In this document: positions 1-64,000 of the stretch, piece by piece | How positions within the stretch are numbered: the first letter of the stretch is position 1 | How the letters are laid out: each line of letters begins with the position of its first letter | Assembly: GCA_001404055.1 (NCBI GenBank) | Contig: CXTY01000006.1 | Location: forward strand, 62,019-126,018 | Source: Roseibium album | Lineage (GTDB): Bacteria; Pseudomonadota; Alphaproteobacteria; Rhizobiales; Stappiaceae | Length of the DNA stretch: 64,000 nt | Direction: 5' to 3' | Notes under the pieces: generated by a model | What the model saw: the letters and a program-made list of their open reading frames with translations, nothing else | What the model was told of the DNA's origin: nothing | Database searches by the model: none | Position numbers and translations under genes: made by a program

Positions 1-234
1 GAATTTGACCACGCGGGTTGCTTCGACCATCTGGGTGAGCGTGCGACTTAGCCCGGTTTGGCTAAAGTCGACCACCGCGACGGGGATGTCGCGAATGTTC
101 GTGTTGATGGCATAGCCAAACAGGATCAATTGGATCAACGGGATCATGATCACCATACCGAAGGTCATCTTGTCCCTGCGCAATTGCGCCATTTCCTTGT
201 TGAAGATTGCCGAAATGCGGGAGAGCGATCTCAT
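1..234 (-). CDS. ABC-2 type transporter permease, N-terminal part (runs off window)
   Basis: Reading leftward from an ATG at 234, 78 codons stay open to the window edge. The N-terminus is typical of YhhJ/YbhR-type ABC-2 exporter permeases: a short cytoplasmic segment (MRSLSRISAIFNKEM), a first membrane helix around residues 27-47 (MVIMIPLIQLILFGYAIN) and then the start of the large periplasmic loop (IPVAVVDFSQTGLSR). The start overlaps the stop of the ATPase gene as ATGA, so the two are probably translationally coupled. With the adaptor and ATPase upstream it should form a drug- or lipid-type export system in the inner membrane. The substrate cannot be told, and the rest of the gene lies outside the window. 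Confidence 0.8.
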   Translation of the reverse strand, partial: MRSLSRISAIFNKEMAQLRRDKMTFGMVIMIPLIQLILFGYAINTNIRDIPVAVVDFSQTGLSRTLTQMVEATRVVKF

Positions 235-1169
235 TGGCGGCCTTCCCCTGTTGCTGTGACAAAGACGTCTTCCAGGTTGGGGCGGACTTTTTCAATGAGT
301 GTTGCGCCATCGGTTTCCGCTTTGGTTTTCAGAAAATCGACAGGGGCGTTGATCTCGTCTTTGACCAGAACCCTGAGGCGTGCACCGAGCTGGGCGGCGG
401 CCACGATATCATCGGTTCCAAGGAGGCGGCGGCGAATATCCCGCAGGTTCTGACCTTCAATCTCGACCACATTCGCCCCCATGCCTGCCATCAGGTCCTT
501 CGGAGCACCGTCCAAGCGCTTCTGACCATTTTCCAGGATTGCAATCTTGTGACAGCGCTCTGCTTCGTCCATGAAATGGGTCGTGACCACGATCGACGTG
601 CCGCCGTCGACCAGATCAAACAACTGCTCCCAGAAATGCCTGCGCGATTCCGGATCCACGGCAGATGTCGGCTCATCCAGGAAAAGGAGTTGTGGCTCGT
701 GCAACACTGCCGTTGCCAAAGCAAGACGTTGCCGCTGCCCTCCACTCATCTTGCCAGCGAAGCGGTCCTGAAGGTCGGAAAGGGAATAGCGTTCCATAAC
801 CTCGGCAACCCGCTGCTTCCGCTTCTTTCCGGTCAAACCATAGATCGTCGCCATGAAACTTAGATTTTCCAGCACCGTCAGATCGCCATAGAGCGAGAAG
901 GACTGGGTCATATAGCCAATTTTGTACTTGAGCGTTTCGGCGTCCTTGGGAACTGAAAGGCCGAGCACTTCCACTGTGCCTTCGGTCGGCGTCAGCAGGC
1001 CGGTGAGCATCCGCATGGCTGTGGTCTTGCCACAGCCATTGGGTCCAAGAAACCCATAGATCATGCCGCGCTCTATGGTCAGGTCAAGGCCGTCCACGGC
1101 CTTGAAGTCCTTGAACTTCTTGACCAGGCCTTTGGCGCGTATGACGATTTCCTGCTGATCCGCGCTCAC
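231..1169 (-). CDS. ABC exporter ATP-binding protein (YbhF-like half)
   Basis: 312 residues with a complete ABC nucleotide-binding domain: Walker A GPNGCGKTT at 42-50, Q-loop glutamine near 89, signature MSGGQ at 141-145, Walker B LLFLDE at 161-166 and the switch histidine in VVTTHF near 198. The C-terminal 80 residues match the extra regulatory tail seen in DrrA/YbhF-type ATPases that pair with ABC-2 permeases. It should power export through the permease encoded immediately downstream. It overlaps the adaptor gene upstream (ATGA at 1166-1169) and the permease downstream (ATGA at 231-234), so the three genes form one tightly coupled operon. Substrate unknown. Confidence 0.92.
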   Translation of the reverse strand: MSADQQEIVIRAKGLVKKFKDFKAVDGLDLTIERGMIYGFLGPNGCGKTTAMRMLTGLLTPTEGTVEVLGLSVPKDAETLKYKIGYMTQSFSLYGDLTVLENLSFMATIYGLTGKKRKQRVAEVMERYSLSDLQDRFAGKMSGGQRQRLALATAVLHEPQLLFLDEPTSAVDPESRRHFWEQLFDLVDGGTSIVVTTHFMDEAERCHKIAILENGQKRLDGAPKDLMAGMGANVVEIEGQNLRDIRRRLLGTDDIVAAAQLGARLRVLVKDEINAPVDFLKTKAETDGATLIEKVRPNLEDVFVTATGEGRQ

Positions 1170-2122
1170 GGCAGTCTGACCTGCGCGGGAACCCCATTTG
1201 GTAGGTTATTGGCGCTGTCAGGGAGCTGAACTTCGGCGACATACATCAGCCGCGCCCGCTCTGATTGGTTGAGCGCGTAGTAGGGGGTGAAAGACGGTTC
1301 AGAGCTGATCCAGCGCACGGAACCCTCAATAGGGTTCTCCAGGCCGTCGACCTTTACTTGCAGCTTGTCGCCTTCGTTGATCTTGATCCGGTGCGGCTCG
1401 GGAACATAGACCCGCGCAAAAGGGGCGTCACCAGCCAGAAGAACCACAACCGGGCTGCCAATCGTGACACGTTCTCCAAGGTTCCAGGGCAGATTGTCGA
1501 GTGTGCCATCGCGCGAAGCAGTGATCGTGAGGTCTGAAAGGATTTTTTGCTGTGTCGCGAGACTGGCTTCGGACGCCGCAAGTTCGGCTTTTGCGATGTC
1601 GAGATCTTCGGGCCGTGTTCCGGCGATCAGTTCCTGCAAGGACTGCTCGGCACTCTTCAAGGACGCATCAGCTGCATCCCTCGACGCCCTGGCGCTATCG
1701 AGTTGTGCCTGGCTTGTGGTGCCGCGTCCGGTCAGGTCCTTGTATCGTTTGAACGTTGCAGCCGCATCGACCAGTTCAGCCTTGGCACCGGCAACATCAG
1801 CGCGCGCTTTTGCAATGTCTTCTTCGCGGGCGCCATTTTCCAGCTTCAGAAGATTGGCCTTTGCTTTTTGCACTTCAGCCCGGGCCTGATTGACCACGGC
1901 CTGCTGCTCGGTCGGATCGAGCTGCGCCAGCAGCGTCCCTTTTTTGACAAAGGTTCCCTGCGAAACTGGCAGATCAATAAGAACCTCGCTGGCGGTTGCT
2001 GTCAGCGCGACCCTGTCCCGTTCCAGCGTGCCGAGCGCTACGTTGCCATCCTCGCCGTAACAAGCAACAAGCAGCAAGCAGAACGAGGCGATGAAAATTG
2101 GACGCAACAGCGACGCTAACAT
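1166..2122 (-). CDS. HlyD-family periplasmic adaptor lipoprotein of the ABC exporter
   Basis: 318 residues. I chose the ATG at 2122 rather than an upstream in-frame start because it is preceded by GGGAGGAATTC and begins a lipoprotein signal peptide (hydrophobic residues 9-19, lipobox LVAC with Cys21). The mature part has the membrane-fusion layout: short biotinyl-lipoyl half (VSQGTFVKKGTLLAQLD), a long alanine/lysine/glutamate-rich coiled-coil hairpin, the second lipoyl half (LTITASRDGTLDNLP) and a beta-barrel. This is the YbhG type that couples YbhFSR-like ABC-2 exporters to an outer-membrane channel. First gene of the leftward operon. Confidence 0.88.
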   Translation of the reverse strand: MLASLLRPIFIASFCLLLVACYGEDGNVALGTLERDRVALTATASEVLIDLPVSQGTFVKKGTLLAQLDPTEQQAVVNQARAEVQKAKANLLKLENGAREEDIAKARADVAGAKAELVDAAATFKRYKDLTGRGTTSQAQLDSARASRDAADASLKSAEQSLQELIAGTRPEDLDIAKAELAASEASLATQQKILSDLTITASRDGTLDNLPWNLGERVTIGSPVVVLLAGDAPFARVYVPEPHRIKINEGDKLQVKVDGLENPIEGSVRWISSEPSFTPYYALNQSERARLMYVAEVQLPDSANNLPNGVPAQVRLP

Positions 2123-2261
2123 GAATTCCTCCCGTGGGATCAAAAGCATGGCGCAGAAATAAGTATGAATCGCCTGCAGCTTAGCGCGGGCAAGTTGAGA
2201 GCGCCATTGGATATGCGCGGGAAGCAAGGAGCACTGGTCTACAGCACGATTTTTTCAAATG

Positions 2262-2288
2262 AAAAAGCCGGGCAAAGGCCCGGCTTAG
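2262..2288 (-). terminator. Rho-independent terminator after the ParA-like gene
   Basis: Perfect 9-bp stem AAGCCGGGC (2265-2273) / GCCCGGCTT (2278-2286) with a 4-nt loop. Read leftward the stem is followed by TTTTTC. It lies 24 bp past the stop of the ParA-like gene and separates it from the ABC exporter operon. Confidence 0.8.
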
Positions 2289-2311
2289 ACTGCACAGTAG
2301 GTTTTTTGTTA

Positions 2312-3016
2312 TCAGCTGGCTCGCTTGAAAACGTTGTACCAGCGTTTCTTCGGAATGCGGATCGCGCGCTCAAGTAACTCCGCGGCATAGAGTGAAGCAT
2401 TTTCTTTAGCCTTTGCGACACCGGAAACAACCTTGGGGTTCAGGTCGTCCAGGCCGCCACCGAATTCGAATAGATCGCGGAAGGCAGCGCGTTCCACGAT
2501 GGGGGTCATCAGCACATCGATATTCTGTGCTGATAGAAAATCCTGCACGGCTTTCATGGCGCGTGTTGTAACTGCGGCGTTCGAGCGGGTGAGGACCACG
2601 CAGTGCTTGATGTCGTGCCGGACGATTTTCTCCAGCTTCTTGATCAGAGAGAGGATCTTGGCACCACCACGCGCATCCATGGAGGAACCCTGGATCGGAA
2701 CAACCACCAGGTCGGAAACCGATAGCGCGTTGGCAACGACGAGGTTTTCCGTACCTTCCAGATCAACGATCACATAGTCGGATTCTTCTGCCGCGTAAGT
2801 GATCTGTTCTGTGATGGAAGCAGGGGAGATCTCACTGATCACCGAAATGCCGTCACATTGGTTCGGGAGGTCGTACCATTTCGATATCCACTTCTGCGGG
2901 TCTGCGTCGAAAATGGTCACACGTTTTCCCCGTGCTGCGACTTCTGTCGCCAGCAGCAAAGCGGCCGTGGTTTTTCCGGCACCGCCCTTTGCGTTTGCGA
3001 AGGAAATGACTGGCAT
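2312..3016 (-). CDS. ParA/MinD-type ATPase, orphan
   Basis: 234 residues. The ATG at 3016 has AGGAGAACCC just upstream, so an in-frame start at 3043 was not used. The N-terminus carries the deviant Walker A KGGAGKTT at residues 10-17, followed by the FDADPQ motif (Walker A') and VDLEG (Walker B) typical of the ParA/Soj/RepA superfamily. It resembles the single-domain ParA proteins of alphaproteobacteria, which position plasmids, protein clusters or envelope machinery. No parB-like gene or parS-like cluster is adjacent, so a plasmid-partition role is unlikely. The gene stands alone with its own terminator. Confidence 0.85.
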   Translation of the reverse strand: MPVISFANAKGGAGKTTAALLLATEVAARGKRVTIFDADPQKWISKWYDLPNQCDGISVISEISPASITEQITYAAEESDYVIVDLEGTENLVVANALSVSDLVVVPIQGSSMDARGGAKILSLIKKLEKIVRHDIKHCVVLTRSNAAVTTRAMKAVQDFLSAQNIDVLMTPIVERAAFRDLFEFGGGLDDLNPKVVSGVAKAKENASLYAAELLERAIRIPKKRWYNVFKRAS

Positions 3017-3413
3017 TTGGGTTCTCCTGAACTTGCCGAGCATCGTCTAAATGGTGAGCCTCTTCCGGGCTCGTGTGGCATCCAGTCTTGAAATTTTATG
3101 GTTACCAATTCCTTAAATTTGCTATTTGAGGGTGAGTTATTCAGATAGTCTTAGGCTTTGTGGATAAATCACAACAAAACTCTTGGTAGAATTTCCGATG
3201 ATGCTCTGCGAATAGTTGAACTCAATTCTTGTGCATTCAGTTTTATCTTCGCAAAATTTCCGAGGAAACAGGTTCCTGTGCTTGCTCTTTCAGTGGCAAG
3301 TCTAGCGAGGATAGAGGCCTGAAAATGCACGGCGATAGATTGCAAGCAGTTCAGGCGCCGCGTAGGCTGTGTGCCAATTGTAGCCAATGATTTGCCTGAT
3401 TGAAGGACAACTG
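3017..3413. other. Intergenic region between divergent genes
   Basis: About 400 bp between the leftward ParA-like gene and the rightward hydrolase gene. It is AT-richer than its surroundings, so it probably holds promoters for both. I see no convincing gene, repeat or strong palindrome. Confidence 0.4.
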
Positions 3414-4322
3414 ATGTTTCGCCAGTTTCTGACACCCCGCATGGTTCGCAAGTTTCAAGTCATGGTGTTGGGAGGGCTGATAGCGCTGGGCATTCCGCTT
3501 GCCAGTGCGCAAGCGGAAGCCTTGAAGCCATACAAGGATCGTCTATTCCGCTACAAGAAAGTCACCGAGAGCCTTTATGACGGCAACTTCATCGTCGTGG
3601 AATATTCCAAACAGCGGGACCTGCGCGACCGGGACGAGGTCGATGAACGTCGCGTCTTCGGCAATTACGTCTCCTACAAGCCCAAGCGCGGGCGTGGCAG
3701 TGGTGAACTGAATGCAAACGGCCGGACCATCAACTACATGGGCACAGGCAAGTGGAAAGGTGGCGCGAAGGCCATCGTCATTTATATCCACGGCCAAGGT
3801 GGCAACCGCTTCCAGGGCATGAACGATGTTTCCTTCGGTGGCAACTTCAACCGGGTACAGAACCTGATGGTTCGCAATGGCGGTGCTTATCTCACCGTCG
3901 ACATCAAGAACTTCGGCAAACGTGGCACGGCTGATGTCGCTGCGCTGATCCAGTATCAGAAACAGCTGTCTCCTCGGGCCAAGGTGGTGGTGGCCTGTGG
4001 TTCCATGGGTGGCATCATCTGCTGGAACCTCGTCAAGAGCGCCAAATATTCCCGGCTACTCAACGGCATTGTCCTGCTTGGTTCGCCGAAGGACCCAAAT
4101 TTCCTTGGCTCGGGCGCACTGTCACGCAATGTGCCGATATATATGGGACAGGGGACCTTGGACCGGGTCTATAACTGGGAGACCCAGGCGAATTTCTTCA
4201 AACAGATAAAATCCCGCGCGCCCGGCTATCCGATCAAGTTCACACTTTTTGATACCGGCACTCACGGAACCCCCATCCGGATGACCGATTGGCGGCTGGT
4301 GCTGAACTGGATGCTGGGATAA
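3414..4322 (+). CDS. Secreted alpha/beta-hydrolase-like protein
   Basis: 302 residues from the ATG at 3414, which has GAAGGA eight bases upstream. Residues 14-35 form a Sec signal peptide ending ASAQA. The mature part looks like an alpha/beta hydrolase: IYIHGQGGNR near 124-132 is the oxyanion-hole strand/turn, VACGSMGG near 194-200 is a nucleophile elbow with Ser197 (first glycine of the usual GxSxG replaced by Cys), GTLDRV near 252 gives a candidate acid and DTGTHGTP near 282 a candidate histidine. It probably acts on an ester or peptide in the periplasm; the substrate is unknown. No operon partner. Confidence 0.7.
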   Translation: MFRQFLTPRMVRKFQVMVLGGLIALGIPLASAQAEALKPYKDRLFRYKKVTESLYDGNFIVVEYSKQRDLRDRDEVDERRVFGNYVSYKPKRGRGSGELNANGRTINYMGTGKWKGGAKAIVIYIHGQGGNRFQGMNDVSFGGNFNRVQNLMVRNGGAYLTVDIKNFGKRGTADVAALIQYQKQLSPRAKVVVACGSMGGIICWNLVKSAKYSRLLNGIVLLGSPKDPNFLGSGALSRNVPIYMGQGTLDRVYNWETQANFFKQIKSRAPGYPIKFTLFDTGTHGTPIRMTDWRLVLNWMLG

Positions 4323-4359
4323 CCAGAATATGAGTTCGCGTCGCTCACCAGTATGTGCT

Positions 4360-4408
4360 GGATTCCGGATCTTCACGCAACAAGCGTTGCGCTTGTCCGG
4401 AATGACGA
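4360..4408. repeat. Dispersed palindromic repeat, copy 1
   Basis: Imperfect hairpin bounded by ATTCCGGA (4362-4369) and TCCGGAAT (4396-4403), with an inner CGCAAC/GTTGCG pairing. A clearly related element occurs at 20788-20838 (ATTCCAGA ... TCTGGAAT, also followed by GACGAAG). It sits between the convergent hydrolase and LysR genes, where it may also end transcripts. Confidence 0.65.
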
Positions 4409-4436
4409 AGTTCTCGAGTCAGTTTGATAACAAGGG

Positions 4437-5348
4437 TCAGTAATTCCCGACTGAAACATCCACCGCCAGCAATCCTTCAGCCAGATGATCAAAAACAGTC
4501 CGGATACGGCGGCTTGTGTGAAGCTCACGATGGGTTACCAGCCAGATCGGGAAGGTGACCGGGTCAACGTCTGCAAAAGCCGGAACGATGTCAGGACAGC
4601 GATTGGCGATTTCGTCGGCCATGATGCAAAGCCCGAGTCCGTCGCGGACAAGTTGCCAGGCAACGACACCACTGGGAGAACTAAGCTTGATATTGCTTTC
4701 GCTGACATGGAGCCCGAAGGCCCGCAGGTAGCCGACCAACTCCTCGTTGTTGTCGAAGCCGATGTAATCCAGCTGCGATGCTTCCTTTCTGGATAGTTTT
4801 CTTCCGAACCTTTCCAGGTACGAGCGTGCTGCATAGATACGCGCCGGTGCCTCGCGCAGCTTGCGGGCGTAAAGATCAGGGTGGTCGGGTTCGACATGCC
4901 GAATGGCTATATCCGCTTCCCTTCGCCGCAAATCGCTCAAGCTGTTTGTGCAGTGGACCTTGACCTCGACACCGGGTGCCTTGTGCCTCAGGTCGCGCAG
5001 AATATCCGGCAGGATGTATGTTGCCATCAGGTCCGTCGTCGATATTGTCACCAGTCCTTCGATCTGTTGCGACTGTCCGGATGCTGCAAGAGACACGCGG
5101 CTGGCGGCATCCCCCATGGCGCGAACATGTTCGACAAGTTCAATACCGGCTTCGGTCAAGATCAGCGATTTGGAGACGCGCTCGAAGAGCGTCACGCCAA
5201 GTGCCTCTTCAAGCGCAGCCACCTGACGGCTCAGCGTTGGTTGCGTCAGGCCCAATGCTCTGGCCGCTGCAGATAGCGACCCTTCTTCTGCAGTCACGAG
5301 AAACGCGCGGGCTTGATTCCAGTCGAATGCGATGTTTTTCCAACTCAT
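4437..5348 (-). CDS. LysR-family transcriptional regulator
   Basis: 303 residues. The N-terminal winged helix-turn-helix (about 9-68) is classic: FLVTAEEGSLSAAARALGLTQPTLSRQVAALEEALGVTLFER. The rest is the two-lobed LysR effector domain (ATYILPDILRDLRHKAPGVEVKV). It faces a small ORF and a methyltransferase gene across about 300 bp. LysR proteins commonly regulate the divergent gene and themselves, so these are the best target guesses. The effector is unknown. Confidence 0.9.
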   Translation of the reverse strand: MSWKNIAFDWNQARAFLVTAEEGSLSAAARALGLTQPTLSRQVAALEEALGVTLFERVSKSLILTEAGIELVEHVRAMGDAASRVSLAASGQSQQIEGLVTISTTDLMATYILPDILRDLRHKAPGVEVKVHCTNSLSDLRRREADIAIRHVEPDHPDLYARKLREAPARIYAARSYLERFGRKLSRKEASQLDYIGFDNNEELVGYLRAFGLHVSESNIKLSSPSGVVAWQLVRDGLGLCIMADEIANRCPDIVPAFADVDPVTFPIWLVTHRELHTSRRIRTVFDHLAEGLLAVDVSVGNY

Positions 5349-5434
5349 GCAAATATGTATATCACCTAGCCGAAATTCGGCAATTTCTATTCATTTATGA
5401 AGAAGGTAATAATCCAGGGAAAGGAGCGCTTCCA

Positions 5435-5581
5435 ATGAACCCGTCCTGGTTGACCTTACAACTGGCGAAATTGATTTTTTCAGTTCTGTGTTTTCTGGCC
5501 TCTCCAACTGGTGGCCGTGACATAGGTCGTGACATCCTGCGCCAGATAGGACTTCGCGGCAGCAGCCGAAAAGGCAAGTAG
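5435..5581 (+). CDS. Possible 48-residue small protein
   Basis: A short frame from ATG 5435 to TAG 5581, with GGAAAGGAGCG ending 5 bases before the ATG, a strong ribosome-binding site. The product has a hydrophobic segment (residues 8-22, LQLAKLIFSVLCFLA) and a basic, arginine-rich tail (RDILRQIGLRGSSRKGK), so it could be a small membrane-associated peptide. It lies between the divergent LysR gene and the methyltransferase. I recognise no family. The case rests on the ribosome-binding site and composition only. Confidence 0.35.
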   Translation: MNPSWLTLQLAKLIFSVLCFLASPTGGRDIGRDILRQIGLRGSSRKGK

Positions 5582-5653
5582 CCTGGGTTTTGGTTCGTGT
5601 TTCTGGGTGGTCTGGGGCCGAACGCTTGTATTGAATGAATGGAAAGACTGACC

Positions 5654-6328
5654 ATGGCAATTGCATGGACCAATGAAATGACGCCTTCGACGAAGTTCTG
5701 GGACAAGGCGGCGCGCAAATACGCAGCCTCGCCGATCAGCAATCAAGCTGCGTATGAAAAAACCCTTGAGCGCACGACAGAACATCTCGGACCAGAAGAC
5801 AATGTCTTGGAGCTGGGATGCGGCACTGGATCAACGGCGCTCTTGCTGGCCGGGAATGTAAGATCTTATCTGGCGACGGACTTCGCGCCGGGCATGATCG
5901 AAATCGCAAATGAAAAACTGGCCGCCGAAAAGGCCAACGGCAAGAAGCATCAAGGGCTCGGTTTTCTGACTGCAGATGCTTTTGACGAAAGCGTGCAGCT
6001 GCCTGATGAAAACACTGGTGGCTATGATGCGATTTTGGCCTACAACTTTTTTCACCTGGTCGAGAACCCCGAAGACCTTCTGGCAAGAGTTCGCGATCTA
6101 CTGAAACCCGGTGGCCTCTACATTTCCAAGACGGTCTGTCTGAAGGATCGCGCCTGGCTGTTCCTGCCGATGATCAAAGCAATGCAGATCTTTCGCAAAG
6201 CCCCATTTGTGAGCATGTTGTCGTTCCAAAACGTCGAAGACATGATTCGGGAAGCGGGTTTTGAGATCATTGAGACCGGGACGTATCCGGAGCCGCGCAG
6301 CCGCTTTGTCGTGGCACGGAAGATTTGA
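5654..6328 (+). CDS. Class I SAM-dependent methyltransferase
   Basis: 224 residues from ATG 5654 (GGAAAG seven bases upstream; an in-frame ATG 15 bases earlier lacks a site). Motif I VLELGCGTGST at 51-61, followed by the acidic end of the next strand (LATDFAPGMIEIA), YDAILAYNFFHLVENP as motif II and LLKPGGLYISKT as motif III show a Methyltransf_11-type small-molecule or lipid methyltransferase. The substrate cannot be deduced. It lies downstream of the possible small ORF and divergent from a LysR gene that may control it. Confidence 0.85.
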   Translation: MAIAWTNEMTPSTKFWDKAARKYAASPISNQAAYEKTLERTTEHLGPEDNVLELGCGTGSTALLLAGNVRSYLATDFAPGMIEIANEKLAAEKANGKKHQGLGFLTADAFDESVQLPDENTGGYDAILAYNFFHLVENPEDLLARVRDLLKPGGLYISKTVCLKDRAWLFLPMIKAMQIFRKAPFVSMLSFQNVEDMIREAGFEIIETGTYPEPRSRFVVARKI

Positions 6329-6455
6329 CGGTATTTCGATAATTGCATTGAGAGTTACTTCGGTAGGAAAGGTATCACGGGTTGCAGCCTTGCTGTGGTG
6401 AGGTGGCAATGGTACGACTGGGCTCTCTCCTGTCGCCACTTCCTTGAAAGCCTCC

Positions 6456-7628
6456 ATGCTCTCTCGTGACCGCGCGTTCTTTGCGTCAATGTTTCTGACG
6501 GTACTCGCCGATCAGATCCTGTTGTTTCTTGTGCCTCTGGTGATTTTTCAAATTACCGGAAACGTCGCCTGGTCTGGCCTCGCTTTTTTCTTTGAAACGT
6601 TGCCGCGCTATCTGACGTTTCCAATTGCCGGTATTCTCTGCGACCGGATTTCGCCGATCCTTCTTCTGCGGGTAAGCCGTATTATGCGCGCCGTTGCTTG
6701 CGTTGTTGGAATTGGTGGTCAGATTGCTTTTGGTGGCGTCTGGTGGTTGATCGGGCTTTCGGCCGTTGTTGGTGTGTTGACGACGCAGGGCATGCTGGCG
6801 CTTGAGATGCTTCTTGTCAGGGCCTTCGGCGATCAGCGATTTGAAAAGGTGGCAAGTTACGGCCAACTGGCATCACAGATGGGTGTCGTGCTCGGTCCTC
6901 TGGTTGCTGCATATCTGATGGCAATCTGGCCCTGGGAATTTGTCGTCGTCCTTGCAACGGTCCTGTTTCTTCTGGCAGATGTCGCCTTCAAGCTTTGGCC
7001 GGGGCAGGGCCGGATGAAAGCGCCTCCGGAGGGTGGTGAGCCTCGGCACCCGGTCGCGGACCTGAAACACGCGCTCAAGCTTGTCTGGTCCTTGCCGGGC
7101 CTGATGCGGGCGATCCTTCAGGCTGCGGGTGTCAACCTCATCATCGGAGCAACGCTTGCAACTGCAGCTGCAATGATGACCGGATACTTCAATCAAAGCG
7201 AACAGGCTTATGCCTGGCTGCAGGTTGGCGGGGCTGTGGCGACGCTGACCGTGTTGACATTGACTGCCCATGTACATCTGGGACTGAACGTTCTGGGGGT
7301 GACAGCCTACGGCTTGATCTGTCTCGGTGCCTTCCTGACCGGGCTCAGTGCACACCCCTTGATTTACGTTGCAGGCTTTCTCCTGATTGCCGGGTTCGAC
7401 AAGATGTTCAACATCTATGTTCGTACGTTGCGCAAGGAAATCATCCCGCCTGCAGAGTTTGGCAAAACCACTGGTGTCATCATCTGCCTCAATAATCTGT
7501 CCCAGCCGATGGCCGGGCTGATCGTGGCGTTGTTTGCTGCCGGTGACGATGCGCGTGGTGTCCTCGTCGGATTGGCGGCAGCTATGGCAGTAATGGGAGT
7601 TGCGACATTCTGGAAGCGCTCGGTCTGA
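6456..7628 (+). CDS. MFS transporter
   Basis: About 390 residues from the ATG at 6456 (an in-frame TTG lies four codons earlier). Around eleven to twelve hydrophobic helices with the MFS A-like loop (GILCDRISPILLLRVSR) after helix 2. The overall look is that of MFS_3/enterobactin-exporter-like (EntS) carriers. A short charged loop (PGQGRMKAPPEGGEPRHP) separates the two six-helix halves. Substrate unknown. The upstream methyltransferase is 127 bp away on the same strand, which leaves co-transcription possible. Confidence 0.85.
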   Translation: MLSRDRAFFASMFLTVLADQILLFLVPLVIFQITGNVAWSGLAFFFETLPRYLTFPIAGILCDRISPILLLRVSRIMRAVACVVGIGGQIAFGGVWWLIGLSAVVGVLTTQGMLALEMLLVRAFGDQRFEKVASYGQLASQMGVVLGPLVAAYLMAIWPWEFVVVLATVLFLLADVAFKLWPGQGRMKAPPEGGEPRHPVADLKHALKLVWSLPGLMRAILQAAGVNLIIGATLATAAAMMTGYFNQSEQAYAWLQVGGAVATLTVLTLTAHVHLGLNVLGVTAYGLICLGAFLTGLSAHPLIYVAGFLLIAGFDKMFNIYVRTLRKEIIPPAEFGKTTGVIICLNNLSQPMAGLIVALFAAGDDARGVLVGLAAAMAVMGVATFWKRSV

Positions 7629-7661
7629 TCTGCCTTAGGTGAGAGGTGGTAAATGCCTGCT

Positions 7662-8558
7662 TCACCCGTCGATACCTGCTGATCGGCGAACAATCTCTGA
7701 TATTTCTCGCAGTTGACCGGATAAAGGGCTGGTCTGACGCCAGACCATTCCAATCGTGCGCACTGGCTCAGGTTCCTGAAACCGGGATATGGCAACCGAA
7801 GCCGAGCGGGTTTCAACCGGGACTGCCATTTCGGGGATCAAGGTAACGCCCATCCCGGCGCTGACCATCTGCACAAGTGTCGAAAGTGAGCTTGCGTCCA
7901 GTACCTCTCTGGGTGGAGCCGATTGTAGGTTGCAGAAGGAGAGAGCCTGGTCACGGAAACAATGACCTTCTTCCAAAAGCAGCAATCGCATTTCTCTTAA
8001 ACTGTCTGCACTCGGCAGCGGCGCGTTCGCCTCCTTCGCAGCGCGAACCAGAACGAAGTTCTCCTCGAACAGCGGGATTTCTGCGAGCCAATTCTCGGAA
8101 ATCGGGAGAGCGACAATTGCCGTGTCCAATTGACCGTCGCGCAGTTCCTGGATCAGTTTCGGGGTTACTGTCTCACGAACGTGAATGTCCAGTTCCGGGT
8201 ATCTGGTCGACAGGTCGCCGACGACCTTTGGTAGCAGGTAAGGGGCAATCGTCGGGATCACCCCAATGCGCAGTCGTCCAACCAGTCGTTCTTTGGACGC
8301 GCGTGCCAGATCGCCGAGCTCGTCCGCCGCGCGCAGAATGTCCCTTGCGCGTTCTACAGCCACTTCGCCGAAGTGGGTCAACCGAATTTGCCGGGCTCCA
8401 CGCTCAATGAGCGCCGCGCCCAGCACTTCCTCCATCTCCTTGATCTGCATGGAAAGGGCAGGTTGTGAGATGGCGCAGGCATCTGCGGCACGTCCAAAGT
8501 GTCCGTGCCGAGCCAGTGCTTCGAAATAGCGGAGCTGTTTCAGAGTGATATTTATCAT
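7662..8558 (-). CDS. oxyR: Hydrogen-peroxide-sensing LysR regulator OxyR
   Basis: 298 residues, LysR winged helix at the N-terminus (KQLRYFEALARHGHFGRAADACAISQPALSMQIKEME). The diagnostic OxyR element GHCFRDQALSFC is present with Cys200 and Cys209, the same nine-residue spacing as the redox pair Cys199/Cys208 of E. coli OxyR. Peroxide oxidises this pair to a disulfide and turns OxyR into an activator of antioxidant genes. It is transcribed divergently from katG across 276 bp, the standard arrangement for direct control. Confidence 0.95.
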   Translation of the reverse strand: MINITLKQLRYFEALARHGHFGRAADACAISQPALSMQIKEMEEVLGAALIERGARQIRLTHFGEVAVERARDILRAADELGDLARASKERLVGRLRIGVIPTIAPYLLPKVVGDLSTRYPELDIHVRETVTPKLIQELRDGQLDTAIVALPISENWLAEIPLFEENFVLVRAAKEANAPLPSADSLREMRLLLLEEGHCFRDQALSFCNLQSAPPREVLDASSLSTLVQMVSAGMGVTLIPEMAVPVETRSASVAISRFQEPEPVRTIGMVWRQTSPLSGQLREISEIVRRSAGIDG

Positions 8559-8572
8559 AAGAAATAATTATC
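8547..8572. promoter_or_regulatory. Candidate OxyR binding dyad over the oxyR start
   Basis: GATATTTATC at 8547-8556 and ATAATTATC at 8564-8572 make an AT-rich dyad of GATA/TATC half-sites covering the oxyR start codon. OxyR tetramers bind four such short half-sites, and autoregulation from the oxyR-katG spacer is common in the family. The match is by eye and weak. Confidence 0.3.
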
Positions 8573-8747
8573 AAAGCGATCAGAAAATTCAACTTCTTCT
8601 GATTGAAATGCTTTGCTACTTTAGAACTTGTAAAGAGTGGAAAGGCAGCCGCTGGTAGATCAGAGGAGGCCAGTTTTCTGCGCTTTCGCCAAGGATTTGA
8701 ACCGCCGTGACCCGCTGCTCCCCTGGTTTTGCGGCGCTTCCCGTTAA

Positions 8748-11006
<2,259 letters not shown>

Positions 11007-11040
11007 GTCGGCAGTCCTGGCGGACGACCTGAAAACAAGC

Positions 11041-11070
11041 GGCGCTTCAGAATGTTCTGGAGCGCCGTTT
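11041..11070 (+). terminator. Terminator hairpin after katG
   Basis: GGCGCT (11041-11046) pairs with AGCGCC (11061-11066), extended inward by CAGAA/TTCTG around a TG loop, and followed by GTTT. It starts 35 bp after the katG stop. Confidence 0.7.
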
Positions 11071-11129
11071 CGATTTAGCAGCAGGGCTAACTGCACGGCA
11101 CATCAAGAATTTCGGGAAAAAGCCGACTG

Positions 11130-11169
11130 AAAAAATAGAAAGGGGCGTCCCGGCCTCATGGACGCCCCT
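11130..11169 (-). terminator. Strong leftward terminator with no obvious gene behind it
   Basis: Perfect 10-bp stem AGGGGCGTCC (11141-11150) / GGACGCCCCT (11160-11169). Read leftward the stem is followed by TTCTATTTTTT, a good intrinsic terminator tail. Read rightward there is no T run. No recognisable leftward gene lies in the 430 bp to its right, so it may serve an unannotated short transcript or back up the katG terminator. Confidence 0.6.
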
Positions 11170-11595
11170 TCAGAGCCCCCCTGGATTTTTATTGGAGTTA
11201 GGCTCTGATTAGAATTCTGTTTTACAAATCCAACGCCTGCAGGTTTCTGCGATCAGTTCCATCGCAGCCTTCGGTCCTACCTGGCCAGAATTGCGTACAC
11301 AAGAATAGCAAGAACGGCGGGTGCGACAAGTCCTACATGGCCGAGAAGCACATTAAATTTTGATGCTCAGGATAAGTACATGAAACCAACTTGAGAATTT
11401 TGTCCGTTGCAATGTTTCCCTGGTGAAGGCCTTTTGGGTAACTCAAGTGCTTGAACAGAATTTGACGGGTTTGCGGCTCCAACGACATGGTCTGGACACA
11501 ACGACAAAAAAGTCCGATGAATTGAAGGCCTGCATGCATGCGGGGCCTTGTTACGCGACCACGCGGAATATTGGACACATCACAAGCGAAGCTGA
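11170..11595. other. Intergenic region without a recognised gene
   Basis: About 425 bp. On the minus strand a 24-codon frame (GTG at 11351 to stop at 11277) would encode a single hydrophobic helix ending VLAILVYAILAR, but it lacks a ribosome-binding site. Other frames are short. The promoter of the DUF2157 gene should lie at the right end. Confidence 0.35.
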
Positions 11596-12957
11596 ATGTT
11601 CGACTGGATCTATAAAAAACGATTGAAAGACGATCTGGAAACCTGGGTTTCCAAAGGGTGGGTCAACTCCGACGCGGCCGTTGCCATTTTAAAAGATCAG
11701 GATCAGGACGACGGTCGTTCCAGGCTCCCCATGGCGCTTGCGGGGATCGGCATGGTTTGTGTCGCGCTAGCGGTGTTTGCATTCATCGCTGCGAACTGGG
11801 GGGCAATTCCAAAGTCCTTGAAGCTTGCTGGTATCGCTCTGCTTGTTGCTGGAAGTCATGGACTGGCTGCACTCGCAGCCAGCCGAGGAAGGCAAGGTGT
11901 TGCAGACCTGACAACCGGATTTGCAACACTTGTATTTGTCGGTGGTATAGCCCTGGTCGGGCAGATCTTTCATCTGCCGTCAGACTGGGCAGGGGGCGCT
12001 CTTCTTGTTTGCTTGGGAGCCTTGGCCGCAGCCTGGCTGACGGGCTCTCGAACCTCATTGTTGGTTGCTGCTGTTGCCGCGATTTCCTGGCATTTTACAC
12101 GCCTGGATTTCGATGAAAGCACGCGTCTGGAAAGCCTCATCGGCTTTGCCTTCTTGGCAGCAATTTATGCTCACGCGGTCGTTTATCCGGGTCGCGCTTC
12201 GCGCTGGGTGGCGATTTGCCTGCTCTGGGTGACTTACGGCAGATGGTTTGCTGAATCTGCTGAATTTTTTGGCACATCAGACGATGTGATCCTGACGATG
12301 ATGCTTGCAGGTGTTGGCAGTCTGGCTGCGGTCATGGTTTTCATCGATCCGGTTGCAGACCTTTTCGTAAAGTGGTCCAGCTATCTTCCCGAAAGAAGCC
12401 ACGGACGTTGGCTGATGTCGCGATCGATGCAGGATGCGGGGTTCCTGATCCTCTGTGTCATGATCGTCTTTTCCCTGATCGTAGTTCCCGAATTCTCTGA
12501 TGACCTGTCGGCTGCTGGCCTATTCTACTTGCCGGCGCTTTTGCCCATTGGCTTGGCAGTTCTCATGTTGGTGGTTGGACTGTTGCTATCCTTCAAGACA
12601 GCCAGAACACGCGCACTCTTCAGTGCAACAGGCCTTGCTCTGCTGAGTGTCCTTTTACCGATCGTCATCGGAAATATTCTCGTCGTTGCTGCGGTTAGTC
12701 TGGCTGCGCTCATCGGGTTCTGCGCGCTTGGCACCTGGTACAACAACAGATTTTGGATGTTGTGCGCGTATATCGGCCTGACCGCCGTCGCGCTCTGGCT
12801 TCTGGAGGTCACGATAGGGTCTCTGCTTGGTCAATCGCTGTTCTTCCTTATCGCCGGTGTACTACTGCTTGGTATGGCACTTTGGCTCGCGCGCTTGTTC
12901 AAGGCAGGCGCCGGGTCGTCTGAAAATGCACCTGTTGCATCGGGGGAACGGCCATGA
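11596..12957 (+). CDS. DUF2157 family polytopic membrane protein
   Basis: 453 residues. The N-terminal 45 residues are soluble (MFDWIYKKRLKDDLETWVSKGWV...AAVAILKDQ), the usual DUF2157 head, and the rest contains about twelve hydrophobic helices ending in a charged tail. The family's biochemical role is unknown. The stop overlaps the start of the next gene as ATGA, and DUF2157 proteins are commonly encoded next to GDYXXLXY proteins, so the two probably work together in the inner membrane. No strong ribosome-binding site was seen at the ATG; an alternative downstream start is possible. Confidence 0.8.
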   Translation: MFDWIYKKRLKDDLETWVSKGWVNSDAAVAILKDQDQDDGRSRLPMALAGIGMVCVALAVFAFIAANWGAIPKSLKLAGIALLVAGSHGLAALAASRGRQGVADLTTGFATLVFVGGIALVGQIFHLPSDWAGGALLVCLGALAAAWLTGSRTSLLVAAVAAISWHFTRLDFDESTRLESLIGFAFLAAIYAHAVVYPGRASRWVAICLLWVTYGRWFAESAEFFGTSDDVILTMMLAGVGSLAAVMVFIDPVADLFVKWSSYLPERSHGRWLMSRSMQDAGFLILCVMIVFSLIVVPEFSDDLSAAGLFYLPALLPIGLAVLMLVVGLLLSFKTARTRALFSATGLALLSVLLPIVIGNILVVAAVSLAALIGFCALGTWYNNRFWMLCAYIGLTAVALWLLEVTIGSLLGQSLFFLIAGVLLLGMALWLARLFKAGAGSSENAPVASGERP

Positions 12958-13532
12958 CCACGACCTCCGAAACGTTGCCCGCAAAGACTGGTCACGATGG
13001 AATGGCGCCGATACTGCGCTGGGGACTGATTGTGCTGATACAATTGGGCCTTATCTCTATCCCGCTTGTTGACCGGCTCCAGGTGCAGATGAGTGGAACC
13101 GTCGTTCCATTGGAACTTGTGCCCGTAGATCCAAGGGACTTGCTCCGGGGCGATTACGTGATCATCAACCTGTCTATTACCCAGGTATCCACGGAAATAC
13201 CCGGCAGCAAGACCGTCGGCTCCGGCGATGTCGTCTATGTCGGGCTTGTATCTGAAGGAATGGAACCGGCAACGCCTGTTGTTGTCTCCAAACTTCGTGA
13301 AGATGCAGGGCCGCTCGCTATTCAGGGGACAGTTCAGTCTGCGGCTTCGAACCAGATCCGGATCGATTACGATATTGACGCTTTTTTTCTGCCCGAAGGT
13401 GAAGGGTTGATCATCGAAGAACTGGATCTTGATCGCATTCTTCTTGAAGTGTCCATTGCTCCAGATGGCAGATCCCTGCCGATGACGCTTCTGGTCGACG
13501 GAAAAGCGTTCAATTCTGACAGCAATTTTTGA
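12954..13532 (+). CDS. GDYXXLXY domain-containing membrane-anchored protein
   Basis: 192 residues. One membrane helix at about 22-38 (RWGLIVLIQLGLISIPLV) and then a periplasmic domain bearing the family signature RDLLRGDYVIINLSI with Gly66, Asp67 and Tyr68. The rest is beta-rich (DVVYVGLVSEG, IRIDYDIDAFFLPEGEG). Function is unknown in the family. Its coupling to the DUF2157 gene (4-bp overlap) is the main clue and suggests a two-part envelope module. Confidence 0.82.
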   Translation: MTTTSETLPAKTGHDGMAPILRWGLIVLIQLGLISIPLVDRLQVQMSGTVVPLELVPVDPRDLLRGDYVIINLSITQVSTEIPGSKTVGSGDVVYVGLVSEGMEPATPVVVSKLREDAGPLAIQGTVQSAASNQIRIDYDIDAFFLPEGEGLIIEELDLDRILLEVSIAPDGRSLPMTLLVDGKAFNSDSNF

Positions 13533-13589
13533 CGGATCGCACTGTGGGCGTTATGAGCGCACCACATCTTTTTCCTTCAAAGGCTTCTC

Positions 13590-14633
13590 ATGTCCGATCC
13601 TGCGCTCGAAACGCTGCTGTTGCCTATAGAGTCCGAAATCATAGATCTTGCGGATGATGCGAAGGTGCTGTTCCAGCGCGCGCGCTCAGGGCGGGCTCTC
13701 AGTATTCTTAAAAAAGCGGATTTACTATGTGAACAGAGCTTCGCGCCTGACAGGGATGCGTTGCTCAAGTCTGGGTTCAAAGTAGAGGCTGAAACGGAAG
13801 AGGGTGATTTTGACGCCGTATTTTTGCTCCCGGGACGCCAGCGCCAGGAGGCACGTGCGCAACTCGCCAGAGCGGTTTCCAAATCCAGGGATGGCGGCTT
13901 CGTCGTAGCATGTGCTCCAAATACAGAAGGCGCTAAGACCCTTGAAAAAGATCTGGCGGACCTTCTTGGACGGGCAGACAAACTCACGAAAAACAAATGC
14001 CGGGTGGTCTGGGAAAAAGTTCGACCCGATGATCTGAACAATACGCTTATAGCAGAGTGGCTTGAACTCGATGCGCCCAGGCCCGTGCTTGGTGGAGACT
14101 ATGTCAGCCGTCCCGGCATTTTTGCCTGGGACAGGATTGACCCGGCTTCAGAACTCCTTGCCGGACTTCTTCCTGATACGCTCAAGGGTCGAGGCGCTGA
14201 TCTTGGTGCAGGGTTTGGCTATCTGTCGCGTACAGTTTTGGAAATTGCTCCGAAGGTGTCCGGTATGGATATTTATGAAGCAGAGAAGCGGGCGCTCGAT
14301 CTTGCAAAAGAAAATCTTTCTGCCTTCAAGGGCAAAAGAAACATGCAGGGGATCTGGTCGGATGTGACCAAAGGCCTTGAAGGCCCTTATGATTTCATCG
14401 TCTCCAATCCTCCTTTTCATCAGGCAGGTAAAGCCGACCGCGCAGATGTCGGGCAAGGCTTCATCAGGGCAGCCAGCGCCGGGTTAAGGCCGGGCGGCGA
14501 GTTCTACATGGTCGCCAACCGCCACTTGCCCTACGAGCAGACCCTTGGAGAGTGTTTCGGTATCGTGAACCAGTTGGCAGATGAAGGTGGTTACAAGGTG
14601 ATCAAAGCTATCAAACGCAAGGGAGCACGCTGA
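13590..14633 (+). CDS. RsmC-like 16S rRNA guanine-N2 methyltransferase
   Basis: 347 residues with the two-domain layout of RsmC/RlmG: a diverged N-terminal methyltransferase-like half (1-165) and a catalytic C-terminal half with motif I GADLGAGFGYLSRTVLE, acidic MDIYEAEKRAL and the base-flipping motif IVSNPPFHQ. NPPF motifs mark enzymes that methylate exocyclic amino groups; RsmC makes m2G1207 in 16S rRNA. It ends one base before the ATG of the RsuA-type pseudouridine synthase, so the two rRNA modification genes are probably co-transcribed. Exact target position is inferred from the family only. Confidence 0.82.
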   Translation: MSDPALETLLLPIESEIIDLADDAKVLFQRARSGRALSILKKADLLCEQSFAPDRDALLKSGFKVEAETEEGDFDAVFLLPGRQRQEARAQLARAVSKSRDGGFVVACAPNTEGAKTLEKDLADLLGRADKLTKNKCRVVWEKVRPDDLNNTLIAEWLELDAPRPVLGGDYVSRPGIFAWDRIDPASELLAGLLPDTLKGRGADLGAGFGYLSRTVLEIAPKVSGMDIYEAEKRALDLAKENLSAFKGKRNMQGIWSDVTKGLEGPYDFIVSNPPFHQAGKADRADVGQGFIRAASAGLRPGGEFYMVANRHLPYEQTLGECFGIVNQLADEGGYKVIKAIKRKGAR

Positions 14634-14634
14634 T

Positions 14635-15333
14635 ATGCGTTTGGTCAAACTCATCGCCAATCTTGGCTATGGCAGCCGTAAGGAAATCCAGATGGCGATC
14701 CGCAACGGCTGGGTGACAGACAAACAAGGCAATCGCCTGAAAGCGGACAGCAAGACCGCATTTGACGACATTCTCTTTGATGATGAACCCTTGGACCCGG
14801 CGCCCGGTGTGGTGATCCTGATGCACAAGCCGGAAGGCTACACCTGCTCCATCAAGGACCAGGGGCAGCTGGTCTATGATTTGCTCCCGGACCGCTACCG
14901 GATGCGTAAGCCGGTACTTTCCACAATCGGTCGGTTGGACAAGGAAACTTCAGGGGCGCTGATATTCACCGACGACGGCACCTTTCTGCATAAGGTGATC
15001 TCGCCAAAATCGGAAGTGCCCAAGATCTACGAAGTCACGCTTGATCGCCCACTGAAAGGGGACGAAGTCGAACTCTTCGCCTCAGGGGGCATGATGCTGG
15101 AGAGCGAGGTAAAGCCGCTGAAGCCGGCTGAGCTGGAGGTCCTGGACGATACACATGCACGTCTGACCTTGCACGAAGGCCGTTATCATCAAGTACGGCG
15201 CATGTTTGCTGCTGCCGGAAACCATGTCACCGAACTGTCCCGTAGCCGGATCGGCTCACTGGGATTGGAAGGCTTGGCCGAAGGGCAATGGAAAGTCCTG
15301 ACTGAAGACGATAAGGCGCTGATATTTGCCTAG
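14635..15333 (+). CDS. rsuA: 16S rRNA pseudouridine synthase, RsuA family
   Basis: 232 residues. An S4-like RNA-binding head (MRLVKLIANLGYGSRKEIQ) precedes the RsuA/RluB/E/F catalytic domain, with catalytic Asp102 in the motif GRLDKETSGALIFTDDG and the second conserved motif EGRYHQVRRMFAAAGNHV. RsuA converts U516 of 16S rRNA to pseudouridine; RluE/F relatives act on 23S rRNA, so the target is not certain. Its start follows the RsmC-like gene's stop with one base between, pointing to a 16S rRNA modification operon. Confidence 0.88.
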   Translation: MRLVKLIANLGYGSRKEIQMAIRNGWVTDKQGNRLKADSKTAFDDILFDDEPLDPAPGVVILMHKPEGYTCSIKDQGQLVYDLLPDRYRMRKPVLSTIGRLDKETSGALIFTDDGTFLHKVISPKSEVPKIYEVTLDRPLKGDEVELFASGGMMLESEVKPLKPAELEVLDDTHARLTLHEGRYHQVRRMFAAAGNHVTELSRSRIGSLGLEGLAEGQWKVLTEDDKALIFA

Positions 15334-15361
15334 TAGCAGCGTTGCAAGAACATGCCTTGCC

Positions 15362-15424
15362 GCCCCGGCCTTGAGCCGGGGTCAATCCAATTCTTAGCGA
15401 AGGTCCGGATCAAGTCCGGGACGG
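15362..15424 (+). repeat. Two-hairpin REP-like element, copy 1
   Basis: First hairpin CCCCGGC (15363-15369) / GCCGGGG (15375-15381), second hairpin GTCCGGA (15403-15409) / TCCGGGAC (15415-15422). The same two-hairpin unit is present in opposite orientation at 19379-19447. It lies between the convergent rsuA and dioxygenase genes. Confidence 0.75.
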
Positions 15425-15454
15425 CTCAAATTTAGCCGACAAATTTGGCGTATT

Positions 15455-16573
15455 TTACACCTTTTTCCGACTCAGTACACGAATGCGGCTGTCGAATTCA
15501 CCGCGGTCTACATAACAGCCGCGCAGGTGACGAAACCCGGTGTTGGGGTCAAACGCGGCACGCCCGTGCAACACGCGCCTGTTGTCGAAAATGACCATTT
15601 CACCGCCCGCCAGCCGCGTGGTCATGACGTAAGTGTCCGAACGCGTCATTTGCATGATTTTCCTGTAAGCCCGGTAATAGGCTTCCATCTTGCCCGCTGG
15701 CAGATCGAAGATACCGGCCAGATGAGCATTGAAATGTAGTTCCTGAAGTTCTCCGAACGCATCCAGGTCAATCACCGTGTGGTGACGGCGGATATCGTGG
15801 TCTTCGTCCTGGAACCTGAAAGGAACAGGCGTTTTTGAAAGCAGCGCGAAGGCTTCCGGATCTTGGTTCTCCAAATCGGCAGCGATGGCAAAGCCGTCGC
15901 AAAATGTTGAGCTGCCGCCCTGTGCCTTGTTGGCAAGACAATGCAGGAACTGGAACCCTGGCGGCAGTTCCTGGTTCGAAAGATCCGTATGGAGCGGCAG
16001 GGCATGGGACGTATAGGCGAGATTGTTGGGGTTGGGTTTCGACATCACCTCGAATGTGGTGCCGAAGTTTGTCTCCCGGAGAAATCCAATGCGCCGGGCC
16101 ATCGTCATCCCCGCGTCTTTGTCATCGGCCATCCCGTCTACAATGGCCAGGCCGGTTTTCTTGGTTTCAATCAGGAATTCCAGCAAGGCGTCATCGCTTG
16201 ACATCAATCTGGCGGAGGTTGCGCGCGGCAATTCGCCTGGAGGCAAGTCGCCTCGCCAGAGGCTAGGAGCGATTGATGCCGGGTCTGCAAGCCCAACACC
16301 TGGGCGGTGACTGAACAGCCAATCAACATCGAACCGGCTCACATGGTCGATCTCGTCCCATGTCAGGACGATCTGGTTGTCGTTCACCGCGGCTGTCAAA
16401 ATCGATATATCGAGGGGTATGCCGGTCAGATCAAACAGACGTTCTTGTGTTTGTGGATGAAAGCCGCTTGGGCAATTGTCCCTGAGCCATAGATATGGAA
16501 ATTCAGCGCTGGTGCCGTCTGGCCAGGCAACGTGAAGTGCACGGTCTTCGCCGCGCAAGGATACAGTCGTCAT
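15455..16573 (-). CDS. Gamma-butyrobetaine hydroxylase-like 2-oxoglutarate/Fe(II) dioxygenase (TauD/TfdA fold)
   Basis: 372 residues. The N-terminal 85 residues form the DUF971-like domain of gamma-butyrobetaine dioxygenases (AEFPYLWLRDNCPSGFHPQT). The catalytic part has the iron facial triad: His195 and Asp197 in LPLHTDL and distal His336 in NRRVLHGRAAF, with Arg348-type 2-oxoglutarate binding residues after it. Such enzymes hydroxylate gamma-butyrobetaine to carnitine or trimethyllysine, and bacterial relatives may act on other quaternary amines. Only part of the zinc cysteine set is visible (Cys34, His39). No carnitine genes are nearby, so the substrate is open. Confidence 0.82.
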   Translation of the reverse strand: MTTVSLRGEDRALHVAWPDGTSAEFPYLWLRDNCPSGFHPQTQERLFDLTGIPLDISILTAAVNDNQIVLTWDEIDHVSRFDVDWLFSHRPGVGLADPASIAPSLWRGDLPPGELPRATSARLMSSDDALLEFLIETKKTGLAIVDGMADDKDAGMTMARRIGFLRETNFGTTFEVMSKPNPNNLAYTSHALPLHTDLSNQELPPGFQFLHCLANKAQGGSSTFCDGFAIAADLENQDPEAFALLSKTPVPFRFQDEDHDIRRHHTVIDLDAFGELQELHFNAHLAGIFDLPAGKMEAYYRAYRKIMQMTRSDTYVMTTRLAGGEMVIFDNRRVLHGRAAFDPNTGFRHLRGCYVDRGEFDSRIRVLSRKKV

Positions 16574-16772
16574 TCAGAAAAATCCGTCAATGTGTTTGGA
16601 AATGCGATCTGCGCCGGCCTTGGCGCATACATCAACGGTTGGCGGGGGGCGGCCACCACCAATAGGCTTTGTTATGCGGATTTCCGGGATTGCGCCCGAG
16701 GATTAAGAGCATCCACTTTGAAGCCGATTTGAAGGCGACGCCTTCGGTTGATCACACCTGGAAAGCTACATT

Positions 16773-16808
16773 AAAAAACCACCCGGCAATAGCGATATTG
16801 CCGGGTGG
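16773..16808 (-). terminator. Terminator of the HdeD-like gene
   Basis: 12-bp perfect stem CCACCCGGCAAT (16779-16790) / ATTGCCGGGTGG (16797-16808) around a 6-nt loop. Read leftward it is followed by TTTTTTAA. It lies 44 bp past the stop of the leftward HdeD-like gene. Confidence 0.85.
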
Positions 16809-16852
16809 GGATAAACTTTTTAAATTTCGGTTTTGTATACGGGCCGGATTGG

Positions 16853-17416
16853 TCAGGCCTTGGAAGCGCGGGCTGCGAGTGCAATTGCAATGTAACTCCA
16901 GCCATTGACCAGCACCGAAACACCGGCAATCAACCCAAGTGCCCAGGCTGCCGAACTAGGCAGTTCCATCCAGATCATGATCCCTGCTGCCAGTGAGACA
17001 ACACCGGCTATCATTACCCAGACCCAACCCTCATGCGGGCGTAGCTTGAACGCAAGCAGCACCTGACTGACGCCCTGAGCGGCAAAGATTGCAGCGATGA
17101 CAACGGTCAGGACGAAGGTTCCCGCAAGCGGGTTCACGTAAATGACGACACCGCCGATTACGGCAATGGCGCCTGTGATGAGGTTCCATAAAAAGCTGGA
17201 AGTGCCTTTGGTCTTGAACGAATTGTAGATTTGTACCAGCCCGCCGAAAAACAGGACTGCCGCAATCAGAATTACGACAGCAATTGACGTCGCCAATGGC
17301 GCTGCGATCAAAATAATTCCACCGATAACCAGCGCTATGCCAAGCGTGAGGAACCACCCCCAGTTTTCCTGGATTTTCGCTTTCATGTCTTCCACGGCCT
17401 GACTTGCATCTGTCAT
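16853..17416 (-). CDS. HdeD family membrane protein (DUF308)
   Basis: 187 residues with six hydrophobic helices in three similar pairs, the arrangement of the HdeD/DUF308 family (LGIALVIGGIILIAAPLATSIAVV, TGAIAVIGGVVIYVNPLAGTFVLTVVIAAIFAAQGVSQVLLAFKLRP shows the repeated GxxxxxP(L)xG pattern). HdeD in E. coli helps survive acid at high cell density; the molecular role is unknown. It is transcribed divergently from a MarR regulator that has an operator-like palindrome in front of it, so stress-responsive control is plausible. Confidence 0.88.
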   Translation of the reverse strand: MTDASQAVEDMKAKIQENWGWFLTLGIALVIGGIILIAAPLATSIAVVILIAAVLFFGGLVQIYNSFKTKGTSSFLWNLITGAIAVIGGVVIYVNPLAGTFVLTVVIAAIFAAQGVSQVLLAFKLRPHEGWVWVMIAGVVSLAAGIMIWMELPSSAAWALGLIAGVSVLVNGWSYIAIALAARASKA

Positions 17417-17532
17417 CAGGATCTCCTCACGTTCATGTTACTCCGACTAACGGTAACCGCTTCGCAGTCAAACGTAAAACGCTGATGGCAATTTTGACAA
17501 GGATTAGCATCGCTGCTTGTATCTTGACTTTT

Positions 17533-17550
17533 AGTGTGTATATGCACACT
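17533..17550. promoter_or_regulatory. Candidate MarR operator
   Basis: AGTGTG (17533-17538) and CACACT (17545-17550) are perfect arms around TATATG, 8 bp before the MarR-gene start and just right of a TTGACT box (17524-17529). The size and position fit a MarR autoregulatory operator that could also affect the divergent HdeD-like gene. Confidence 0.5.
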
Positions 17551-17558
17551 ACTGAAAT

Positions 17559-17978
17559 ATGGAAGAGGATGATTTCACGCTTTGTGTTCTGAACAATGCG
17601 CGTAAGGCTGCGCGTGCGGTCAGTCGCCATTATGACCGGTTGGCCCGACAGGCTGGCATGACCGCTGGTCAGTTTTCCGTTCTTGTTGCCATAAGGCAGA
17701 CGACGGAAGAGACGACAGGCGAGTTGGCGGACAGGTTGTCCATGGACAGGACAACCCTTGTACGCAATGTGGCGCTCCTGGAACGCAAGGGACTCGTGGC
17801 TTCTTCAATGTCCAGTGAAAGCAGGGGCAAGTGTTATCGGTTGACGGACAAGGGCAGGACGTTGCTGGAAGATGCGTTGCCGCTTTGGCGCAAGGCACAG
17901 GGCGACGTGATGTCTCATCTCGGAGAAGCTGACTTTCTGAGGACAATCAGCGCCTTGAAAAAATTGTCAGATCTTTGA
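17559..17978 (+). CDS. MarR-family transcriptional regulator
   Basis: 139 residues with the MarR winged helix: dimer helix at the N-terminus, recognition region TTGELADRLSMDRTTLVRNVALLERKGLV at about 50-80, and wing SSESRGKCYRLTDKGRTLLE. The first ATG lacks a ribosome-binding site and lies right behind an operator-like palindrome; a slightly later start cannot be excluded. Likely represses itself, and possibly the divergent HdeD-like gene or the FabF-like gene about 100 bp downstream. Ligand unknown. Confidence 0.9.
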   Translation: MEEDDFTLCVLNNARKAARAVSRHYDRLARQAGMTAGQFSVLVAIRQTTEETTGELADRLSMDRTTLVRNVALLERKGLVASSMSSESRGKCYRLTDKGRTLLEDALPLWRKAQGDVMSHLGEADFLRTISALKKLSDL

Positions 17979-18079
17979 ATTCAATGCTCGAGCTGCAGGA
18001 GCGCGCCGGGCAAAAAAATCATCAAATGATTGGGTCGCGCGGGGGACCGCGATCAAACGCTAGCCAAGTGAGGTTGAAA

Positions 18080-19342
18080 ATGCGGCGTGTAGTAGTGACT
18101 GGAATGGGTGTTGTTTCGCCAATTGGAACCGGGGTCGATGCGTTCTGGACGCGGCTTACGGCAGGCGAAAACGGGATTCGCAAGATCTCCCATTTCGATG
18201 CAAGCGGCCTGGCATGCCAGATTGCTGGTGAGGTGCCGACGAAGGATCAAGATGAACATGGCTTTGACGTGGATGCCGTCATGGAACCACGCGAACAGCG
18301 CCGCTCCGACCGCTTCATCCACTTCGCCATGGGCGCTGTTCAGGAAGCACTAGAGAACGCAGGCTGGTCTCCAAAGACAGCGAACGATCAGGAGCGGACC
18401 GGCACAATCATTGCAACTGGCGTCGGGGGCTTTCCTGCGATGACAGCCGGTACGCGGCTGGTCGACGAAAAGGGCCCACGGCGAGCGTCCCCGTTCCTGG
18501 TGCCATCCTTTCTTGCCAACCTTGCTGCAGGTCAGGTTTCCATCCGTCACGGGCTGAAAGGCCCTATCGGCGCACCGGTGACGGCTTGTGCGGCAAGTCT
18601 TCAAGCGCTTGGCGATGCGGCAAGGCTGATCCGTTCAGGCGAAGCTGATGTAATGGTAGCTGGTGGGGCGGAAGCCTGCGTCGACAAAGTTTCCTACGCT
18701 GGCTTTTGTGCGGCCAAGGCCATGTCGTCGAAGCGAAACGACGACCCAGCCCATGCTTCGCGGCCGTTCGACCAGGACCGTGATGGTTTCATCATGGGGG
18801 AAGGCGCAGGTATTCTCGTGCTTGAAGACTATGAGCACGCCAAGGCGCGCGGTGCAAATATTCTGGTTGAAATCAAAGGCTATGGCACAAGCGCAGACGC
18901 CTATCACGTAACCGCTTCTTCTCCAGATGGAGAGGGCGGTCAGCGTGCAATGCGGCAGGCTTTGGCAACGGCTAAGCTCAGTCCGGCTGACATTGGATAT
19001 GTCAATGCGCATTCGACGTCGACGCCTGTCGGGGATGCGGCGGAGATTGCTGCACTCACAACCTTGTTTGATGATCGGGGCAAGGATCTCGCGGTCTCTT
19101 CCTCCAAGTCGATGTTTGGTCACTTGCTGGGTGCTGCAGGTGCCGTTGAAGCAATCGCCTGCGTCAAGGCACTGACCAGCGGCATGCTGCCACCGTCCAG
19201 GAACCTTGAGTCAACTGATGAAGCAATGTCGCGGTTTGAGATGATCCCCAGGAAGGCAATTGCCCGTAAGGTCAATCACGTTCTGACCAATGGGTTCGGG
19301 TTTGGCGGTGTGAATGCCAGCGCAGTGTTCTCAAGGGTTTGA
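18080..19342 (+). CDS. Beta-ketoacyl-ACP synthase II-like enzyme (FabF family)
   Basis: 420 residues from ATG 18080 (GAGGTTGAAA upstream; the family start motif MRRVVVTGMGVVSPIG fixes it). Condenses malonyl-ACP with acyl-ACP. The thiolase-fold catalytic triad is complete: Cys170 in VTACAASLQAL, His311 in NAHSTSTP, His348 in FGHLLGAAGAVEA. It is not in a fab cluster, and the rest of fatty acid synthesis is absent here, so it is probably an additional KAS II for special or long-chain acyl products. Situated downstream of the MarR gene on the same strand. Confidence 0.92.
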   Translation: MRRVVVTGMGVVSPIGTGVDAFWTRLTAGENGIRKISHFDASGLACQIAGEVPTKDQDEHGFDVDAVMEPREQRRSDRFIHFAMGAVQEALENAGWSPKTANDQERTGTIIATGVGGFPAMTAGTRLVDEKGPRRASPFLVPSFLANLAAGQVSIRHGLKGPIGAPVTACAASLQALGDAARLIRSGEADVMVAGGAEACVDKVSYAGFCAAKAMSSKRNDDPAHASRPFDQDRDGFIMGEGAGILVLEDYEHAKARGANILVEIKGYGTSADAYHVTASSPDGEGGQRAMRQALATAKLSPADIGYVNAHSTSTPVGDAAEIAALTTLFDDRGKDLAVSSSKSMFGHLLGAAGAVEAIACVKALTSGMLPPSRNLESTDEAMSRFEMIPRKAIARKVNHVLTNGFGFGGVNASAVFSRV

Positions 19343-19378
19343 ATTCAGGTTGTTGCCCTGTGCCCCCGATATGACAGA

Positions 19379-19447
19379 GCAGTCCCGGACCTGATCCGGG
19401 ACCATTTTCTGCAGCCAGAGGATCTGACCCGGCTCAACGCCGGGGCA
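19379..19447 (-). repeat. Two-hairpin REP-like element, copy 2
   Basis: Hairpins TCCCGG/CCGGGA (19383-19401) and CCCGG/CCGGG (19428-19443). Its reverse complement aligns over its whole length with the element at 15362-15424 (shared blocks include TTGAGCCGGG and GGTCC.GGATCA.GTCCGGGAC). Located after the FabF-like gene. Confidence 0.75.
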
Positions 19448-19578
19448 GCGCACGCGTGTGCGTGAAGAAAACCAACAATAGGCAGCTTCTGTGAGTGTCT
19501 CTATTTGAGTTGATATTATTAGCTTGGTTTTATCTGACTTCTCATATATGAGAAAATTCTTGTATTTGGGAATTGTCG

Positions 19579-20136
19579 ATGTCGAATTTGGATTTAGATC
19601 TTGCGCAGCGCCTCACCGAATTGCGTAAGGTAAGAAACTGGTCGCTGGAAGAGCTGGCTGAAATAACAGGGATCAGCCGGGCGACGCTCTCGCGCATTGA
19701 GCGCGGTGATACCAGTCCGACGGCAATCGTTCTGGGAAAACTGGCAAGTGCATTCGGTTTATCGATGGCGGAACTGTTTGGGGTAGATTCAGGAAGCGCC
19801 GAACGACATTTTCCTTCAGCTTCACAAGCTATCTGGCAGGATCCGGAGACAGGGTTCATTCGCCGGTCACTGACACCGGCCACGAGTGGTTATCGCGGGT
19901 CGGTGATTGAAGGCATATTGCCAGCCGGTGCGACCATCTCCTATGCGGCTCCACCTGTTCCCGATCTGGAGCATCACCTTGTGCTTGTGGAAGGTGCGTT
20001 GCGCTTTACCCTCGGACTGGAGGTTTATGAACTCGTTGCGGGTGATGCCTTGCGATTTCGTCTCAATGCACCAAACAGCTATCACGTAGTCGGCGAGCAA
20101 TCTGCGCGTTACTTCCTGACGGTGATCACGCCATGA
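19579..20136 (+). CDS. XRE-family regulator with C-terminal cupin domain
   Basis: About 185 residues. An N-terminal Cro/CI helix-turn-helix (LTELRKVRNWSLEELAEITGISRATLSRIERGDTSPTA, about 9-48) is joined to a RmlC-like cupin (about 105-180: LEHHLVLVEGALRFTLGLEVYELVAGDALRFRLNAPNSYHV). This HTH-cupin form includes small-molecule sensors such as PuuR. It overlaps the next gene, a GNAT acetyltransferase, by ATGA, so that enzyme is its likely partner and target. The first ATG has only a weak site (GGGA). Confidence 0.88.
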   Translation: MSNLDLDLAQRLTELRKVRNWSLEELAEITGISRATLSRIERGDTSPTAIVLGKLASAFGLSMAELFGVDSGSAERHFPSASQAIWQDPETGFIRRSLTPATSGYRGSVIEGILPAGATISYAAPPVPDLEHHLVLVEGALRFTLGLEVYELVAGDALRFRLNAPNSYHVVGEQSARYFLTVITP

Positions 20137-20705
20137 CCGTTTCCGATGTGACATCACCCTCACGTTCCGGTTCTGAATTTCAACCAGTAGCCCCTGTCTT
20201 TCTGCTTTCTGCAGACCAGGTTCGCGCTGCGGTTCCCGATCTTGCGCAGTTGCTGCAGGCATGCGTCGAGGACGGCGCCGGTATCGGCTTCATCCTGCCG
20301 CTCCCTCGCCAGAAAGCCGAGACCTTCTGGCAGCAGGGCATTCCAGCTTTGGAGAGCGGCGATGCATATTTAATGGTTGCGCGCGAGGGAGACGAAATCG
20401 CAGGCGTCGTCGTGCTGACACTGGCACCGCAGGACAATGGCCAACATCGTGCTGAAGTTGCCAAACTGATGGTTCATCCGAACCACCGGCGAAAGGGTGT
20501 CGCGCGCAAGCTGATGACGGCAATTGATGGATTGGCGCTCTCACTGGATCGATGGCTGCTTGTTCTCGACACCGTCACTGGTGATCGTGCGGAGAATCTC
20601 TATCCGACTTGTGGCTATCAGAAGGTTGGGGCTATTCCCGACTATGCTTATGGCAGTCATGGAACCCTCGATGCGACGACTGTTTTTTATAAGGACCTGA
20701 GGTGA
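20133..20705 (+). CDS. GNAT family N-acetyltransferase
   Basis: 190 residues with the GNAT core: beta4 AGVVVLTLAPQ, acetyl-CoA pyrophosphate loop KLMVHPNHRRKGVARKLMTAID (Q/RxxGxG/A type) near 110-130, and the beta6-7 region LVLDTVTGDRAENLYPTCGYQKVGAIPDYA. It likely acetylates a small amine or antibiotic-like molecule. The start overlaps the stop of the HTH-cupin regulator, so both are on one transcript. Substrate unknown. Confidence 0.88.
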   Translation: MTVSDVTSPSRSGSEFQPVAPVFLLSADQVRAAVPDLAQLLQACVEDGAGIGFILPLPRQKAETFWQQGIPALESGDAYLMVAREGDEIAGVVVLTLAPQDNGQHRAEVAKLMVHPNHRRKGVARKLMTAIDGLALSLDRWLLVLDTVTGDRAENLYPTCGYQKVGAIPDYAYGSHGTLDATTVFYKDLR

Positions 20706-20787
20706 GGGATTGCTCGAATTCGAACGAGCATGACAATCGAGTCCAGGATTGGTGAGCAAAGGTGCTCGCTCTGCTTACGCTGAAGTG

Positions 20788-20838
20788 CCGGATTCCAGAT
20801 CTGCTCGTATCTTCGCTGCGCTTGTCTGGAATGACGAA
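20788..20838. repeat. Dispersed palindromic repeat, copy 2
   Basis: ATTCCAGA (20792-20799) and TCTGGAAT (20825-20832) frame a hairpin with CGTATCTTCGCTGCG inside; the right end reads TCTGGAATGACGAAG, matching the copy at 4360-4408 (TCCGGAATGACGAAG). The paired changes keep the stem intact in both copies. Confidence 0.65.
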
Positions 20839-20878
20839 GGAAGTTTCATGGTTTAGGCTCAAGCAACTCCACCAAAGT

Positions 20879-20903
20879 CATCCCGGGCTTGATCCGGGAT
20901 CCA
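20879..20903. repeat. REP-like hairpin
   Basis: TCCCGG (20881-20886) and CCGGGA (20894-20899) with the spacer GCTTGAT, the same hairpin type as the second half of the 15362 and 19379 elements. It is 50 bp right of the ATTCCAGA repeat. Confidence 0.65.
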
Positions 20904-21130
20904 TTGGCTTTTCAAATCTGCACACTGATTGGAAACGTACATCCGGATAGGTGTTTGGTTCCCTATGAGCCGATGCCATTCCCTAGGGTACCGGGTGTTA
21001 GTCGCTCAAAAAGCAAAACCTTTTGCTTCAATCCGCAAAGTGCCGCTCTGCGCTCCGCTATGGCTTTGCGCGTTCGGCATTCTAATCGACAAATCGTTGT
21101 CGATTAGCCGACCCAATGGTCGGACATGCC
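20904..21130. other. Intergenic region with two adjacent hairpins
   Basis: No gene seen. An 11-bp perfect hairpin CTAATCGACAA (21082-21092) / TTGTCGATTAG (21097-21107) is followed at once by CCGACC (21108-21113) / GGTCGG (21118-21123). They lie just past the stop of the leftward ABC-F gene and may stabilise or end its transcript, although there is no clear T run on either strand. Confidence 0.45.
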
Positions 21131-22936
21131 TCACTCATTCAGCATCTCAAGTTCCAGCCACTCTTCTTCGGCAGCGTCTTTTTCTGTCGTCAAATCAGTG
21201 ATTTGCTGGGATAACTTGGCAAATTTGTCAGGGTTCTTCGCGTAAAGGTTCGGGTCGTGCATATCGGCCTGAAGTCGTTCAAGCTTTGCTTCAAGTTTTT
21301 CTATTTTGTCAGGCAGGGTTTTCAGAAGGTGCTGTTGGGTGAAGGACAGCTTTGACTTCTGCTGTGGCTTTGACGCAGAACCATTTGATGCAGCAGTCTT
21401 TTCTCTCTTTGCGGGAACAGCTTTTTCTACCTTGCGCGCAGTGACGCCTTCGCCGCGTTGAGCAAGCATATCCGTGTAGCCGCCCGCATATTCGCGCCAG
21501 ACACCATTGTCTTCAGAAACAATGACGGATGTCGCCACTCGATCAAGAAAGTCTCTGTCATGCGAGACGATCAGTGCGGTGCCCGGATAGTCGGCGAGAA
21601 GTTCCTGAAGTAGGTCAAGCGTTTCCAGGTCGAGGTCGTTGGTCGGTTCGTCGAGCACCATCATGTTGGACTTGCTGGCAAGGGCTCGCGCGAGAATCGC
21701 GCGTGCGCGTTCACCGCCGGAAAGCGCGCTGACCGGGGTCCTGGCTTGTTCTGGCGAGAACAGGAAGTCTTTCATGTAGGACATGACGTGCTTGGTTTCA
21801 TCGCCAATGACCACCATGTCACCGCGTCCGCCAGTGAGTACCGACGTAAGACTGTCATTGAGATCCAGTTTCTCTCGTTTCTGGTCAAGCGTGACCATTT
21901 CCAGATTTGTCCCAAGCCGCGTTGAGCCAGCATCCGGCACAAGCTCGCCAATGAGCATTTTGAGAAGGGTGGTTTTTCCGGCGCCGTTCGGCCCAACAAA
22001 TCCCACTCGGTCACCCCGCTGAATTCGGGCGGAGAAATCCTTGACGATGGTGCGATCACCATAAGTCTTGGAGATGCTCTTTGCCTCGATCACCAGTTTG
22101 CCGGAAGCCTCGGCTTCCGTGGCATTCAGTTTGGCATTGCCTTGCGGACCACGATGTTCGCGCTTCTGTTTGCGCAGGTCTGCGAGTTCCCGTACCCGGC
22201 GCATGTTGCGCTTGCGGCGTGCGGTAACGCCGTAGGTGATCCAGTGTTCTTCGCGTTTGATCTTTTGCGCGAGCTTCTGCTGGTCGATTTCCTCTTGCTC
22301 GAAAACCTCGTCGCGCCAGACCTCGAAATGCGCAAACCCCTTTTCCATGCGCCTTGACACGCCACGGTCGATCCACACGGTTGCGCGTGACAGGTTTTCC
22401 AGAAAGCGACGGTCGTGAGAAATGAGTACAAGGGCCGATTTCAGGCTCTTGAGTTCCTCTTCCAGCCATTCGATCGCCGGAAGATCCAAATGGTTGGTCG
22501 GCTCATCCAGAAGCAGGACATCCGGTTCGGGTGCAAGCGTACGGGCAAGAGCTGCGCGGCGCGCTTCACCGCCTGAAAGCGTGTTCGGGTCTTCTTTTCC
22601 AGTCAGTCCCAGTACTTCCAGAAGGTAGGCTCCACGATAGGGATCATCGCCTTCTGTTAGGCCTTCGTTGACGTATTCAATCGTTGACGCATAGCTGGAA
22701 AGATCGGGGTCCTGTGGCAGATAACGGACAGTGCGGCCTGGTTGGAAAAACCTCTCACCGCTATCCATTTCAACGAGACCTGCGGCGATTTTCAGCAAGG
22801 TCGACTTGCCGGAGCCGTTGCGCCCGACAAGGCACAGCCTTTCGCCTTCAGAAACGGAAAGCTCGGTTCCAGTCAACAATGGCGTGCCGCCGAAAGTCAG
22901 ATGAACATCGCGAAGCGTGAGAAGGGGCGGGGCCAT
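21131..22936 (-). CDS. uup: ABC-F family ATPase, Uup type
   Basis: 601 residues with two ABC domains and no membrane segments, so it is a soluble ABC-F protein acting at the ribosome or on DNA rather than in transport. Walker A motifs GRNGSGKST (38-46) and GPNGAGKTT, signatures LSGGE (120-124 and again in the second half), Walker B LLLDEPTNHLD and MVLDEPTNDLD. The linker between domains is arginine/lysine rich, and the C-terminal 80 residues are a lysine/glutamate coiled coil (LPDKIEKLEAKLERLQADMHD), the feature that separates Uup from EttA. Single gene, leftward. Confidence 0.9.
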   Translation of the reverse strand: MAPPLLTLRDVHLTFGGTPLLTGTELSVSEGERLCLVGRNGSGKSTLLKIAAGLVEMDSGERFFQPGRTVRYLPQDPDLSSYASTIEYVNEGLTEGDDPYRGAYLLEVLGLTGKEDPNTLSGGEARRAALARTLAPEPDVLLLDEPTNHLDLPAIEWLEEELKSLKSALVLISHDRRFLENLSRATVWIDRGVSRRMEKGFAHFEVWRDEVFEQEEIDQQKLAQKIKREEHWITYGVTARRKRNMRRVRELADLRKQKREHRGPQGNAKLNATEAEASGKLVIEAKSISKTYGDRTIVKDFSARIQRGDRVGFVGPNGAGKTTLLKMLIGELVPDAGSTRLGTNLEMVTLDQKREKLDLNDSLTSVLTGGRGDMVVIGDETKHVMSYMKDFLFSPEQARTPVSALSGGERARAILARALASKSNMMVLDEPTNDLDLETLDLLQELLADYPGTALIVSHDRDFLDRVATSVIVSEDNGVWREYAGGYTDMLAQRGEGVTARKVEKAVPAKREKTAASNGSASKPQQKSKLSFTQQHLLKTLPDKIEKLEAKLERLQADMHDPNLYAKNPDKFAKLSQQITDLTTEKDAAEEEWLELEMLNE

Positions 22937-23147
22937 GGGTGCCTTTGAAATTCCAGGTCAATGAGTTGGATCGGCGCCCGGTTTACTGGTCAGACAAGTG
23001 GCGCGCAAGCGGGTCGCAAGCTGGAAGCGTGCATTTTTGATCAGAGCTTCCGAGATTTTCCAGCCAAACTGAGCTATTATCAACGAATGTGGACAGGGGC
23101 CGATCACTAACAGACAGCCTTCATGAGGCTGGCAGGAGAATGCAGCT

Positions 23148-23660
23148 ATGCCTTATCTGATCAAAAGTCCCATCGATTTCACACAATTTCGAAAGAGCTT
23201 CGCGTCCTGCACAGCAGCGGCCTTGCTAAGCTTTGCAGTTAGTACAGTTTCAGTACTGTCCAGCACGCAAGATGTACGTGCTGATGGATTTTACTTCGGC
23301 ACTGGCGGTGTTGGCATAGCATTTGGCACTGGTGGATATCGTGGGTACCGAGGTGGATACAGGGGCGGTTTCTTCTATGGATTCTCAGGACCTCCATATC
23401 GTCCGTATGGCGCACCCCACTACTACCATCCCTATGACATGCGCGCTTATCCCTACAGGTCCAGGGTCTATGTAGGCCCGCGCCGCTATGTTGGTCCTCG
23501 CCGATATGTAGGGCAACCACAGCGTGTGCCGCATACCAAGACGGGACTGCCGCCGTTTACTCGGCAATGGGTTGCTTATTGCTCGCGGAAATTCAAATCT
23601 TTCAACCCAAATACGGGAACGTATCTGGCGTATAGTGGAAAATATCGCTTTTGCCGCTAG
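23148..23660 (+). CDS. BA14K family exported protein
   Basis: 170 residues. An N-terminal signal region (TAAALLSFAVSTVSVLSSTQDVRA) precedes a glycine/tyrosine-rich stretch (GTGGYRGYRGGYRGGFFYG), a tandem VGPRRYVGPRRYVG repeat, and a C-terminal domain WVAYCSRKFKSFNPNTG.YLAY..KYRFC that matches the BA14K lectin-like motif common in Hyphomicrobiales (Brucella BA14k is immunoreactive). Likely a small cell-surface or periplasmic protein. Two cysteines near the C-terminus may bond. Monocistronic, just upstream of the peptide transporter block but probably unrelated to it. Confidence 0.78.
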   Translation: MPYLIKSPIDFTQFRKSFASCTAAALLSFAVSTVSVLSSTQDVRADGFYFGTGGVGIAFGTGGYRGYRGGYRGGFFYGFSGPPYRPYGAPHYYHPYDMRAYPYRSRVYVGPRRYVGPRRYVGQPQRVPHTKTGLPPFTRQWVAYCSRKFKSFNPNTGTYLAYSGKYRFCR

Positions 23661-23882
23661 TTTTGAAACAAAATTTCGCGCCGCACTGCAGTTAAATTTG
23701 ACCGAATAGTAAAACAGCGAAAAAATTTTCCGGATTTTTGCATTAATGCGCAAAAACATCGCCTTTCTACGGCTGTTCTCGAAATGTGCCGTTGGGAGAA
23801 GCTTGATTGCGCGCAAAGAAGGTGGAATCTTGTCAGCCATCGTTCCATTAGCATCAACAATAACTCTATAGGGGAGAGCGAT

Positions 23883-25469
23883 ATGTTCAAGTCCATGCGT
23901 GTGACAGCGCTTGCGGCTGCTTTGATGGCAGCTACGTCTCTAACGGCGGTTGCAGAGGTGGTTTATCACCGCGGCAACACAGCTGACCCGGAAACACTGG
24001 ATCAGCACAAAACATCCACGACATATGAAGCGCATATTCTGCGCGATCTTTATGAAGGTCTGGTGTCCTACAGCGCTGCTGGCAAGGTCATCCCGGGCGT
24101 GGCGAAAGAGTGGTCCGTCTCTGACGATGGTACCGTTTATACCTTCACCCTGCGCGATGATGCGAAATGGTCAAATGGCGATCCGGTTGTCGCCGGCGAT
24201 TTTGTTTATTCCATTCGCCGGATCATGACCCCGGACACCGGCGCCAAATACGCTAACATCCTGTATCCGATTAAAAATGCGGAAAAAGTCAACAAGGGTG
24301 ACCTGACCCCTGACGAAGTTGGTGTGAAGGCGCTTGATGACCATACGCTGGAAATCACGCTTGAATCGCCGACGCCGTATTTCATCGAGCAGCTGACCCA
24401 CCAGACCGGCCTGCCTGTTCACCCGGCAACTGTCGAAGCTCACGGCACTGATTTCGTGAAGCCGGAAAACATGGTCACCAACGGTGCCTATACTTTGGCG
24501 GAATTCATTCCGAACGCCCACGTCAAGGCGACAAAAAACCCGAACTTCCATGATGCGGACAACGTCAAGATCGACACTGTCTTCTTCTACCCAACGGAAG
24601 ATCGTGGCGCAGCTCTCCGCCGTTTCCAGGCCGGTGAATTGCATACCAACAACGATGCTCCGACGGAGCAGGTTGCCTTCATGAAGGAAACCCTCGGGGA
24701 TCAGTTCCGCGTCGCGCCATATCTCGGTACGTATTATTATGCGCTGAACCACGAAGACGAGACACTCAGCAATCCGGATGTACGCCAGGCTCTGTCCATG
24801 GCAATCGACCGTGAATTCCTCGCGGACGAAATCTGGGGCTCCACCATGGTCGCCGGATACTCCTTCGTACCGCCAGGAATTGGCAACTACGGCGAGCCGG
24901 CATTCGCTGATTACATGGATATGTCCCAGATCGACCGTGAAGAAAAAGCGATCGAACTGCTGACAAAAGCTGGGTACGGTCCGGACAATCCTGTCACGTT
25001 GACCATCAACTACAACACCTCGGAAAACCACAAGAATACGGCTGTTGCCATTGCCGATATGTGGAAGCCTCTTGGCGTTGAAGTGGCCATGGTCAACACC
25101 GATACCAAAACGCACTACGCCATGCTGCGTGATCGTCAGGACTTTGACATCGCCCGTGCTGGCTGGATCGGTGACTATTCGGATCCGCAGAACTTCCTGT
25201 TCATGGTGGAAAGCGACAATACCGGTTTCAACTACGCTCGTTATGAGAACCCGGAATATGACGCGCTGATGGATAAGGCAGCTGCAACTGTCGATCTGGA
25301 AAAACGTGCCGACGTTTTAAAGCAAGCAGAAGTGCTCTTCATGCGTGATCTGCCGTTCATTCCGATGATGTACTACGGTTCGATGAACCTGGTCTCCGAC
25401 AAGGTCGCAGGATTTGAGAACAACCTTCTCAATGTCCATCCGACCCGTTGGATGAGCATCTCCGAATAA
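23883..25469 (+). CDS. oppA: Oligopeptide ABC transporter substrate-binding protein (SBP_bac_5)
   Basis: 528 residues from ATG 23883 (AGGGGAGAGCGAT upstream). A Sec signal peptide (MFKSMRVTALAAALMAATSLTAVA) leads into a typical OppA-type protein: NTADPETLDQHKTSTTYEAHILRDLYEGLVSY at the N-terminus, WSNGDPVVAGDFVYSIRRIM, and NPDVRQALSMAIDRE. The size and the ordered permease and ATPase genes behind it identify a complete peptide importer. A 24-bp perfect palindrome after its stop could raise its expression over the permease genes. Confidence 0.93.
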   Translation: MFKSMRVTALAAALMAATSLTAVAEVVYHRGNTADPETLDQHKTSTTYEAHILRDLYEGLVSYSAAGKVIPGVAKEWSVSDDGTVYTFTLRDDAKWSNGDPVVAGDFVYSIRRIMTPDTGAKYANILYPIKNAEKVNKGDLTPDEVGVKALDDHTLEITLESPTPYFIEQLTHQTGLPVHPATVEAHGTDFVKPENMVTNGAYTLAEFIPNAHVKATKNPNFHDADNVKIDTVFFYPTEDRGAALRRFQAGELHTNNDAPTEQVAFMKETLGDQFRVAPYLGTYYYALNHEDETLSNPDVRQALSMAIDREFLADEIWGSTMVAGYSFVPPGIGNYGEPAFADYMDMSQIDREEKAIELLTKAGYGPDNPVTLTINYNTSENHKNTAVAIADMWKPLGVEVAMVNTDTKTHYAMLRDRQDFDIARAGWIGDYSDPQNFLFMVESDNTGFNYARYENPEYDALMDKAAATVDLEKRADVLKQAEVLFMRDLPFIPMMYYGSMNLVSDKVAGFENNLLNVHPTRWMSISE

Positions 25470-25482
25470 TCCAAAACCCGAG

Positions 25483-25506
25483 ACCGGCAGGGAATTCCCT
25501 GCCGGT
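25483..25506 (+). promoter_or_regulatory. Intercistronic hairpin between oppA and oppB
   Basis: A perfect 24-bp palindrome (ACCGGCAGGGAA and its complement, centred at 25494/25495), 13 bp after the oppA stop, with a single TTCTT behind. Such hairpins after binding-protein genes commonly protect the upstream mRNA and partly end transcription, giving more binding protein than permease. Confidence 0.6.
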
Positions 25507-25557
25507 TCTTGCAAGGCGGCAACAAAAAACCGCCGTGAAGCAATTGGGGCAAAGCCT

Positions 25558-26481
25558 ATGCACCGCTACGTGCTCAGTCGATTGTTCGGCGCTATTCCGA
25601 CCATTTTTCTGATCGTGACAATATCGTTTTTTCTGATCCGGATCGCGCCTGGCGGTCCGTTTGATCTTGAGCGACCACTGGAAGCCAAGGTGATGGAAAA
25701 TCTGAACAAGATCTACCATCTCGATGAGCCACTCTGGAACCAGTACCTGCTTTATTTGAAAAGCATTGCGCAGCTGGACTTTGGCCCAAGCTTTTATTTC
25801 CGCGACTTCACAATCAATGAATTGTTTGCGCAAAGTCTCCCCATTTCCATCCAGTTGGGGCTCTCGGCTCTTTGTCTGGCTCTTGTCGTTGGCGGCACCC
25901 TCGGGGTGTTCGCAGCGTTGCGCCAGAATAAACCAACCGATTACGCAGTCATGACCGCGGCCACATTGGGGGTCACCATTCCGAATTTTGTGGTTGCACC
26001 CATTTTGACGCTGATCCTGGGGGTCTGGCTAGGTTGGCTACCGGTCGGCGGCTGGAACGGTGGTGCCTTTGTCAATGTCATCCTGCCGGTTGTCACGCTG
26101 GCTCTGCCACAGATCGCCGTCGTTGCGCGTTTGACACGCGGCTCGATGATTGAGGCATTGCGATCAAATCACGTCAGAACCGCCAGGGCTTACGGCTTGA
26201 CCAATTACATGGTCATCGTGGTCCATGCGCTCAGGGGCGCGATCCTGCCTGTTGTGTCTTATCTCGGACCGGCCGCAGCCGCCTTGTTGACCGGTTCGGT
26301 TGTGATTGAAACCATCTTCGGAATTCCCGGTATTGGCCGTTACTTCGTTCAGGGCGCGCTCAACCGTGACTATACACTCGTGATGGGTACGGTCGTTGTC
26401 GTCGCCTGTTTTGTAATCCTGTTCAACCTCGTCGTGGATCTGCTTTATGCGCTGCTCGATCCGCGTGTGCGCTACGATTGA
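25558..26481 (+). CDS. oppB: Oligopeptide ABC transporter permease OppB
   Basis: 307 residues. Starts with the OppB family head (MHRYVLSRLFGAIPTIFLIVTISFFLIRIAPGGPFD), six membrane helices, and the EAA loop with VARLTRGSMIEALRSNHVRTARAYGL, which docks on the ATPase. Normal length for OppB/DppB. It lies 88 bp after oppA and 14 bp before oppC. Confidence 0.93.
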   Translation: MHRYVLSRLFGAIPTIFLIVTISFFLIRIAPGGPFDLERPLEAKVMENLNKIYHLDEPLWNQYLLYLKSIAQLDFGPSFYFRDFTINELFAQSLPISIQLGLSALCLALVVGGTLGVFAALRQNKPTDYAVMTAATLGVTIPNFVVAPILTLILGVWLGWLPVGGWNGGAFVNVILPVVTLALPQIAVVARLTRGSMIEALRSNHVRTARAYGLTNYMVIVVHALRGAILPVVSYLGPAAAALLTGSVVIETIFGIPGIGRYFVQGALNRDYTLVMGTVVVVACFVILFNLVVDLLYALLDPRVRYD

Positions 26482-26495
26482 GGAGGAGCTGACCT

Positions 26496-27620
26496 GTGAC
26501 CATGACCGAAATAAACCCTGATGTTCCTGCAAAGGGACGTTCACTTTGGGATGATGCCCGCGACCGTTTGCTGGCTAACCGGGCAGCCGTTGCTTCAATG
26601 ATCGTACTGACATCGATCACGCTGATCTCGATCTTGGGGCCGATCCTTTCACCGCACCATTTTGACACCGTTTACCGGGATTACGTCAAAGTTCCAGCAA
26701 GTCTGGAAGCTTATCCGCGTGCCGATCAGGTGGAACCGAAACTCCTTTCCGTTTTGAAGCGCGCCCGCCTTACGGTCGACAGCTATGAACGCAACGGAGA
26801 CACTGTGGTGGCAAAGGTCACCTCTAAGCGTGAAATCGATCCCCGCTCGACCCGCTATGTCGATCGCAGCGATCTCTTCAAAGACGCGGAATTGACGGAT
26901 ATGTCTGCGGACAAGAAGTCTGCCACCATGCGCGCTGACATCAACTATCTGCACTTTTATTTCGGTACCGATGCCAACGGCCGGGACATGATGACCCGGA
27001 CATTTATCGCTGGCCGGGTGTCTCTGACGATCGGTCTGCTTGCTACAATCGTGGCAATCTCGATTGGAGTCCTCTATGGCGCGACGTCCGGTTACCTGGG
27101 TGGCCGAACTGATCAGATGATGATGCGCGTTGTCGATATTCTCTATTCGTTGCCCTTCATCTTCTTCGTCATCATGCTGGTCGTGTTCTTTGGTCGGAAT
27201 TTCATATTGATGTTCATTGCCGTGGGGGCGGTGGAATGGCTCGATATGGCACGTATCGTGCGCGGCCAGACGCTCACCATCAAGCGCCAGGAATATGTGC
27301 AGGCTGCTGAAGCCATGGGTGTTGCCGATGGCGGTATCGTGCGTCGGCATATCATCCCGAACACGCTTGGCCCGGTTGTTGTCTACATGACACTGCTAGT
27401 GCCAAAGGTCATTCTTCTGGAAAGCTTCCTGTCCTTCCTTGGGCTCGGTATTCAGGAACCCATGACAAGTTGGGGCGTGCTGATTTCCGAGGGTGCGCGT
27501 AACCTGCAAGGGGCGGCGTGGATGCTCATCTTTCCGTCGATTTTCCTGACGTCGACGCTTTTCGCACTCAATTTCATTGGGGACGGACTGCGTGATGCCC
27601 TGGATCCCAAGGACCGGTAA
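26496..27620 (+). CDS. oppC: Oligopeptide ABC transporter permease OppC, with enlarged periplasmic loop
   Basis: 374 residues from GTG 26496 (AGGAGG nine bases upstream; an ATG two codons later is possible). It has the OppC_N head (DDARDRLLANRAAVASMIVLTSITLISILGPILSP), TM helices in the second half and the EAA motif QTLTIKRQEYVQAAEAMGVADGGIVRRHIIPN. About 75 residues more than a typical OppC lie between helix 1 and the DANGRDMMTRTF motif; this charged stretch (LKRARLTVDSYERNGDTVVAKVTSKREID) should be periplasmic. Its role is unknown. Confidence 0.9.
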   Translation: MTMTEINPDVPAKGRSLWDDARDRLLANRAAVASMIVLTSITLISILGPILSPHHFDTVYRDYVKVPASLEAYPRADQVEPKLLSVLKRARLTVDSYERNGDTVVAKVTSKREIDPRSTRYVDRSDLFKDAELTDMSADKKSATMRADINYLHFYFGTDANGRDMMTRTFIAGRVSLTIGLLATIVAISIGVLYGATSGYLGGRTDQMMMRVVDILYSLPFIFFVIMLVVFFGRNFILMFIAVGAVEWLDMARIVRGQTLTIKRQEYVQAAEAMGVADGGIVRRHIIPNTLGPVVVYMTLLVPKVILLESFLSFLGLGIQEPMTSWGVLISEGARNLQGAAWMLIFPSIFLTSTLFALNFIGDGLRDALDPKDR

Positions 27621-27630
27621 GGAGATGACC

Positions 27631-29250
27631 ATGACAACGGAAAAAACGGTCCTCTCCATAAAGGACCTGGTAGTCGATTTCGAAACTGCGACAGGCACGG
27701 TCAATGCTGTGCGTGGTGTCGACATTCATGTCGAGGCCGGTGAGACCGTCGCCATCGTCGGAGAAAGCGGCTCGGGCAAGAGCCAGACCATGATGGCCGC
27801 CATGGGGCTTCTCGCGTCTAATGGGCGAACCAGCGGTGAAGTCATCTATGAGGAACGCAACATCCTCGGTTTGCCGATAAAGCGGTTGAACGACATTCGC
27901 GGCGCCAAGGTCACCATGATCTTTCAGGAGCCGATGACCTCACTGGATCCGCTCTACACCGTCGGACGGCAGCTCGCTGAACCAATGGTCGTACATGGTG
28001 GATTATCCTGGAAGCAGGCAAAGGCAAAGGCGCTAGACCTCTTGAAGCTCGTGAATATTCCCGAGCCTGAACGCAAGATCAAAGCCTATCCCTATGAGAT
28101 GTCAGGTGGTCAGCGCCAACGCGTCATGATCGCCATGGCGCTTGCCAATGATCCAGATGTTCTGATTGCTGACGAACCGACCACGGCGCTTGACGTGACC
28201 ACCCAGGCGCAGATCCTTGATCTGCTTGCCGATCTGCAGGAACGTCTGGGCATGGCGGTGATATTCATCACCCATGATCTGGGTATTGTTCGTCGAATTG
28301 CCGACCGTGTTTATGTAATGAAAACCGGGGAAGTGGTTGAATGCGGCGAGACCAGCCAAATCTTCACCCAGCCTGCGCACCCTTATACCAGAATGCTGCT
28401 GGACGCTGAACCGACCGGACATAAACTTCCCGTGCCGGAAAGTACCCGGGTTTTACTGGAAGCGCAGAAGGTCGAGGTGGAATTTGAGCTGGATTCCGGT
28501 TTTCTGAAACCGAAGCACATCTTGCGTGCAGTGGATGATATCAGCTTCTCTCTGCGCAAGGGACAAACACTCGGTATTGTCGGGGAAAGTGGTTCTGGCA
28601 AGTCGACGCTCGGTCGGGCAGTCTTGAATTTGCTACCGGCAGGCGGTCGGGTCGTTTTTCAGGGGCAGCAGATCTCAGGCAAAGACCGTGCTGCCATGCG
28701 TGGCTTGCGCAAAGACATGCAGCTGATTTTCCAGGATCCTTTTGGATCGTTGAGCCCGCGCATGACTGTTGGTCAGATCATTTCCGAGGGACTTCTGGTT
28801 CATGAACCATCACTATCTGCCAAAGATCGCGATGAGCGGGCTTGTCAGTCCCTGGAGGAAGTGTCGCTCGATCCAGTAATGCGCAACCGCTATCCGCACG
28901 AGTTCTCTGGTGGTCAGCGTCAGCGCATCGCAATTGCGCGTACGATGGTGTTGAAACCTGAACTCGTTGTACTGGACGAGCCGACGTCAGCGCTGGATCG
29001 TACGATCCAGAAACAGGTGGTAGAGCTGTTGCGGGATCTGCAAAAGGCCCATGATCTGACCTATCTGTTCATCAGTCATGATCTTGCTGTTGTGAGGGCT
29101 ATTTCCGATACGGTCATGGTTATGCAGCACGGCAAGGTTGTCGAGGCGGGCGTGACTGAAGCCATATTTGAAGCGCCGAAATGCGACTACACAAAGGAAC
29201 TCATCGGTGCAGCCATGTTAACCCAACAGCAAATGATGGAAACCGCCTAA
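27631..29250 (+). CDS. oppDF: Fused dual ATP-binding protein of the oligopeptide transporter (OppD-OppF)
   Basis: 540 residues from ATG 27631 (AAGGAG six bases upstream). Two full ABC domains in one chain: Walker [10 protein letters not shown] (44-52) and GESGSGKST (second half), two SGGQRQR signatures, Walker [13 protein letters not shown] and [11 protein letters not shown], and an oligopeptide_HPY-type segment after the first domain ([15 protein letters not shown]). It replaces separate OppD and OppF and powers import through OppB/OppC. Last gene of the operon, ten bases after oppC. Confidence 0.93.
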
Positions 29251-29271
29251 GCATTCGGAAGAAAACGCTTG

Positions 29272-30039
29272 TTAGCGCCCGGACAGAGCCGTTATCTGGA
29301 CCGGTTCATTCTCGTAGTTCTCCTGCAATTGGTCGAGATCGGTTCCATAGAATTGCGGAGCCAGGAGAACTGCGCTGGAAAGAATATGCGCTTTGAGTGC
29401 TGTTGTTGCCTTTTGAAGGTCCTGAGTTTCCAAAGCGTATAATATTGCTCGGTGTGGCGTAACATTCGGTCGCCCCCAGGAAGCTTCGGACCTTGGAGCC
29501 GACAACATGACCCTTTGAAGCGCAAGAGTGCTGCGCAATAGCATGGGTTCCAGCACCGGCATATCGGCGATTTCGAAAAGCTTCTGGTGCAACATCTGGT
29601 CAAATTCTGCGCAGCCGATCACATCGCGGCGCGCACGGCACTCCTCGAACTGACGGTCGATTGAATAGAGTTCCGCCAATTGTGTTGAATTGATTTTCTT
29701 TGCGGCTTCCGAAATGCCCGTGACTTCAATGTCCAGACGCAATTTCAGCATGAGGCGCGCTTCAGGAAGACTGGGATCAGTTACAAATGTTCCCTGGTAT
29801 CCGCGGCGGATGACCAAGCCGTGTTCCTGCAGAAGCATAAGAGCCTCCCGAACGGTGCTCTGGGAACATGAGTAGTCTTGTGCGAGGGATTGTTCGGTAA
29901 TCGGGCTGTCGGACGTCAGGATGCCTGTCAGAATTTTCCGCTTCAGATCCTGAAAAACCGACGCAGATTTCCGCGGCCGCTTGCCTTTAGGAGCAGGTTT
30001 GGGCGGAAAATCTTTTTCCGCAGCAATTTCAAATCTCAC
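29272..30039 (-). CDS. GntR-family regulator with FCD domain
   Basis: About 255 residues from GTG 30039, chosen for the GGAGGGG site five bases upstream. The winged helix (SVFQDLKRKILTGILTSDSPITEQSLAQDYSCSQSTVREALMLLQEHGLVIRRG) is followed by an all-helical FCD ligand domain (RLDIEVTGISEAA..., CAEFDQMLHQKLFEIADMPVLEPML) with the FCD metal-type histidines. It converges on the opp operon with 21 bp between stops, and lies downstream of a dipeptidase gene, so control of peptide uptake and breakdown is the natural guess. Confidence 0.9.
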   Translation of the reverse strand: MRFEIAAEKDFPPKPAPKGKRPRKSASVFQDLKRKILTGILTSDSPITEQSLAQDYSCSQSTVREALMLLQEHGLVIRRGYQGTFVTDPSLPEARLMLKLRLDIEVTGISEAAKKINSTQLAELYSIDRQFEECRARRDVIGCAEFDQMLHQKLFEIADMPVLEPMLLRSTLALQRVMLSAPRSEASWGRPNVTPHRAILYALETQDLQKATTALKAHILSSAVLLAPQFYGTDLDQLQENYENEPVQITALSGR

Positions 30040-30436
30040 TTCAGCCCCTCCAAACACAACACACCCAGCTGGCGGCTCCGGACAAGACGACAGCCGGAGA
30101 ATAACAGCTCCGGCCGCAGTCTTGTTTCACTTTTCAACCGGCCCTCAACTGGGTGGAGGAGCGGGCGATGGGGCGTACCAGCTACGTAGCCGTCTTTCCG
30201 GTCTCTTGGCACCTAATCACTGGCCTGCCAATCTGGCTTCAGATAGGAGACATTTGTACATTAGATGCAGTGCCGGATGATCGATTAACGGCTACAAAAT
30301 TAGTCAATGAATTCATTGTTTAAGGTTGTATGGCCGATTGCAATCTCTAATTCGAAAGTCTTAGTAACAAAATTGCGATCACCTGAACCTAAAACTCAGG
30401 ATTAGAAATCGGCAATAGGCGCCATGCATTTGGGAG
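30040..30436. other. Upstream region of the GntR gene
   Basis: About 400 bp without a gene. A GCCGGAG (30093-30099) / CTCCGGC (30108-30114) hairpin lies 55 bp before the GntR start; read leftward it lacks a T run, so it may be a dyad operator or an RNA leader structure. The right half is AT-rich. Confidence 0.4.
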
Positions 30437-31504
30437 TTATGCGGCCGCTTTTTCAAGTGCAGAAATCCAGTTCTGGAATGCGATTTTTTCCAGGGTCTGA
30501 CTGTTGAAACCTCGGGTGTCCAAAGCTTCCATAAGACGGCCCAGTCCTGTCACATCACCAATGTCCTTAGGCACCATACAGCCGTCAAAGTCTGACCCGA
30601 GAGCGACGCGATCTTCCCCCAATCTGTCGACAAGATAGGCTGCGTGATCCGCAATAGTATTCAGTGATGTGTCAGTGGAAAATGCCCCGTCGGGCCGCAG
30701 AAAACCAACATGGAAATTGATGCCGACAAGGCCGTCACTTTCCTTGATGGCATCCAGTTGCTTGTCTGTCAGGTTGCGGCTGCTTGGACAAATGGTATGG
30801 ACGTTTGAATGGCTCGCAACAATTGGACGGTCGGTGATGCGGGCAAGATCCCAGAAACCTTTCTCGTTCAAATGCGAGACATCCAGAAGTATGCCCAGCT
30901 GATTGCCTGCCCTGACAAGATCGCGACCGGCTTCCGTCAATCCAGACCCGATATCCGGAGAGGCCGGGTGGGACATCGGGACACCATACCCGAAGGCATT
31001 TTCGCGGCTCCACACAAGACCAAGCGAACGCAGTCCGCGTTTATAAAATTCCTCCAACGCGTAAAATTCAGTGTCGATTGCCTCCGCACCTTCAATATGG
31101 AGGCTGATCGCCAGCTTTTCCGATTCAATTGCGGCTTTGTTTGCGTCAGGCGTCAGGCAGATTTCGACGGCACCATCTGATTCAGCGGCAATGTTTTCTG
31201 CGCGTTCCAATAGCCTGGAGGTGAAGTCGAGCGCCTGTTTTTGAGGAACAGGCTGAAAATTGGCCGGGTCTTTCGGATTAAAGGGTTTGCTGAAGTCCTG
31301 CTCCAGATTGGAAGGCACAAACATTGCAAACAACCCACCGGAAAATCTAGCTTCCTGCGCACGCTCAAAATCAATGTGTCCTGTATCGGATCGGTCGAAA
31401 AAGCTGCGTTCTTTACCCTTCATCCGCTCAATCTCAAGTCTGAGCAAAGTGTCGTTGTGACCGTCGAAAACGGGAAAGGGCGACTTGGCAGAAGAGTTTG
31501 ACAC
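30437..31504 (-). CDS. Membrane dipeptidase (renal dipeptidase family, M19)
   Basis: About 355 residues from GTG 31504 (AAGGAATTTCC upstream; a longer reading frame from 31561 adds an unsupported N-terminus). Zinc peptidase that splits dipeptides, including D-amino acid forms. Metal ligands are visible in order: His16 and Asp18 in FDGHNDTLL, Glu in SLHIEGAEAID, His in LLDVSHLNEKG, and His in PIVASHSNVH. The location near the Opp importer and GntR regulator suggests it processes imported peptides. No signal peptide is seen, so it is probably cytoplasmic. Confidence 0.92.
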   Translation of the reverse strand: MSNSSAKSPFPVFDGHNDTLLRLEIERMKGKERSFFDRSDTGHIDFERAQEARFSGGLFAMFVPSNLEQDFSKPFNPKDPANFQPVPQKQALDFTSRLLERAENIAAESDGAVEICLTPDANKAAIESEKLAISLHIEGAEAIDTEFYALEEFYKRGLRSLGLVWSRENAFGYGVPMSHPASPDIGSGLTEAGRDLVRAGNQLGILLDVSHLNEKGFWDLARITDRPIVASHSNVHTICPSSRNLTDKQLDAIKESDGLVGINFHVGFLRPDGAFSTDTSLNTIADHAAYLVDRLGEDRVALGSDFDGCMVPKDIGDVTGLGRLMEALDTRGFNSQTLEKIAFQNWISALEKAAA

Positions 31505-31674
31505 GGAAATTCCTTGAACGAATGGAAACCAACGCCTTTGGGGGGAGAAGGTGAGGGGCAATGGAGGCTATTAATTTAGTGCCTGATTTGCAGATTGTAA
31601 GGCAAAACAGCCGAAAGTGACTTGCAACTGTTGAAAAGCTGCCGCAAGAAGAAACCTTGAATTTTGGAGGTCTT

Positions 31675-32406
31675 ATGAAGCGCCAGATGTTGCTCAACGA
31701 ACACGCGTCAGCGGATGAACACGGATTTCTTAGTCGTCGCACATTTCTAGCTGGTGGCATGGTCCTGGCAGCATCAGGTTTGACAGCCTGCCAAACCGTT
31801 GTGGGATTGCCCGATCAAGCCGAATTGCCGGACGAAGAATTCGACTATGCGGCTGCCTACGCTGCACTCCCTGATGGTGACTTCACCTGGCCAGCGATCA
31901 ATTACAAGAATTTTGATCAGCAATATTGGCGGCAGGTCGTTGACTACAAATCCCGTGAAAAACCGGGAACGATCATTGTCGACCCCTATAACAATTTCCT
32001 TTATTGGACGCTCTCAAACAAGACAGCCCTGAGATATGGCATTGGTGTTGGACGTGCCGGGTTTGCATGGTCCGGCGATGCGCTGATCCGGGTTAAGCGC
32101 GAACACCCGATCTGGCGCCCTCCACGGGAAATGATTGCGCGCAAGCCGTCTCTGGAACGCTATTGGGAAAAAGGTTATCCGCCCGGTCTTAAAAATCCGT
32201 TGGGCGCAAGGGCCATGGATCTTTGGCAGGGTGCGACGGATACGCTTTACCGTATTCATGGAACGAACAAGCCGTCCTCAATCGGAAAAAGCGTTTCATC
32301 CGGCTGTATTCGCATGTGGCAACAGGACGTGATCGACCTGTTCAACCGGGTGCCGCTTCGGACAAAAGTCATTGTGCTGTCCAAGGATCCAAGCGGGGAA
32401 GCATAA
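31675..32406 (+). CDS. L,D-transpeptidase (YkuD domain), Tat-exported lipoprotein
   Basis: 243 residues from ATG 31675 (GGAGGTCTT upstream). Residues 20-24 SRRTF form a twin-arginine signal, followed by a hydrophobic stretch and the lipobox LTAC with Cys39. The YkuD catalytic motif is complete in the C-terminal third: YRIHGTN and SSIGKSVSSGCIRMW (His and Cys nucleophile). Crosslinks peptidoglycan through meso-DAP or attaches proteins to it; alphaproteobacteria carry several such paralogs. Tat export of a transpeptidase with a lipid anchor is typical of this subfamily. Confidence 0.9.
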   Translation: MKRQMLLNEHASADEHGFLSRRTFLAGGMVLAASGLTACQTVVGLPDQAELPDEEFDYAAAYAALPDGDFTWPAINYKNFDQQYWRQVVDYKSREKPGTIIVDPYNNFLYWTLSNKTALRYGIGVGRAGFAWSGDALIRVKREHPIWRPPREMIARKPSLERYWEKGYPPGLKNPLGARAMDLWQGATDTLYRIHGTNKPSSIGKSVSSGCIRMWQQDVIDLFNRVPLRTKVIVLSKDPSGEA

Positions 32407-32492
32407 GCGTTCGGCTGACGTCTGGGCTTCTGTGCAGATGATATAGATTGAAACTGGCTTTCTGGGGCGAAAGACCCAGAAGGCCACTTATC

Positions 32493-33146
32493 TTAAATTG
32501 CCTTTGCCAGAGCCACATCGTGAAACACTGCGCCGAAATGACAGACTGCGGCCGCGAGTACAAAAGCGTGCCAAATCGCGTTTTGAAATGGCAAACGTTT
32601 CCACGCAAAAAATACGGTGCCAATCGTGTAAAGCAAGCCGCCGGCTAAGATCATGTAGAATCCGAACACAGACGCATTCTCGGCAAGTGGCTTGGCCGCG
32701 AATACAACGACCCAGCCAAGACCGAGATAGATTTGCACGCTCAGGCGTTCCAACCCGGTCAATCCGGCCAACTTGATAAGTGCGCCGGCGACGGCACCGG
32801 TCCATACGATTGCTAAAAGAACCCCTCCCGTCCAGCCACCAATGATGATTGCAGCAAGGGGCGTATAGGTTCCGGCGATCATCAGGAAAATCGCTGCATG
32901 GTCCAGCCGTTTCAAGAGATCTGTTTTGTGATCCCTGGCGAACATGTTGTAGAGCGCCGAGCAAGTCAGCATCGCCATCAGGCACGCGGCGTAAATCATG
33001 ACAGTGACCTGTCGCGCCGTGTCAGTTGTTTCCGATATCGTGATCGCGAGCACGATGGTGGCCGCCAGACCGAGTCCGAAACCCAATACATGAATGGTGC
33101 CGTCGGCAACAAATTCAGCGAGTGACTGTGTTCGCGAAACAACCAT
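32493..33146 (-). CDS. trhA: Hemolysin III / TrhA family membrane protein
   Basis: 217 residues from ATG 33146 (GGTGGA upstream), the usual family length; an open frame continues further upstream without family resemblance. Seven hydrophobic helices of the PAQR/YqfA type with the expected residues: ADGTIHVLGFGLGL near the start, LYNMFARDHKTDLLKRLDHAAIFLMIAGTYTPLA in the middle (His-Asp zinc site) and WHAFVLAAAVCHFGAV at the C-terminus. TrhA maintains membrane energetics and fluidity. Single gene. Confidence 0.9.
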   Translation of the reverse strand: MVVSRTQSLAEFVADGTIHVLGFGLGLAATIVLAITISETTDTARQVTVMIYAACLMAMLTCSALYNMFARDHKTDLLKRLDHAAIFLMIAGTYTPLAAIIIGGWTGGVLLAIVWTGAVAGALIKLAGLTGLERLSVQIYLGLGWVVVFAAKPLAENASVFGFYMILAGGLLYTIGTVFFAWKRLPFQNAIWHAFVLAAAVCHFGAVFHDVALAKAI

Positions 33147-33386
33147 TTCCACCAACCCTGTTCCAGTAAACAAGAGTAATTCGAAGGGCATGTTCAAAAC
33201 AAGAATTACACCATCCAAACTGAACCGGAGAAATGTTCGGCAAGTATCGCATTGTTTGGGGAGAGGTTCAAAAGACGTAGGTAGGAACCCGTAAGCCACG
33301 GAACCCTTGAACAAATTTCCTATTGTTGCTTTAAATGAACCGCAAATATTAACCGGGGTTTCAATCGCCTTATTGTCCGGGATCCA

Positions 33387-34901
33387 ATGATGAGCAACCA
33401 TCTCTTCGACGCATTGACTGCATATATTCAAGACCAGGAAAAGACATTTCTGGAAACGGCAGATGGCGAGTGTCTGACTTACCGGAACATGTTTGCCCGT
33501 TCGGCTCGATATGCGGGTGCCTTGCACAAACTTGGCGTTAAGCCGGGCGACCGGGTGGCTGCACAGGTGGAAAAGACATCTGACGCCTTAATGTTGTATC
33601 TTGCGACTATCCGAGCTGGCGCTGTTTTTCTCCCGTTGAACACCGCCTATACGCCCACAGAGATTGCCTATTTTGTCGGTGACGCGGAGCCTTCGGTCTT
33701 TGTCTGCGACCCGGCAAATGCAGATGCACTCGCGGGAACTGCACAAAAAGCTGGTGCCAGGCTTCAAACAATGGATGCGCACGGTGAAGGCAGTCTGCGC
33801 AATCTGGCTGACAGCATGCCGGATCAATTCGATACGCGACCCAGAGACGCTGACGATCTTGCCGCCATTCTCTACACTTCCGGTACGACAGGGCGTTCCA
33901 AAGGCGCCATGCTTAGCCACGACAATCTTTCGTCCAATTCCCGAACGATGGCGGCGTACTGGCAATTCAAAGACGATGATGTGCTGTTGCATGCCTTGCC
34001 AATTTTCCATACCCATGGGCTGTTCGTGGCAACCAACTGCCTGATGATGGCAGGTGGATCCATGTTGTTTTTGCCGAAATTCGACCTTGGGGATGTCATC
34101 AAGCTACTGCCGAAGGCCACAGCGATGATGGGAGTTCCAACGTTTTACACCCGTCTGCTGAATTCTGAGGCATTCACTGGGGATCTCGTAAAACATATGC
34201 GGGTGTTCATTTCCGGATCAGCTCCCTTGTCTGCAGAGGTACACAGGGAGTTTTCGATCCGAACCGGTCACGCGATCCTGGAACGCTACGGCATGACAGA
34301 AACCAACATGATCACCTCCAACCCTTACGATGGCGACAGGCGTCCAGGAACCGTCGGATTTCCTTTGCCCGGGGTTGGTTTTCGCATCGTCGACGCAAAA
34401 ACCGGACGAGAAGTGCCACAAGGAGAGGTTGGGATCATTGAGGTGAAAGGTCCGAACGTCTTTCATGGCTATTGGCGGATGCCGGAAAAGACGGCACAGG
34501 AGTTTCGCTCTGACGGCTATTTCGTCACTGGAGATATGGGGCGTATCGACGAAGACGGATATATCTCGATTGTTGGGCGCTCAAAGGACCTGATCATATC
34601 CGGTGGCTTCAATGTTTATCCGGCTGAGGTTGAAGCATTGCTGGACGAACTGCCGGGCGTTGCCGAGAGCGCGGTCATAGGCGTGCCGCATCCGGACTTC
34701 GGCGAAGCAGTGGTTGCGGTACTGGCACTCAAGGAAGGTGAAACATTCGAGCCTGAGATCGTTCAAGTATCAGTGGCTGACAGGTTGGCAAAATTCAAAC
34801 ACCCTAAAATGGTACATGTTCAGGATGCGTTGCCGCGCAATGCCATGGGAAAAATTCAGAAGACTGTCTTGCGGGATCAGTACAAGAGCGACTTTTCCTG
34901 A
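33387..34901 (+). CDS. matB: Malonyl-CoA synthetase (MatB-like acyl-CoA ligase)
   Basis: 504 residues, adenylate-forming family. P-loop YTSGTTGRSKG at 163-173, motif YGMTETNM, VTGDMGRIDEDGYISIVGRSKDLIISGGFNVYPAEVE, and the catalytic lysine in RNAMGKIQKTVLRDQ. The N-terminus (LFDALTAYIQDQEKTFLETADGECLTY) and size match MatB, which makes malonyl-CoA from malonate. Malonyl-CoA decarboxylase (MatA), the usual partner, is not in the window, and no malonate transporter is adjacent. A related acyl-CoA ligase is possible. Confidence 0.8.
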   Translation: MMSNHLFDALTAYIQDQEKTFLETADGECLTYRNMFARSARYAGALHKLGVKPGDRVAAQVEKTSDALMLYLATIRAGAVFLPLNTAYTPTEIAYFVGDAEPSVFVCDPANADALAGTAQKAGARLQTMDAHGEGSLRNLADSMPDQFDTRPRDADDLAAILYTSGTTGRSKGAMLSHDNLSSNSRTMAAYWQFKDDDVLLHALPIFHTHGLFVATNCLMMAGGSMLFLPKFDLGDVIKLLPKATAMMGVPTFYTRLLNSEAFTGDLVKHMRVFISGSAPLSAEVHREFSIRTGHAILERYGMTETNMITSNPYDGDRRPGTVGFPLPGVGFRIVDAKTGREVPQGEVGIIEVKGPNVFHGYWRMPEKTAQEFRSDGYFVTGDMGRIDEDGYISIVGRSKDLIISGGFNVYPAEVEALLDELPGVAESAVIGVPHPDFGEAVVAVLALKEGETFEPEIVQVSVADRLAKFKHPKMVHVQDALPRNAMGKIQKTVLRDQYKSDFS

Positions 34902-34944
34902 TTACGCGAGGTCGAACTGTTCGATTAGCTCAGTTCCGACCTGC

Positions 34945-36327
34945 TCACGGCCGCAAGGGCTTTTCCCCTTGTGAGTTTTGTTCCCGGAGATAGAGATAGG
35001 AAACCAGTAGTCCTGCGAGGAGAAGCAGACCGTTGGCAGCGAAAACCAGCGCATAATCGTTGCTTGCTGCAAGCACTACGCTGCCGATTGCAAGACTGAG
35101 CGTTGCCCCGGTTTGCCGGACGGTTGTGTTAAGTCCGCTGACCTCACCTCTGTGCTTTTCCGGCACCGAACCCATGACAACACGAAGAGAGGGAATGAAA
35201 CAGAATGGCAGCGAAAAGCCCCAGATGAGCAGCAGAGGCAATAACAAATAGAGGGTATTAGCCTGAACTGAAGCTGCGATACCAAGTGTGCTGATGGCTG
35301 CGATGCAAAGTCCGACAAGAGCAGGAGTGCGTGAACCGAATTTGTCGGCGATTTGCCCCGCTAGAGGAGCTGCGATCGGCGCGGGCACAAAAGCAATGAA
35401 CACAATGAGACCGGCCATCAATGGCGTGTATCCCTGGCCCTGTTGCAGGTAAAGGGCGACGAAGATGGCTGTCGTCATCTTGCTGAACTGACCGCACAGA
35501 CTATTGAAGGTTGCTGCGGTGAGTGTCGGATTGCGCAAGAATTCAACGTGAAGAAGCGGTGCACTTTTCCCGCGTTCAAATACGAAGAAGGCTACGAATC
35601 CTGCCGCCGAACCGGTCAGTAACCCGAGAACCAGCGGAGAAGACCAGCCCAATCGGCTACCTTCCATGAGGCTGAAGGTCAACGCTCCCATGGATGCGGC
35701 CAGCAGTGCGAGACCGGTAAAATCGAAACCCGTTCTTTCTTCTCTAGGCATCGCGGCTTGTTTTGGAAAAAGCATATTGGCAGCGATCATTGCGACCAGA
35801 ACCACCGGAATATTCAACACGAAGATCAGCCGCCAGGAGACGTAACTAGAAATGGCTCCGCCAAGCAGAGGTCCGGCTGCCAGAAACAATGTAGCTGTGC
35901 TCGCCAGAAAGCCGATTGCCTTGCCCCGCTCCTCGTCCGAAAAGGCATTTGAAACCGCCGTTATTGGAATTGGAAACAGCAAGGCCCCTCCCAGACCCTG
36001 CAACATCCGGGCTGTGATGAGCACGTCACCGGATTGTGCGACTGCCCCGAGTGCTGAACCCAGAATGAAGATAGATCCGGCAATCGTGATGGCTTTGCGT
36101 GGACCAATCAGGGATGAAGTCTTGCCTCCTGCCGCAACAAGGCAGGAAAACACGAGCAGATATGCGTTGATGACCCAGTGTGAGGTGGTTTCGACAAGGC
36201 CCAAATCCTTGCTGATCGACGGGAGAGCCGTCCCAAGAATGGTTTCATCCAATAGAATTAGGCCGGAAATGAGCCCCATGGACCAAAGGATCCACCACTT
36301 CCTGCCTTCTTCCGTGTGATGAAACAT
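34945..36327 (-). CDS. MFS drug exporter, DHA2/EmrB type (first of two)
   Basis: 460 residues, about 14 hydrophobic helices. Motifs LDETILGTALPSISKDLGL, SHWVINAYLLVFS, motif A-like GGKTSSLIGPRKAI and LQGLGGALLFPIPITAVSNAFSDEERGKAIGFLAS identify the DHA2 (QacA/EmrB) group that exports drugs with protons. It is preceded by a second DHA2 gene (36368-37708) of the same layout, both leftward with 40 bp between. No adaptor (EmrA) or outer membrane partner is near. Confidence 0.9.
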   Translation of the reverse strand: MFHHTEEGRKWWILWSMGLISGLILLDETILGTALPSISKDLGLVETTSHWVINAYLLVFSCLVAAGGKTSSLIGPRKAITIAGSIFILGSALGAVAQSGDVLITARMLQGLGGALLFPIPITAVSNAFSDEERGKAIGFLASTATLFLAAGPLLGGAISSYVSWRLIFVLNIPVVLVAMIAANMLFPKQAAMPREERTGFDFTGLALLAASMGALTFSLMEGSRLGWSSPLVLGLLTGSAAGFVAFFVFERGKSAPLLHVEFLRNPTLTAATFNSLCGQFSKMTTAIFVALYLQQGQGYTPLMAGLIVFIAFVPAPIAAPLAGQIADKFGSRTPALVGLCIAAISTLGIAASVQANTLYLLLPLLLIWGFSLPFCFIPSLRVVMGSVPEKHRGEVSGLNTTVRQTGATLSLAIGSVVLAASNDYALVFAANGLLLLAGLLVSYLYLREQNSQGEKPLRP

Positions 36328-36367
36328 TACGTCGTCCTTGACTGGAAATGTCCGGTGCCGGGGAGCG

Positions 36368-37708
36368 TCATTTCAGTTTGAAAAAACAATAGACGGTGCA
36401 AAGGGCGAGCAGTGCTCCGATGAGCCAAAAGACCGAGCCAAATCCAGCTCCCATTGCAAGAAGCACACTCCCCAGCGTCACACCGAGCGTCCCGCCAATC
36501 AAGCGGGCTGAAATGATCAAGCCACTGACCTCTCCCTGTTTTTCTGGAGGAACCGAATTGACCGTTATCCTTCCTGTCGGGATCATCACGTAGGGCAAAG
36601 CGATCCCCCAAAGAAGGAGAATTGGTGCCAGAACGATGTAGTTTTTAAGCGGAAGCGCAAAGCCCATGAAGATGCTGGTAATGGCAATGACAGCCATGGA
36701 AACCAGAACAAGTCGGCGTGAGCTGTATTTGTCTGCGGCATTGCCTGCATGTGCCGAAAGAAATGGAAACGGGAAAACGGCAACGACTGTCGCCAGGCCT
36801 GCCCAAAGAGCCGAATAACCCATGTCCAGCTGCAGGAAATGCGGGATGTAAATGGCAACGGCGATCTTGCTCATTTGCGAAAACAGGATGACCAGTGCAC
36901 TGGCGTGAAAGGCCGAGAGCTTGAACAGACGCACATCAATCAATGGGGCTTTTTGTTTGGCTTCATAGGCAAAGAAAACAACCAGGCAGACGGCGCCTGC
37001 AAGCAAACTGCCCATGATGACTGGTTTGGACCATCCGAAATCGGGACCTTCCATCAAGCCGAAGATCAGCGATGTCAGGCCGAACAGCAGCAAAACCAGG
37101 CCGACTTTATCAACATTGACCCGTTGGCTGTCCCGCTGCGGTTCTCGCCACAAAAAGCAAGTCAAGGTGCATCCGACTATGACGATTGGAATGTTGATCC
37201 AGAACACCCAGTGCCAGGAAAGAAAGTCGGTCAGAATTCCACCTATAAGCGGGCCTGACGCCAGAAAAATGGATGCCATGCCGGCCAACGTGCCGATCGC
37301 CCGACCGCGTTCACTTTCGCCAAAAGTGAGCGTTGCAGCCGCGAAAGAAACAGGGAACATAACTGCGGCACAAAGGCCTTGAACCACGCGCATGGAAATG
37401 AGCATCGCCGGGCCGTCCGAAAAACCTGCAAGCAAACTTGCCACTGCAAAAAGGGAACAGCTTGCAAGCAGCGCAGGTCTTAGTCCGAACAAGTCAATCG
37501 CCTTGCCGCCCAGGGCTGCAAAGCAGGTAAAGGCAAGCATGTAAGCATTCAGGATCCAGTGCGTCGTCGTTGGCGACAGGTGCATTTCGGAGCGAATGGT
37601 GGGCAACGTAACGCCGAGGACGGTCTCGTCCAGCATAACCAGGCCACCCAGAGCACCGACTGCCAGAAGCAGACCGCGTTTTCGGGCTGTTTCGCCAAGT
37701 GCAGCCAT
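36368..37708 (-). CDS. MFS drug exporter, DHA2/EmrB type (second of two)
   Basis: 446 residues. It shares its block order with the neighbour at 34945-36327 (LDETVLGVTLPTIRSEMHL, THWILNAYMLAFTCFAALGGKAIDLFGLRPAL, VQGLCAAVMFPVSFAAATLTFGESERGRAIGTLAG), so the pair likely arose by duplication and then diverged. Substrate unknown. A LysR gene follows to the right, 77 bp away on the same strand, and may control both. Confidence 0.9.
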   Translation of the reverse strand: MAALGETARKRGLLLAVGALGGLVMLDETVLGVTLPTIRSEMHLSPTTTHWILNAYMLAFTCFAALGGKAIDLFGLRPALLASCSLFAVASLLAGFSDGPAMLISMRVVQGLCAAVMFPVSFAAATLTFGESERGRAIGTLAGMASIFLASGPLIGGILTDFLSWHWVFWINIPIVIVGCTLTCFLWREPQRDSQRVNVDKVGLVLLLFGLTSLIFGLMEGPDFGWSKPVIMGSLLAGAVCLVVFFAYEAKQKAPLIDVRLFKLSAFHASALVILFSQMSKIAVAIYIPHFLQLDMGYSALWAGLATVVAVFPFPFLSAHAGNAADKYSSRRLVLVSMAVIAITSIFMGFALPLKNYIVLAPILLLWGIALPYVMIPTGRITVNSVPPEKQGEVSGLIISARLIGGTLGVTLGSVLLAMGAGFGSVFWLIGALLALCTVYCFFKLK

Positions 37709-37785
37709 TCACATTCCTATCCACCAGCAGGGGCACAAAAGAGAACCATAGGTCAGAAGCGTTGATCGGGCATAGCGATTTTTAT

Positions 37786-38748
37786 CTATGTTTTCCTGAG
37801 GCTTGGGGCCTTGCTTCCAAAAGCGAGAGTAGACAGCGCCTGTTCCGTCTGGTCACTCCAGGAGGCCAGCGCAGATGCCAGCTGGGCGGATGGGCTGTCA
37901 TCCGGATCAGAAGCGCGCCGGACGCACCACCAATCAAGTGAAACACCTTCTTCGCTGATTGGGCGGGCGATCAATGTGCCATCAGCAAGTTCGGGTTCCA
38001 CCACCCACTTGCTGAAGATGGCAACACCGAAACTGGCTCTGACGAGATCGATCACAGCTTCCGGCGTCGGCATCGGTGTCAGGCGGCGAAAGGGAAGTGT
38101 TGGTGCGCCCAGCAACGTGATCCAGTCAAACCCGGGTTCAGCCGTCAATGGATAAACGAAAAAACGTTCGTCGCCCATGTTCAGACTGTTGACGACTGGC
38201 TCGTCGGCTAGCGGGTGATTTTTCGACAGGACCGCAACAATGGCATCAGAGCCGAGTTTTATTGATTTGAACTTCGAAAGGGCCGGCTCGCGGCCGAATA
38301 CGAGGGAAACGTCAACTGATCCATCAAGCAAAGATGCCAGCGGATGTGCGGTTGCACGCCCGGACAAGTCGACCGTAAGCCCGGCTTCATTCGCTTCCAG
38401 GTGATCAAGAAAGGCTGGAAACCAGTGGTAGCGGCTATAGGTCGCCTGACCCAGGCGCACCAGGGCCCGTGCGTCGCTGGCAGAGGCTTCAATTTCCTGC
38501 TCAAGTCGGAATAATTCAGACAGAAACTTCTCTCCGAGACGCCGTATCCGTTCACCCTCGGGGGTTAATTCAAAACCGGTTTCAACCTTTTGACTGAGCA
38601 CAACACCAAGCCTGCGCTCGGCTTCGCGCAAGCGGTGCGAAGCCGCAGACTGGGTGACCCCAAGACGCAAAGCCGAAGCTGTCATGCTTCCGGTTTCACC
38701 GAGCGCTGAGAGTAAAGTCAGGTGATGGATACCGAGACGAGGAATCAT
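37786..38748 (-). CDS. LysR-family transcriptional regulator
   Basis: 320 residues. N-terminal helix-turn-helix (LTLLSALGETGSMTASALRLGVTQSAASHRLREAERRLGVVLSQ) with the MetR-like SHRLREAE recognition helix, then an effector domain. It is divergent from an EamA exporter gene across 79 bp containing a 23-bp perfect palindrome (38752-38774), four bases from its start. It probably regulates itself and the exporter, possibly the two MFS genes downstream as well. Confidence 0.92.
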   Translation of the reverse strand: MIPRLGIHHLTLLSALGETGSMTASALRLGVTQSAASHRLREAERRLGVVLSQKVETGFELTPEGERIRRLGEKFLSELFRLEQEIEASASDARALVRLGQATYSRYHWFPAFLDHLEANEAGLTVDLSGRATAHPLASLLDGSVDVSLVFGREPALSKFKSIKLGSDAIVAVLSKNHPLADEPVVNSLNMGDERFFVYPLTAEPGFDWITLLGAPTLPFRRLTPMPTPEAVIDLVRASFGVAIFSKWVVEPELADGTLIARPISEEGVSLDWWCVRRASDPDDSPSAQLASALASWSDQTEQALSTLAFGSKAPSLRKT

Positions 38749-38751
38749 AGG

Positions 38752-38783
38752 CAGTATGAAAGCATTTCATACTGAGAATGAAA
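38752..38783. promoter_or_regulatory. Operator-like palindrome for the LysR regulator
   Basis: CAGTATGAAA (38752-38761) and TTTCATACTG (38765-38774) are perfect 10-bp arms around GCA. A second, overlapping TTTCAT (38765-38770) / ATGAAA (38778-38783) dyad follows. The TGAAA-type arms recall MetR boxes (TGAA-N5-TTCA). Confidence 0.65.
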
Positions 38784-38827
38784 ACTAAGAATTTTGTTTG
38801 CAAACAATCAAGTTGTATCGACAACAT

Positions 38828-39748
38828 ATGTCGATATTCAGTTTACAGCGTTTCAAACTCACTCCCGTTTCAGCAACCCTTGTTATCGTTGCCTGCGCGG
38901 TTTGCTTTGGGCTGGTGCCAGTGTTTGTGAGGGAACTGCAAAGTCTGGGCAATGGGCCTGCGACCATCGCGCTCTATCGCTATGGATTTTCCGCGTTGGT
39001 CCTTCTTCCATTTCTACCGCTTGAAAAACATAAACGTGGTGGGGCGTTGCTTGTTGCCGGTGCCGGCGCAGTCCTTGGTCTCAGCCTGATAGGTTATCTG
39101 GACGCAATTGGAAACGCACCGGTGGCCGCTGCCGGCGTGGTCTATATGTCCTACCCGGTCTTTGCGGCCTTGTTTGCCTGGGTCATGCTGCGGCAGGTAT
39201 TTACCTGGAGATCGTTAGCAGCAGCTGGTCTCGTGCTTGGCGCAGCTGCGCTTTTGCTGGATCCATCTACCTTGTCGCCAGAGGTGCTTATCGCGCTCGT
39301 CTGGGCCATACCTGCGCCCATTGCCTTTGGATTTCTGGTGGTGGTTCTCAGCGGAATGGCAGGCGAGCTGAATTCACTGGAGAGAACGGTCTGCGGACTG
39401 ACAGGATCAATCGTGGGTCTCTTGCCTTTAGCTATTCAGGAAGGGCAGGGGTCCGTTCTGCCCGCCACGACACAAGAGTGGGGGCTCATCATCACTATGG
39501 GGCTGGCAACGGCGCTGATTCCGCAAGTTCTCTTCACGATTGCCTGTCAGAAGGTCGGACCGGTTCGCACCGCCGCTGCTGGGAGCTGTGAACTGCCAAC
39601 CATGTTTATTGTGGGTTGGATGGTTTTCGGCGAGGCTGTTGGCTATCGCGAGATTTTCTCAGCACTTCTGGTCCTGTCCGCAATCCTGATCGCTCCAGCG
39701 ATAGGGGCAAAACCAAGGGCTCAGGGACTGGAAGCAAGTGTTGCGTAA
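38828..39748 (+). CDS. EamA/DMT family transporter
   Basis: About 306 residues from ATG 38828. Ten hydrophobic helices in two EamA repeats (TLVIVACAVCFGLVPVFVREL... and AIPAPIAFGFLVVVLSG...ICQKVGPVRTAAAGSCELPTMFIVGWMVFGEAVG). Members export amino acids and other metabolites. It is divergent from the LysR gene, with a strong shared operator candidate, the common arrangement for an inducible exporter. Substrate unknown. No clear ribosome-binding site at this ATG, and a TTG ten codons earlier is open. Confidence 0.88.
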   Translation: MSIFSLQRFKLTPVSATLVIVACAVCFGLVPVFVRELQSLGNGPATIALYRYGFSALVLLPFLPLEKHKRGGALLVAGAGAVLGLSLIGYLDAIGNAPVAAAGVVYMSYPVFAALFAWVMLRQVFTWRSLAAAGLVLGAAALLLDPSTLSPEVLIALVWAIPAPIAFGFLVVVLSGMAGELNSLERTVCGLTGSIVGLLPLAIQEGQGSVLPATTQEWGLIITMGLATALIPQVLFTIACQKVGPVRTAAAGSCELPTMFIVGWMVFGEAVGYREIFSALLVLSAILIAPAIGAKPRAQGLEASVA

Positions 39749-39848
39749 TTTATCTTTAAAATAAGTATCTTGATGTTGAGATAAAAATGCCTATCTCTTG
39801 CGTGCCGAGGCAGATACAAGCCCCGAACGAATTTGGAGAATTAGGAAC

Positions 39849-40433
39849 ATGACAGCCCGTAAACCCGATCACCCGGTAGAGGACCTGTTTGTCAATCGTT
39901 GGTCGCCTCGCGCCTTTGATGGCGCAGAAATGCCGGAAGCGGATCTGAAGATCATATTGGAGGCCGCGCGCTGGGCACCTTCTGCTTTTAACATTCAGCC
40001 ATGGCGATTTGTCTATGCACTTCGCGGTGACAAAAATTGGCAAACCCTGGTCGAGTTGCTGAACCCATTCAATCGTGATTGGGCCCAGCATGCTTCGGCG
40101 CTGGTCTTTCTGTTCTCGGACACGGAAGTGGATGGCAAGGAGGGCAAACCCAATCGTTCCAATGGAAACCATTCTTTCGACGCCGGTTCAGCCTGGACAC
40201 ATGCGGCCTTGCAGGCGACCGCACTTGGATACCACACGCACGGCATGGCTGGCATTTTGAAAGATGAGATCCACGAAAGACTTGGCGTTCCACTGCGCTT
40301 TACGCCCCATATCGGCTTTGCAGTAGGCAAGCGCGGCGATGCCGATCAATTGCCGGAAAGCCTGCAGGCGCGCGAGACCCCGAGTGCTCGCAAGCCTCTG
40401 GAAGAAATCGCTTTTTCTGGTAATTGGGCCTGA
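39849..40433 (+). CDS. Nitroreductase family protein
   Basis: About 194 residues from ATG 39849 (TTAGGAAC upstream). FMN-dependent NAD(P)H oxidoreductase fold: RWSPRAFDGAEMPEADLKIILEAARWAPSAFNIQPWRFVYAL is the N-terminal FMN-binding arm (RRSxR and PSAxNxQPW motifs), and HAALQATALGYHTHGMAGI the second helix. The C-terminus is RLGVPLRFTPHIGFAVGKRGDADQLPE. Probably reduces nitroaromatics or quinones. Monocistronic; a hairpin follows its stop. Confidence 0.88.
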   Translation: MTARKPDHPVEDLFVNRWSPRAFDGAEMPEADLKIILEAARWAPSAFNIQPWRFVYALRGDKNWQTLVELLNPFNRDWAQHASALVFLFSDTEVDGKEGKPNRSNGNHSFDAGSAWTHAALQATALGYHTHGMAGILKDEIHERLGVPLRFTPHIGFAVGKRGDADQLPESLQARETPSARKPLEEIAFSGNWA

Positions 40434-40461
40434 AACGTTATTCCAGCCCTTTGAATAAAAC

Positions 40462-40494
40462 TGCAGGCGGACCAAAGTCACGAGGCCGCCTGCA
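40462..40494 (+). terminator. Hairpin after the nitroreductase gene
   Basis: TGCAGGCGG (40462-40470) pairs perfectly with CCGCCTGCA (40486-40494); no T run follows on the plus strand, so it may stabilise the transcript end more than terminate it. Confidence 0.5.
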
Positions 40495-40637
40495 TACTCT
40501 AAAACGACTTGCCACTTTGTTCCGCAGTGAATGCTTGCGGGACATTTACTGCCTATGTTGGAAGCGCATAAAGTTTCGCCGAGCGCAAATAATTTCGCGA
40601 AGAGAGTAATCCCGTATCAAACTGCCTTCATAAATTA

Positions 40638-40678
40638 CAACAACTTAGACGGAATGTCTGATTCAGTCTAAGTTGTTG
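40638..40678. repeat. 13-bp inverted repeat with 15-nt loop
   Basis: CAACAACTTAGAC (40638-40650) and GTCTAAGTTGTTG (40666-40678) are perfect complements. No gene ends nearby except the nitroreductase 200 bp to the left, so it may be a distant terminator, a recombination site or an element end. Confidence 0.6.
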
Positions 40679-41036
40679 GAATATATGTTTTGCTTCGACT
40701 CAGGCTATTGCGCATCCTTCCATGGTCAAAGAGCACCATCTCGATTTTCCGACCCAATGCACCGCTTCGATCAGAGTTTGTCCCAAGTCCGGTCACGGCT
40801 TATTCCGTTGAAAAACTCATGGGTGCGCGCGGCGACAGCCAAAATTTAGCATCCTGTTTCTTCAGAGCCAAATCTGAACAAACGCATTTCATTAGAATGC
40901 GTCAACTGAAACCATTTTCTCCAAATTTGATACGAAAAACACAATGCCGAGTTTTTCAACGGAATAGGCCCGGAGCGGTCATTCGCCAAGAGACATGCAA
41001 ACGGCTGGTGCTAATCCATAACTTACCTTGAAAACT

Positions 41037-41090
41037 GAGCGGCGGAATCATAATCCGCGTGTCGGGGTTCAAGTTCCTCCTCCGCTATCA
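41037..41090 (+). pseudogene. 3' portion of a tRNA-Met(CAT) gene
   Basis: 54 bases from the end of the D-arm to the 3' end. A perfect anticodon stem GCGGA/TCCGC (41042-41046, 41054-41058) encloses the loop ATCATAA with anticodon CAT (41049-41051), followed by the invariant T-loop TTCAAGT and an acceptor-like CTCCGCTATCA. The 5' acceptor and D-arm are missing upstream, and the T-stem carries a lost G and a C-to-T change, so it is not functional. 3' tRNA pieces are typical attachment-site remnants left by integrases. Confidence 0.75.
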
Positions 41091-41510
41091 ATTTTACAAC
41101 GAAATCACTGACAGTTACGTCTCAAGCTCCGCAGTCGCGTCTTCGTGCGAAACGTCCGGGGTTGCATTCTGGGTTTCAAATTCTTGGGCTTGAACGCAAC
41201 GGATTGCGTCGGGTCGCCACTCCTTTTACGAACGACAGGATTGGAACCCGTTGCTGACTGGCAGCTTTTGGTCTTTGGCATGTGGAAGCGGGCAATTACC
41301 CAATTTAGCTGAGCCCCTAGCTACAAGGCCAATCGGTTTCTGCAAGGCTTTCGATTCCTGCCCCTCTTGTTCAGAGCTCCGGCCCATTTTTTGCCACTTC
41401 TACGCTGAACGCATTTGCTCATCAACGCAGTGACAGGGAGTACAGAAATCCACAACCCCACGACATATTCTCAGATCATCCGTTGTCTGATGCCTTATAA
41501 TCTGATTGTT

Positions 41511-41548
41511 CCCCGTCAGCGCCTATGGGTCCAAAGAAGCTGACGGGG
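41511..41548. repeat. 10-bp inverted repeat
   Basis: CCCCGTCAGC (41511-41520) and GCTGACGGGG (41539-41548), perfect, with an 18-nt spacer, 40 bp left of the miniature transposable element. Role unknown. Confidence 0.55.
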
Positions 41549-41586
41549 ACAAAATGAACGGCAAGCATTTTCTCCACACATTGAAC

Positions 41587-41854
41587 TAGGGTCAGGACCC
41601 ATTAATTTGATTGAAATGGCGCAACAAACGGCAATGAGCTGCAAGGAAAAGCGCGATAAGCGGGCTTTCTGCCCGGGTGAGCGGATTGACGCAGCAGATC
41701 GAAGCCGCTTTTGCGTCCCTTTGGGATAGGGTGAATTTGCTCAGCAACGTCGTTGCAAATCTTTGAAAACCATGCGGTTTCCTACAGTTTTGCGCCTCGT
41801 ATCCGAACAAATTCATTCCTACCATTTCATCCAAATTAATGGGTCCTGACCCTA
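41587..41854. mobile_element. Miniature inverted-repeat transposable element (MITE)
   Basis: 33-bp terminal inverted repeats at 41587-41619 and 41822-41854 match at 31 of 33 positions; the outer 23 bases (TAGGGTCAGGACCC then ATTAATTTG) are identical. The element is 268 bp including a TA at each end that may be a 2-bp target duplication (264 bp without). It has no room for a transposase, so it must have been moved by one made elsewhere. TA targeting suggests an IS630/mariner-like enzyme; an IS5-group enzyme is also possible. A minus-strand frame crosses it but is most likely fortuitous or a deletion remnant. Confidence 0.85.
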
Positions 41855-41917
41855 AGGTGCGACACGTGAACAATGCATACTTATCGTGCCAGTTCAGAAA
41901 GAGGTCGGCTCGTTGTT

Positions 41918-42280
41918 CTATTTCCGGCAAACAAAGCCGGGCGTTGCTACGACTCTGCTGACATTGAGCAAAGCCCAGACACCTGCCTCAACGAGTGTTC
42001 CGTCACGCAAGATCTTATAAATTAACACGCTCCTGCCGACCTCACCTATTTGTCCCCAATGATGGCAGGCTGTTGAGTTGTCGTTCTGAGCATGACAACT
42101 CAGTTCTCGCGAGCGCTCAATCCCGTGGTCATCCCACGTGTACACACCGCGCACGCCTTCGACCGTAAACGTGTGATTTGGGTCATCAGGATGAACGCAA
42201 ACAATGTCCGAGGCTTGGGCACCGAAGCAACAGATTGCGAGTAGAGCGGTTAGCAGGGTCGTCGCGAGCAGTTTAATCAT
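41918..42280 (-). CDS. Small exported protein of unknown function
   Basis: 120 residues from ATG 42280. A clear signal peptide (MIKLLATTLLTALLAICCFGAQASD) precedes a mature domain with four cysteines (IVCVHPDDPNHTF, LSCHAQ, TACHHW, PGFVCRK), likely two disulfides. I recognise no family. The ATG has only a weak ribosome-binding site (CTTTGGG right before it). It lies between a MITE and a transposase remnant, so it is probably cargo of the accessory region. Confidence 0.55.
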   Translation of the reverse strand: MIKLLATTLLTALLAICCFGAQASDIVCVHPDDPNHTFTVEGVRGVYTWDDHGIERSRELSCHAQNDNSTACHHWGQIGEVGRSVLIYKILRDGTLVEAGVWALLNVSRVVATPGFVCRK

Positions 42281-42379
42281 CCCAAAGGTTACGCACCTCC
42301 ACCCACCCGAGGCAAGGTCTTGAGACCGCATCGGCAGTTTTGGCCGCAATGTAAACCCTAACTGCAGTTAAGATTAATG

Positions 42380-42690
42380 TTCGCATACAGGCGTATTCAC
42401 CTGATGCTGATACGCCAGGGCATCCGAATGAACCAGAAGAAGTTGAGACGCCTCTATCGCGAGGAAAAGCTTCAGGTCCGCAAACGTTTGGCCGGAAGCG
42501 AGCTTTGGGCATCAGACGGCCGATGGTGCTGCCAAGCAGACCAAACGAGCGGTGGAGCCTGGACTTCGTATCAGGTGCTTTCGCGGTCGGCCGTCGGTTT
42601 CGGATTTTGGCCGTGGTCGATGACTACGGTCGCAAGTGCCTGACGCTGGTGGCCGATCTGTCGTTGTCCGGCTTGTGCGTTAACTGGTTT
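42380..42690 (+). pseudogene. IS3-family transposase (orfB) remnant, frameshifted
   Basis: Two frames together match the middle of IS3-family orfB. The first (from 42380) reads YRRIHLMLIRQGIRMNQKK and then LRRLYREEKLQVRKR; it then shifts near 42488, and the second frame continues RRPMVLPSRPNERWSLDFVSGAF and RRFRILAVVDDYGRKCLTLVADLSLSG, covering the first catalytic aspartates of the DDE domain (SLDFVS, VVDDY). A one-base loss after CGCAAACGT explains the shift. Both the N-terminus and the rest of the catalytic core are gone. Resembles the IS407 subgroup. Confidence 0.82.
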
Positions 42691-42762
42691 CATGTTGTGT
42701 CCCTCTAACTATGACCGCCTCAAACTCAAATCAGATAACTCAAGCAGTCTTTTGAAGACTGG

Positions 42763-43350
42763 TCACTGCAAGACGACTGCCAGAACCACAACTATAATCA
42801 TGGAAATCGCCATACAAATATTTATTGCCCTGTGAACTCGCGGCGACAAATCCAACCGGTGGAGTGTCACCCCCACCCAAAGCCAAACAAAGTGGATAGG
42901 TAGCCAAATGGCGTTCATTACCAAGAACTTCAGGCCAACCTCTGTCATGTAGTCTTCAGGTAAAAAAGCGAAGCCGGTAAACAAGGCTGTGTTCACAGCG
43001 TAGGCTTTGGGATTGAAGATTTGTAGAATGACGCCTCCCAGAACTCCGGGTGGGCGCGCACGCTCAATGAATGCCAAACGCGCACCAGCGAATGCAATCC
43101 GCAGCGCCAAATAGGTGAGATAGCAAAAGGAAACAGCAAAGAGCAGAGTTCGAACGCGCGGGTCGGCCAAGATCAATGCCCCGAGGCCACTCACAACAAT
43201 GAACGCCACGAGGTTGGAGCCAAGAAAGAGGCCGCCAACATACTGACTGCCCGATCGAAATCCGAAACCAGCTCCGACACCGGCAGTCGAAAGAACACCC
43301 GGGCCAGGAGTTATGATGAGAAAGAAGACGGCGGCGGCAAAACCCAACAT
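42763..43350 (-). CDS. LysE/RhtB family amino acid exporter
   Basis: 195 residues, six helices. The family hallmark TPGPGVL near the N-terminus, GSQYVGGLFLGSNLVAFIVVSGLGA, and the NPKAYAVNTALF motif are present. Exports amino acids such as threonine, lysine or homoserine. It is slightly short at the N-terminus (family members usually have another 5-15 residues before TPGP). Convergent with the transposase remnant, and leftward like the dioxygenase and GntR genes that precede it, 189 bp away. Confidence 0.88.
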   Translation of the reverse strand: MLGFAAAVFFLIITPGPGVLSTAGVGAGFGFRSGSQYVGGLFLGSNLVAFIVVSGLGALILADPRVRTLLFAVSFCYLTYLALRIAFAGARLAFIERARPPGVLGGVILQIFNPKAYAVNTALFTGFAFLPEDYMTEVGLKFLVMNAIWLPIHFVWLWVGVTLHRLDLSPRVHRAINICMAISMIIVVVLAVVLQ

Positions 43351-43539
43351 CGCGTTAGTTCACTCTTCTTGACCAGACACTGGATGGGTCTTTAATGGTT
43401 GTTCCTGCAGTTTCAGGCTTTGCTGCACTTTGAAGGGGTCCGTTTTGCCGCGATGTTATCGATCCCATATTGGCAAGCCGAAAGGACCGCACCCGTCAAG
43501 CGTAGCTCTGCCGACGTAGTCTGAGTATTGTGCGTCCAA

Positions 43540-44340
43540 CTACTCGGCGGCCTGTTTGTAGGCTCTGGCGAATTTTATCAAGGCGTCATCGTCGCAAGCT
43601 TCGATCGGTGTGAAGTCCTGATGCGCGATCCAATCCGCTCGTGTGGGCGTGCGGATGTAGTTCGAAACCGCATTGAGCGTCAGGTAAACTATCTTGCGCG
43701 GGAAAGGTGTGATATTGCCCGCCGAACCATGCACCAGGTTTCCGTGGAAGATCAAAACCCCTCCTGGCTTGCCAGTGGGGGCAACCAGGCCGCCTTCGTC
43801 CACCAACTTGGTGACCGTCTCGTTGTCCAGTGTCCAAAGCGGATAACTCGTTGTTGAGGTGTCGTGGCCGGCTGCGAGTACCCCGTGCTTGTGGCTTTTC
43901 GGGATCAGCATGAGCGGTCCATTAAACGCGAAGACCTCGTCGAGGAAGACCGAGATGTTCATGGCTCGAGGTTCAGGCATACCGTCGTCGCGCGCCCAGG
44001 TGCCATAGTCTTGATGCCACTGCCAGACATCACCGGTGAAGCTGGCCTTGGCGTTGATCTTGTACTGATGCATGTACACTTTTTCGCCAAACACCTGCTC
44101 CAAAGGCTCAATCAGGCGCGGATGTTGCCCGAGAATTCCGAACGCCTCGTTGTAGGTATGGGCAGCAAACGCCGTTCTTGGAGCACCTGACGTTTCTCGC
44201 CAGACCTCGGGGCGGTCCTGATCGTAGATGCGCTCGGCCTCCGCTTTCAGAACAGCGACTTCTTCTGGTGAGAACGCTTCGGGCAGAAAAATCCAGCCCT
44301 CCTCATCAAATTGCTTGATCTGCTCTTCTGTCAGTTTCAT
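43540..44340 (-). CDS. Phytanoyl-CoA dioxygenase family protein (EctD-like)
   Basis: 266 residues, Fe(II)/2-oxoglutarate oxygenase. His109 and Asp111 in WQWHQDYGTW and distal His204 in NLVHGSAGN give the metal triad; the following arginine region (FPRKIVYLTLNAVSN) binds 2-oxoglutarate. The core block WHQDYGTWARDDGMPEPRAMNISVFLD closely resembles ectoine hydroxylase, but no ectoine genes are near, so I call only the family. The context with an amino acid exporter, a GntR regulator and a SAF-domain dehydrogenase suggests hydroxylation of an amino acid or similar solute. Confidence 0.85.
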   Translation of the reverse strand: MKLTEEQIKQFDEEGWIFLPEAFSPEEVAVLKAEAERIYDQDRPEVWRETSGAPRTAFAAHTYNEAFGILGQHPRLIEPLEQVFGEKVYMHQYKINAKASFTGDVWQWHQDYGTWARDDGMPEPRAMNISVFLDEVFAFNGPLMLIPKSHKHGVLAAGHDTSTTSYPLWTLDNETVTKLVDEGGLVAPTGKPGGVLIFHGNLVHGSAGNITPFPRKIVYLTLNAVSNYIRTPTRADWIAHQDFTPIEACDDDALIKFARAYKQAAE

Positions 44341-44369
44341 GTCGGTTCTCCTCGCTGATCCATTTGGAT

Positions 44370-45098
44370 CTAGTTGTCATGCATCTGGCCGATCCGTTGT
44401 CGGATCTCTTCTCCAGCGCGCCGAGCGTGTTCTTTTGAGCGTGCCTCCGCCAGTTCCGCATCCCCAGACAGAACCAGAGCGGCAATTTCAGCGTGTTCAT
44501 TCCAAATGACTGATCTGTGGTCTTCGTCGTCCAGAACGGCTGCCATGGAACGCGTGAATTGCGGCCATTGCTCGGAAACCGTAAACGCAATCTCCGGATT
44601 GCCTGAAAGGTTGTGCAATGCCTTATGGAACGCGACGTCGGCGCGCACCATCTCCATCGTGTTCGTGTCTGACGGCAGCGCTGCGCCCGCATCCAGGGCG
44701 GTCTGCAAGGTGTCCAATTCGGCTGTCTGCGCACTTCCCTGTGCCACCCGCATTGCCGCTAGCCGGGCTGCCAAACCATCGAGCACTTCGCGTACTTGAT
44801 AAAGGTGCCAAATCTGCGTTGCGTCCAATGGCGCCACAGCCAAGCCCTTGCGACCATGCTGTACGACCAGTCCTTGATGCTTAAGCACCTGCAGCGCATG
44901 ACTTACGGGCTGGCGCGAAACATCTAGTAACTCTGCGACCCGGCCCTGCGTCAAACGTTCCCCTGGCGGCAGGCGACCTGCCGAGATCGCTTCAACCAAT
45001 CTGCCGTGGACCAGATCTATGAGGGCGGGTTCCGGCTTGAGCGGGTCAAGCATTGTGGCGTTTTGCTTTTCTCTGACTTGAATATCTTGTGTTGACAT
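44370..45098 (-). CDS. GntR-family regulator (FCD type)
   Basis: 242 residues. Winged helix at about 26-90 (LIDLVHGRLVEAISAGRLPPGERLTQGRVAELLDVSRQPVSHALQVLKHQGLVVQ), then the helical FCD domain (YQVREVLDGLAARLAA, RADVAFHKALHNLSGNPEIAF) with the metal-ligand histidines of the family. It sits just upstream of the dioxygenase (29 bp) on the same strand and divergent from the oxidoreductase, over a spacer with an imperfect dyad. It very likely controls both directions. Confidence 0.9.
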   Translation of the reverse strand: MSTQDIQVREKQNATMLDPLKPEPALIDLVHGRLVEAISAGRLPPGERLTQGRVAELLDVSRQPVSHALQVLKHQGLVVQHGRKGLAVAPLDATQIWHLYQVREVLDGLAARLAAMRVAQGSAQTAELDTLQTALDAGAALPSDTNTMEMVRADVAFHKALHNLSGNPEIAFTVSEQWPQFTRSMAAVLDDEDHRSVIWNEHAEIAALVLSGDAELAEARSKEHARRAGEEIRQRIGQMHDN

Positions 45099-45114
45099 CG
45101 AAGTTGCTATCTTT

Positions 45115-45148
45115 GAATTTGGAATTCCGAATGCAGAATTTCAAATTG
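45115..45148. promoter_or_regulatory. Imperfect dyad in the GntR-oxidoreductase spacer
   Basis: GAATTTGGAATTCCG (45115-45129) and CAGAATTTCAAATTG (45134-45148) pair at 12 of 15 positions around a 4-nt centre. The left arm also contains the palindrome GGAATTCC. Candidate operator for the GntR protein, 16 bp from its start and 39 bp from the oxidoreductase start. Confidence 0.45.
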
Positions 45149-45186
45149 TGCTGAGCGTGTCAAGAAACGCGCTGAAAGGGAGGCGC

Positions 45187-46497
45187 ATGTTCGTTTATGA
45201 GGAACTTCTGGCGCGAGCAGAGGAGAAAAATCCGGTGCGGGTTGGATTGATCGGCGCCGGCAAGTTCGGGTCGATGTTTTTGAGCCAGGTACCAACCACG
45301 CCCGGACTGCGGGTAGCAGCTATAGCGGATCTGCGTCCTGACAACGCTCGCAAGGCATGCACCGAAGTCGGTTGGTCTGACGAGTTGATCAGGGAGGTCG
45401 CCTTTACCGATGACGCTATGACCATGATGGCGCGCGACGATGTGGATGTTGTTGTTGAAGCCACCGGCAACCCTGTCGTGGGCGTGGTTCATGCACGTGA
45501 GGCAATCCGGCAAGGACGGCATATCGTTATGGTCAATGTCGAGGCCGATGTGCTGGCTGGAGCCCTCTTGGCACAAGAAGCGCGCGAAGCGGGCGTGGTC
45601 TATTCCATGGCCTATGGCGATCAACCCGCCCTGACCTGCGAATTGGTAGAGTGGGCAAGGTCCTGCGGTTTCAACGTTGTGGCAGCTGGCAAGGGCACAA
45701 AATATCTGCCCAACTACCATGGCTCCACGCCGGACACGGTATGGGAACACTACGGTCTGACTGCAGCCCAAGCAGCAGAGGCCGGGATGAACGCGCAAAT
45801 GTTCAACAGTTTTCTCGATGGCACCAAGTCCGCGCTGGAAATGGCTGCGATTTCCAATGCTACTGGCCTTACTTCCCCCGCAGACGGGTTATCGTTTCCT
45901 CCTGCCGGGATGGATGATCTGGCGCATGTTTTGCGGCCGGTCGCAGAAGGCGGTCAACTTGAGCGGAAAGGCATGGTTGAAGTTGTATCCTCGTTGGAAC
46001 GCGATGGCCGACCAGTTTTTCGGGATCTTCGCTGGGGAGTTTATGTGGTCATCGAAGCGCCGAACCCCTATGCCGCGGCGTGCTTCCGGCAGTACGGTAT
46101 GAACACGGATGCCAGCGGACGTTATTCTGCGATGTACAAGCCGTTCCACCTTATAGGACTGGAGTTGAATGTCTCGATCTTGTCCGCAGCTTTGCTCGGC
46201 AAGGCAACCGGATCTACTTTGACTTTCGAGGCCGATGTCGCGTCGACCGCCAAGCGTGACTTGGTTGCCGGAGACTTGCTCGATGGAGAAGGCGGATCGA
46301 CCGTCTGGGGCAAGCTATTGCCTGCACAAAACTCACTAGATCTGCATGCGCTGCCGATAGGCCTATCCCATGGTGCGAGGCTCAAAAACAACATCGCCGC
46401 CGGCCAGACTGTCACCTGGGCAGATGTTGACATCGACGACACCGCTGACGCCGTGAAAATTCGCCGCGAGATGGAGAGGCATTTCAGAAAGTCCTAG
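45187..46497 (+). CDS. NAD(P)-dependent oxidoreductase with C-terminal SAF domain (homoserine dehydrogenase-like)
   Basis: 436 residues from ATG 45187 (GGGAGGCGC upstream). N-terminal Rossmann fold with VRVGLIGAGKFGSMFLSQV, then DVDVVVEATGNPVVGVVHAREAIRQGRHIVMVNVEADVL, as in homoserine dehydrogenase-like proteins. The C-terminal part (about 340-430) looks like a SAF domain (AKRDLVAGDLLDGEGG...LKNNIAAGQTVTWADVDID). Members of this subfamily lie in catabolic clusters, but their substrates are mostly unknown. It is divergent from the GntR/dioxygenase/LysE genes and probably shares their regulation. Confidence 0.85.
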   Translation: MFVYEELLARAEEKNPVRVGLIGAGKFGSMFLSQVPTTPGLRVAAIADLRPDNARKACTEVGWSDELIREVAFTDDAMTMMARDDVDVVVEATGNPVVGVVHAREAIRQGRHIVMVNVEADVLAGALLAQEAREAGVVYSMAYGDQPALTCELVEWARSCGFNVVAAGKGTKYLPNYHGSTPDTVWEHYGLTAAQAAEAGMNAQMFNSFLDGTKSALEMAAISNATGLTSPADGLSFPPAGMDDLAHVLRPVAEGGQLERKGMVEVVSSLERDGRPVFRDLRWGVYVVIEAPNPYAAACFRQYGMNTDASGRYSAMYKPFHLIGLELNVSILSAALLGKATGSTLTFEADVASTAKRDLVAGDLLDGEGGSTVWGKLLPAQNSLDLHALPIGLSHGARLKNNIAAGQTVTWADVDIDDTADAVKIRREMERHFRKS

Positions 46498-47136
46498 TGG
46501 CGTTCCGAGGGCAGATTGCAATGACCAGAGCCGCACGTACCTTTGTATATTTCCAGTGTTCTGGTCAGTGAGGACTTTCCGGTGAACTGCACCGAAGGCT
46601 CACTTTGCACCCATATTGAAAGCAGTCGCTAGGGCCCCAACCGGACCATGGCGCTCGGCGCAGCCAATGTCCGCTCCAAGCCCGCATTGTTGAAAAAGCC
46701 TGTATTGCCCAGGTGTCAAAGTGCTGGGTCACGCATTGTTTTTGAACCGCAGTTTCGGTGATGACAGGCCGATAATGCGATGCACGGGCACTGCTTCGGC
46801 TACCGATCAGATTTCCGCAAGATCTCAACTTTGGTTTTTTCAGATTGGACTAAAGGCTTTGGGATTCAATTTCTGGAGTCAGACTGGAAAAATTCCGGGA
46901 GCCCCTCCCGCCAGCGGCGATGTCTCCGGATACGATCCCAAAATATCTGACTGGGTACTGTGCAGGTTTCATATCAGATGCGCAGTACTGCTGATGTCGC
47001 CCGGTACCCACATGGCTTCAGTCATAAAATATCCCGCCAACCGGTGTCGCGGACGGTTTTAATTGGGGCATCTGCTGCTTACCAAACACCGATTCAACTG
47101 TTGATTTGGCACTCGTCCATGGCTTGAATAGAGCAA
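46498..47136. other. Intergenic region without a recognised gene
   Basis: About 640 bp between the oxidoreductase and a leftward binding protein gene. The open frames here (for example 46721-47062 plus, 46565-46828 minus) overlap each other, have no ribosome-binding site and show no family resemblance. I see no strong palindrome. Likely decayed DNA in the accessory segment. Confidence 0.45.
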
Positions 47137-47850
47137 TTACCAATTAGTATTTTCTTTGCTCGATAGTTCGCGGATGCTGATTTCAAGCAGGCTGACAATA
47201 TCTCTATTTCTAACATTCAGGTAATGATAAGTACCCGTTTGATAGAGCACCGGAGCGAGTTTGATCATATTCGTAGTTGCCGGGTAATCCTTTGCTAAAA
47301 TCTCATCGGCGCTGCTTTCCGTGGCGATCGCGACATCGATACGCCCCCTCGCCAACATCCTCATGAGATCAGGATAGGTTGCAACTTCAACCGCACTCCT
47401 CCCCGACAGAAAACCTTTCGCCCATCTCACGCCTGTCACATACCCAACTTCAAGCCCGGCGAGTTCCTTGACGCTCCCGCCAAAAGTCTTTGCCAACGCA
47501 GGGTTTGTCGAATAGGCGAAACCTCGAAGTGTGTTCACCGGCTCACCCACTCGAACGAGGTTGAGATGATTTTTCTCAATAGCCGGCACACGGGCCGCAT
47601 CACCGTCTAATTCTCCAGAATCGGACCATACGATGGACCGTTGCGCCGGGAGCGGAACAAATTCGACCATCAATCCAGCGTGCATATAAACTTGGGCCAG
47701 CCGCTTGATCGCAGTCGCATGACCGATGCTACCTATTATGTAACCGATGCGGTAGACCTTGTCCTGAGCCTCTGTCGCGAGACCGGGCAGTGTATTCACC
47801 AGGCTAAAAAGAATAGTGAAAACAAAAGCTACCTTGCGATGATGCCGCAT
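47137..47850 (-). CDS. Periplasmic solute-binding-like protein (SBP_bac_3 type), orphan
   Basis: 237 residues with a signal peptide (KVAFVFTILFSLVNTLPGLATEA). The mature part has the small two-lobe binding protein pattern: an N-terminal lobe ending in VEFVPLPAQRSIVWSDSGELDGDAARVPAIEKNHLNLVRVGEPV, then FGGSVKELAGLEVGYVTG and the closing DLMRMLARGRIDVAIATESSADE. This is the short transporter-substrate-binding family often found outside transport operons. No permease is nearby. It is AT-richer than its neighbours and may be recently acquired. Confidence 0.72.
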   Translation of the reverse strand: MRHHRKVAFVFTILFSLVNTLPGLATEAQDKVYRIGYIIGSIGHATAIKRLAQVYMHAGLMVEFVPLPAQRSIVWSDSGELDGDAARVPAIEKNHLNLVRVGEPVNTLRGFAYSTNPALAKTFGGSVKELAGLEVGYVTGVRWAKGFLSGRSAVEVATYPDLMRMLARGRIDVAIATESSADEILAKDYPATTNMIKLAPVLYQTGTYHYLNVRNRDIVSLLEISIRELSSKENTNW

Positions 47851-48178
47851 CTTCGGTCAAGCTCCAAGACATGAGAACCGATCTTTATTTCAGAATGTTA
47901 GCCTTTTTTGTCTGCAATTCGAAAGACATTCAGATATCTTGGAGTTGTTAGGCGCGAAAGTCCTTGCGATCTCCCCGGTTCTCTCCTTGAGTCGGAGTGC
48001 AGCGAACTCACACTTCCCGCCCAGATTGCGCGTTGTGAAAAACGGTCCACATCGGCACTTCCGGCCCAAACCTGACTTAGGTGGGAACCGATCAAAGGTC
48101 TGCCCCGCTGTATCCGCTACGGTTTCGGCAAGAGCACCAATATTTCTTTTAAGGAAAGAACGCGGAGCTGAGCGCGCC
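47851..48178. other. Intergenic region with a segment repeated at 52261
   Basis: About 330 bp, no gene seen. The stretch 48001-48028 (AGCGAACTCACACTTCCCGC) resembles GGCGAATTCACATTCCCCGC at 52260-52287 in the same orientation, so similar segments flank the 48179-52035 gene pair. Imperfect match, by eye. Confidence 0.4.
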
Positions 48179-49195
48179 TCAGTTTGTCACGGCCTCAGCT
48201 ATCTGCAGGAAGGCAAAGGGTGGGATCCGGTCCAGCTTCCTTGCGACATCCATGTTGACCACATAGGCAAAATCTGTCGCACGCACAATTGGCAGGTCGC
48301 CGGGGGTCGCGCCGTCTCGCAGGATTTTGAGAGCCTGGCCTGCGGCGAGCTGACCGACATCGTAGTAGCGCGCCGCAATCGACAAGAGCGCCTGTTTTTC
48401 CCTGACAAGGCTCTCATATGGGCTGACAATGGCAATGCCGTTTTCCACCGCGGATGAGGTATAAAGATCGCCGTTCTTGCGTAGATAGGAACTAGAACCG
48501 AGATAAATCCATTCAACGCCCTTTTTGCGAAGCTCTGCCATGCGCTCCGGGATCGTCCCCGGGTCAGGCGCGCCTTCGTTGCCCGGGTCGAGCTCCAGCG
48601 CCACCAGCTCGATCCCTAGCGTCGGGGCCAACGCTTCCAGCTCCTTTTTCTTGATCGCCGAATTGCGCTCATTGGAATTGTACAAGAGCCCAAGTTTTGA
48701 AAATGCCGGATCGTATTGCCGGATGACCTCGATATTGACGCTTTCCGGTACCCGGTTGAATGTGCCGGTAACGTTTTTCCGCCCGCTTGCCTCGAAACTT
48801 TCGGCGATGTTCGTTCCGAAAGGATCGGCAACGACCGTAAAAACGACCGGGATGTTGGAACTGATGCGATCGGGCCTGCTATCCTCCAGCGTTCCGATCA
48901 ATCCCATCGTCACGCTGGTGCCAAAGGTCAAGACCAGGTCCGGACGTGTTTCGTTGATCTCCGCGACAATGGCCGACAATTGCGCTTTGTCCTGATTGAT
49001 GTCCCTGACGACCACACTTGCCGGAAAACCGCTGTCGGCGATTGCGGTCTTGAAACCTTCACACAGATGTTCGCAACCCTCATAGAAAATCCCGAGGATC
49101 GTGCGCCGGTCTTCCGCAAAAGACGACGGAACGAAAGCTATTACCATTGAGGCGAAGAGAAGCAGACTGCGCAGTCCAGGCACACTATCCCCCAT
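48179..49195 (-). CDS. ABC_sub_bind-family periplasmic substrate-binding protein
   Basis: 338 residues with a signal sequence (GLRSLLLFASMVIAFVPSSFAED; the ATG at 49195 is one choice, and starts within the signal are possible). The mature protein is of the PF04392 type (relatives include tryptophan/tyrosine-binding TrpX): ILGIFYEGCEHLCEGFKTAIADSG, DLVLTFGTSVTMGLIGTLE, IPVVFTVVADPFGTNIAESFEASGRKNVTG, and the C-terminal DVGQLAAGQALKILRDGATPGDLPI. The usual ABC permease and ATPase genes are missing. It follows the sensor-MFS gene by 68 bp on the same strand and is probably its periplasmic partner. Confidence 0.85.
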   Translation of the reverse strand: MGDSVPGLRSLLLFASMVIAFVPSSFAEDRRTILGIFYEGCEHLCEGFKTAIADSGFPASVVVRDINQDKAQLSAIVAEINETRPDLVLTFGTSVTMGLIGTLEDSRPDRISSNIPVVFTVVADPFGTNIAESFEASGRKNVTGTFNRVPESVNIEVIRQYDPAFSKLGLLYNSNERNSAIKKKELEALAPTLGIELVALELDPGNEGAPDPGTIPERMAELRKKGVEWIYLGSSSYLRKNGDLYTSSAVENGIAIVSPYESLVREKQALLSIAARYYDVGQLAAGQALKILRDGATPGDLPIVRATDFAYVVNMDVARKLDRIPPFAFLQIAEAVTN

Positions 49196-49263
49196 GAGCT
49201 TTCCGAGGTGATCTTTTCCAAAAGACTAACTCAGGTCAGTCGCGAATGCACGTTAACGCTGCA

Positions 49264-52035
49264 TCACACAGGCAACCGCTTCAGGAGCACGGTTGCGGCA
49301 AAGGCGGCTCCAACAAGTGTCCAGGCCGCGACAGCACCGAGAGCAGCGACATAGCCAAAGGCGCCGGCGATCGCAGCAACGGCAACGAGCCCCATGACGC
49401 TTCCAAGCCGTTCAAGCGTCCGCAGTGAACCGAGCACGGCAACTGAGCCTGCCTCCTTCAGCTCGCCTTCTGCGAGTTTCATCACTAGGGAAACCTGCGC
49501 ACCCCGTGCCAGGCCATAGCCGATGCCGGAAACTGCCAACCCGGTAACCAATGCCCAGGAGACCGGCCAAAGACCGAAAAGCACCAGCGACGCACCGGAC
49601 GCAAGGCATGCGAGAACCGCGACCGGTCCGACGGGAAGTCCGGCCGCCGCAAGGCGCCCGCCGATGGGTCCGGCCGCGATCACACCGAGGAAAAACAACG
49701 TCAAAGCGCGCCCGATATCGGCGGTCGACGCACCGAGATCATCAAGCGTCAGTGCGGCAAGATAGGAGACGAATGCCTGTAGGATCACGCCCATGGGGAT
49801 CGCAATGCCGAAGACAATTGCCGCAAAACGTGGATTGCCGAGCGGCGCCAGAATTCCAGCGAAGTTGAAACGTTCCCCTTTGTGCTCGCTGGCCCCTGCA
49901 CCGGGTACGATCAGCCAGGTGCTCAACAAGGCCGAAACGCCAATTAGCAAGGCGCTCAAAAGAAAGACGTTCTGCTGCCCCAGCCGGTCGGCAAGAACAC
50001 CGCCGAGCGCGACACCGGCCAGCACGCCGCCGAACAGGACCAGCGTGAAGGTTCCAAGCACACTGTCCCGGTTTTCAGACGTCGCCGTGTCGATGACATA
50101 ATCCTGACAGGCCAGCGTGATGATGGCATATCCGATGCCGGTTAGCGTGCGCCAGAAAATGATCTCCTGCGCCGTTTCGGCAAAGTAAAGCCCGATATGG
50201 GCTGCAATCATTGGCAAGCCGGCTGCGAGAAAGAGCGTTCTGAGGCCAAAGCGCTGATTTAGCCCCCGGGCGAAGGGGGACGCGAATAAAATTGCAAGTA
50301 GATAGCCTGCCAGCGGCAGACTGATGAGAACGCTTTCATCGAGCCACGGCCAAAGGTTCTCGGACGCGCGTGTGTACAGCGGCAGGAAGGCGAGCGGCAG
50401 CTCGTCGGCTGCGGCAAACAGGAAGAGCGCGAGCCGGATATCGGTAAAATAGGAGATCCTGAGTGGTGCCGGCGGTCCGTTTTCAAGGCCGAAGTGCCGC
50501 TTCAAACCTTCAAGCGAAGCGTCCGCAACACTATCCCCTGCGCTTGCAACCACCTGTTCCAGCCGCCGGTAGACATCGGTAGAGCGTTCCGAAAGCTGGC
50601 GCATCAAACCGGCGATCACGGCCTGGTGTCCTGGTGTTGCAGTTTTGGAAAAGTCTCCGCTGGCCTGAAGCGCGGCTAGACGCTGCAGTCTGTCGAGCGA
50701 GGCCGTCAGCGAGCGGCTAGTCAGGAGCACCATCACTTCGTAGGCGAGCAGGATCGTCACGAGAACAACCACGCTCATGTCGAGAAACACATCCCGAAAG
50801 CGCTTGGCGATGAACGCTGGATCGATATCGATTACGACATAGGCAATTTCTTCGCCTTCATAAAGGATCGGGTGGCTGCGTACGTCCTTCCGCTGACGCG
50901 GCGGTGCTAGATACGGATCGATCCGTTCGCCCGCTTCCAGGACGATCCGGCCGGTGGCCACCGCTACGTAGGCGACTTCGGGCAACTGCGTGAGCATGTC
51001 GCCGAAATAATTTTCCGCTCCAACCAGATTGTCGAGCGGCGCACCGGCCTCTATTGCCCGCTGGACATTGTCGCTGACAACAACCCCGACGAGGTTAGCG
51101 CGCGCGGCAAGCTCAGGCTCGATGGATCTGTTAACATCCCGCAAGACCAGAAGGCCCAAAATTGTGGCGGAGACGACAATTGCAGCGGCGGCCACCGGTG
51201 CGAGCTTGAGGGCAAGAACACCAGCCAGCGAACGCGTCCGTTCCGGCGATTGAGGTGCGCGGGAAGTCTCAAAACCTGGTGCCAAAGCAAGGTCATCGGA
51301 GCCAAGCGATTTGATGACCGCATCGTATTGCCGCGAGGCCTCGACAAGGTTTGCGTTGAGTCGCGACACTTCCAGTTCAAGTGCTCCCTTGCCTAGCGGT
51401 GCATCCTCGGCAGGCTCGCTCCTCTTACCGATTGCGCCAAGGCCGTCGATTGCCCGGCGCGGACCTGCCAGCAGGATTCTGAGCAGGAAATAGGCGACTG
51501 CAGAAATCGCGAGCCAGATCAGAAACCCGGCAATTGCCATTTTCCGGAAGATTGCAGAGGACGCCGCCGAGAGCCTGTCCTTCGGGTAGGAAACGGTTAC
51601 GGCGGCAACAGCTTCGCCGTCGGCTCGTTGGATCGTGTGGCCACTGATGACCTCCGTTTCGGTTTCCGTCCCCCAGGTCGTACCGTCAGCGAGGTGCATT
51701 CGCCGCAGCACCTCGCTGCTCACCGATGGCGGGCGCGGGGTCTGGGTGCTGTGAACGACAATACCGGACGAATTGAATGTGTTGGCAACGCCTATTTCTG
51801 CATCCATGTCGCGGGCGCGCAAAACGACCTGATCTCCATTTCGGATCATGGAGACCGGCAGGCCCAGATCAACGATCGGCTTGTAGGAGGCAACGATGGT
51901 CTGGCTGATGACGGCAATACGCTGGCGCAGCAGCTGAGAATAGATCGCGTCATGCTGGAGAACCGCCAGCAATCCGAGCAACACCTGGACAACACCGATC
52001 ACAATCGTGAAGGCAAGCCAGCTGCGAAACAACAT
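49264..52035 (-). CDS. Sensor-MFS fusion protein: two extracytoplasmic sensor modules plus MFS carrier
   Basis: 923 residues from ATG 52035. Order: helix 6-26; periplasmic PAS/Cache-like region 27-165 (DAEIGVANTFNSSGIVVHSTQ, DGEAVAAVTVSYPKDRL); helix 166-190; cytoplasmic HAMP-like/coiled linker 191-268; helix 272-298; second periplasmic module 299-415 (LPEVAYVAVATGRIVLEAGERIDPYL, EGEEIAYVVIDIDPAFIAKRF); helix 418-438; HAMP-like segment 439-500; then a complete MFS domain of about twelve helices from 530 (SPFARGLNQRFGLRTLFLAAGL is its A-like loop; GGVLADRLGQQNVFLLSA in the middle). Sensor modules of chemoreceptor or kinase type joined to a carrier are unusual. No kinase or receiver domain is seen. 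The next gene encodes a periplasmic binding protein. Confidence 0.82.
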   Translation of the reverse strand: MLFRSWLAFTIVIGVVQVLLGLLAVLQHDAIYSQLLRQRIAVISQTIVASYKPIVDLGLPVSMIRNGDQVVLRARDMDAEIGVANTFNSSGIVVHSTQTPRPPSVSSEVLRRMHLADGTTWGTETETEVISGHTIQRADGEAVAAVTVSYPKDRLSAASSAIFRKMAIAGFLIWLAISAVAYFLLRILLAGPRRAIDGLGAIGKRSEPAEDAPLGKGALELEVSRLNANLVEASRQYDAVIKSLGSDDLALAPGFETSRAPQSPERTRSLAGVLALKLAPVAAAAIVVSATILGLLVLRDVNRSIEPELAARANLVGVVVSDNVQRAIEAGAPLDNLVGAENYFGDMLTQLPEVAYVAVATGRIVLEAGERIDPYLAPPRQRKDVRSHPILYEGEEIAYVVIDIDPAFIAKRFRDVFLDMSVVVLVTILLAYEVMVLLTSRSLTASLDRLQRLAALQASGDFSKTATPGHQAVIAGLMRQLSERSTDVYRRLEQVVASAGDSVADASLEGLKRHFGLENGPPAPLRISYFTDIRLALFLFAAADELPLAFLPLYTRASENLWPWLDESVLISLPLAGYLLAILFASPFARGLNQRFGLRTLFLAAGLPMIAAHIGLYFAETAQEIIFWRTLTGIGYAIITLACQDYVIDTATSENRDSVLGTFTLVLFGGVLAGVALGGVLADRLGQQNVFLLSALLIGVSALLSTWLIVPGAGASEHKGERFNFAGILAPLGNPRFAAIVFGIAIPMGVILQAFVSYLAALTLDDLGASTADIGRALTLFFLGVIAAGPIGGRLAAAGLPVGPVAVLACLASGASLVLFGLWPVSWALVTGLAVSGIGYGLARGAQVSLVMKLAEGELKEAGSVAVLGSLRTLERLGSVMGLVAVAAIAGAFGYVAALGAVAAWTLVGAAFAATVLLKRLPV

Positions 52036-52533
52036 GTCCTGACGCCCCCTTGCAGAATTACTGATTGCTTCGGCGTGGTCGTAACCGCGATTGCAACCAC
52101 CATTCCGCACCGGCGGCATGCCTGTCAAATATTTTGCTTTTCCCGGTGTCTATAGTACCTCGCCCCAATAAACCTGGACAGTGCAACCTGCAGCGGGAGC
52201 CCAATTGTGTATCTGCCCACCGGGTTCGTTTTTGTCGCATAACCGTCATTGGTCGCCGGCGCGGCGAATTCACATTCCCCGCCCAATTTTTAATTTGTGT
52301 GCATTGCACATCTGTTCCTTTTTTGGGATGTTTACAACGGTTAGGCCGCGCTTGAGGCTTGGACAATCAAGAGAACCTGGAACTAACTCGCAGGATTTTC
52401 CTTCGGTGGTACGTAGACAAAAAAAATGCGCTAAGTCCGCGAATTGTTGTGCGAACAATCGCGGCCATAATTGCTTTGTTTCCCTAAACGGCAAGCAAAA
52501 CTTTACGCACTTTCCTGAAGTCTTCCTGCCATT
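52036..52533. other. Intergenic region between the RND pump and the sensor-MFS gene
   Basis: About 500 bp, no gene seen. A hairpin with CCGCG-ATTGTT (52437-52448, one bulged A) pairing AACAAT-CGCGG (52454-52464) lies 70 bp past the RND stop, and read leftward a T8 run (complement of 52419-52426) follows 10 bases later, so it may be a weak terminator. The flanking part at 52260-52287 resembles 48001-48028. Confidence 0.4.
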
Positions 52534-55500
52534 TCAAGTTTGCGAAACGGCAGGTCCCTCCGTCGAAGTATTGGTTTTTTTTCGCGAAAACTTCTCTCTG
52601 GTTCTCTGGACCGCAACATAGAGCACCGGGATCATAATGAGCCCGATGGTGCTGTCCAGGATCATGCCGGTAAAGACCGGCAAACCCAGGGAAACGCGGC
52701 TGGCAGAACCAGCGCCGCTGGCGAATACCAAGGGCAGAACCCCGACAATGAAACACAGACCGGTCATCGTGACAGGGCGGAAACGTGTATGCGCTGCGCT
52801 GATGGCCGCATCGGTGATGCTCATGCCTTCGTCCCGGCAGTTACGTGAGAACTCCACCAGCATGATGGCTTTCTTGGCAGCCAGACCGATCAGCAGGACC
52901 ATGCCGATCTGGGCATAGATGTTGTTGTTCAGCACTTCGATGAAGTAGAGCGGAATAAGCGCACCGCACACGGCAAAGACAGCCGATAACATGACCGACA
53001 CCGGCAACAACCAGCTTTCATACTGCGCTACCAGACAGAGGTAGGCGAACAGGAACGCAAGCAGGAAAATGTAGAGAACATAGGAGCCTGCCTGGATTTC
53101 CTGCAATGACATGCCTGTCCATTCGACCGAGTAACCGTCGGGCAGAACATTTTCTGCGATCTTTTCAAATGCAGCAATGCCTTGGCCCGTGCTGTGACCC
53201 ATGCTGGTCAGACCCTGTACGGCTGCTGATCGTTCCAGGTCGTAACGGGTTACGCTTTGCGGGCCGACGACCGGTTTCAGGCTAACCAGCGTGCTCAGCG
53301 GTATCATGTCGCCGGAAGATCCCTTGACGTAGATATTGTCGATGTCCTCAAGCGATTGCCGGTATTCGGCTTCTGAAGAAATGATGACCCAGAAGATCTT
53401 GCCGTCGAGCAGGAAATTGTTGACGTAATAGGACCCCAGATTTGCCTGTAATGCCGAAAAGATGTCGCTGATATCAACACCCAAAGCCTCGGACTTGTCG
53501 CGATTCAATTCGACCTGGTACTGGGGCGTGTTCGCCGAAAGGGAACTGAAAGCCCGCATGAAGACCGGATCGGCATTTGCCGCAGCCAGCACCGCATTGG
53601 TCACGGCGCCAAGGTCAACGACGCTGCCACCGGCATCATCCTGGATCTGTGCGGAGATGCCGCCGGAAATGCCAAGACCATCAATAGGTGGCAGAGGAAA
53701 TACGAATGCCTTTGCCTGGTCGACCGTGGCAAGTTTCTCGTTGATAGCACGGAGAATATTGAACCACTTTGTTTCCTTGGTTGTGCGTTCATCCCAGGGT
53801 GCCAGGATTGCAATAAGGGTCAGGTAATTGGACCCGTTGCCCGCAATGATGCTGAAGCCGGAGACGGAAATCACGTCATTGACGCCCTCCACGTCGTGCA
53901 TCAGCGTTGTCATGGATTTCGCCACGGCTTCCGTTCGCTGAAGCGACGCACCGTCTGGAAGCTGAACATTGGCGAACAGAACCCCCTTGTCTTCCAGCGG
54001 AATAAACCCGGTTGGTGTATTCTGGAACATGTAGACCGTGGCAACAATCGCCACAACGAGGATAAGCAGAGACGCCGTCACGCTTCGAAGCATCACGCGG
54101 ACCAGCCTGACATATCCGTTGCGTACCTTGTCAACGATTGCCCCGAACACCCTCAAGGGCATGAACGGCTTTTTCTTGTCACACTTCAACAGCAGGGAGC
54201 ACAACACCGGAGCCAGCGTAAGTGCGTTCACGGCGGACAGACAGAAGGCGACCGTGATGGTTAGCGCGAACTGAAGATAGATCTTTCCCGTAATGCCTGG
54301 GAAAAAGCAGACAGGGACAAAAACCGCCAGAAGCACAAAGGTCGTTGCGATGATCGGTCCCGTGACCTGGCTCATTGCTTTCAACGTGGCTTCCCTGGGT
54401 TCAAGCCCTTCTTCTTCCATCAAACGCTCGGTGTTTTCGATGATGACAATGGCATCATCGACGACGAGTGTGATGGCAAGGATGACGCCGAACAGCGTGA
54501 TCAGGTTGGCCGTGAAGCCGAGCATGAAGAGAATGGCAAACGTACCCAGCAGTGACACGGGAATCGCGACTGCAGGGATAAGAACTGCCCTGCCGCTCAT
54601 CAGGAAGAGAAAGACGACGAGGACCACGAGACCTGTGGTCATGGCAAGTGTCGTCAGGATTTCATCGATTGATGCGCGAACGGCCTTGGTGATGTCATAT
54701 AGAAGGCTGTATTCAACGCCTTCTGGAAAACGCGCCTTCATCTTGTCGAGTTCGGCATAAACGCTCGTCGCCACATCCAACGCGTTTGCACCCGGAGACT
54801 GATAAACCGCAATCGCCGCCGATGGCTTGTTGTTCAGGGCTGAAAAGGCAGCATAGGAACTGGACCCAAGCTCAACTCTGGCAACGTCTTTCAATCTTAC
54901 CAGCTGACCGGACGCGTTTCCCGAAACAACGATATTGCCAAATTGCTCCGGTGTTTCCAGCAAGCCTTGAGCTTTTAACGGGAACTGGAAGTCCGTCGGC
55001 CCGGCAAACGGCGCACCGCCGATCTGGCCAGCAGTCGCGCGGGCGTTCTGGGCTTGAATGGCATTGGAAAGATCGTTTGCGGTCAGATTGAGCGCCGTCA
55101 TTTGATCCGGCCGCATCCACACGCGCATGCTGTAATCCAGCGGCCCGAACTGCGAGACGCTGCCGACACCGGGCAGACGTGACAGGCGATCTTGTATGTG
55201 AATGGTCGAATAGTTGCTCAGGAATATGGCGTCCCGGCTTTCATCCGGCGAAACCAGATTGATGACCAGAAGCATGTTCGAGGACTGCTTCTTTGTGGCA
55301 ACGCCGAGCGTTCTTACAGACTGAGGCAGCAGAGGTTCGGCCAGCGATACACGGTTTTGCACGTTGACCGCGGCAATGTCGGGATCTGTCCCGATTTCAA
55401 ATGTGATCGTCAGCTGGTATGTGCCAGCATTGGAACTGGTCGAGGACATGTAGATCATGTCCTCAACGCCATTCACCTGATCTTCAATCGGGATGGCGAT

Positions 55501-55683
55501 GGACTTTTCGATAAGTTCTGAATCGGCACCTGGAAACTGTGCCGTCACGACAACCTGAGGCGGTGTAACATTCGGATATTCCGACACCGGGATCAGGATA
55601 ATCGCGATGATGCCGACGAGAGAAGCAATCAGTGAAAGAACGAGCGCGAAATTCGGGCGATCAATAAAGAACCTGGATAACAT
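52534..55683 (-). CDS. RND multidrug efflux permease (AcrB/BepE family)
   Basis: 1049 residues, standard HAE1 length. Proton-relay aspartate pair in ITLVVDDAIVIIENTERLMEEEG near residue 405, N-terminal FIDRPNFALVLSLIASLVGIIAI helix, PVSEYPNVTPPQVVV start of the porter domain, and the second-half repeat with YESWLLPVSVMLSAVFAVCGALIPL. It captures drugs or detergents in the periplasm and exports them with an adaptor and a TolC-like channel. Encoded 15 bp after its adaptor gene on the same strand. The outer membrane channel gene is not here. Confidence 0.95.
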   Translation of the reverse strand: MLSRFFIDRPNFALVLSLIASLVGIIAIILIPVSEYPNVTPPQVVVTAQFPGADSELIEKSIAIPIEDQVNGVEDMIYMSSTSSNAGTYQLTITFEIGTDPDIAAVNVQNRVSLAEPLLPQSVRTLGVATKKQSSNMLLVINLVSPDESRDAIFLSNYSTIHIQDRLSRLPGVGSVSQFGPLDYSMRVWMRPDQMTALNLTANDLSNAIQAQNARATAGQIGGAPFAGPTDFQFPLKAQGLLETPEQFGNIVVSGNASGQLVRLKDVARVELGSSSYAAFSALNNKPSAAIAVYQSPGANALDVATSVYAELDKMKARFPEGVEYSLLYDITKAVRASIDEILTTLAMTTGLVVLVVFLFLMSGRAVLIPAVAIPVSLLGTFAILFMLGFTANLITLFGVILAITLVVDDAIVIIENTERLMEEEGLEPREATLKAMSQVTGPIIATTFVLLAVFVPVCFFPGITGKIYLQFALTITVAFCLSAVNALTLAPVLCSLLLKCDKKKPFMPLRVFGAIVDKVRNGYVRLVRVMLRSVTASLLILVVAIVATVYMFQNTPTGFIPLEDKGVLFANVQLPDGASLQRTEAVAKSMTTLMHDVEGVNDVISVSGFSIIAGNGSNYLTLIAILAPWDERTTKETKWFNILRAINEKLATVDQAKAFVFPLPPIDGLGISGGISAQIQDDAGGSVVDLGAVTNAVLAAANADPVFMRAFSSLSANTPQYQVELNRDKSEALGVDISDIFSALQANLGSYYVNNFLLDGKIFWVIISSEAEYRQSLEDIDNIYVKGSSGDMIPLSTLVSLKPVVGPQSVTRYDLERSAAVQGLTSMGHSTGQGIAAFEKIAENVLPDGYSVEWTGMSLQEIQAGSYVLYIFLLAFLFAYLCLVAQYESWLLPVSVMLSAVFAVCGALIPLYFIEVLNNNIYAQIGMVLLIGLAAKKAIMLVEFSRNCRDEGMSITDAAISAAHTRFRPVTMTGLCFIVGVLPLVFASGAGSASRVSLGLPVFTGMILDSTIGLIMIPVLYVAVQRTREKFSRKKTNTSTEGPAVSQT

Positions 55684-55698
55684 GGTCGCGTGCCTTAC

Positions 55699-56802
55699 CT
55701 ATTTGGTAGCTTCGATAGGGTCGACGGCCATGCCGGGCTGGACTTTTTGCAACCCCTGCACGATCACCTTTTCACCTTGCTTCAATCCGGATTTCACTTC
55801 CCAGAGTGGTCCGGCTTGTTTACCGAGTTTGATATCCTGCCGCTGTGCCTTGTTGTCTGCGCCTACGATGTAAACGTAATGCCCCTTGGCATCGAGCTGG
55901 ATCGCTGACTGCGGGATCGCAGAGATTTTTGGCGGGTTGGCATCCTGCACGGAGACATTCACAAATTGACCGGGGATCAAAAGGTTTTTCGGATTGTCGA
56001 AAGTAGCGCGCATTTCGACGGTGTCACTTCCCTCGTCAATGGACGTTCCGACATAGGTTATCTTGCCGGTTGAGGGATATTTTGAACCGTCCGCCAGACC
56101 CAGATCGACCAATAGCGTGGATGTGTCATTTCGGACAAGTCCGGCCTCCCGGTCTTCGATCAGGTCTTTCTCGCCCATGTAGAAACTCACATAGATCGGG
56201 TTGACGCTGGTGACCGTTGCCATGGTGCCGGTATTGGAATCGACCAGATTGCCTACGTTGACGTTGGTCTTGGTGATACGTCCGTCGATTGGGCTGTAAA
56301 TGTCGGTGTAGCCGAGATTGATTGTCGCAGTGTCCAGATTGGCCTGCGCCTCATCGACATTCGCCTGATCTCCTGACATCGTTGCTTTTGCGCTATCGTA
56401 AACCGCCTGAGAAACATCGCCTTTTGCGAGCAGCTGTCTCTGACGTTCAAGTTCGATCTGGGAATTTGTCAGCGCCGCCTTGGCACCTTCCTGCGTGGCT
56501 TTCGCCTGGTCAACACTCGCCTGGTAAAGGTCCTTCTCGACCACATAGAGAAGGTCGCCTTTCTTGACAAAGCCACCTTCTGTGAATTTGCGTTCTGTGA
56601 GATAGCCCTCGACCCTGGAGACAATTGCCACGGTCTTGGTCGCTTCCACCCGTCCTACATAACGGGCCTTGTTCGCGGCTTCGATGGTCTGAACGGGCGC
56701 GACAGTCACTTTCTGTGGCGAAGAGGATGCATCCTGAGCAATAGCACTGAGAGGGGTAGCAGCAACGACTGCAAATCCGAACAGAATCCTAGCGGCTAAC
56801 AT
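55699..56802 (-). CDS. RND efflux periplasmic adaptor (MFP/AcrA family)
   Basis: 367 residues from ATG 56802 (GGAGGGCTC upstream; an in-frame ATG five codons earlier lacks a site). Signal peptide MLAARILFGFAVVAATPLSAIAQDA without a lipobox. Then the adaptor order: lipoyl half VSRVEGYLTERKFTEGGFVKKGDLLYVVE, coiled-coil hairpin with DQAKATQEGAKAALTNSQIELERQRQLLAKGDVSQ, second lipoyl half TDIYSPIDGRITKTNVNVGNLV, beta-barrel and membrane-proximal parts. Partner of the RND permease downstream; the pair resembles BepD/BepE of Brucella. Confidence 0.93.
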   Translation of the reverse strand: MLAARILFGFAVVAATPLSAIAQDASSSPQKVTVAPVQTIEAANKARYVGRVEATKTVAIVSRVEGYLTERKFTEGGFVKKGDLLYVVEKDLYQASVDQAKATQEGAKAALTNSQIELERQRQLLAKGDVSQAVYDSAKATMSGDQANVDEAQANLDTATINLGYTDIYSPIDGRITKTNVNVGNLVDSNTGTMATVTSVNPIYVSFYMGEKDLIEDREAGLVRNDTSTLLVDLGLADGSKYPSTGKITYVGTSIDEGSDTVEMRATFDNPKNLLIPGQFVNVSVQDANPPKISAIPQSAIQLDAKGHYVYIVGADNKAQRQDIKLGKQAGPLWEVKSGLKQGEKVIVQGLQKVQPGMAVDPIEATK

Positions 56803-56856
56803 GAGCCCTCCGACCAATCAAAATTTTCAACAATATGTGAACTGCATCATAATCAG

Positions 56857-56881
56857 TAAACCTACCAAGGCGATAGGTTTA
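56857..56881. promoter_or_regulatory. TetR-type operator candidate upstream of the efflux operon
   Basis: TAAACCTA (56857-56864) and TAGGTTTA (56874-56881) are perfect 8-bp arms with a 9-nt spacer, 55 bp before the adaptor start. This size and location fit a TetR/AcrR repressor site, as in other RND operons, but no TetR gene is adjacent. Confidence 0.55.
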
Positions 56882-57240
56882 GGGACAATTTGTGATTGCT
56901 TGATGTTCAAGCGAGAATTTGAACTGCCGATGTGCAGCCATTCATTTTCGCCCACTTATTGGAAGAAATTTGAGCGGTCAATACCAGGAGCCGTCCGCAA
57001 ATCAGCGAAGCTTCATAATTGAGCGTTAGGAGCGTCAGATTTTTGGATGCCCTCGGATGGAAGGGAAAAACGCTGATGGCTCGCAAGCGTATTGGACACT
57101 TGCCGGACCGGTAGGCAGGCTTTGACCAGGTGAGGGAGGTTCATCCCTTCCGTCGCCTGGATCTGAACTTCAACTATTGTGGAATTTTCCCAAGTTACCG
57201 ATCTGGTTTTGACCAACCTAGATACGTGCCCAGGAAGTAA
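56882..57240. other. Intergenic region
   Basis: About 360 bp between the efflux operon promoter and the Spy-like gene end. Frames here are short and lack ribosome-binding sites. Nothing else recognised. Confidence 0.4.
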
Positions 57241-57840
57241 TCACTCGCAACCATTGTGTTTGCGCCACGCTTCAGCGTTGTGACCTTCTGGAACTTGAGT
57301 GCAAGGTGAAGCTTCGCCATATCCGCGCAAGACATTGTAGCGAGTGATTTGCTGTTCAGTGAGAATGTCAGGCGTTTTCAAATGCGTCGACAAATGTATG
57401 TACCGCAGCTCGGTTCTGGCTTCGCCGATCGCGAGCAACCGTTCACGCAGAAGGTCTTCCGTGACGGTGCGATCGCGGAAAAGCGCGTCGAGTTCAACTT
57501 CCAATTCGATGAGAATTTCGCCTTGTCTGCGGGCCCTTGCTTTCATGGTTTCATAGACTTGAGAGATACTCCCGACCTGTGCGTCTGAAAGAGGAATATC
57601 ATCTTTCAATTCAAGCAAGTGAACGGGTCCGGGAACGCCGTTCAGTTCAGCGGCCTTGGCCAAACCCCAGCCGCCACCGCGGCGGAGCTCCTCGATATCT
57701 GCTGAAGAAAGGCTTTTGATGGCCCGGCCTTCTTCACCAGCATACTTCGATACGTGGGAATTGTGAGACGTGTCGTTGCTGTTCGCCTGTAATGTGGTTG
57801 CCGGTATTGTCAGGAGGATTGCAAGCAGCAGCTTTTTCAT
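57241..57840 (-). CDS. Periplasmic Spy/CpxP-like or heavy-metal-sensor-like protein
   Basis: 199 residues. Signal peptide MKKLLLAILLTIPATTLQA, then a histidine-containing segment and a mostly helical body: PLSDAQVGSISQVYETMKARARRQGEILIELEVELDALFRDRTVTEDLLRERLLAIGEARTELRYIHLSTHLKTPDILTEQQITRYNVLRGY. The LSDAQ...LTEQQ pair is the LTxxQ signature of Spy/CpxP/CnrX-type helical proteins. A cysteine pair closes the C-terminus (SPCTQ...HNGC). Divergent from a Crp/Fnr-type regulator 70 bp away that probably controls it. Confidence 0.72.
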   Translation of the reverse strand: MKKLLLAILLTIPATTLQANSNDTSHNSHVSKYAGEEGRAIKSLSSADIEELRRGGGWGLAKAAELNGVPGPVHLLELKDDIPLSDAQVGSISQVYETMKARARRQGEILIELEVELDALFRDRTVTEDLLRERLLAIGEARTELRYIHLSTHLKTPDILTEQQITRYNVLRGYGEASPCTQVPEGHNAEAWRKHNGCE

Positions 57841-57910
57841 TGTGACTTTCCAAATTCGAGAGCGAAATCAATCTTCCTCTGACACTTGCACCTTTGTCTC
57901 TAATCAATAC

Positions 57911-58459
57911 ATGATCACTATCATGCGGAATGAGATAATCACCTTTCTCGTTAGTCAGGCGAGTAATCGATTTACGCTGGAAAAAGAGAGCAATCTTTTC
58001 CGGCAAGGCGACACAGTCAGATCGTTGTTTGTCATTGAAAGAGGGCTCATCGAACTGACACGCCACCAGCTTGACGGGCGTCCGGTTGTGCTTCAGCGCG
58101 CCGCCGCTCATATGGTTGTTGCCGAAGCTTCTCTCTATTCCAGCACGTATCATTGTGACGCGATTGTTTGTCTGGAAGCGGATATCGCGTCCATTTCGAA
58201 ATCAACTGTCGAACGTCTCATGCGAGTCGATGAAAAATTTTCGAATATGTGGTCCGAATATCTTGCCAGGGAGGTGCAGTCCGCAAGAAGTTTGATCGAG
58301 ATATTGTCGAGAAAAACCGTATCGGAACGGTTGGATGGCTGGTTGGCGTGGCGGGATAACGAGTCGGTCACGAAAGGTCAGTGGAAAAACGTTGCGGCGC
58401 AGATAGGTGTCAGCCCAGAAGCTCTTTACCGGGAACTGGCAAAACGACGTTTGAAATGA
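57911..58459 (+). CDS. Crp/Fnr-type transcriptional regulator
   Basis: About 182 residues from ATG 57911 (a second ATG four codons later is equally possible; no clear ribosome-binding site). A compact cNMP-binding-like beta-roll (NRFTLEKESNLFRQGDTVRSLFVIERGLIELTRHQLDGRPVVLQRA) and dimer helix are followed by a short HTH (WKNVAAQIGVSPEALYRELAKRRLK) of the Crp type. It lacks the FNR iron-sulfur cysteine set. It is shorter than most Crp proteins (about 220 residues). Divergent from the Spy-like gene, its probable target. Confidence 0.78.
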   Translation: MITIMRNEIITFLVSQASNRFTLEKESNLFRQGDTVRSLFVIERGLIELTRHQLDGRPVVLQRAAAHMVVAEASLYSSTYHCDAIVCLEADIASISKSTVERLMRVDEKFSNMWSEYLAREVQSARSLIEILSRKTVSERLDGWLAWRDNESVTKGQWKNVAAQIGVSPEALYRELAKRRLK

Positions 58460-58643
58460 CGCAACAGAGGATCGCGAAGGCACGTTTCGCCGCGGTAAGC
58501 TCCAAATCGTCTCAGTATTTTCCCAGGCTGTTGCGGCCTGAGCGTAGAAAAATTCGCATTAATCACTGCGGCAATCCGCTCAGTGTTTTCTTGAGGTCTA
58601 CCCATTACGTTAGATATCGGACTGATAATCTCAGGAACCGATC

Positions 58644-59177
58644 ATGAGCCGATCCGACAAACTGCCCGAACAAAGCTGCCTCAACGCCTATTATACATCT
58701 GGCGATTTCATGGATACTTTTTCCGTTTCCATGAAGGGTCGTGATGATCTGATGACAGCCGATATACGGGTGCTGGCTGACCATATTCTGAATGCCGACG
58801 TCACCTGGATGAATGCTTTGTTGCGAGCCAGAGACCACGTCGTCAAACCGCTCGGATTGAAAACGACAGACGACCTCCTGCAGGAGCAGTCGGATCTGCC
58901 GTTTGCAGACAGGTTGCCCGGCGACCGCGTCGGATTTTTCAAGATCTACCGCGTAGATGAAAACGAGATCCTCCTGGGCGAAGACGATTGGCATCAGGAC
59001 TTCCGCTTGTCGATCTTCCGTGAAACCGGCGATAGTCCGCGGGTCTATGCATCAACCTGCTGCAAGCGACACAACCTCTTCGGTTACATCTATCTCGCGC
59101 TCATCCTTCCCATTCACAAGAAGATCGCCTCGACGGTTCTGGATAATGCGGTCGTGCAGAAGCTTGCTATCGCTTGA
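58644..59177 (+). CDS. DUF2867 family protein
   Basis: 177 residues. The sequence (DTFSVSMKGRDDLMTADIRVLADHILNADVTWMNALLRARDHVVKPLGLKT, then GFFKIYRVDENEILLGEDDWHQDFRLSIFRE and the C-terminal LFGYIYLALILPIHKKI) matches the DUF2867 family, which has a SRPBCC/lipid-binding-like fold in some annotations. Function unknown. It ends 2 bp from the stop of a leftward ChrR-like cupin gene. Not clearly part of an operon. Confidence 0.78.
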   Translation: MSRSDKLPEQSCLNAYYTSGDFMDTFSVSMKGRDDLMTADIRVLADHILNADVTWMNALLRARDHVVKPLGLKTTDDLLQEQSDLPFADRLPGDRVGFFKIYRVDENEILLGEDDWHQDFRLSIFRETGDSPRVYASTCCKRHNLFGYIYLALILPIHKKIASTVLDNAVVQKLAIA

Positions 59178-59179
59178 GA

Positions 59180-59830
59180 TCAAAGATGTCCGGTCTTTCG
59201 CCAGACCCTTGCGCCTTGACTGGTCTTGATCGTTTGACTGCTGTCTGCTGGCAGACGTAACCAGGTGCCCTGGTCATAACGACCGTCCTGATCTTCAAAG
59301 CTGCCTTCAACAACGAAATACTCCGCCCCGCCAGGAAAGTCCTGGGATTCGAGGCGCGCGCCGCGTTCCCAGTCCAGCATGACAACTTCTTCGTCAGGTT
59401 TGATAAAGAGCGGTAGAATATTTTCGCCGTCGCGCCCGACCTGCCAGCCGGCTGGATCCAGCGTGTTGACGCGAATATGCGCGTCATCGTCGGGCTGCAT
59501 CTGGCGCAATTTCACAAAAATGACAGCTCCCGGCTCGCTGGAGGGAATATGGCTGGACCCGGGGGGATTTCGGACATACATGCCTTTTGGGAAATCGCCG
59601 CTCTCATCGGAGAAAACGCCGTCGAGCACAAGAAACTCCTCACCCATGTCATGCTTGTGTGCAGAGAACGAAGAGCCAGGTGCATAACGAACAAGACTTG
59701 TTGCGCGTGCGACTTCCTCACCATCACGCTCAAGCATGCGTCTTTCGACACCGGCCATCGGAGAGGGGACCCAATCAAGCGACGCACTGTCGACAACTGC
59801 GCGTTCTGTCAGGTCTGCATGAATTTTCAT
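59180..59830 (-). CDS. ChrR-like double cupin protein
   Basis: 216 residues. The first cupin holds metal-ligand-type residues GSSFSAHKHDMGEEFLVLDGVFSDESGDFPKGMYVRNPPGSSHIP, which matches the C-terminal cupin of the anti-sigma factor ChrR. A second, shorter cupin follows (GAEYFVVEGSFEDQDGRYDQGTWLRLP). The zinc-binding anti-sigma domain of ChrR is absent, and no sigma factor gene is next to it, so it is probably an enzyme or sensor in its own right. It converges on the DUF2867 gene. Confidence 0.82.
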   Translation of the reverse strand: MKIHADLTERAVVDSASLDWVPSPMAGVERRMLERDGEEVARATSLVRYAPGSSFSAHKHDMGEEFLVLDGVFSDESGDFPKGMYVRNPPGSSHIPSSEPGAVIFVKLRQMQPDDDAHIRVNTLDPAGWQVGRDGENILPLFIKPDEEVVMLDWERGARLESQDFPGGAEYFVVEGSFEDQDGRYDQGTWLRLPADSSQTIKTSQGARVWRKTGHL

Positions 59831-60093
59831 CAGGTCTCTCCCTCATGACGGATTGCGTCTTTCAAAGATGGATCTTAGAAACCACAATTGAAGAGACGGG
59901 ACTTGAAATCAATGTGATTGGTCTGTGTTGGTCGGTTGTAATCGGTTGCGTGCAGTGGATTTCTGGGAAAACCCAAGTTTCCGACACTGACTTCTTTGCA
60001 ACAGGCGAGGAATCGTGCTGACTTCCGCATCAGCAGAATGTCAGAAGAACGGAGAAACCGCAGCGCAGCTGAGGTTGCGCTAGAAGTGGTCGT

Positions 60094-61569
60094 ATGACGG
60101 TAGAAATAGATATCGGTGAAATGACAGGTGGCAAGCGGGCCGCGATCGACCTTGAAGAGCTGCTGGCAACGCGGCTTCTGGTCCAGGGAAACTCCGGATC
60201 CGGAAAATCCCACTTGTTGCGCCGTCTTCTGGAACAATCCGCAAGTTGGGTTCAGCAGGCCATCATTGACCCGGAAGGCGATTTCGTTTCGCTTGCTGAC
60301 AAGTTTGGTCATGTGGTTGTTGATGCTGTCGGCACTGAAAAAGATCTTCAGATGATTGCTGCGCGGGTACGTGAACACCGTGTATCTGTGGTCCTGAACC
60401 TCGAAGGCCTCGACGCAGACCGTCAGATGAAAGCCGCTGCGACCTTTCTGGACGGGTTGTTCGATGCGGATCGTGATCTCTGGTATCCGATGATTGTCGT
60501 GGTGGATGAGGCACAGCTGTTTGCCCCCGCTGCTGCAGGTGAAGTCACGGAAGAAGCGCGCAGGCGTTCCCTGGGGGCGATGACCAACCTGATGTGCCGT
60601 GGCCGAAAACGTGGCCTCGCAGGGGTAATCGCAACACAACGTCTTGCAAAACTTGCAAAGAACGTGGCGGCGGAAGCTTCCAACTTCCTGATGGGTCGAA
60701 CATTTCTTGATATTGATATGGCGCGTGCGGCAGATCTCCTGGGTATGGAACGGAGGCAGGCAGAAAGCTTCCGCAATCTCGACCGCGGTCATTTCATTGC
60801 GCTTGGTCCGGCGATGTCGCGTCGTCCGGTTCCGGTGAAAATCGGTGCTGTTGAAACGATGGGTCGAGGTGGCGGCCACAAGCTGATGCCGTTGCCGGAA
60901 CAGCCGAAGGAAGAAGCCAAGGATCTCATCTTTACGCCGTCGGCAAACGAAGTTCAGCCGGTCCGCCAGCGTTTTATCGAACCGGTGGTTTCCACAGGTG
61001 AAGTGCTTGATCAGCTTTCCAGTGCGGAACGTTCAAACGAGGACGATGTTCCACAAGCTGAAAACCTGCTGGAGTTTGGTGAACGCGAAGACAAGATTGC
61101 GCAAATCATCTGCGAGATTCTAAGCGAAGACGAGGCAGCCTTTCAGCCGATTGCGACGCTCTATCAGGACTTTCAGGTCCGTTGCCGTATCGCAAAACTC
61201 GCAGGCGGAACGCCTGACCTTCAGAGCTTCCGGGAGAAGCTCTCGGTCGCAAGAGCCGGTGTTGAAAAAGGCGAGATGGATGACGGCGCGTGGCAGCAGG
61301 CAGAATTGATTGCAGCCGAATTGCCTGAAGACATGCGCGGCGTTTATCTACTGCTTGCCAAGGCAGCGCTCGCCGAGGCGCCTTGCCCGGGAAACATTGA
61401 AATCGCAACGGCTTATGGAACCAGGTCTCCAGGGCGCGCCCGCTGGCTTTTGAGCCATATGGAAGAACGCGGTTTTCTGGTCTGTGCAACGGACCTGCGT
61501 GGCAACCGCATTGTCACGTTGACAGACCTCGGATGGCGGACGGAGCCGGGAGACGAGGCAGCGGCCTGA
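60094..61569 (+). CDS. HerA-like ATPase (DUF87 family)
   Basis: 491 residues. The ATPase part (about 1-270) has Walker A QGNSGSGKSH at 31-40, Walker B MIVVVDEAQLF, and RGRKRGLAGVIATQRLAKLAKNVAAEASNFLMGRTF near the sensor/arginine region, as in HerA/FtsK-type hexameric translocases. The C-terminal 200 residues are acidic and then form a helical, winged-helix-like tail. The archaeal partner nuclease NurA is not encoded nearby. Some HerA-type proteins act in DNA repair or phage defence; here the role is unknown. Confidence 0.82.
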   Translation: MTVEIDIGEMTGGKRAAIDLEELLATRLLVQGNSGSGKSHLLRRLLEQSASWVQQAIIDPEGDFVSLADKFGHVVVDAVGTEKDLQMIAARVREHRVSVVLNLEGLDADRQMKAAATFLDGLFDADRDLWYPMIVVVDEAQLFAPAAAGEVTEEARRRSLGAMTNLMCRGRKRGLAGVIATQRLAKLAKNVAAEASNFLMGRTFLDIDMARAADLLGMERRQAESFRNLDRGHFIALGPAMSRRPVPVKIGAVETMGRGGGHKLMPLPEQPKEEAKDLIFTPSANEVQPVRQRFIEPVVSTGEVLDQLSSAERSNEDDVPQAENLLEFGEREDKIAQIICEILSEDEAAFQPIATLYQDFQVRCRIAKLAGGTPDLQSFREKLSVARAGVEKGEMDDGAWQQAELIAAELPEDMRGVYLLLAKAALAEAPCPGNIEIATAYGTRSPGRARWLLSHMEERGFLVCATDLRGNRIVTLTDLGWRTEPGDEAAA

Positions 61570-61592
61570 AGCTGAATTTCGTAGGTGATTAC

Positions 61593-61910
61593 CTAAATTG
61601 CGGGGCGCATCCGATGCCGCTTGCTTGCAATTTTTTCGGTGTCGACTGGCTTACGAGCCAGCAAATAGTCCAGCTGGGAAAGTTCCAGCGTTATGCCGTC
61701 GATTGTCCGGTCCAGTACGCTTACCATGTAACTGCCTGCAGGCGAGCGATCACGAATTTCAATGGCCCTTGCACGCGCCCTGCGCAAGTACAGGATCATG
61801 GTGCGAACTTCTTCAAGTGTGACTTCCATAGTCGGTTGCAAATCCAAAATCGGAGCTGATGACGAAAGCGCGACAGAAGATTTCTCTATGGCTGGGTTGG
61901 TCAGCAGCAT
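61593..61910 (-). CDS. Conserved-looking small protein of unknown function
   Basis: 105 residues with a good ribosome-binding site (GAGGTGAACG before ATG 61910). The body is an amphipathic helical stretch (TLEEVRTMILYLRRARARAIEIRDRSPAGSYMVSVLDRTIDGITLELSQLDYLLARK). No membrane segment or known motif. It is convergent with the HerA-like gene (23 bp) and divergent from hmgA, and may be a cytoplasmic adaptor or DNA-associated protein. Confidence 0.6.
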   Translation of the reverse strand: MLLTNPAIEKSSVALSSSAPILDLQPTMEVTLEEVRTMILYLRRARARAIEIRDRSPAGSYMVSVLDRTIDGITLELSQLDYLLARKPVDTEKIASKRHRMRPAI

Positions 61911-62113
61911 CGTTCACCTCAAGTGTTCATGTTATGTTCTTTTAACAGTTCCGGCAAAATGTGGCAAGAATGAATCTGTTTCCATGGGTTTTGTTTGGAC
62001 TTCACCCGGCAAAAATTATTGGGAGAGAATACATTTTGTCCAATATATGTCATCATTTTCAGATGGTTAGAAGTCAGGCAATGTAATTGATGCGGAGAGT
62101 TGGAAACACTGTC

Positions 62114-62149
62114 TTGACGCTCATTATGCAAAAAGTTACATATGCAACT
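62114..62149 (+). promoter_or_regulatory. hmgA promoter with overlapping operator dyad
   Basis: TTGACG (62114-62119) and TACATA (62137-62142) at 17-bp spacing make a sigma-70-like promoter. AGTTACATATGCAACT (62134-62149) is a 16-bp dyad with a single mismatched pair, lying on the -10 region, the expected place for a repressor such as HmgR-type MarR or IclR proteins. The start codon is 30 bp further on. Confidence 0.5.
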
Positions 62150-62178
62150 AAATTCATCTCCGGAGTGAGAGGACCGTT

Positions 62179-63549
62179 ATGGACCAGACAGCGGACAATG
62201 ATCAGAACCTGACCGGTAACGGTCGGAATTCAACAAATCTTGCCTACATGCCTGGGTTCGGCAACGACTTTGAAACCGAAGCATTGCCAGGCTCCTTGCC
62301 CCAGGGCATGAACAGCCCGCAAAAATGTGCATATGGCCTTTATGGGGAGCAGCTCTCCGGTACGGCCTTTACTGCTCCCAGCCACCAGAACGAACGTACC
62401 TGGTGCTATCGCATCCGACCCTCGGTCAAACATACGAGTCGCTTCAACAAAATCGAGCTGCTTCATTGGAAGAGCGCTCCGAATGTCTGCGACGATGTGA
62501 TCTCACTTGGCCAGTACCGCTGGAACCCGGTTCCACACACCGACGAAGCGCTGACCTGGCTCACCGGCATGCACACCATGACGACAGCTGGCGATGTAAA
62601 TACCCAGGTGGGCATGGCAAGCCACATCTATCTCGTCAATCAGTCAATGGAAGATGCGTATTTTTACTCCGCTGACAGTGAACTGTTGGTGGTCCCGCAG
62701 GAAGGTGTTCTCCGCTTTTGCACGGAGCTTGGCGTTATCGAACTGGAACCAAAGGAAATCGCCATTCTGCCGCGAGGACTGGTTTACCGGGTGGAAGTGA
62801 TCGAAGGGCCCGCACGTGGGTTTGTCTGTGAGAATTACGGCCAGAAATTCGAACTGCCGGGCAGGGGCCCAATTGGTGCCAACTGCATGGCCAACCGTCG
62901 CGATTTCAAGTCACCGGTTGCCCACTATGAAGATCGGGAAGTTCCCTCCACTGTGACAGTGAAGTGGTGCGGACAATTCCATGAAACAAAGATTGGCCAC
63001 TCACCTCTGGATGTGGTCGCCTGGCACGGCAATTATGCGCCCTGCAAATACGATCTGCGCACGTACTGTCCAGTCGGTTCCATCCTGTTCGATCACCCGG
63101 ACCCGTCCATTTTCACGGTATTGACCGCACCTTCAGGCGTTCCGGGTACGGCCAACATAGATTTCGTATTATTCCGAGAGCGCTGGATGGTGGCGGAAAA
63201 TACTTTCCGGCCACCCTGGTACCACAAGAACATCATGTCGGAGATGATGGGTAACATCTATGGTCAGTATGACGCCAAACCTCAGGGCTTCATCCCCGGC
63301 GGTCTGAGCCTTCACAACATGATGCTTCCACATGGACCAGACAACGATGCCTTTGAAGGGGCGTCCAATACCGATCTGAAAGCCGAGAAACTCGACAACA
63401 CGATGTCCTTCATGTTCGAGACCCGTTTCCCGCAGCATTTGACTGCGTTTGCAGCCAGGGAGGCGCCGTTGCAGGATGAATATATTGATTGCTGGGATTC
63501 GCTTGAGAAAAAGTTCGACGGAACCCCAGAAGGCACGTGGAACAAATAA
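62179..63549 (+). CDS. hmgA: Homogentisate 1,2-dioxygenase
   Basis: 456 residues, the family length, from ATG 62179 with GAGAGGACC upstream. Opens the ring of homogentisate in tyrosine and phenylalanine catabolism, giving maleylacetoacetate. Head [28 protein letters not shown] is diagnostic. Iron-ligand region [14 protein letters not shown] (His and Glu six apart), then [12 protein letters not shown] with the next histidine about 30 residues on. The middle [27 protein letters not shown] is also conserved. It overlaps the next gene by one base (TAATG), so it heads an operon running off the window. Confidence 0.96.
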
Positions 63550-64000
63550 TGAGCGGTAATAAAGTTTCGGTCTCCGGTGAGCGTCTGGTGATCCTGGGCT
63601 CCAAGGGTGGTCCGGCCATTCGACCTGGCGGGCCGTCTCCCACCAGCTCCCTGATTGAAATTGGTGGCAGGCGATGCGTGATCGATTGCGGTCTGGGCGT
63701 GACCAGAGGGCTGGTTGAGGCCGGTGTTGTTCTGAAAGACCTGGACCTGATTTTTATCACCCACATGCATTCCGATCATGTTCTGGAACTTGGCCCCCTT
63801 TTGCACACAGCCTGGACCACTGGTCTGGCGCATCCTGTCAGGATCTACGGTCCTGCCGATCTGATGGAGTATTGGGACGGTTTTCTGAGTTCCATGCGCT
63901 ACGATATCGACCTCAGGATTGCCGATGAGGGCCGCCCTGATCTGCGCGATCTGGTGGAAATTCATTTGCTTCAGGAAGGAAACGTTGCGCTTGAAGACAG
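63549..64000 (+). CDS. MBL-fold metallo-hydrolase, N-terminal part (runs off window)
   Basis: From ATG 63549 the frame is open to the window end (150 codons). Motif THMHSDHVLELGPLLHTAW supplies the HxHxDH zinc site, after VISF-like strands (LVILGSKGGPAIRPGGPSPTSSLIEIGGRRCVIDCGLG); the glycine-rich early part resembles RNase Z/arylsulfatase-type MBL enzymes. It is co-translated with hmgA (TAATG overlap) and probably belongs to the aromatic breakdown operon, although its substrate is unknown. Confidence 0.85.
   Translation, partial: MSGNKVSVSGERLVILGSKGGPAIRPGGPSPTSSLIEIGGRRCVIDCGLGVTRGLVEAGVVLKDLDLIFITHMHSDHVLELGPLLHTAWTTGLAHPVRIYGPADLMEYWDGFLSSMRYDIDLRIADEGRPDLRDLVEIHLLQEGNVALED

Follow-up and report, generated by a model that had tools for sequence, protein, structure and literature searches.

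A fused sensor-MFS protein and its adjacent PF04392 binding protein represent a recurrent gene arrangement in proteobacteria that looks like a sensing module

We analyzed a 64,000-nucleotide stretch of the Roseibium album genome (contig CXTY01000006.1; hereafter, the window) and focused on two neighboring genes (Table 1). One codes for a protein that carries two N-terminal modules ahead of an MFS domain, and the other for a binding protein (SBP). Their open reading frames are separated by 68 bp (49196-49263) and had the sizes, spacing and common strand given in the original prediction. The MFS_1 model matched residues 536-857 of the larger protein (E 6e-28; 98.2 bits against a curated cut-off of 33.4), and the SBP matched PF04392 (ABC_sub_bind; E 1e-26; 93.9 bits against a curated cut-off of 25.9), so that both family assignments were borne out. 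No catalytic domain was found by Pfam in the 923-residue protein, of which one full-length copy was found in the genome. Pfam scans of 16 window proteins, a subset of the window's open reading frames, gave no ABC permease or ATPase, as the prediction had also claimed. The frame at 47137-47850 was considered as a third component and not supported, having neither a Pfam hit nor a relative in the loci searched. The observation of a sensor-MFS fusion with an adjacent SBP is thus confirmed.

Table 1. Positions of the two genes and of their parts in the window
Feature	Position	Strand	Description and basis
Fused sensor 1 / sensor 2 / MFS protein	49264..52035	-	923 aa from ATG; ORF list and Pfam
Sensor module 1, extracytoplasmic part, Cache-like	51538..51960	-	about residues 26-166; hydropathy; dCache_1 in relatives; separate gene in split relatives
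Sensor module 2, extracytoplasmic part, Cache-like	50779..51141	-	about residues 299-419; hydropathy; sCache_3_2 in relatives; profile-related to module 1
HAMP-like linker, sensor 2 to MFS	50536..50721	-	about residues 439-500; HAMP in relatives; boundaries inferred
DHA1-like MFS domain	49276..50496	-	about residues 514-920; presumed TM1 acid E545, presumed motif-B-like R629, RxxERxG 872-878
PF04392 binding protein (SBP)	48179..49195	-	338 aa; ORF list and Pfam; apparent signal peptide by eye
GCEHLC motif of SBP	49061..49078	-	residues 40-45

Ahead of the MFS part, a simple hydropathy scan, which merges adjacent helices, placed hydrophobic segments near residues 7, 167, 280 and 420, in agreement with the predicted helix-bounded extracytoplasmic stretches at 27-165 and 299-415. 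As to the further claim that these parts are Cache- and HAMP-like, the corresponding models matched some relatives, but not the window protein itself, which gave no Pfam Cache or HAMP hit at E up to 1. At the same threshold, dCache_1 matched 5 of 19 relatives of the first split gene (best 1e-5), sCache_3_2 matched 4 of 20 relatives of the second (best 4e-5), and HAMP was found in 8 of these 20 (best 1e-10). In addition, the two modules were related to each other in a profile-to-profile comparison (98.7% probability, over an alignment that includes membrane helices). AlphaFold2 models, each built from a 3-sequence alignment, were of low confidence (pLDDT 41.3 for the whole protein and 38.2 for module 1 alone). 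A PDB profile search with sensor 1 gave no significant sensor match: the sensor-kinase structures 4jgo, 4jgq and 3lic were at E 0.25-0.37, and the best matches, designed repeat proteins and coiled coils, were rejected. Overall, sequence comparison supports a sensor-like character for both N-terminal modules.

In the MFS domain, the residues that we take to be the TM1 acid and the motif-B-like Arg were each kept in 19 of 20 proteins compared, so that the domain may still transport, and the RxxERxG motif is a family signature. These conserved transport residues also suit an ordinary carrier and count against reading the domain as a receptor. In a PDB profile search with sensor 2 plus MFS, all of the matches listed fell in the MFS part, and the nearest solved structures were NorA, VMAT and EmrB. 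Such features, together with a HAMP-like linker that runs into the MFS domain, are consistent with the mechanism originally put forward, in which the sensors receive a ligand from the SBP and in turn gate or tune a working MFS carrier, with no signal leaving the module; it is a live alternative that we consider the less likely one in view of the genes found near relatives (see below).

PF04392 proteins with no ABC partner nearby are usually annotated only as ABC components. The window SBP belongs to the same Pfam family as TrpX, and its related PDB structures (6hni, 3lkv and 3lft) are of the PF04392 TrpX type. It differs from TrpX in three respects: it scored 82 bits against the NCBIfam TrpX model, far under the equivalog cut-off of 390; no ABC partner was recognized; and the HPALD stretch of 6hni corresponds to a WRGCEEAC-type stretch in the SBP profile. 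A GCxxxC motif was present in 17 of 41 SBPs compared. Three other PF04392 loci occur in the same genome.

The arrangement is not confined to the window, and its copy there is one fused form of a broader family. The homolog search matched 104 genomes, from which 20 stretches and then 4 more were fetched, mainly those with the best full-length matches, so that the loci lean toward closer relatives. Loci were picked by the MFS/sensor query and not by the SBP. An SBP gene lay no more than 2.7 kb away in 42 of the 43 sensor-MFS loci (L026, the exception, is cut by a contig end), compared with none of 20 ordinary MFS control loci. It was on the same strand and within 500 bp in 36 of 43 SBP-bearing loci, a count that includes L031, whose MFS protein has no sensor modules; this locus is outside the 43 sensor-MFS loci and inside both the 44 loci discussed below and the Mantel test. 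All 12 carriers among 398 sampled genomes of the phylum also had the SBP, although the match was weak in three (L053-L055). Two named records carry a fused gene together with the SBP at 50-51% identity; these records and the SBP linkage point to more than a chance arrangement. Moreover, the SBPs diverged in step with the MFS proteins (Mantel r 0.87 over 41 loci and 0.68 over 21 less redundant loci; in each case 0 of 2000 permutations reached the value), with L026 (no SBP), L028 (partial SBP) and L040 (SBP in two open reading frames) left out. A plain MFS exporter whose N-terminal domains are decorative, lying by chance next to the SBP of an ABC importer encoded elsewhere, would fit the annotation of PF04392 as an ABC component and the further PF04392 loci in the genome; however, it is contradicted by both the linkage and the co-divergence, and we regard it as highly improbable.

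Most relatives are split, with sensor 1 in one gene, sensor 2 and MFS in a second, and the SBP in a third. The original prediction had named homologs with the N-terminal half and the MFS part in separate genes, and an unlinked binding protein, as evidence against it. The halves are indeed separate in many relatives, but the cut falls between sensor 1 and sensor 2-MFS, and the SBP is still linked. On a quick-type tree, in which L031, L028, L052 and L051 have long branches, the fused/split state changed at least three times (L016, whose sensor 1 is a separate overlapping open reading frame, was scored as split). By the Rosetta-stone argument, these changes suggest a joint function of sensor 1 and sensor 2-MFS.

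Genes near the relatives fell into several classes. SpoIIE phosphatase, cyclase or T6SS genes were present in the fetched stretch of 24 of 44 loci. As evidence for signaling, the neighbor counts are limited by the distance of the relatives, which are 21-33% identical over sensor 2 and MFS, and by partial dependence among the loci, with near kin in L037-L040, L034/L043, L054/L055, L020/L023 and L046-L048. By local profiles, SpoIIE was near 14 of the 44 (weakly in L031; Pfam confirmed 3), STAS near 8 (Pfam confirmed 2), cyclases near 5 (Pfam confirmed 2) and HATPase relatives near 8 (Pfam confirmed 2). T6SS genes were found in the stretches of 10 loci, with Pfam run on examples. None of the 20 ordinary MFS control loci had sensor, SpoIIE, cyclase, STAS, T6SS, ATP-grasp or GNAT-like matches; control stretches were 6.4-10.8 kb and mostly shorter than the test stretches, which makes the neighbor controls weaker than the SBP control. 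A second sensor pair adjoins a cyclase or SpoIIE gene in six loci (L020, L023, L025, L029, L030 and L052). The C-terminal parts of these pairs did not match the local MFS profile, and Pfam gave no hit for the two of six that were run. SpoIIE/cyclase proteins of L020 and L027 have dCache and HAMP matches of their own and thus may need no input from the sensor-MFS module. A T6SS-specific role was rejected, as 13 of 28 carrier genomes tested had no TssK match.

These neighbors point to outward signaling at least as much as to regulated transport. In particular, SpoIIE, cyclase or T6SS genes at so many loci are unexpected if transport is the sole end point, and the second sensor pairs whose parts no longer match the MFS profile also argue against a carrier that is merely gated by its sensors. 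On the other hand, the window copy fits such a carrier in having no recognized output gene alongside. Neither L006 nor L007 had a recognized output gene alongside, in fetched stretches that start no more than 750 bases from the gene. Beside the window copy, neither a histidine kinase nor SpoIIE, STAS or HATPase partner-switching proteins were recognized, and the single TssK match in the genome is on another contig; unlike some relatives, the window copy is outside a T6SS cluster. Its output would therefore be MFS transport itself or a partner encoded elsewhere. The window cassette was probably acquired horizontally. A search of a plasmid collection gave one record by protein and none by DNA.

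We give about an even chance to the reading that the gene pair forms one ligand-sensing envelope module, with the MFS domain as a transporter-like receptor (transceptor). We infer that the periplasmic SBP would capture a small ligand, perhaps amino-acid-like, and that the ligand-bearing SBP would dock on the two Cache-like modules in tandem. A change may then be relayed through the HAMP-like linker to the MFS domain, which would act as a transceptor and might transport a substrate as well. The location of the module in relatives would allow it to control partner switching by SpoIIE, HATPase and STAS proteins, a nucleotide cyclase or a T6SS. The window copy is a fused version that was probably transferred.

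Biosynthetic genes near some relatives raise a different scheme. A D-Ala-D-Ala-ligase-like ATP-grasp gene adjoins all seven loci of a divergent group (L033, L042, L044, L045 and L053-L055; four by Pfam and three by similarity), and ATP-grasp genes also occur in L020, L023 and L024. A common acyltransferase-like family was found in seven loci (L020, L023, L027, L029, L030, L051 and L052), an alanine racemase in L029, a true GNAT in L017 and a relative of the latter in L021. Together with the resemblance of the MFS part to drug exporters, these enzymes could suggest an autocrine system, in which a molecule derived from an amino acid is produced by an ATP-grasp or acyltransferase-like enzyme and released through the MFS, and its detection outside by the SBP and sensors triggers an output. 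We consider this unlikely: no ATP-grasp or GNAT-like match was found beside the window copy or in the 10 T6SS-linked loci, enzyme sets vary between loci, and the acyltransferase-like family of seven loci is only weakly GNAT (its L029 member gave one below-cut-off match at E 0.004, and Pfam did not match those of L020, L027 and L051). An extended version would have a widespread undescribed family in which SBP, tandem Cache-like modules and MFS form one receptor for a self-made amino-acid-derived molecule, produced by the neighboring ATP-grasp/acyltransferase-like enzymes and exported by the MFS; the receptor would act as the switch for secretion systems or partner-switching cascades, and the copy in the window would be a mobile listener without its own signal maker. 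This is a long shot.

The preferred transceptor reading has partial parallels. In UhpC-UhpB, an MFS-type sensor works with a membrane histidine kinase; as proposed here, the MFS is used as a receptor besides, or instead of, a carrier. However, UhpC is not known to carry Cache/HAMP modules or to work with an SBP, and the window copy lacks a recognized kinase alongside. CbrA-type fusions, in which a kinase follows an SLC5-type carrier, likewise join a carrier domain and signaling parts in one chain, whereas the window protein has its sensor modules ahead of the MFS and gave no catalytic domain in Pfam. RsbU/BtrU-type partner switching uses the SpoIIE phosphatase, STAS and HATPase classes seen near relatives of the module; such systems are not known to include an MFS or SBP. 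In SBP-stimulated receptors, an SBP docks on an extracytoplasmic sensor domain (PMC9602780). The window locus would differ in that the receptor body would be an MFS protein; in a word search of that paper, PF04392 appeared once, within a list of Pfam signatures. A term search of a T6SS genomics paper (PMC2660368) gave no match, and the open-access full texts, as far as covered, held no description of the sensor-MFS and SBP architecture.

SBP-stimulated receptors and transporter-like sensors are known singly, and a conserved family joining both was not found in this open-access literature. The new aspect would be a carrier as the receptor body, in a family many of whose members lie near T6SS or SpoIIE genes. 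If true, this would provide a testable input for control of T6SS and partner switching in proteobacteria, and would also explain what PF04392 binding proteins without an ABC partner can do. Recurring in proteobacteria and often found by signaling or secretion genes, the family looks like an undescribed sensing module and not a plain transporter.

Both open reading frames were found where the original prediction placed them (window ORF check; see table). Pfam scored the 923-residue protein at 98 bits for MFS_1 and the 338-residue binding protein (SBP) at 94 bits for PF04392, and hydropathy bore out the two extracytoplasmic stretches proposed ahead of the MFS part, with hydrophobic segments bounding each. 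We describe the sensor modules as Cache-like on homologue matches, because Pfam matched modules of relatives and neither module of the window protein. Among relatives (E up to 1), dCache_1 matched 5 of 19 module-1 sequences, and HAMP and sCache_3_2 matched 8 and 4, respectively, of 20 sequences of module 2 plus MFS. An alignment of the module-1 family to the module-2 family, which took in the membrane helices, reached a probability of 98.7%. Two AlphaFold2 predictions with three sequences each gave models too poor for fold assessment.

Linkage to the SBP was assessed in 44 loci (the window and fetched relatives L006, L007 and L015-L055), including L031, which has no sensor modules. In 42 of the 43 sensor-bearing loci (L031 excluded), an SBP domain and the MFS domain were no more than 2.7 kb apart; the locus lacking an SBP domain, L026, stops 374 bases past the MFS ORF. 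When L031 was counted, a same-strand SBP within 500 bp was present in 36 of 43 SBP-bearing loci. In L040 the SBP gene is made up of two ORFs and is apparently broken. Among 398 sampled genomes of the phylum, 12 carried a match at E 1e-40 or better, each of them accompanied by an SBP (three weakly matched). Twenty ordinary MFS loci, picked from the list of genome-search matches as a control, showed no match to SBP, sensor, SpoIIE, cyclase, STAS or T6SS genes, or to ATP-grasp or GNAT-like queries, in stretches of 6.4-10.8 kb; most of these were not as long as the stretches of the test loci, and in a few the MFS gene was near an end. MFS and SBP distances were correlated (r 0.87, 41 loci; r 0.68, 21 less redundant loci), and none of 2000 permutations reached either value; shared descent of the operon accounts for this correlation as well as contact does.

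Positions of the cassette and associated features (window coordinates, or those of the fetched locus)
Feature	Sequence	Positions	Strand
Sensor 1/sensor 2/MFS gene	window	49264-52035	minus
SBP gene	window	48179-49195	minus
GCExxC motif of SBP	window	49061-49078	
RND operon	window	~52,580-56,750	
Apparently exported 237-aa protein	window	47137-47850	
ORFs resembling IS6-type transposases (by eye)	L006; L007	124-576; 5179-5892	
Two ORFs making up SBP gene	L040	6344-7344	
D-Ala-D-Ala-ligase-like ATP-grasp gene	L042; equivalents in L033, L044, L045, L053-L055	4468-5709 (L042)	
Second sensor pair	L020; L023; L025; also L029, L030, L052	3451-6098; 10311-12970; 10356-13161	
Cassette followed closely downstream by T6SS cluster genes (VgrG, TssA, TssB and, by eye, PAAR-like)	L046; L047; L048	7706-19530; 6228-16999; 6339-16840	

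The same fused gene, with an adjoining SBP, was detected in Defluviimonas salinarum (L006) and a Rhodobacteraceae MAG (L007) at 50-51% identity. ORFs resembling IS6-type transposases lie close to both cassettes. Further relatives (21-33% identity over sensor 2 and MFS) were mostly split into a sensor gene (~240-320 aa), a sensor 2-MFS gene (~650-790 aa) and an SBP gene. A divergent group (L032-L034, L042-L045, L053-L055) was fused; its open frames span 810-1066 codons, and its SBPs were matched more weakly, at E 3e-7 to 1e-16. A quick tree built from 44 MFS domains placed the window together with L006 and L007 in one starred clade, within a starred 15-row set whose other 12 rows were split, and at least three fused/split changes occurred (L031 left out).

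The window gene was the sole full-length match in its genome and the only fused copy among 45 genomes of the genus (E 1e-30); split relatives (27-32% identity) were present in six other genomes of the family's 87. Eight congeners kept the neighbouring RND operon and had no fused copy genome-wide, and GC content was 58.7% in the cassette vs 54.1% in the window. These observations fit acquisition of the cassette by transfer. A Pfam scan of 16 window proteins recognised no output gene beside the cassette; a TssK gene of this genome was on a different contig. Downstream of the SBP gene is an apparently exported protein that matched no Pfam model; the equivalent position in L049 and L050 is taken by an SBP_bac_3-like gene, with no relatedness detectable between it and the window protein.

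As neighbours of the cassette, local profiles detected SpoIIE-like domains at 14 of 44 loci (one weak; three confirmed by Pfam), STAS in 8 (two confirmed) and cyclases in 5 (two confirmed); HATPase relatives were near 8 loci (two confirmed). Ten of the 44 loci had T6SS genes in their fetched stretch (L022, L032, L035, L036, L041, L046-L050; Pfam on examples), the evidence in L032 being VgrG and FHA-like matches only. SpoIIE, cyclase or T6SS genes combined accounted for 24 of 44 loci. The cassettes of L046-L048 came from one Vibrio plasmid record and two further genomes. TssK was matched in 15 of 28 carrier genomes searched. The distance from a TssK gene to the cassette was at most ~31 kb in G304 (for both copies), G347, G679, G514, G604, G458, G040, G274 and G301; G303, a relative of G301, is without that arrangement. 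An FlhB/YscU-family gene adjoining L027 could belong to either a type III secretion system or a flagellum.

Enzyme genes were also observed. A D-Ala-D-Ala-ligase-like ATP-grasp gene adjoined 7/7 loci of one fused divergent subgroup (four by Pfam, three by similarity), and ATP-grasp genes were present in L020, L023 and L024. An acyltransferase-like family occurred in 7 loci, linked to GNAT by one below-cut-off match. Six loci had a second sensor pair next to a cyclase or SpoIIE gene; its C-terminal part did not match the local MFS profile in these six, was multi-helical by hydropathy in the five scanned, and had no Pfam match in the two submitted to Pfam.

E545 (TM1) and R629 (motif-B-like) were each kept in 19/20 sequences of alignment A2, and R872, E875, R876 and G878 in 20/20. 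With these residues conserved, the MFS domain is no wreck; the nearest solved structures in a PDB profile search include NorA, VMAT and EmrB. The original prediction, a carrier gated by its sensors, is in our view a live but less likely alternative. In the SBP profile, GCExxC aligned to the HPALD stretch of PDB 6hni, Glu facing Asp; GCxxxC was present in 17 of 41 SBPs compared, and the window motif is possibly a disulfide, metal or ligand site. Binding of aromatic amino acids is known from relatives in this family and hints weakly at an amino-acid-like ligand. That the module is an autocrine signal system seems improbable.

A receptor or transceptor module is the reading we favour, with about an even chance of being correct. 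The open-access literature searched, outside which most subscription papers lie, gave no account of the sensor-MFS plus SBP architecture. The principles behind it are known. Transporter-like sensors include UhpC and CbrA. Stimulation of receptors by SBPs is described in PMC9602780.
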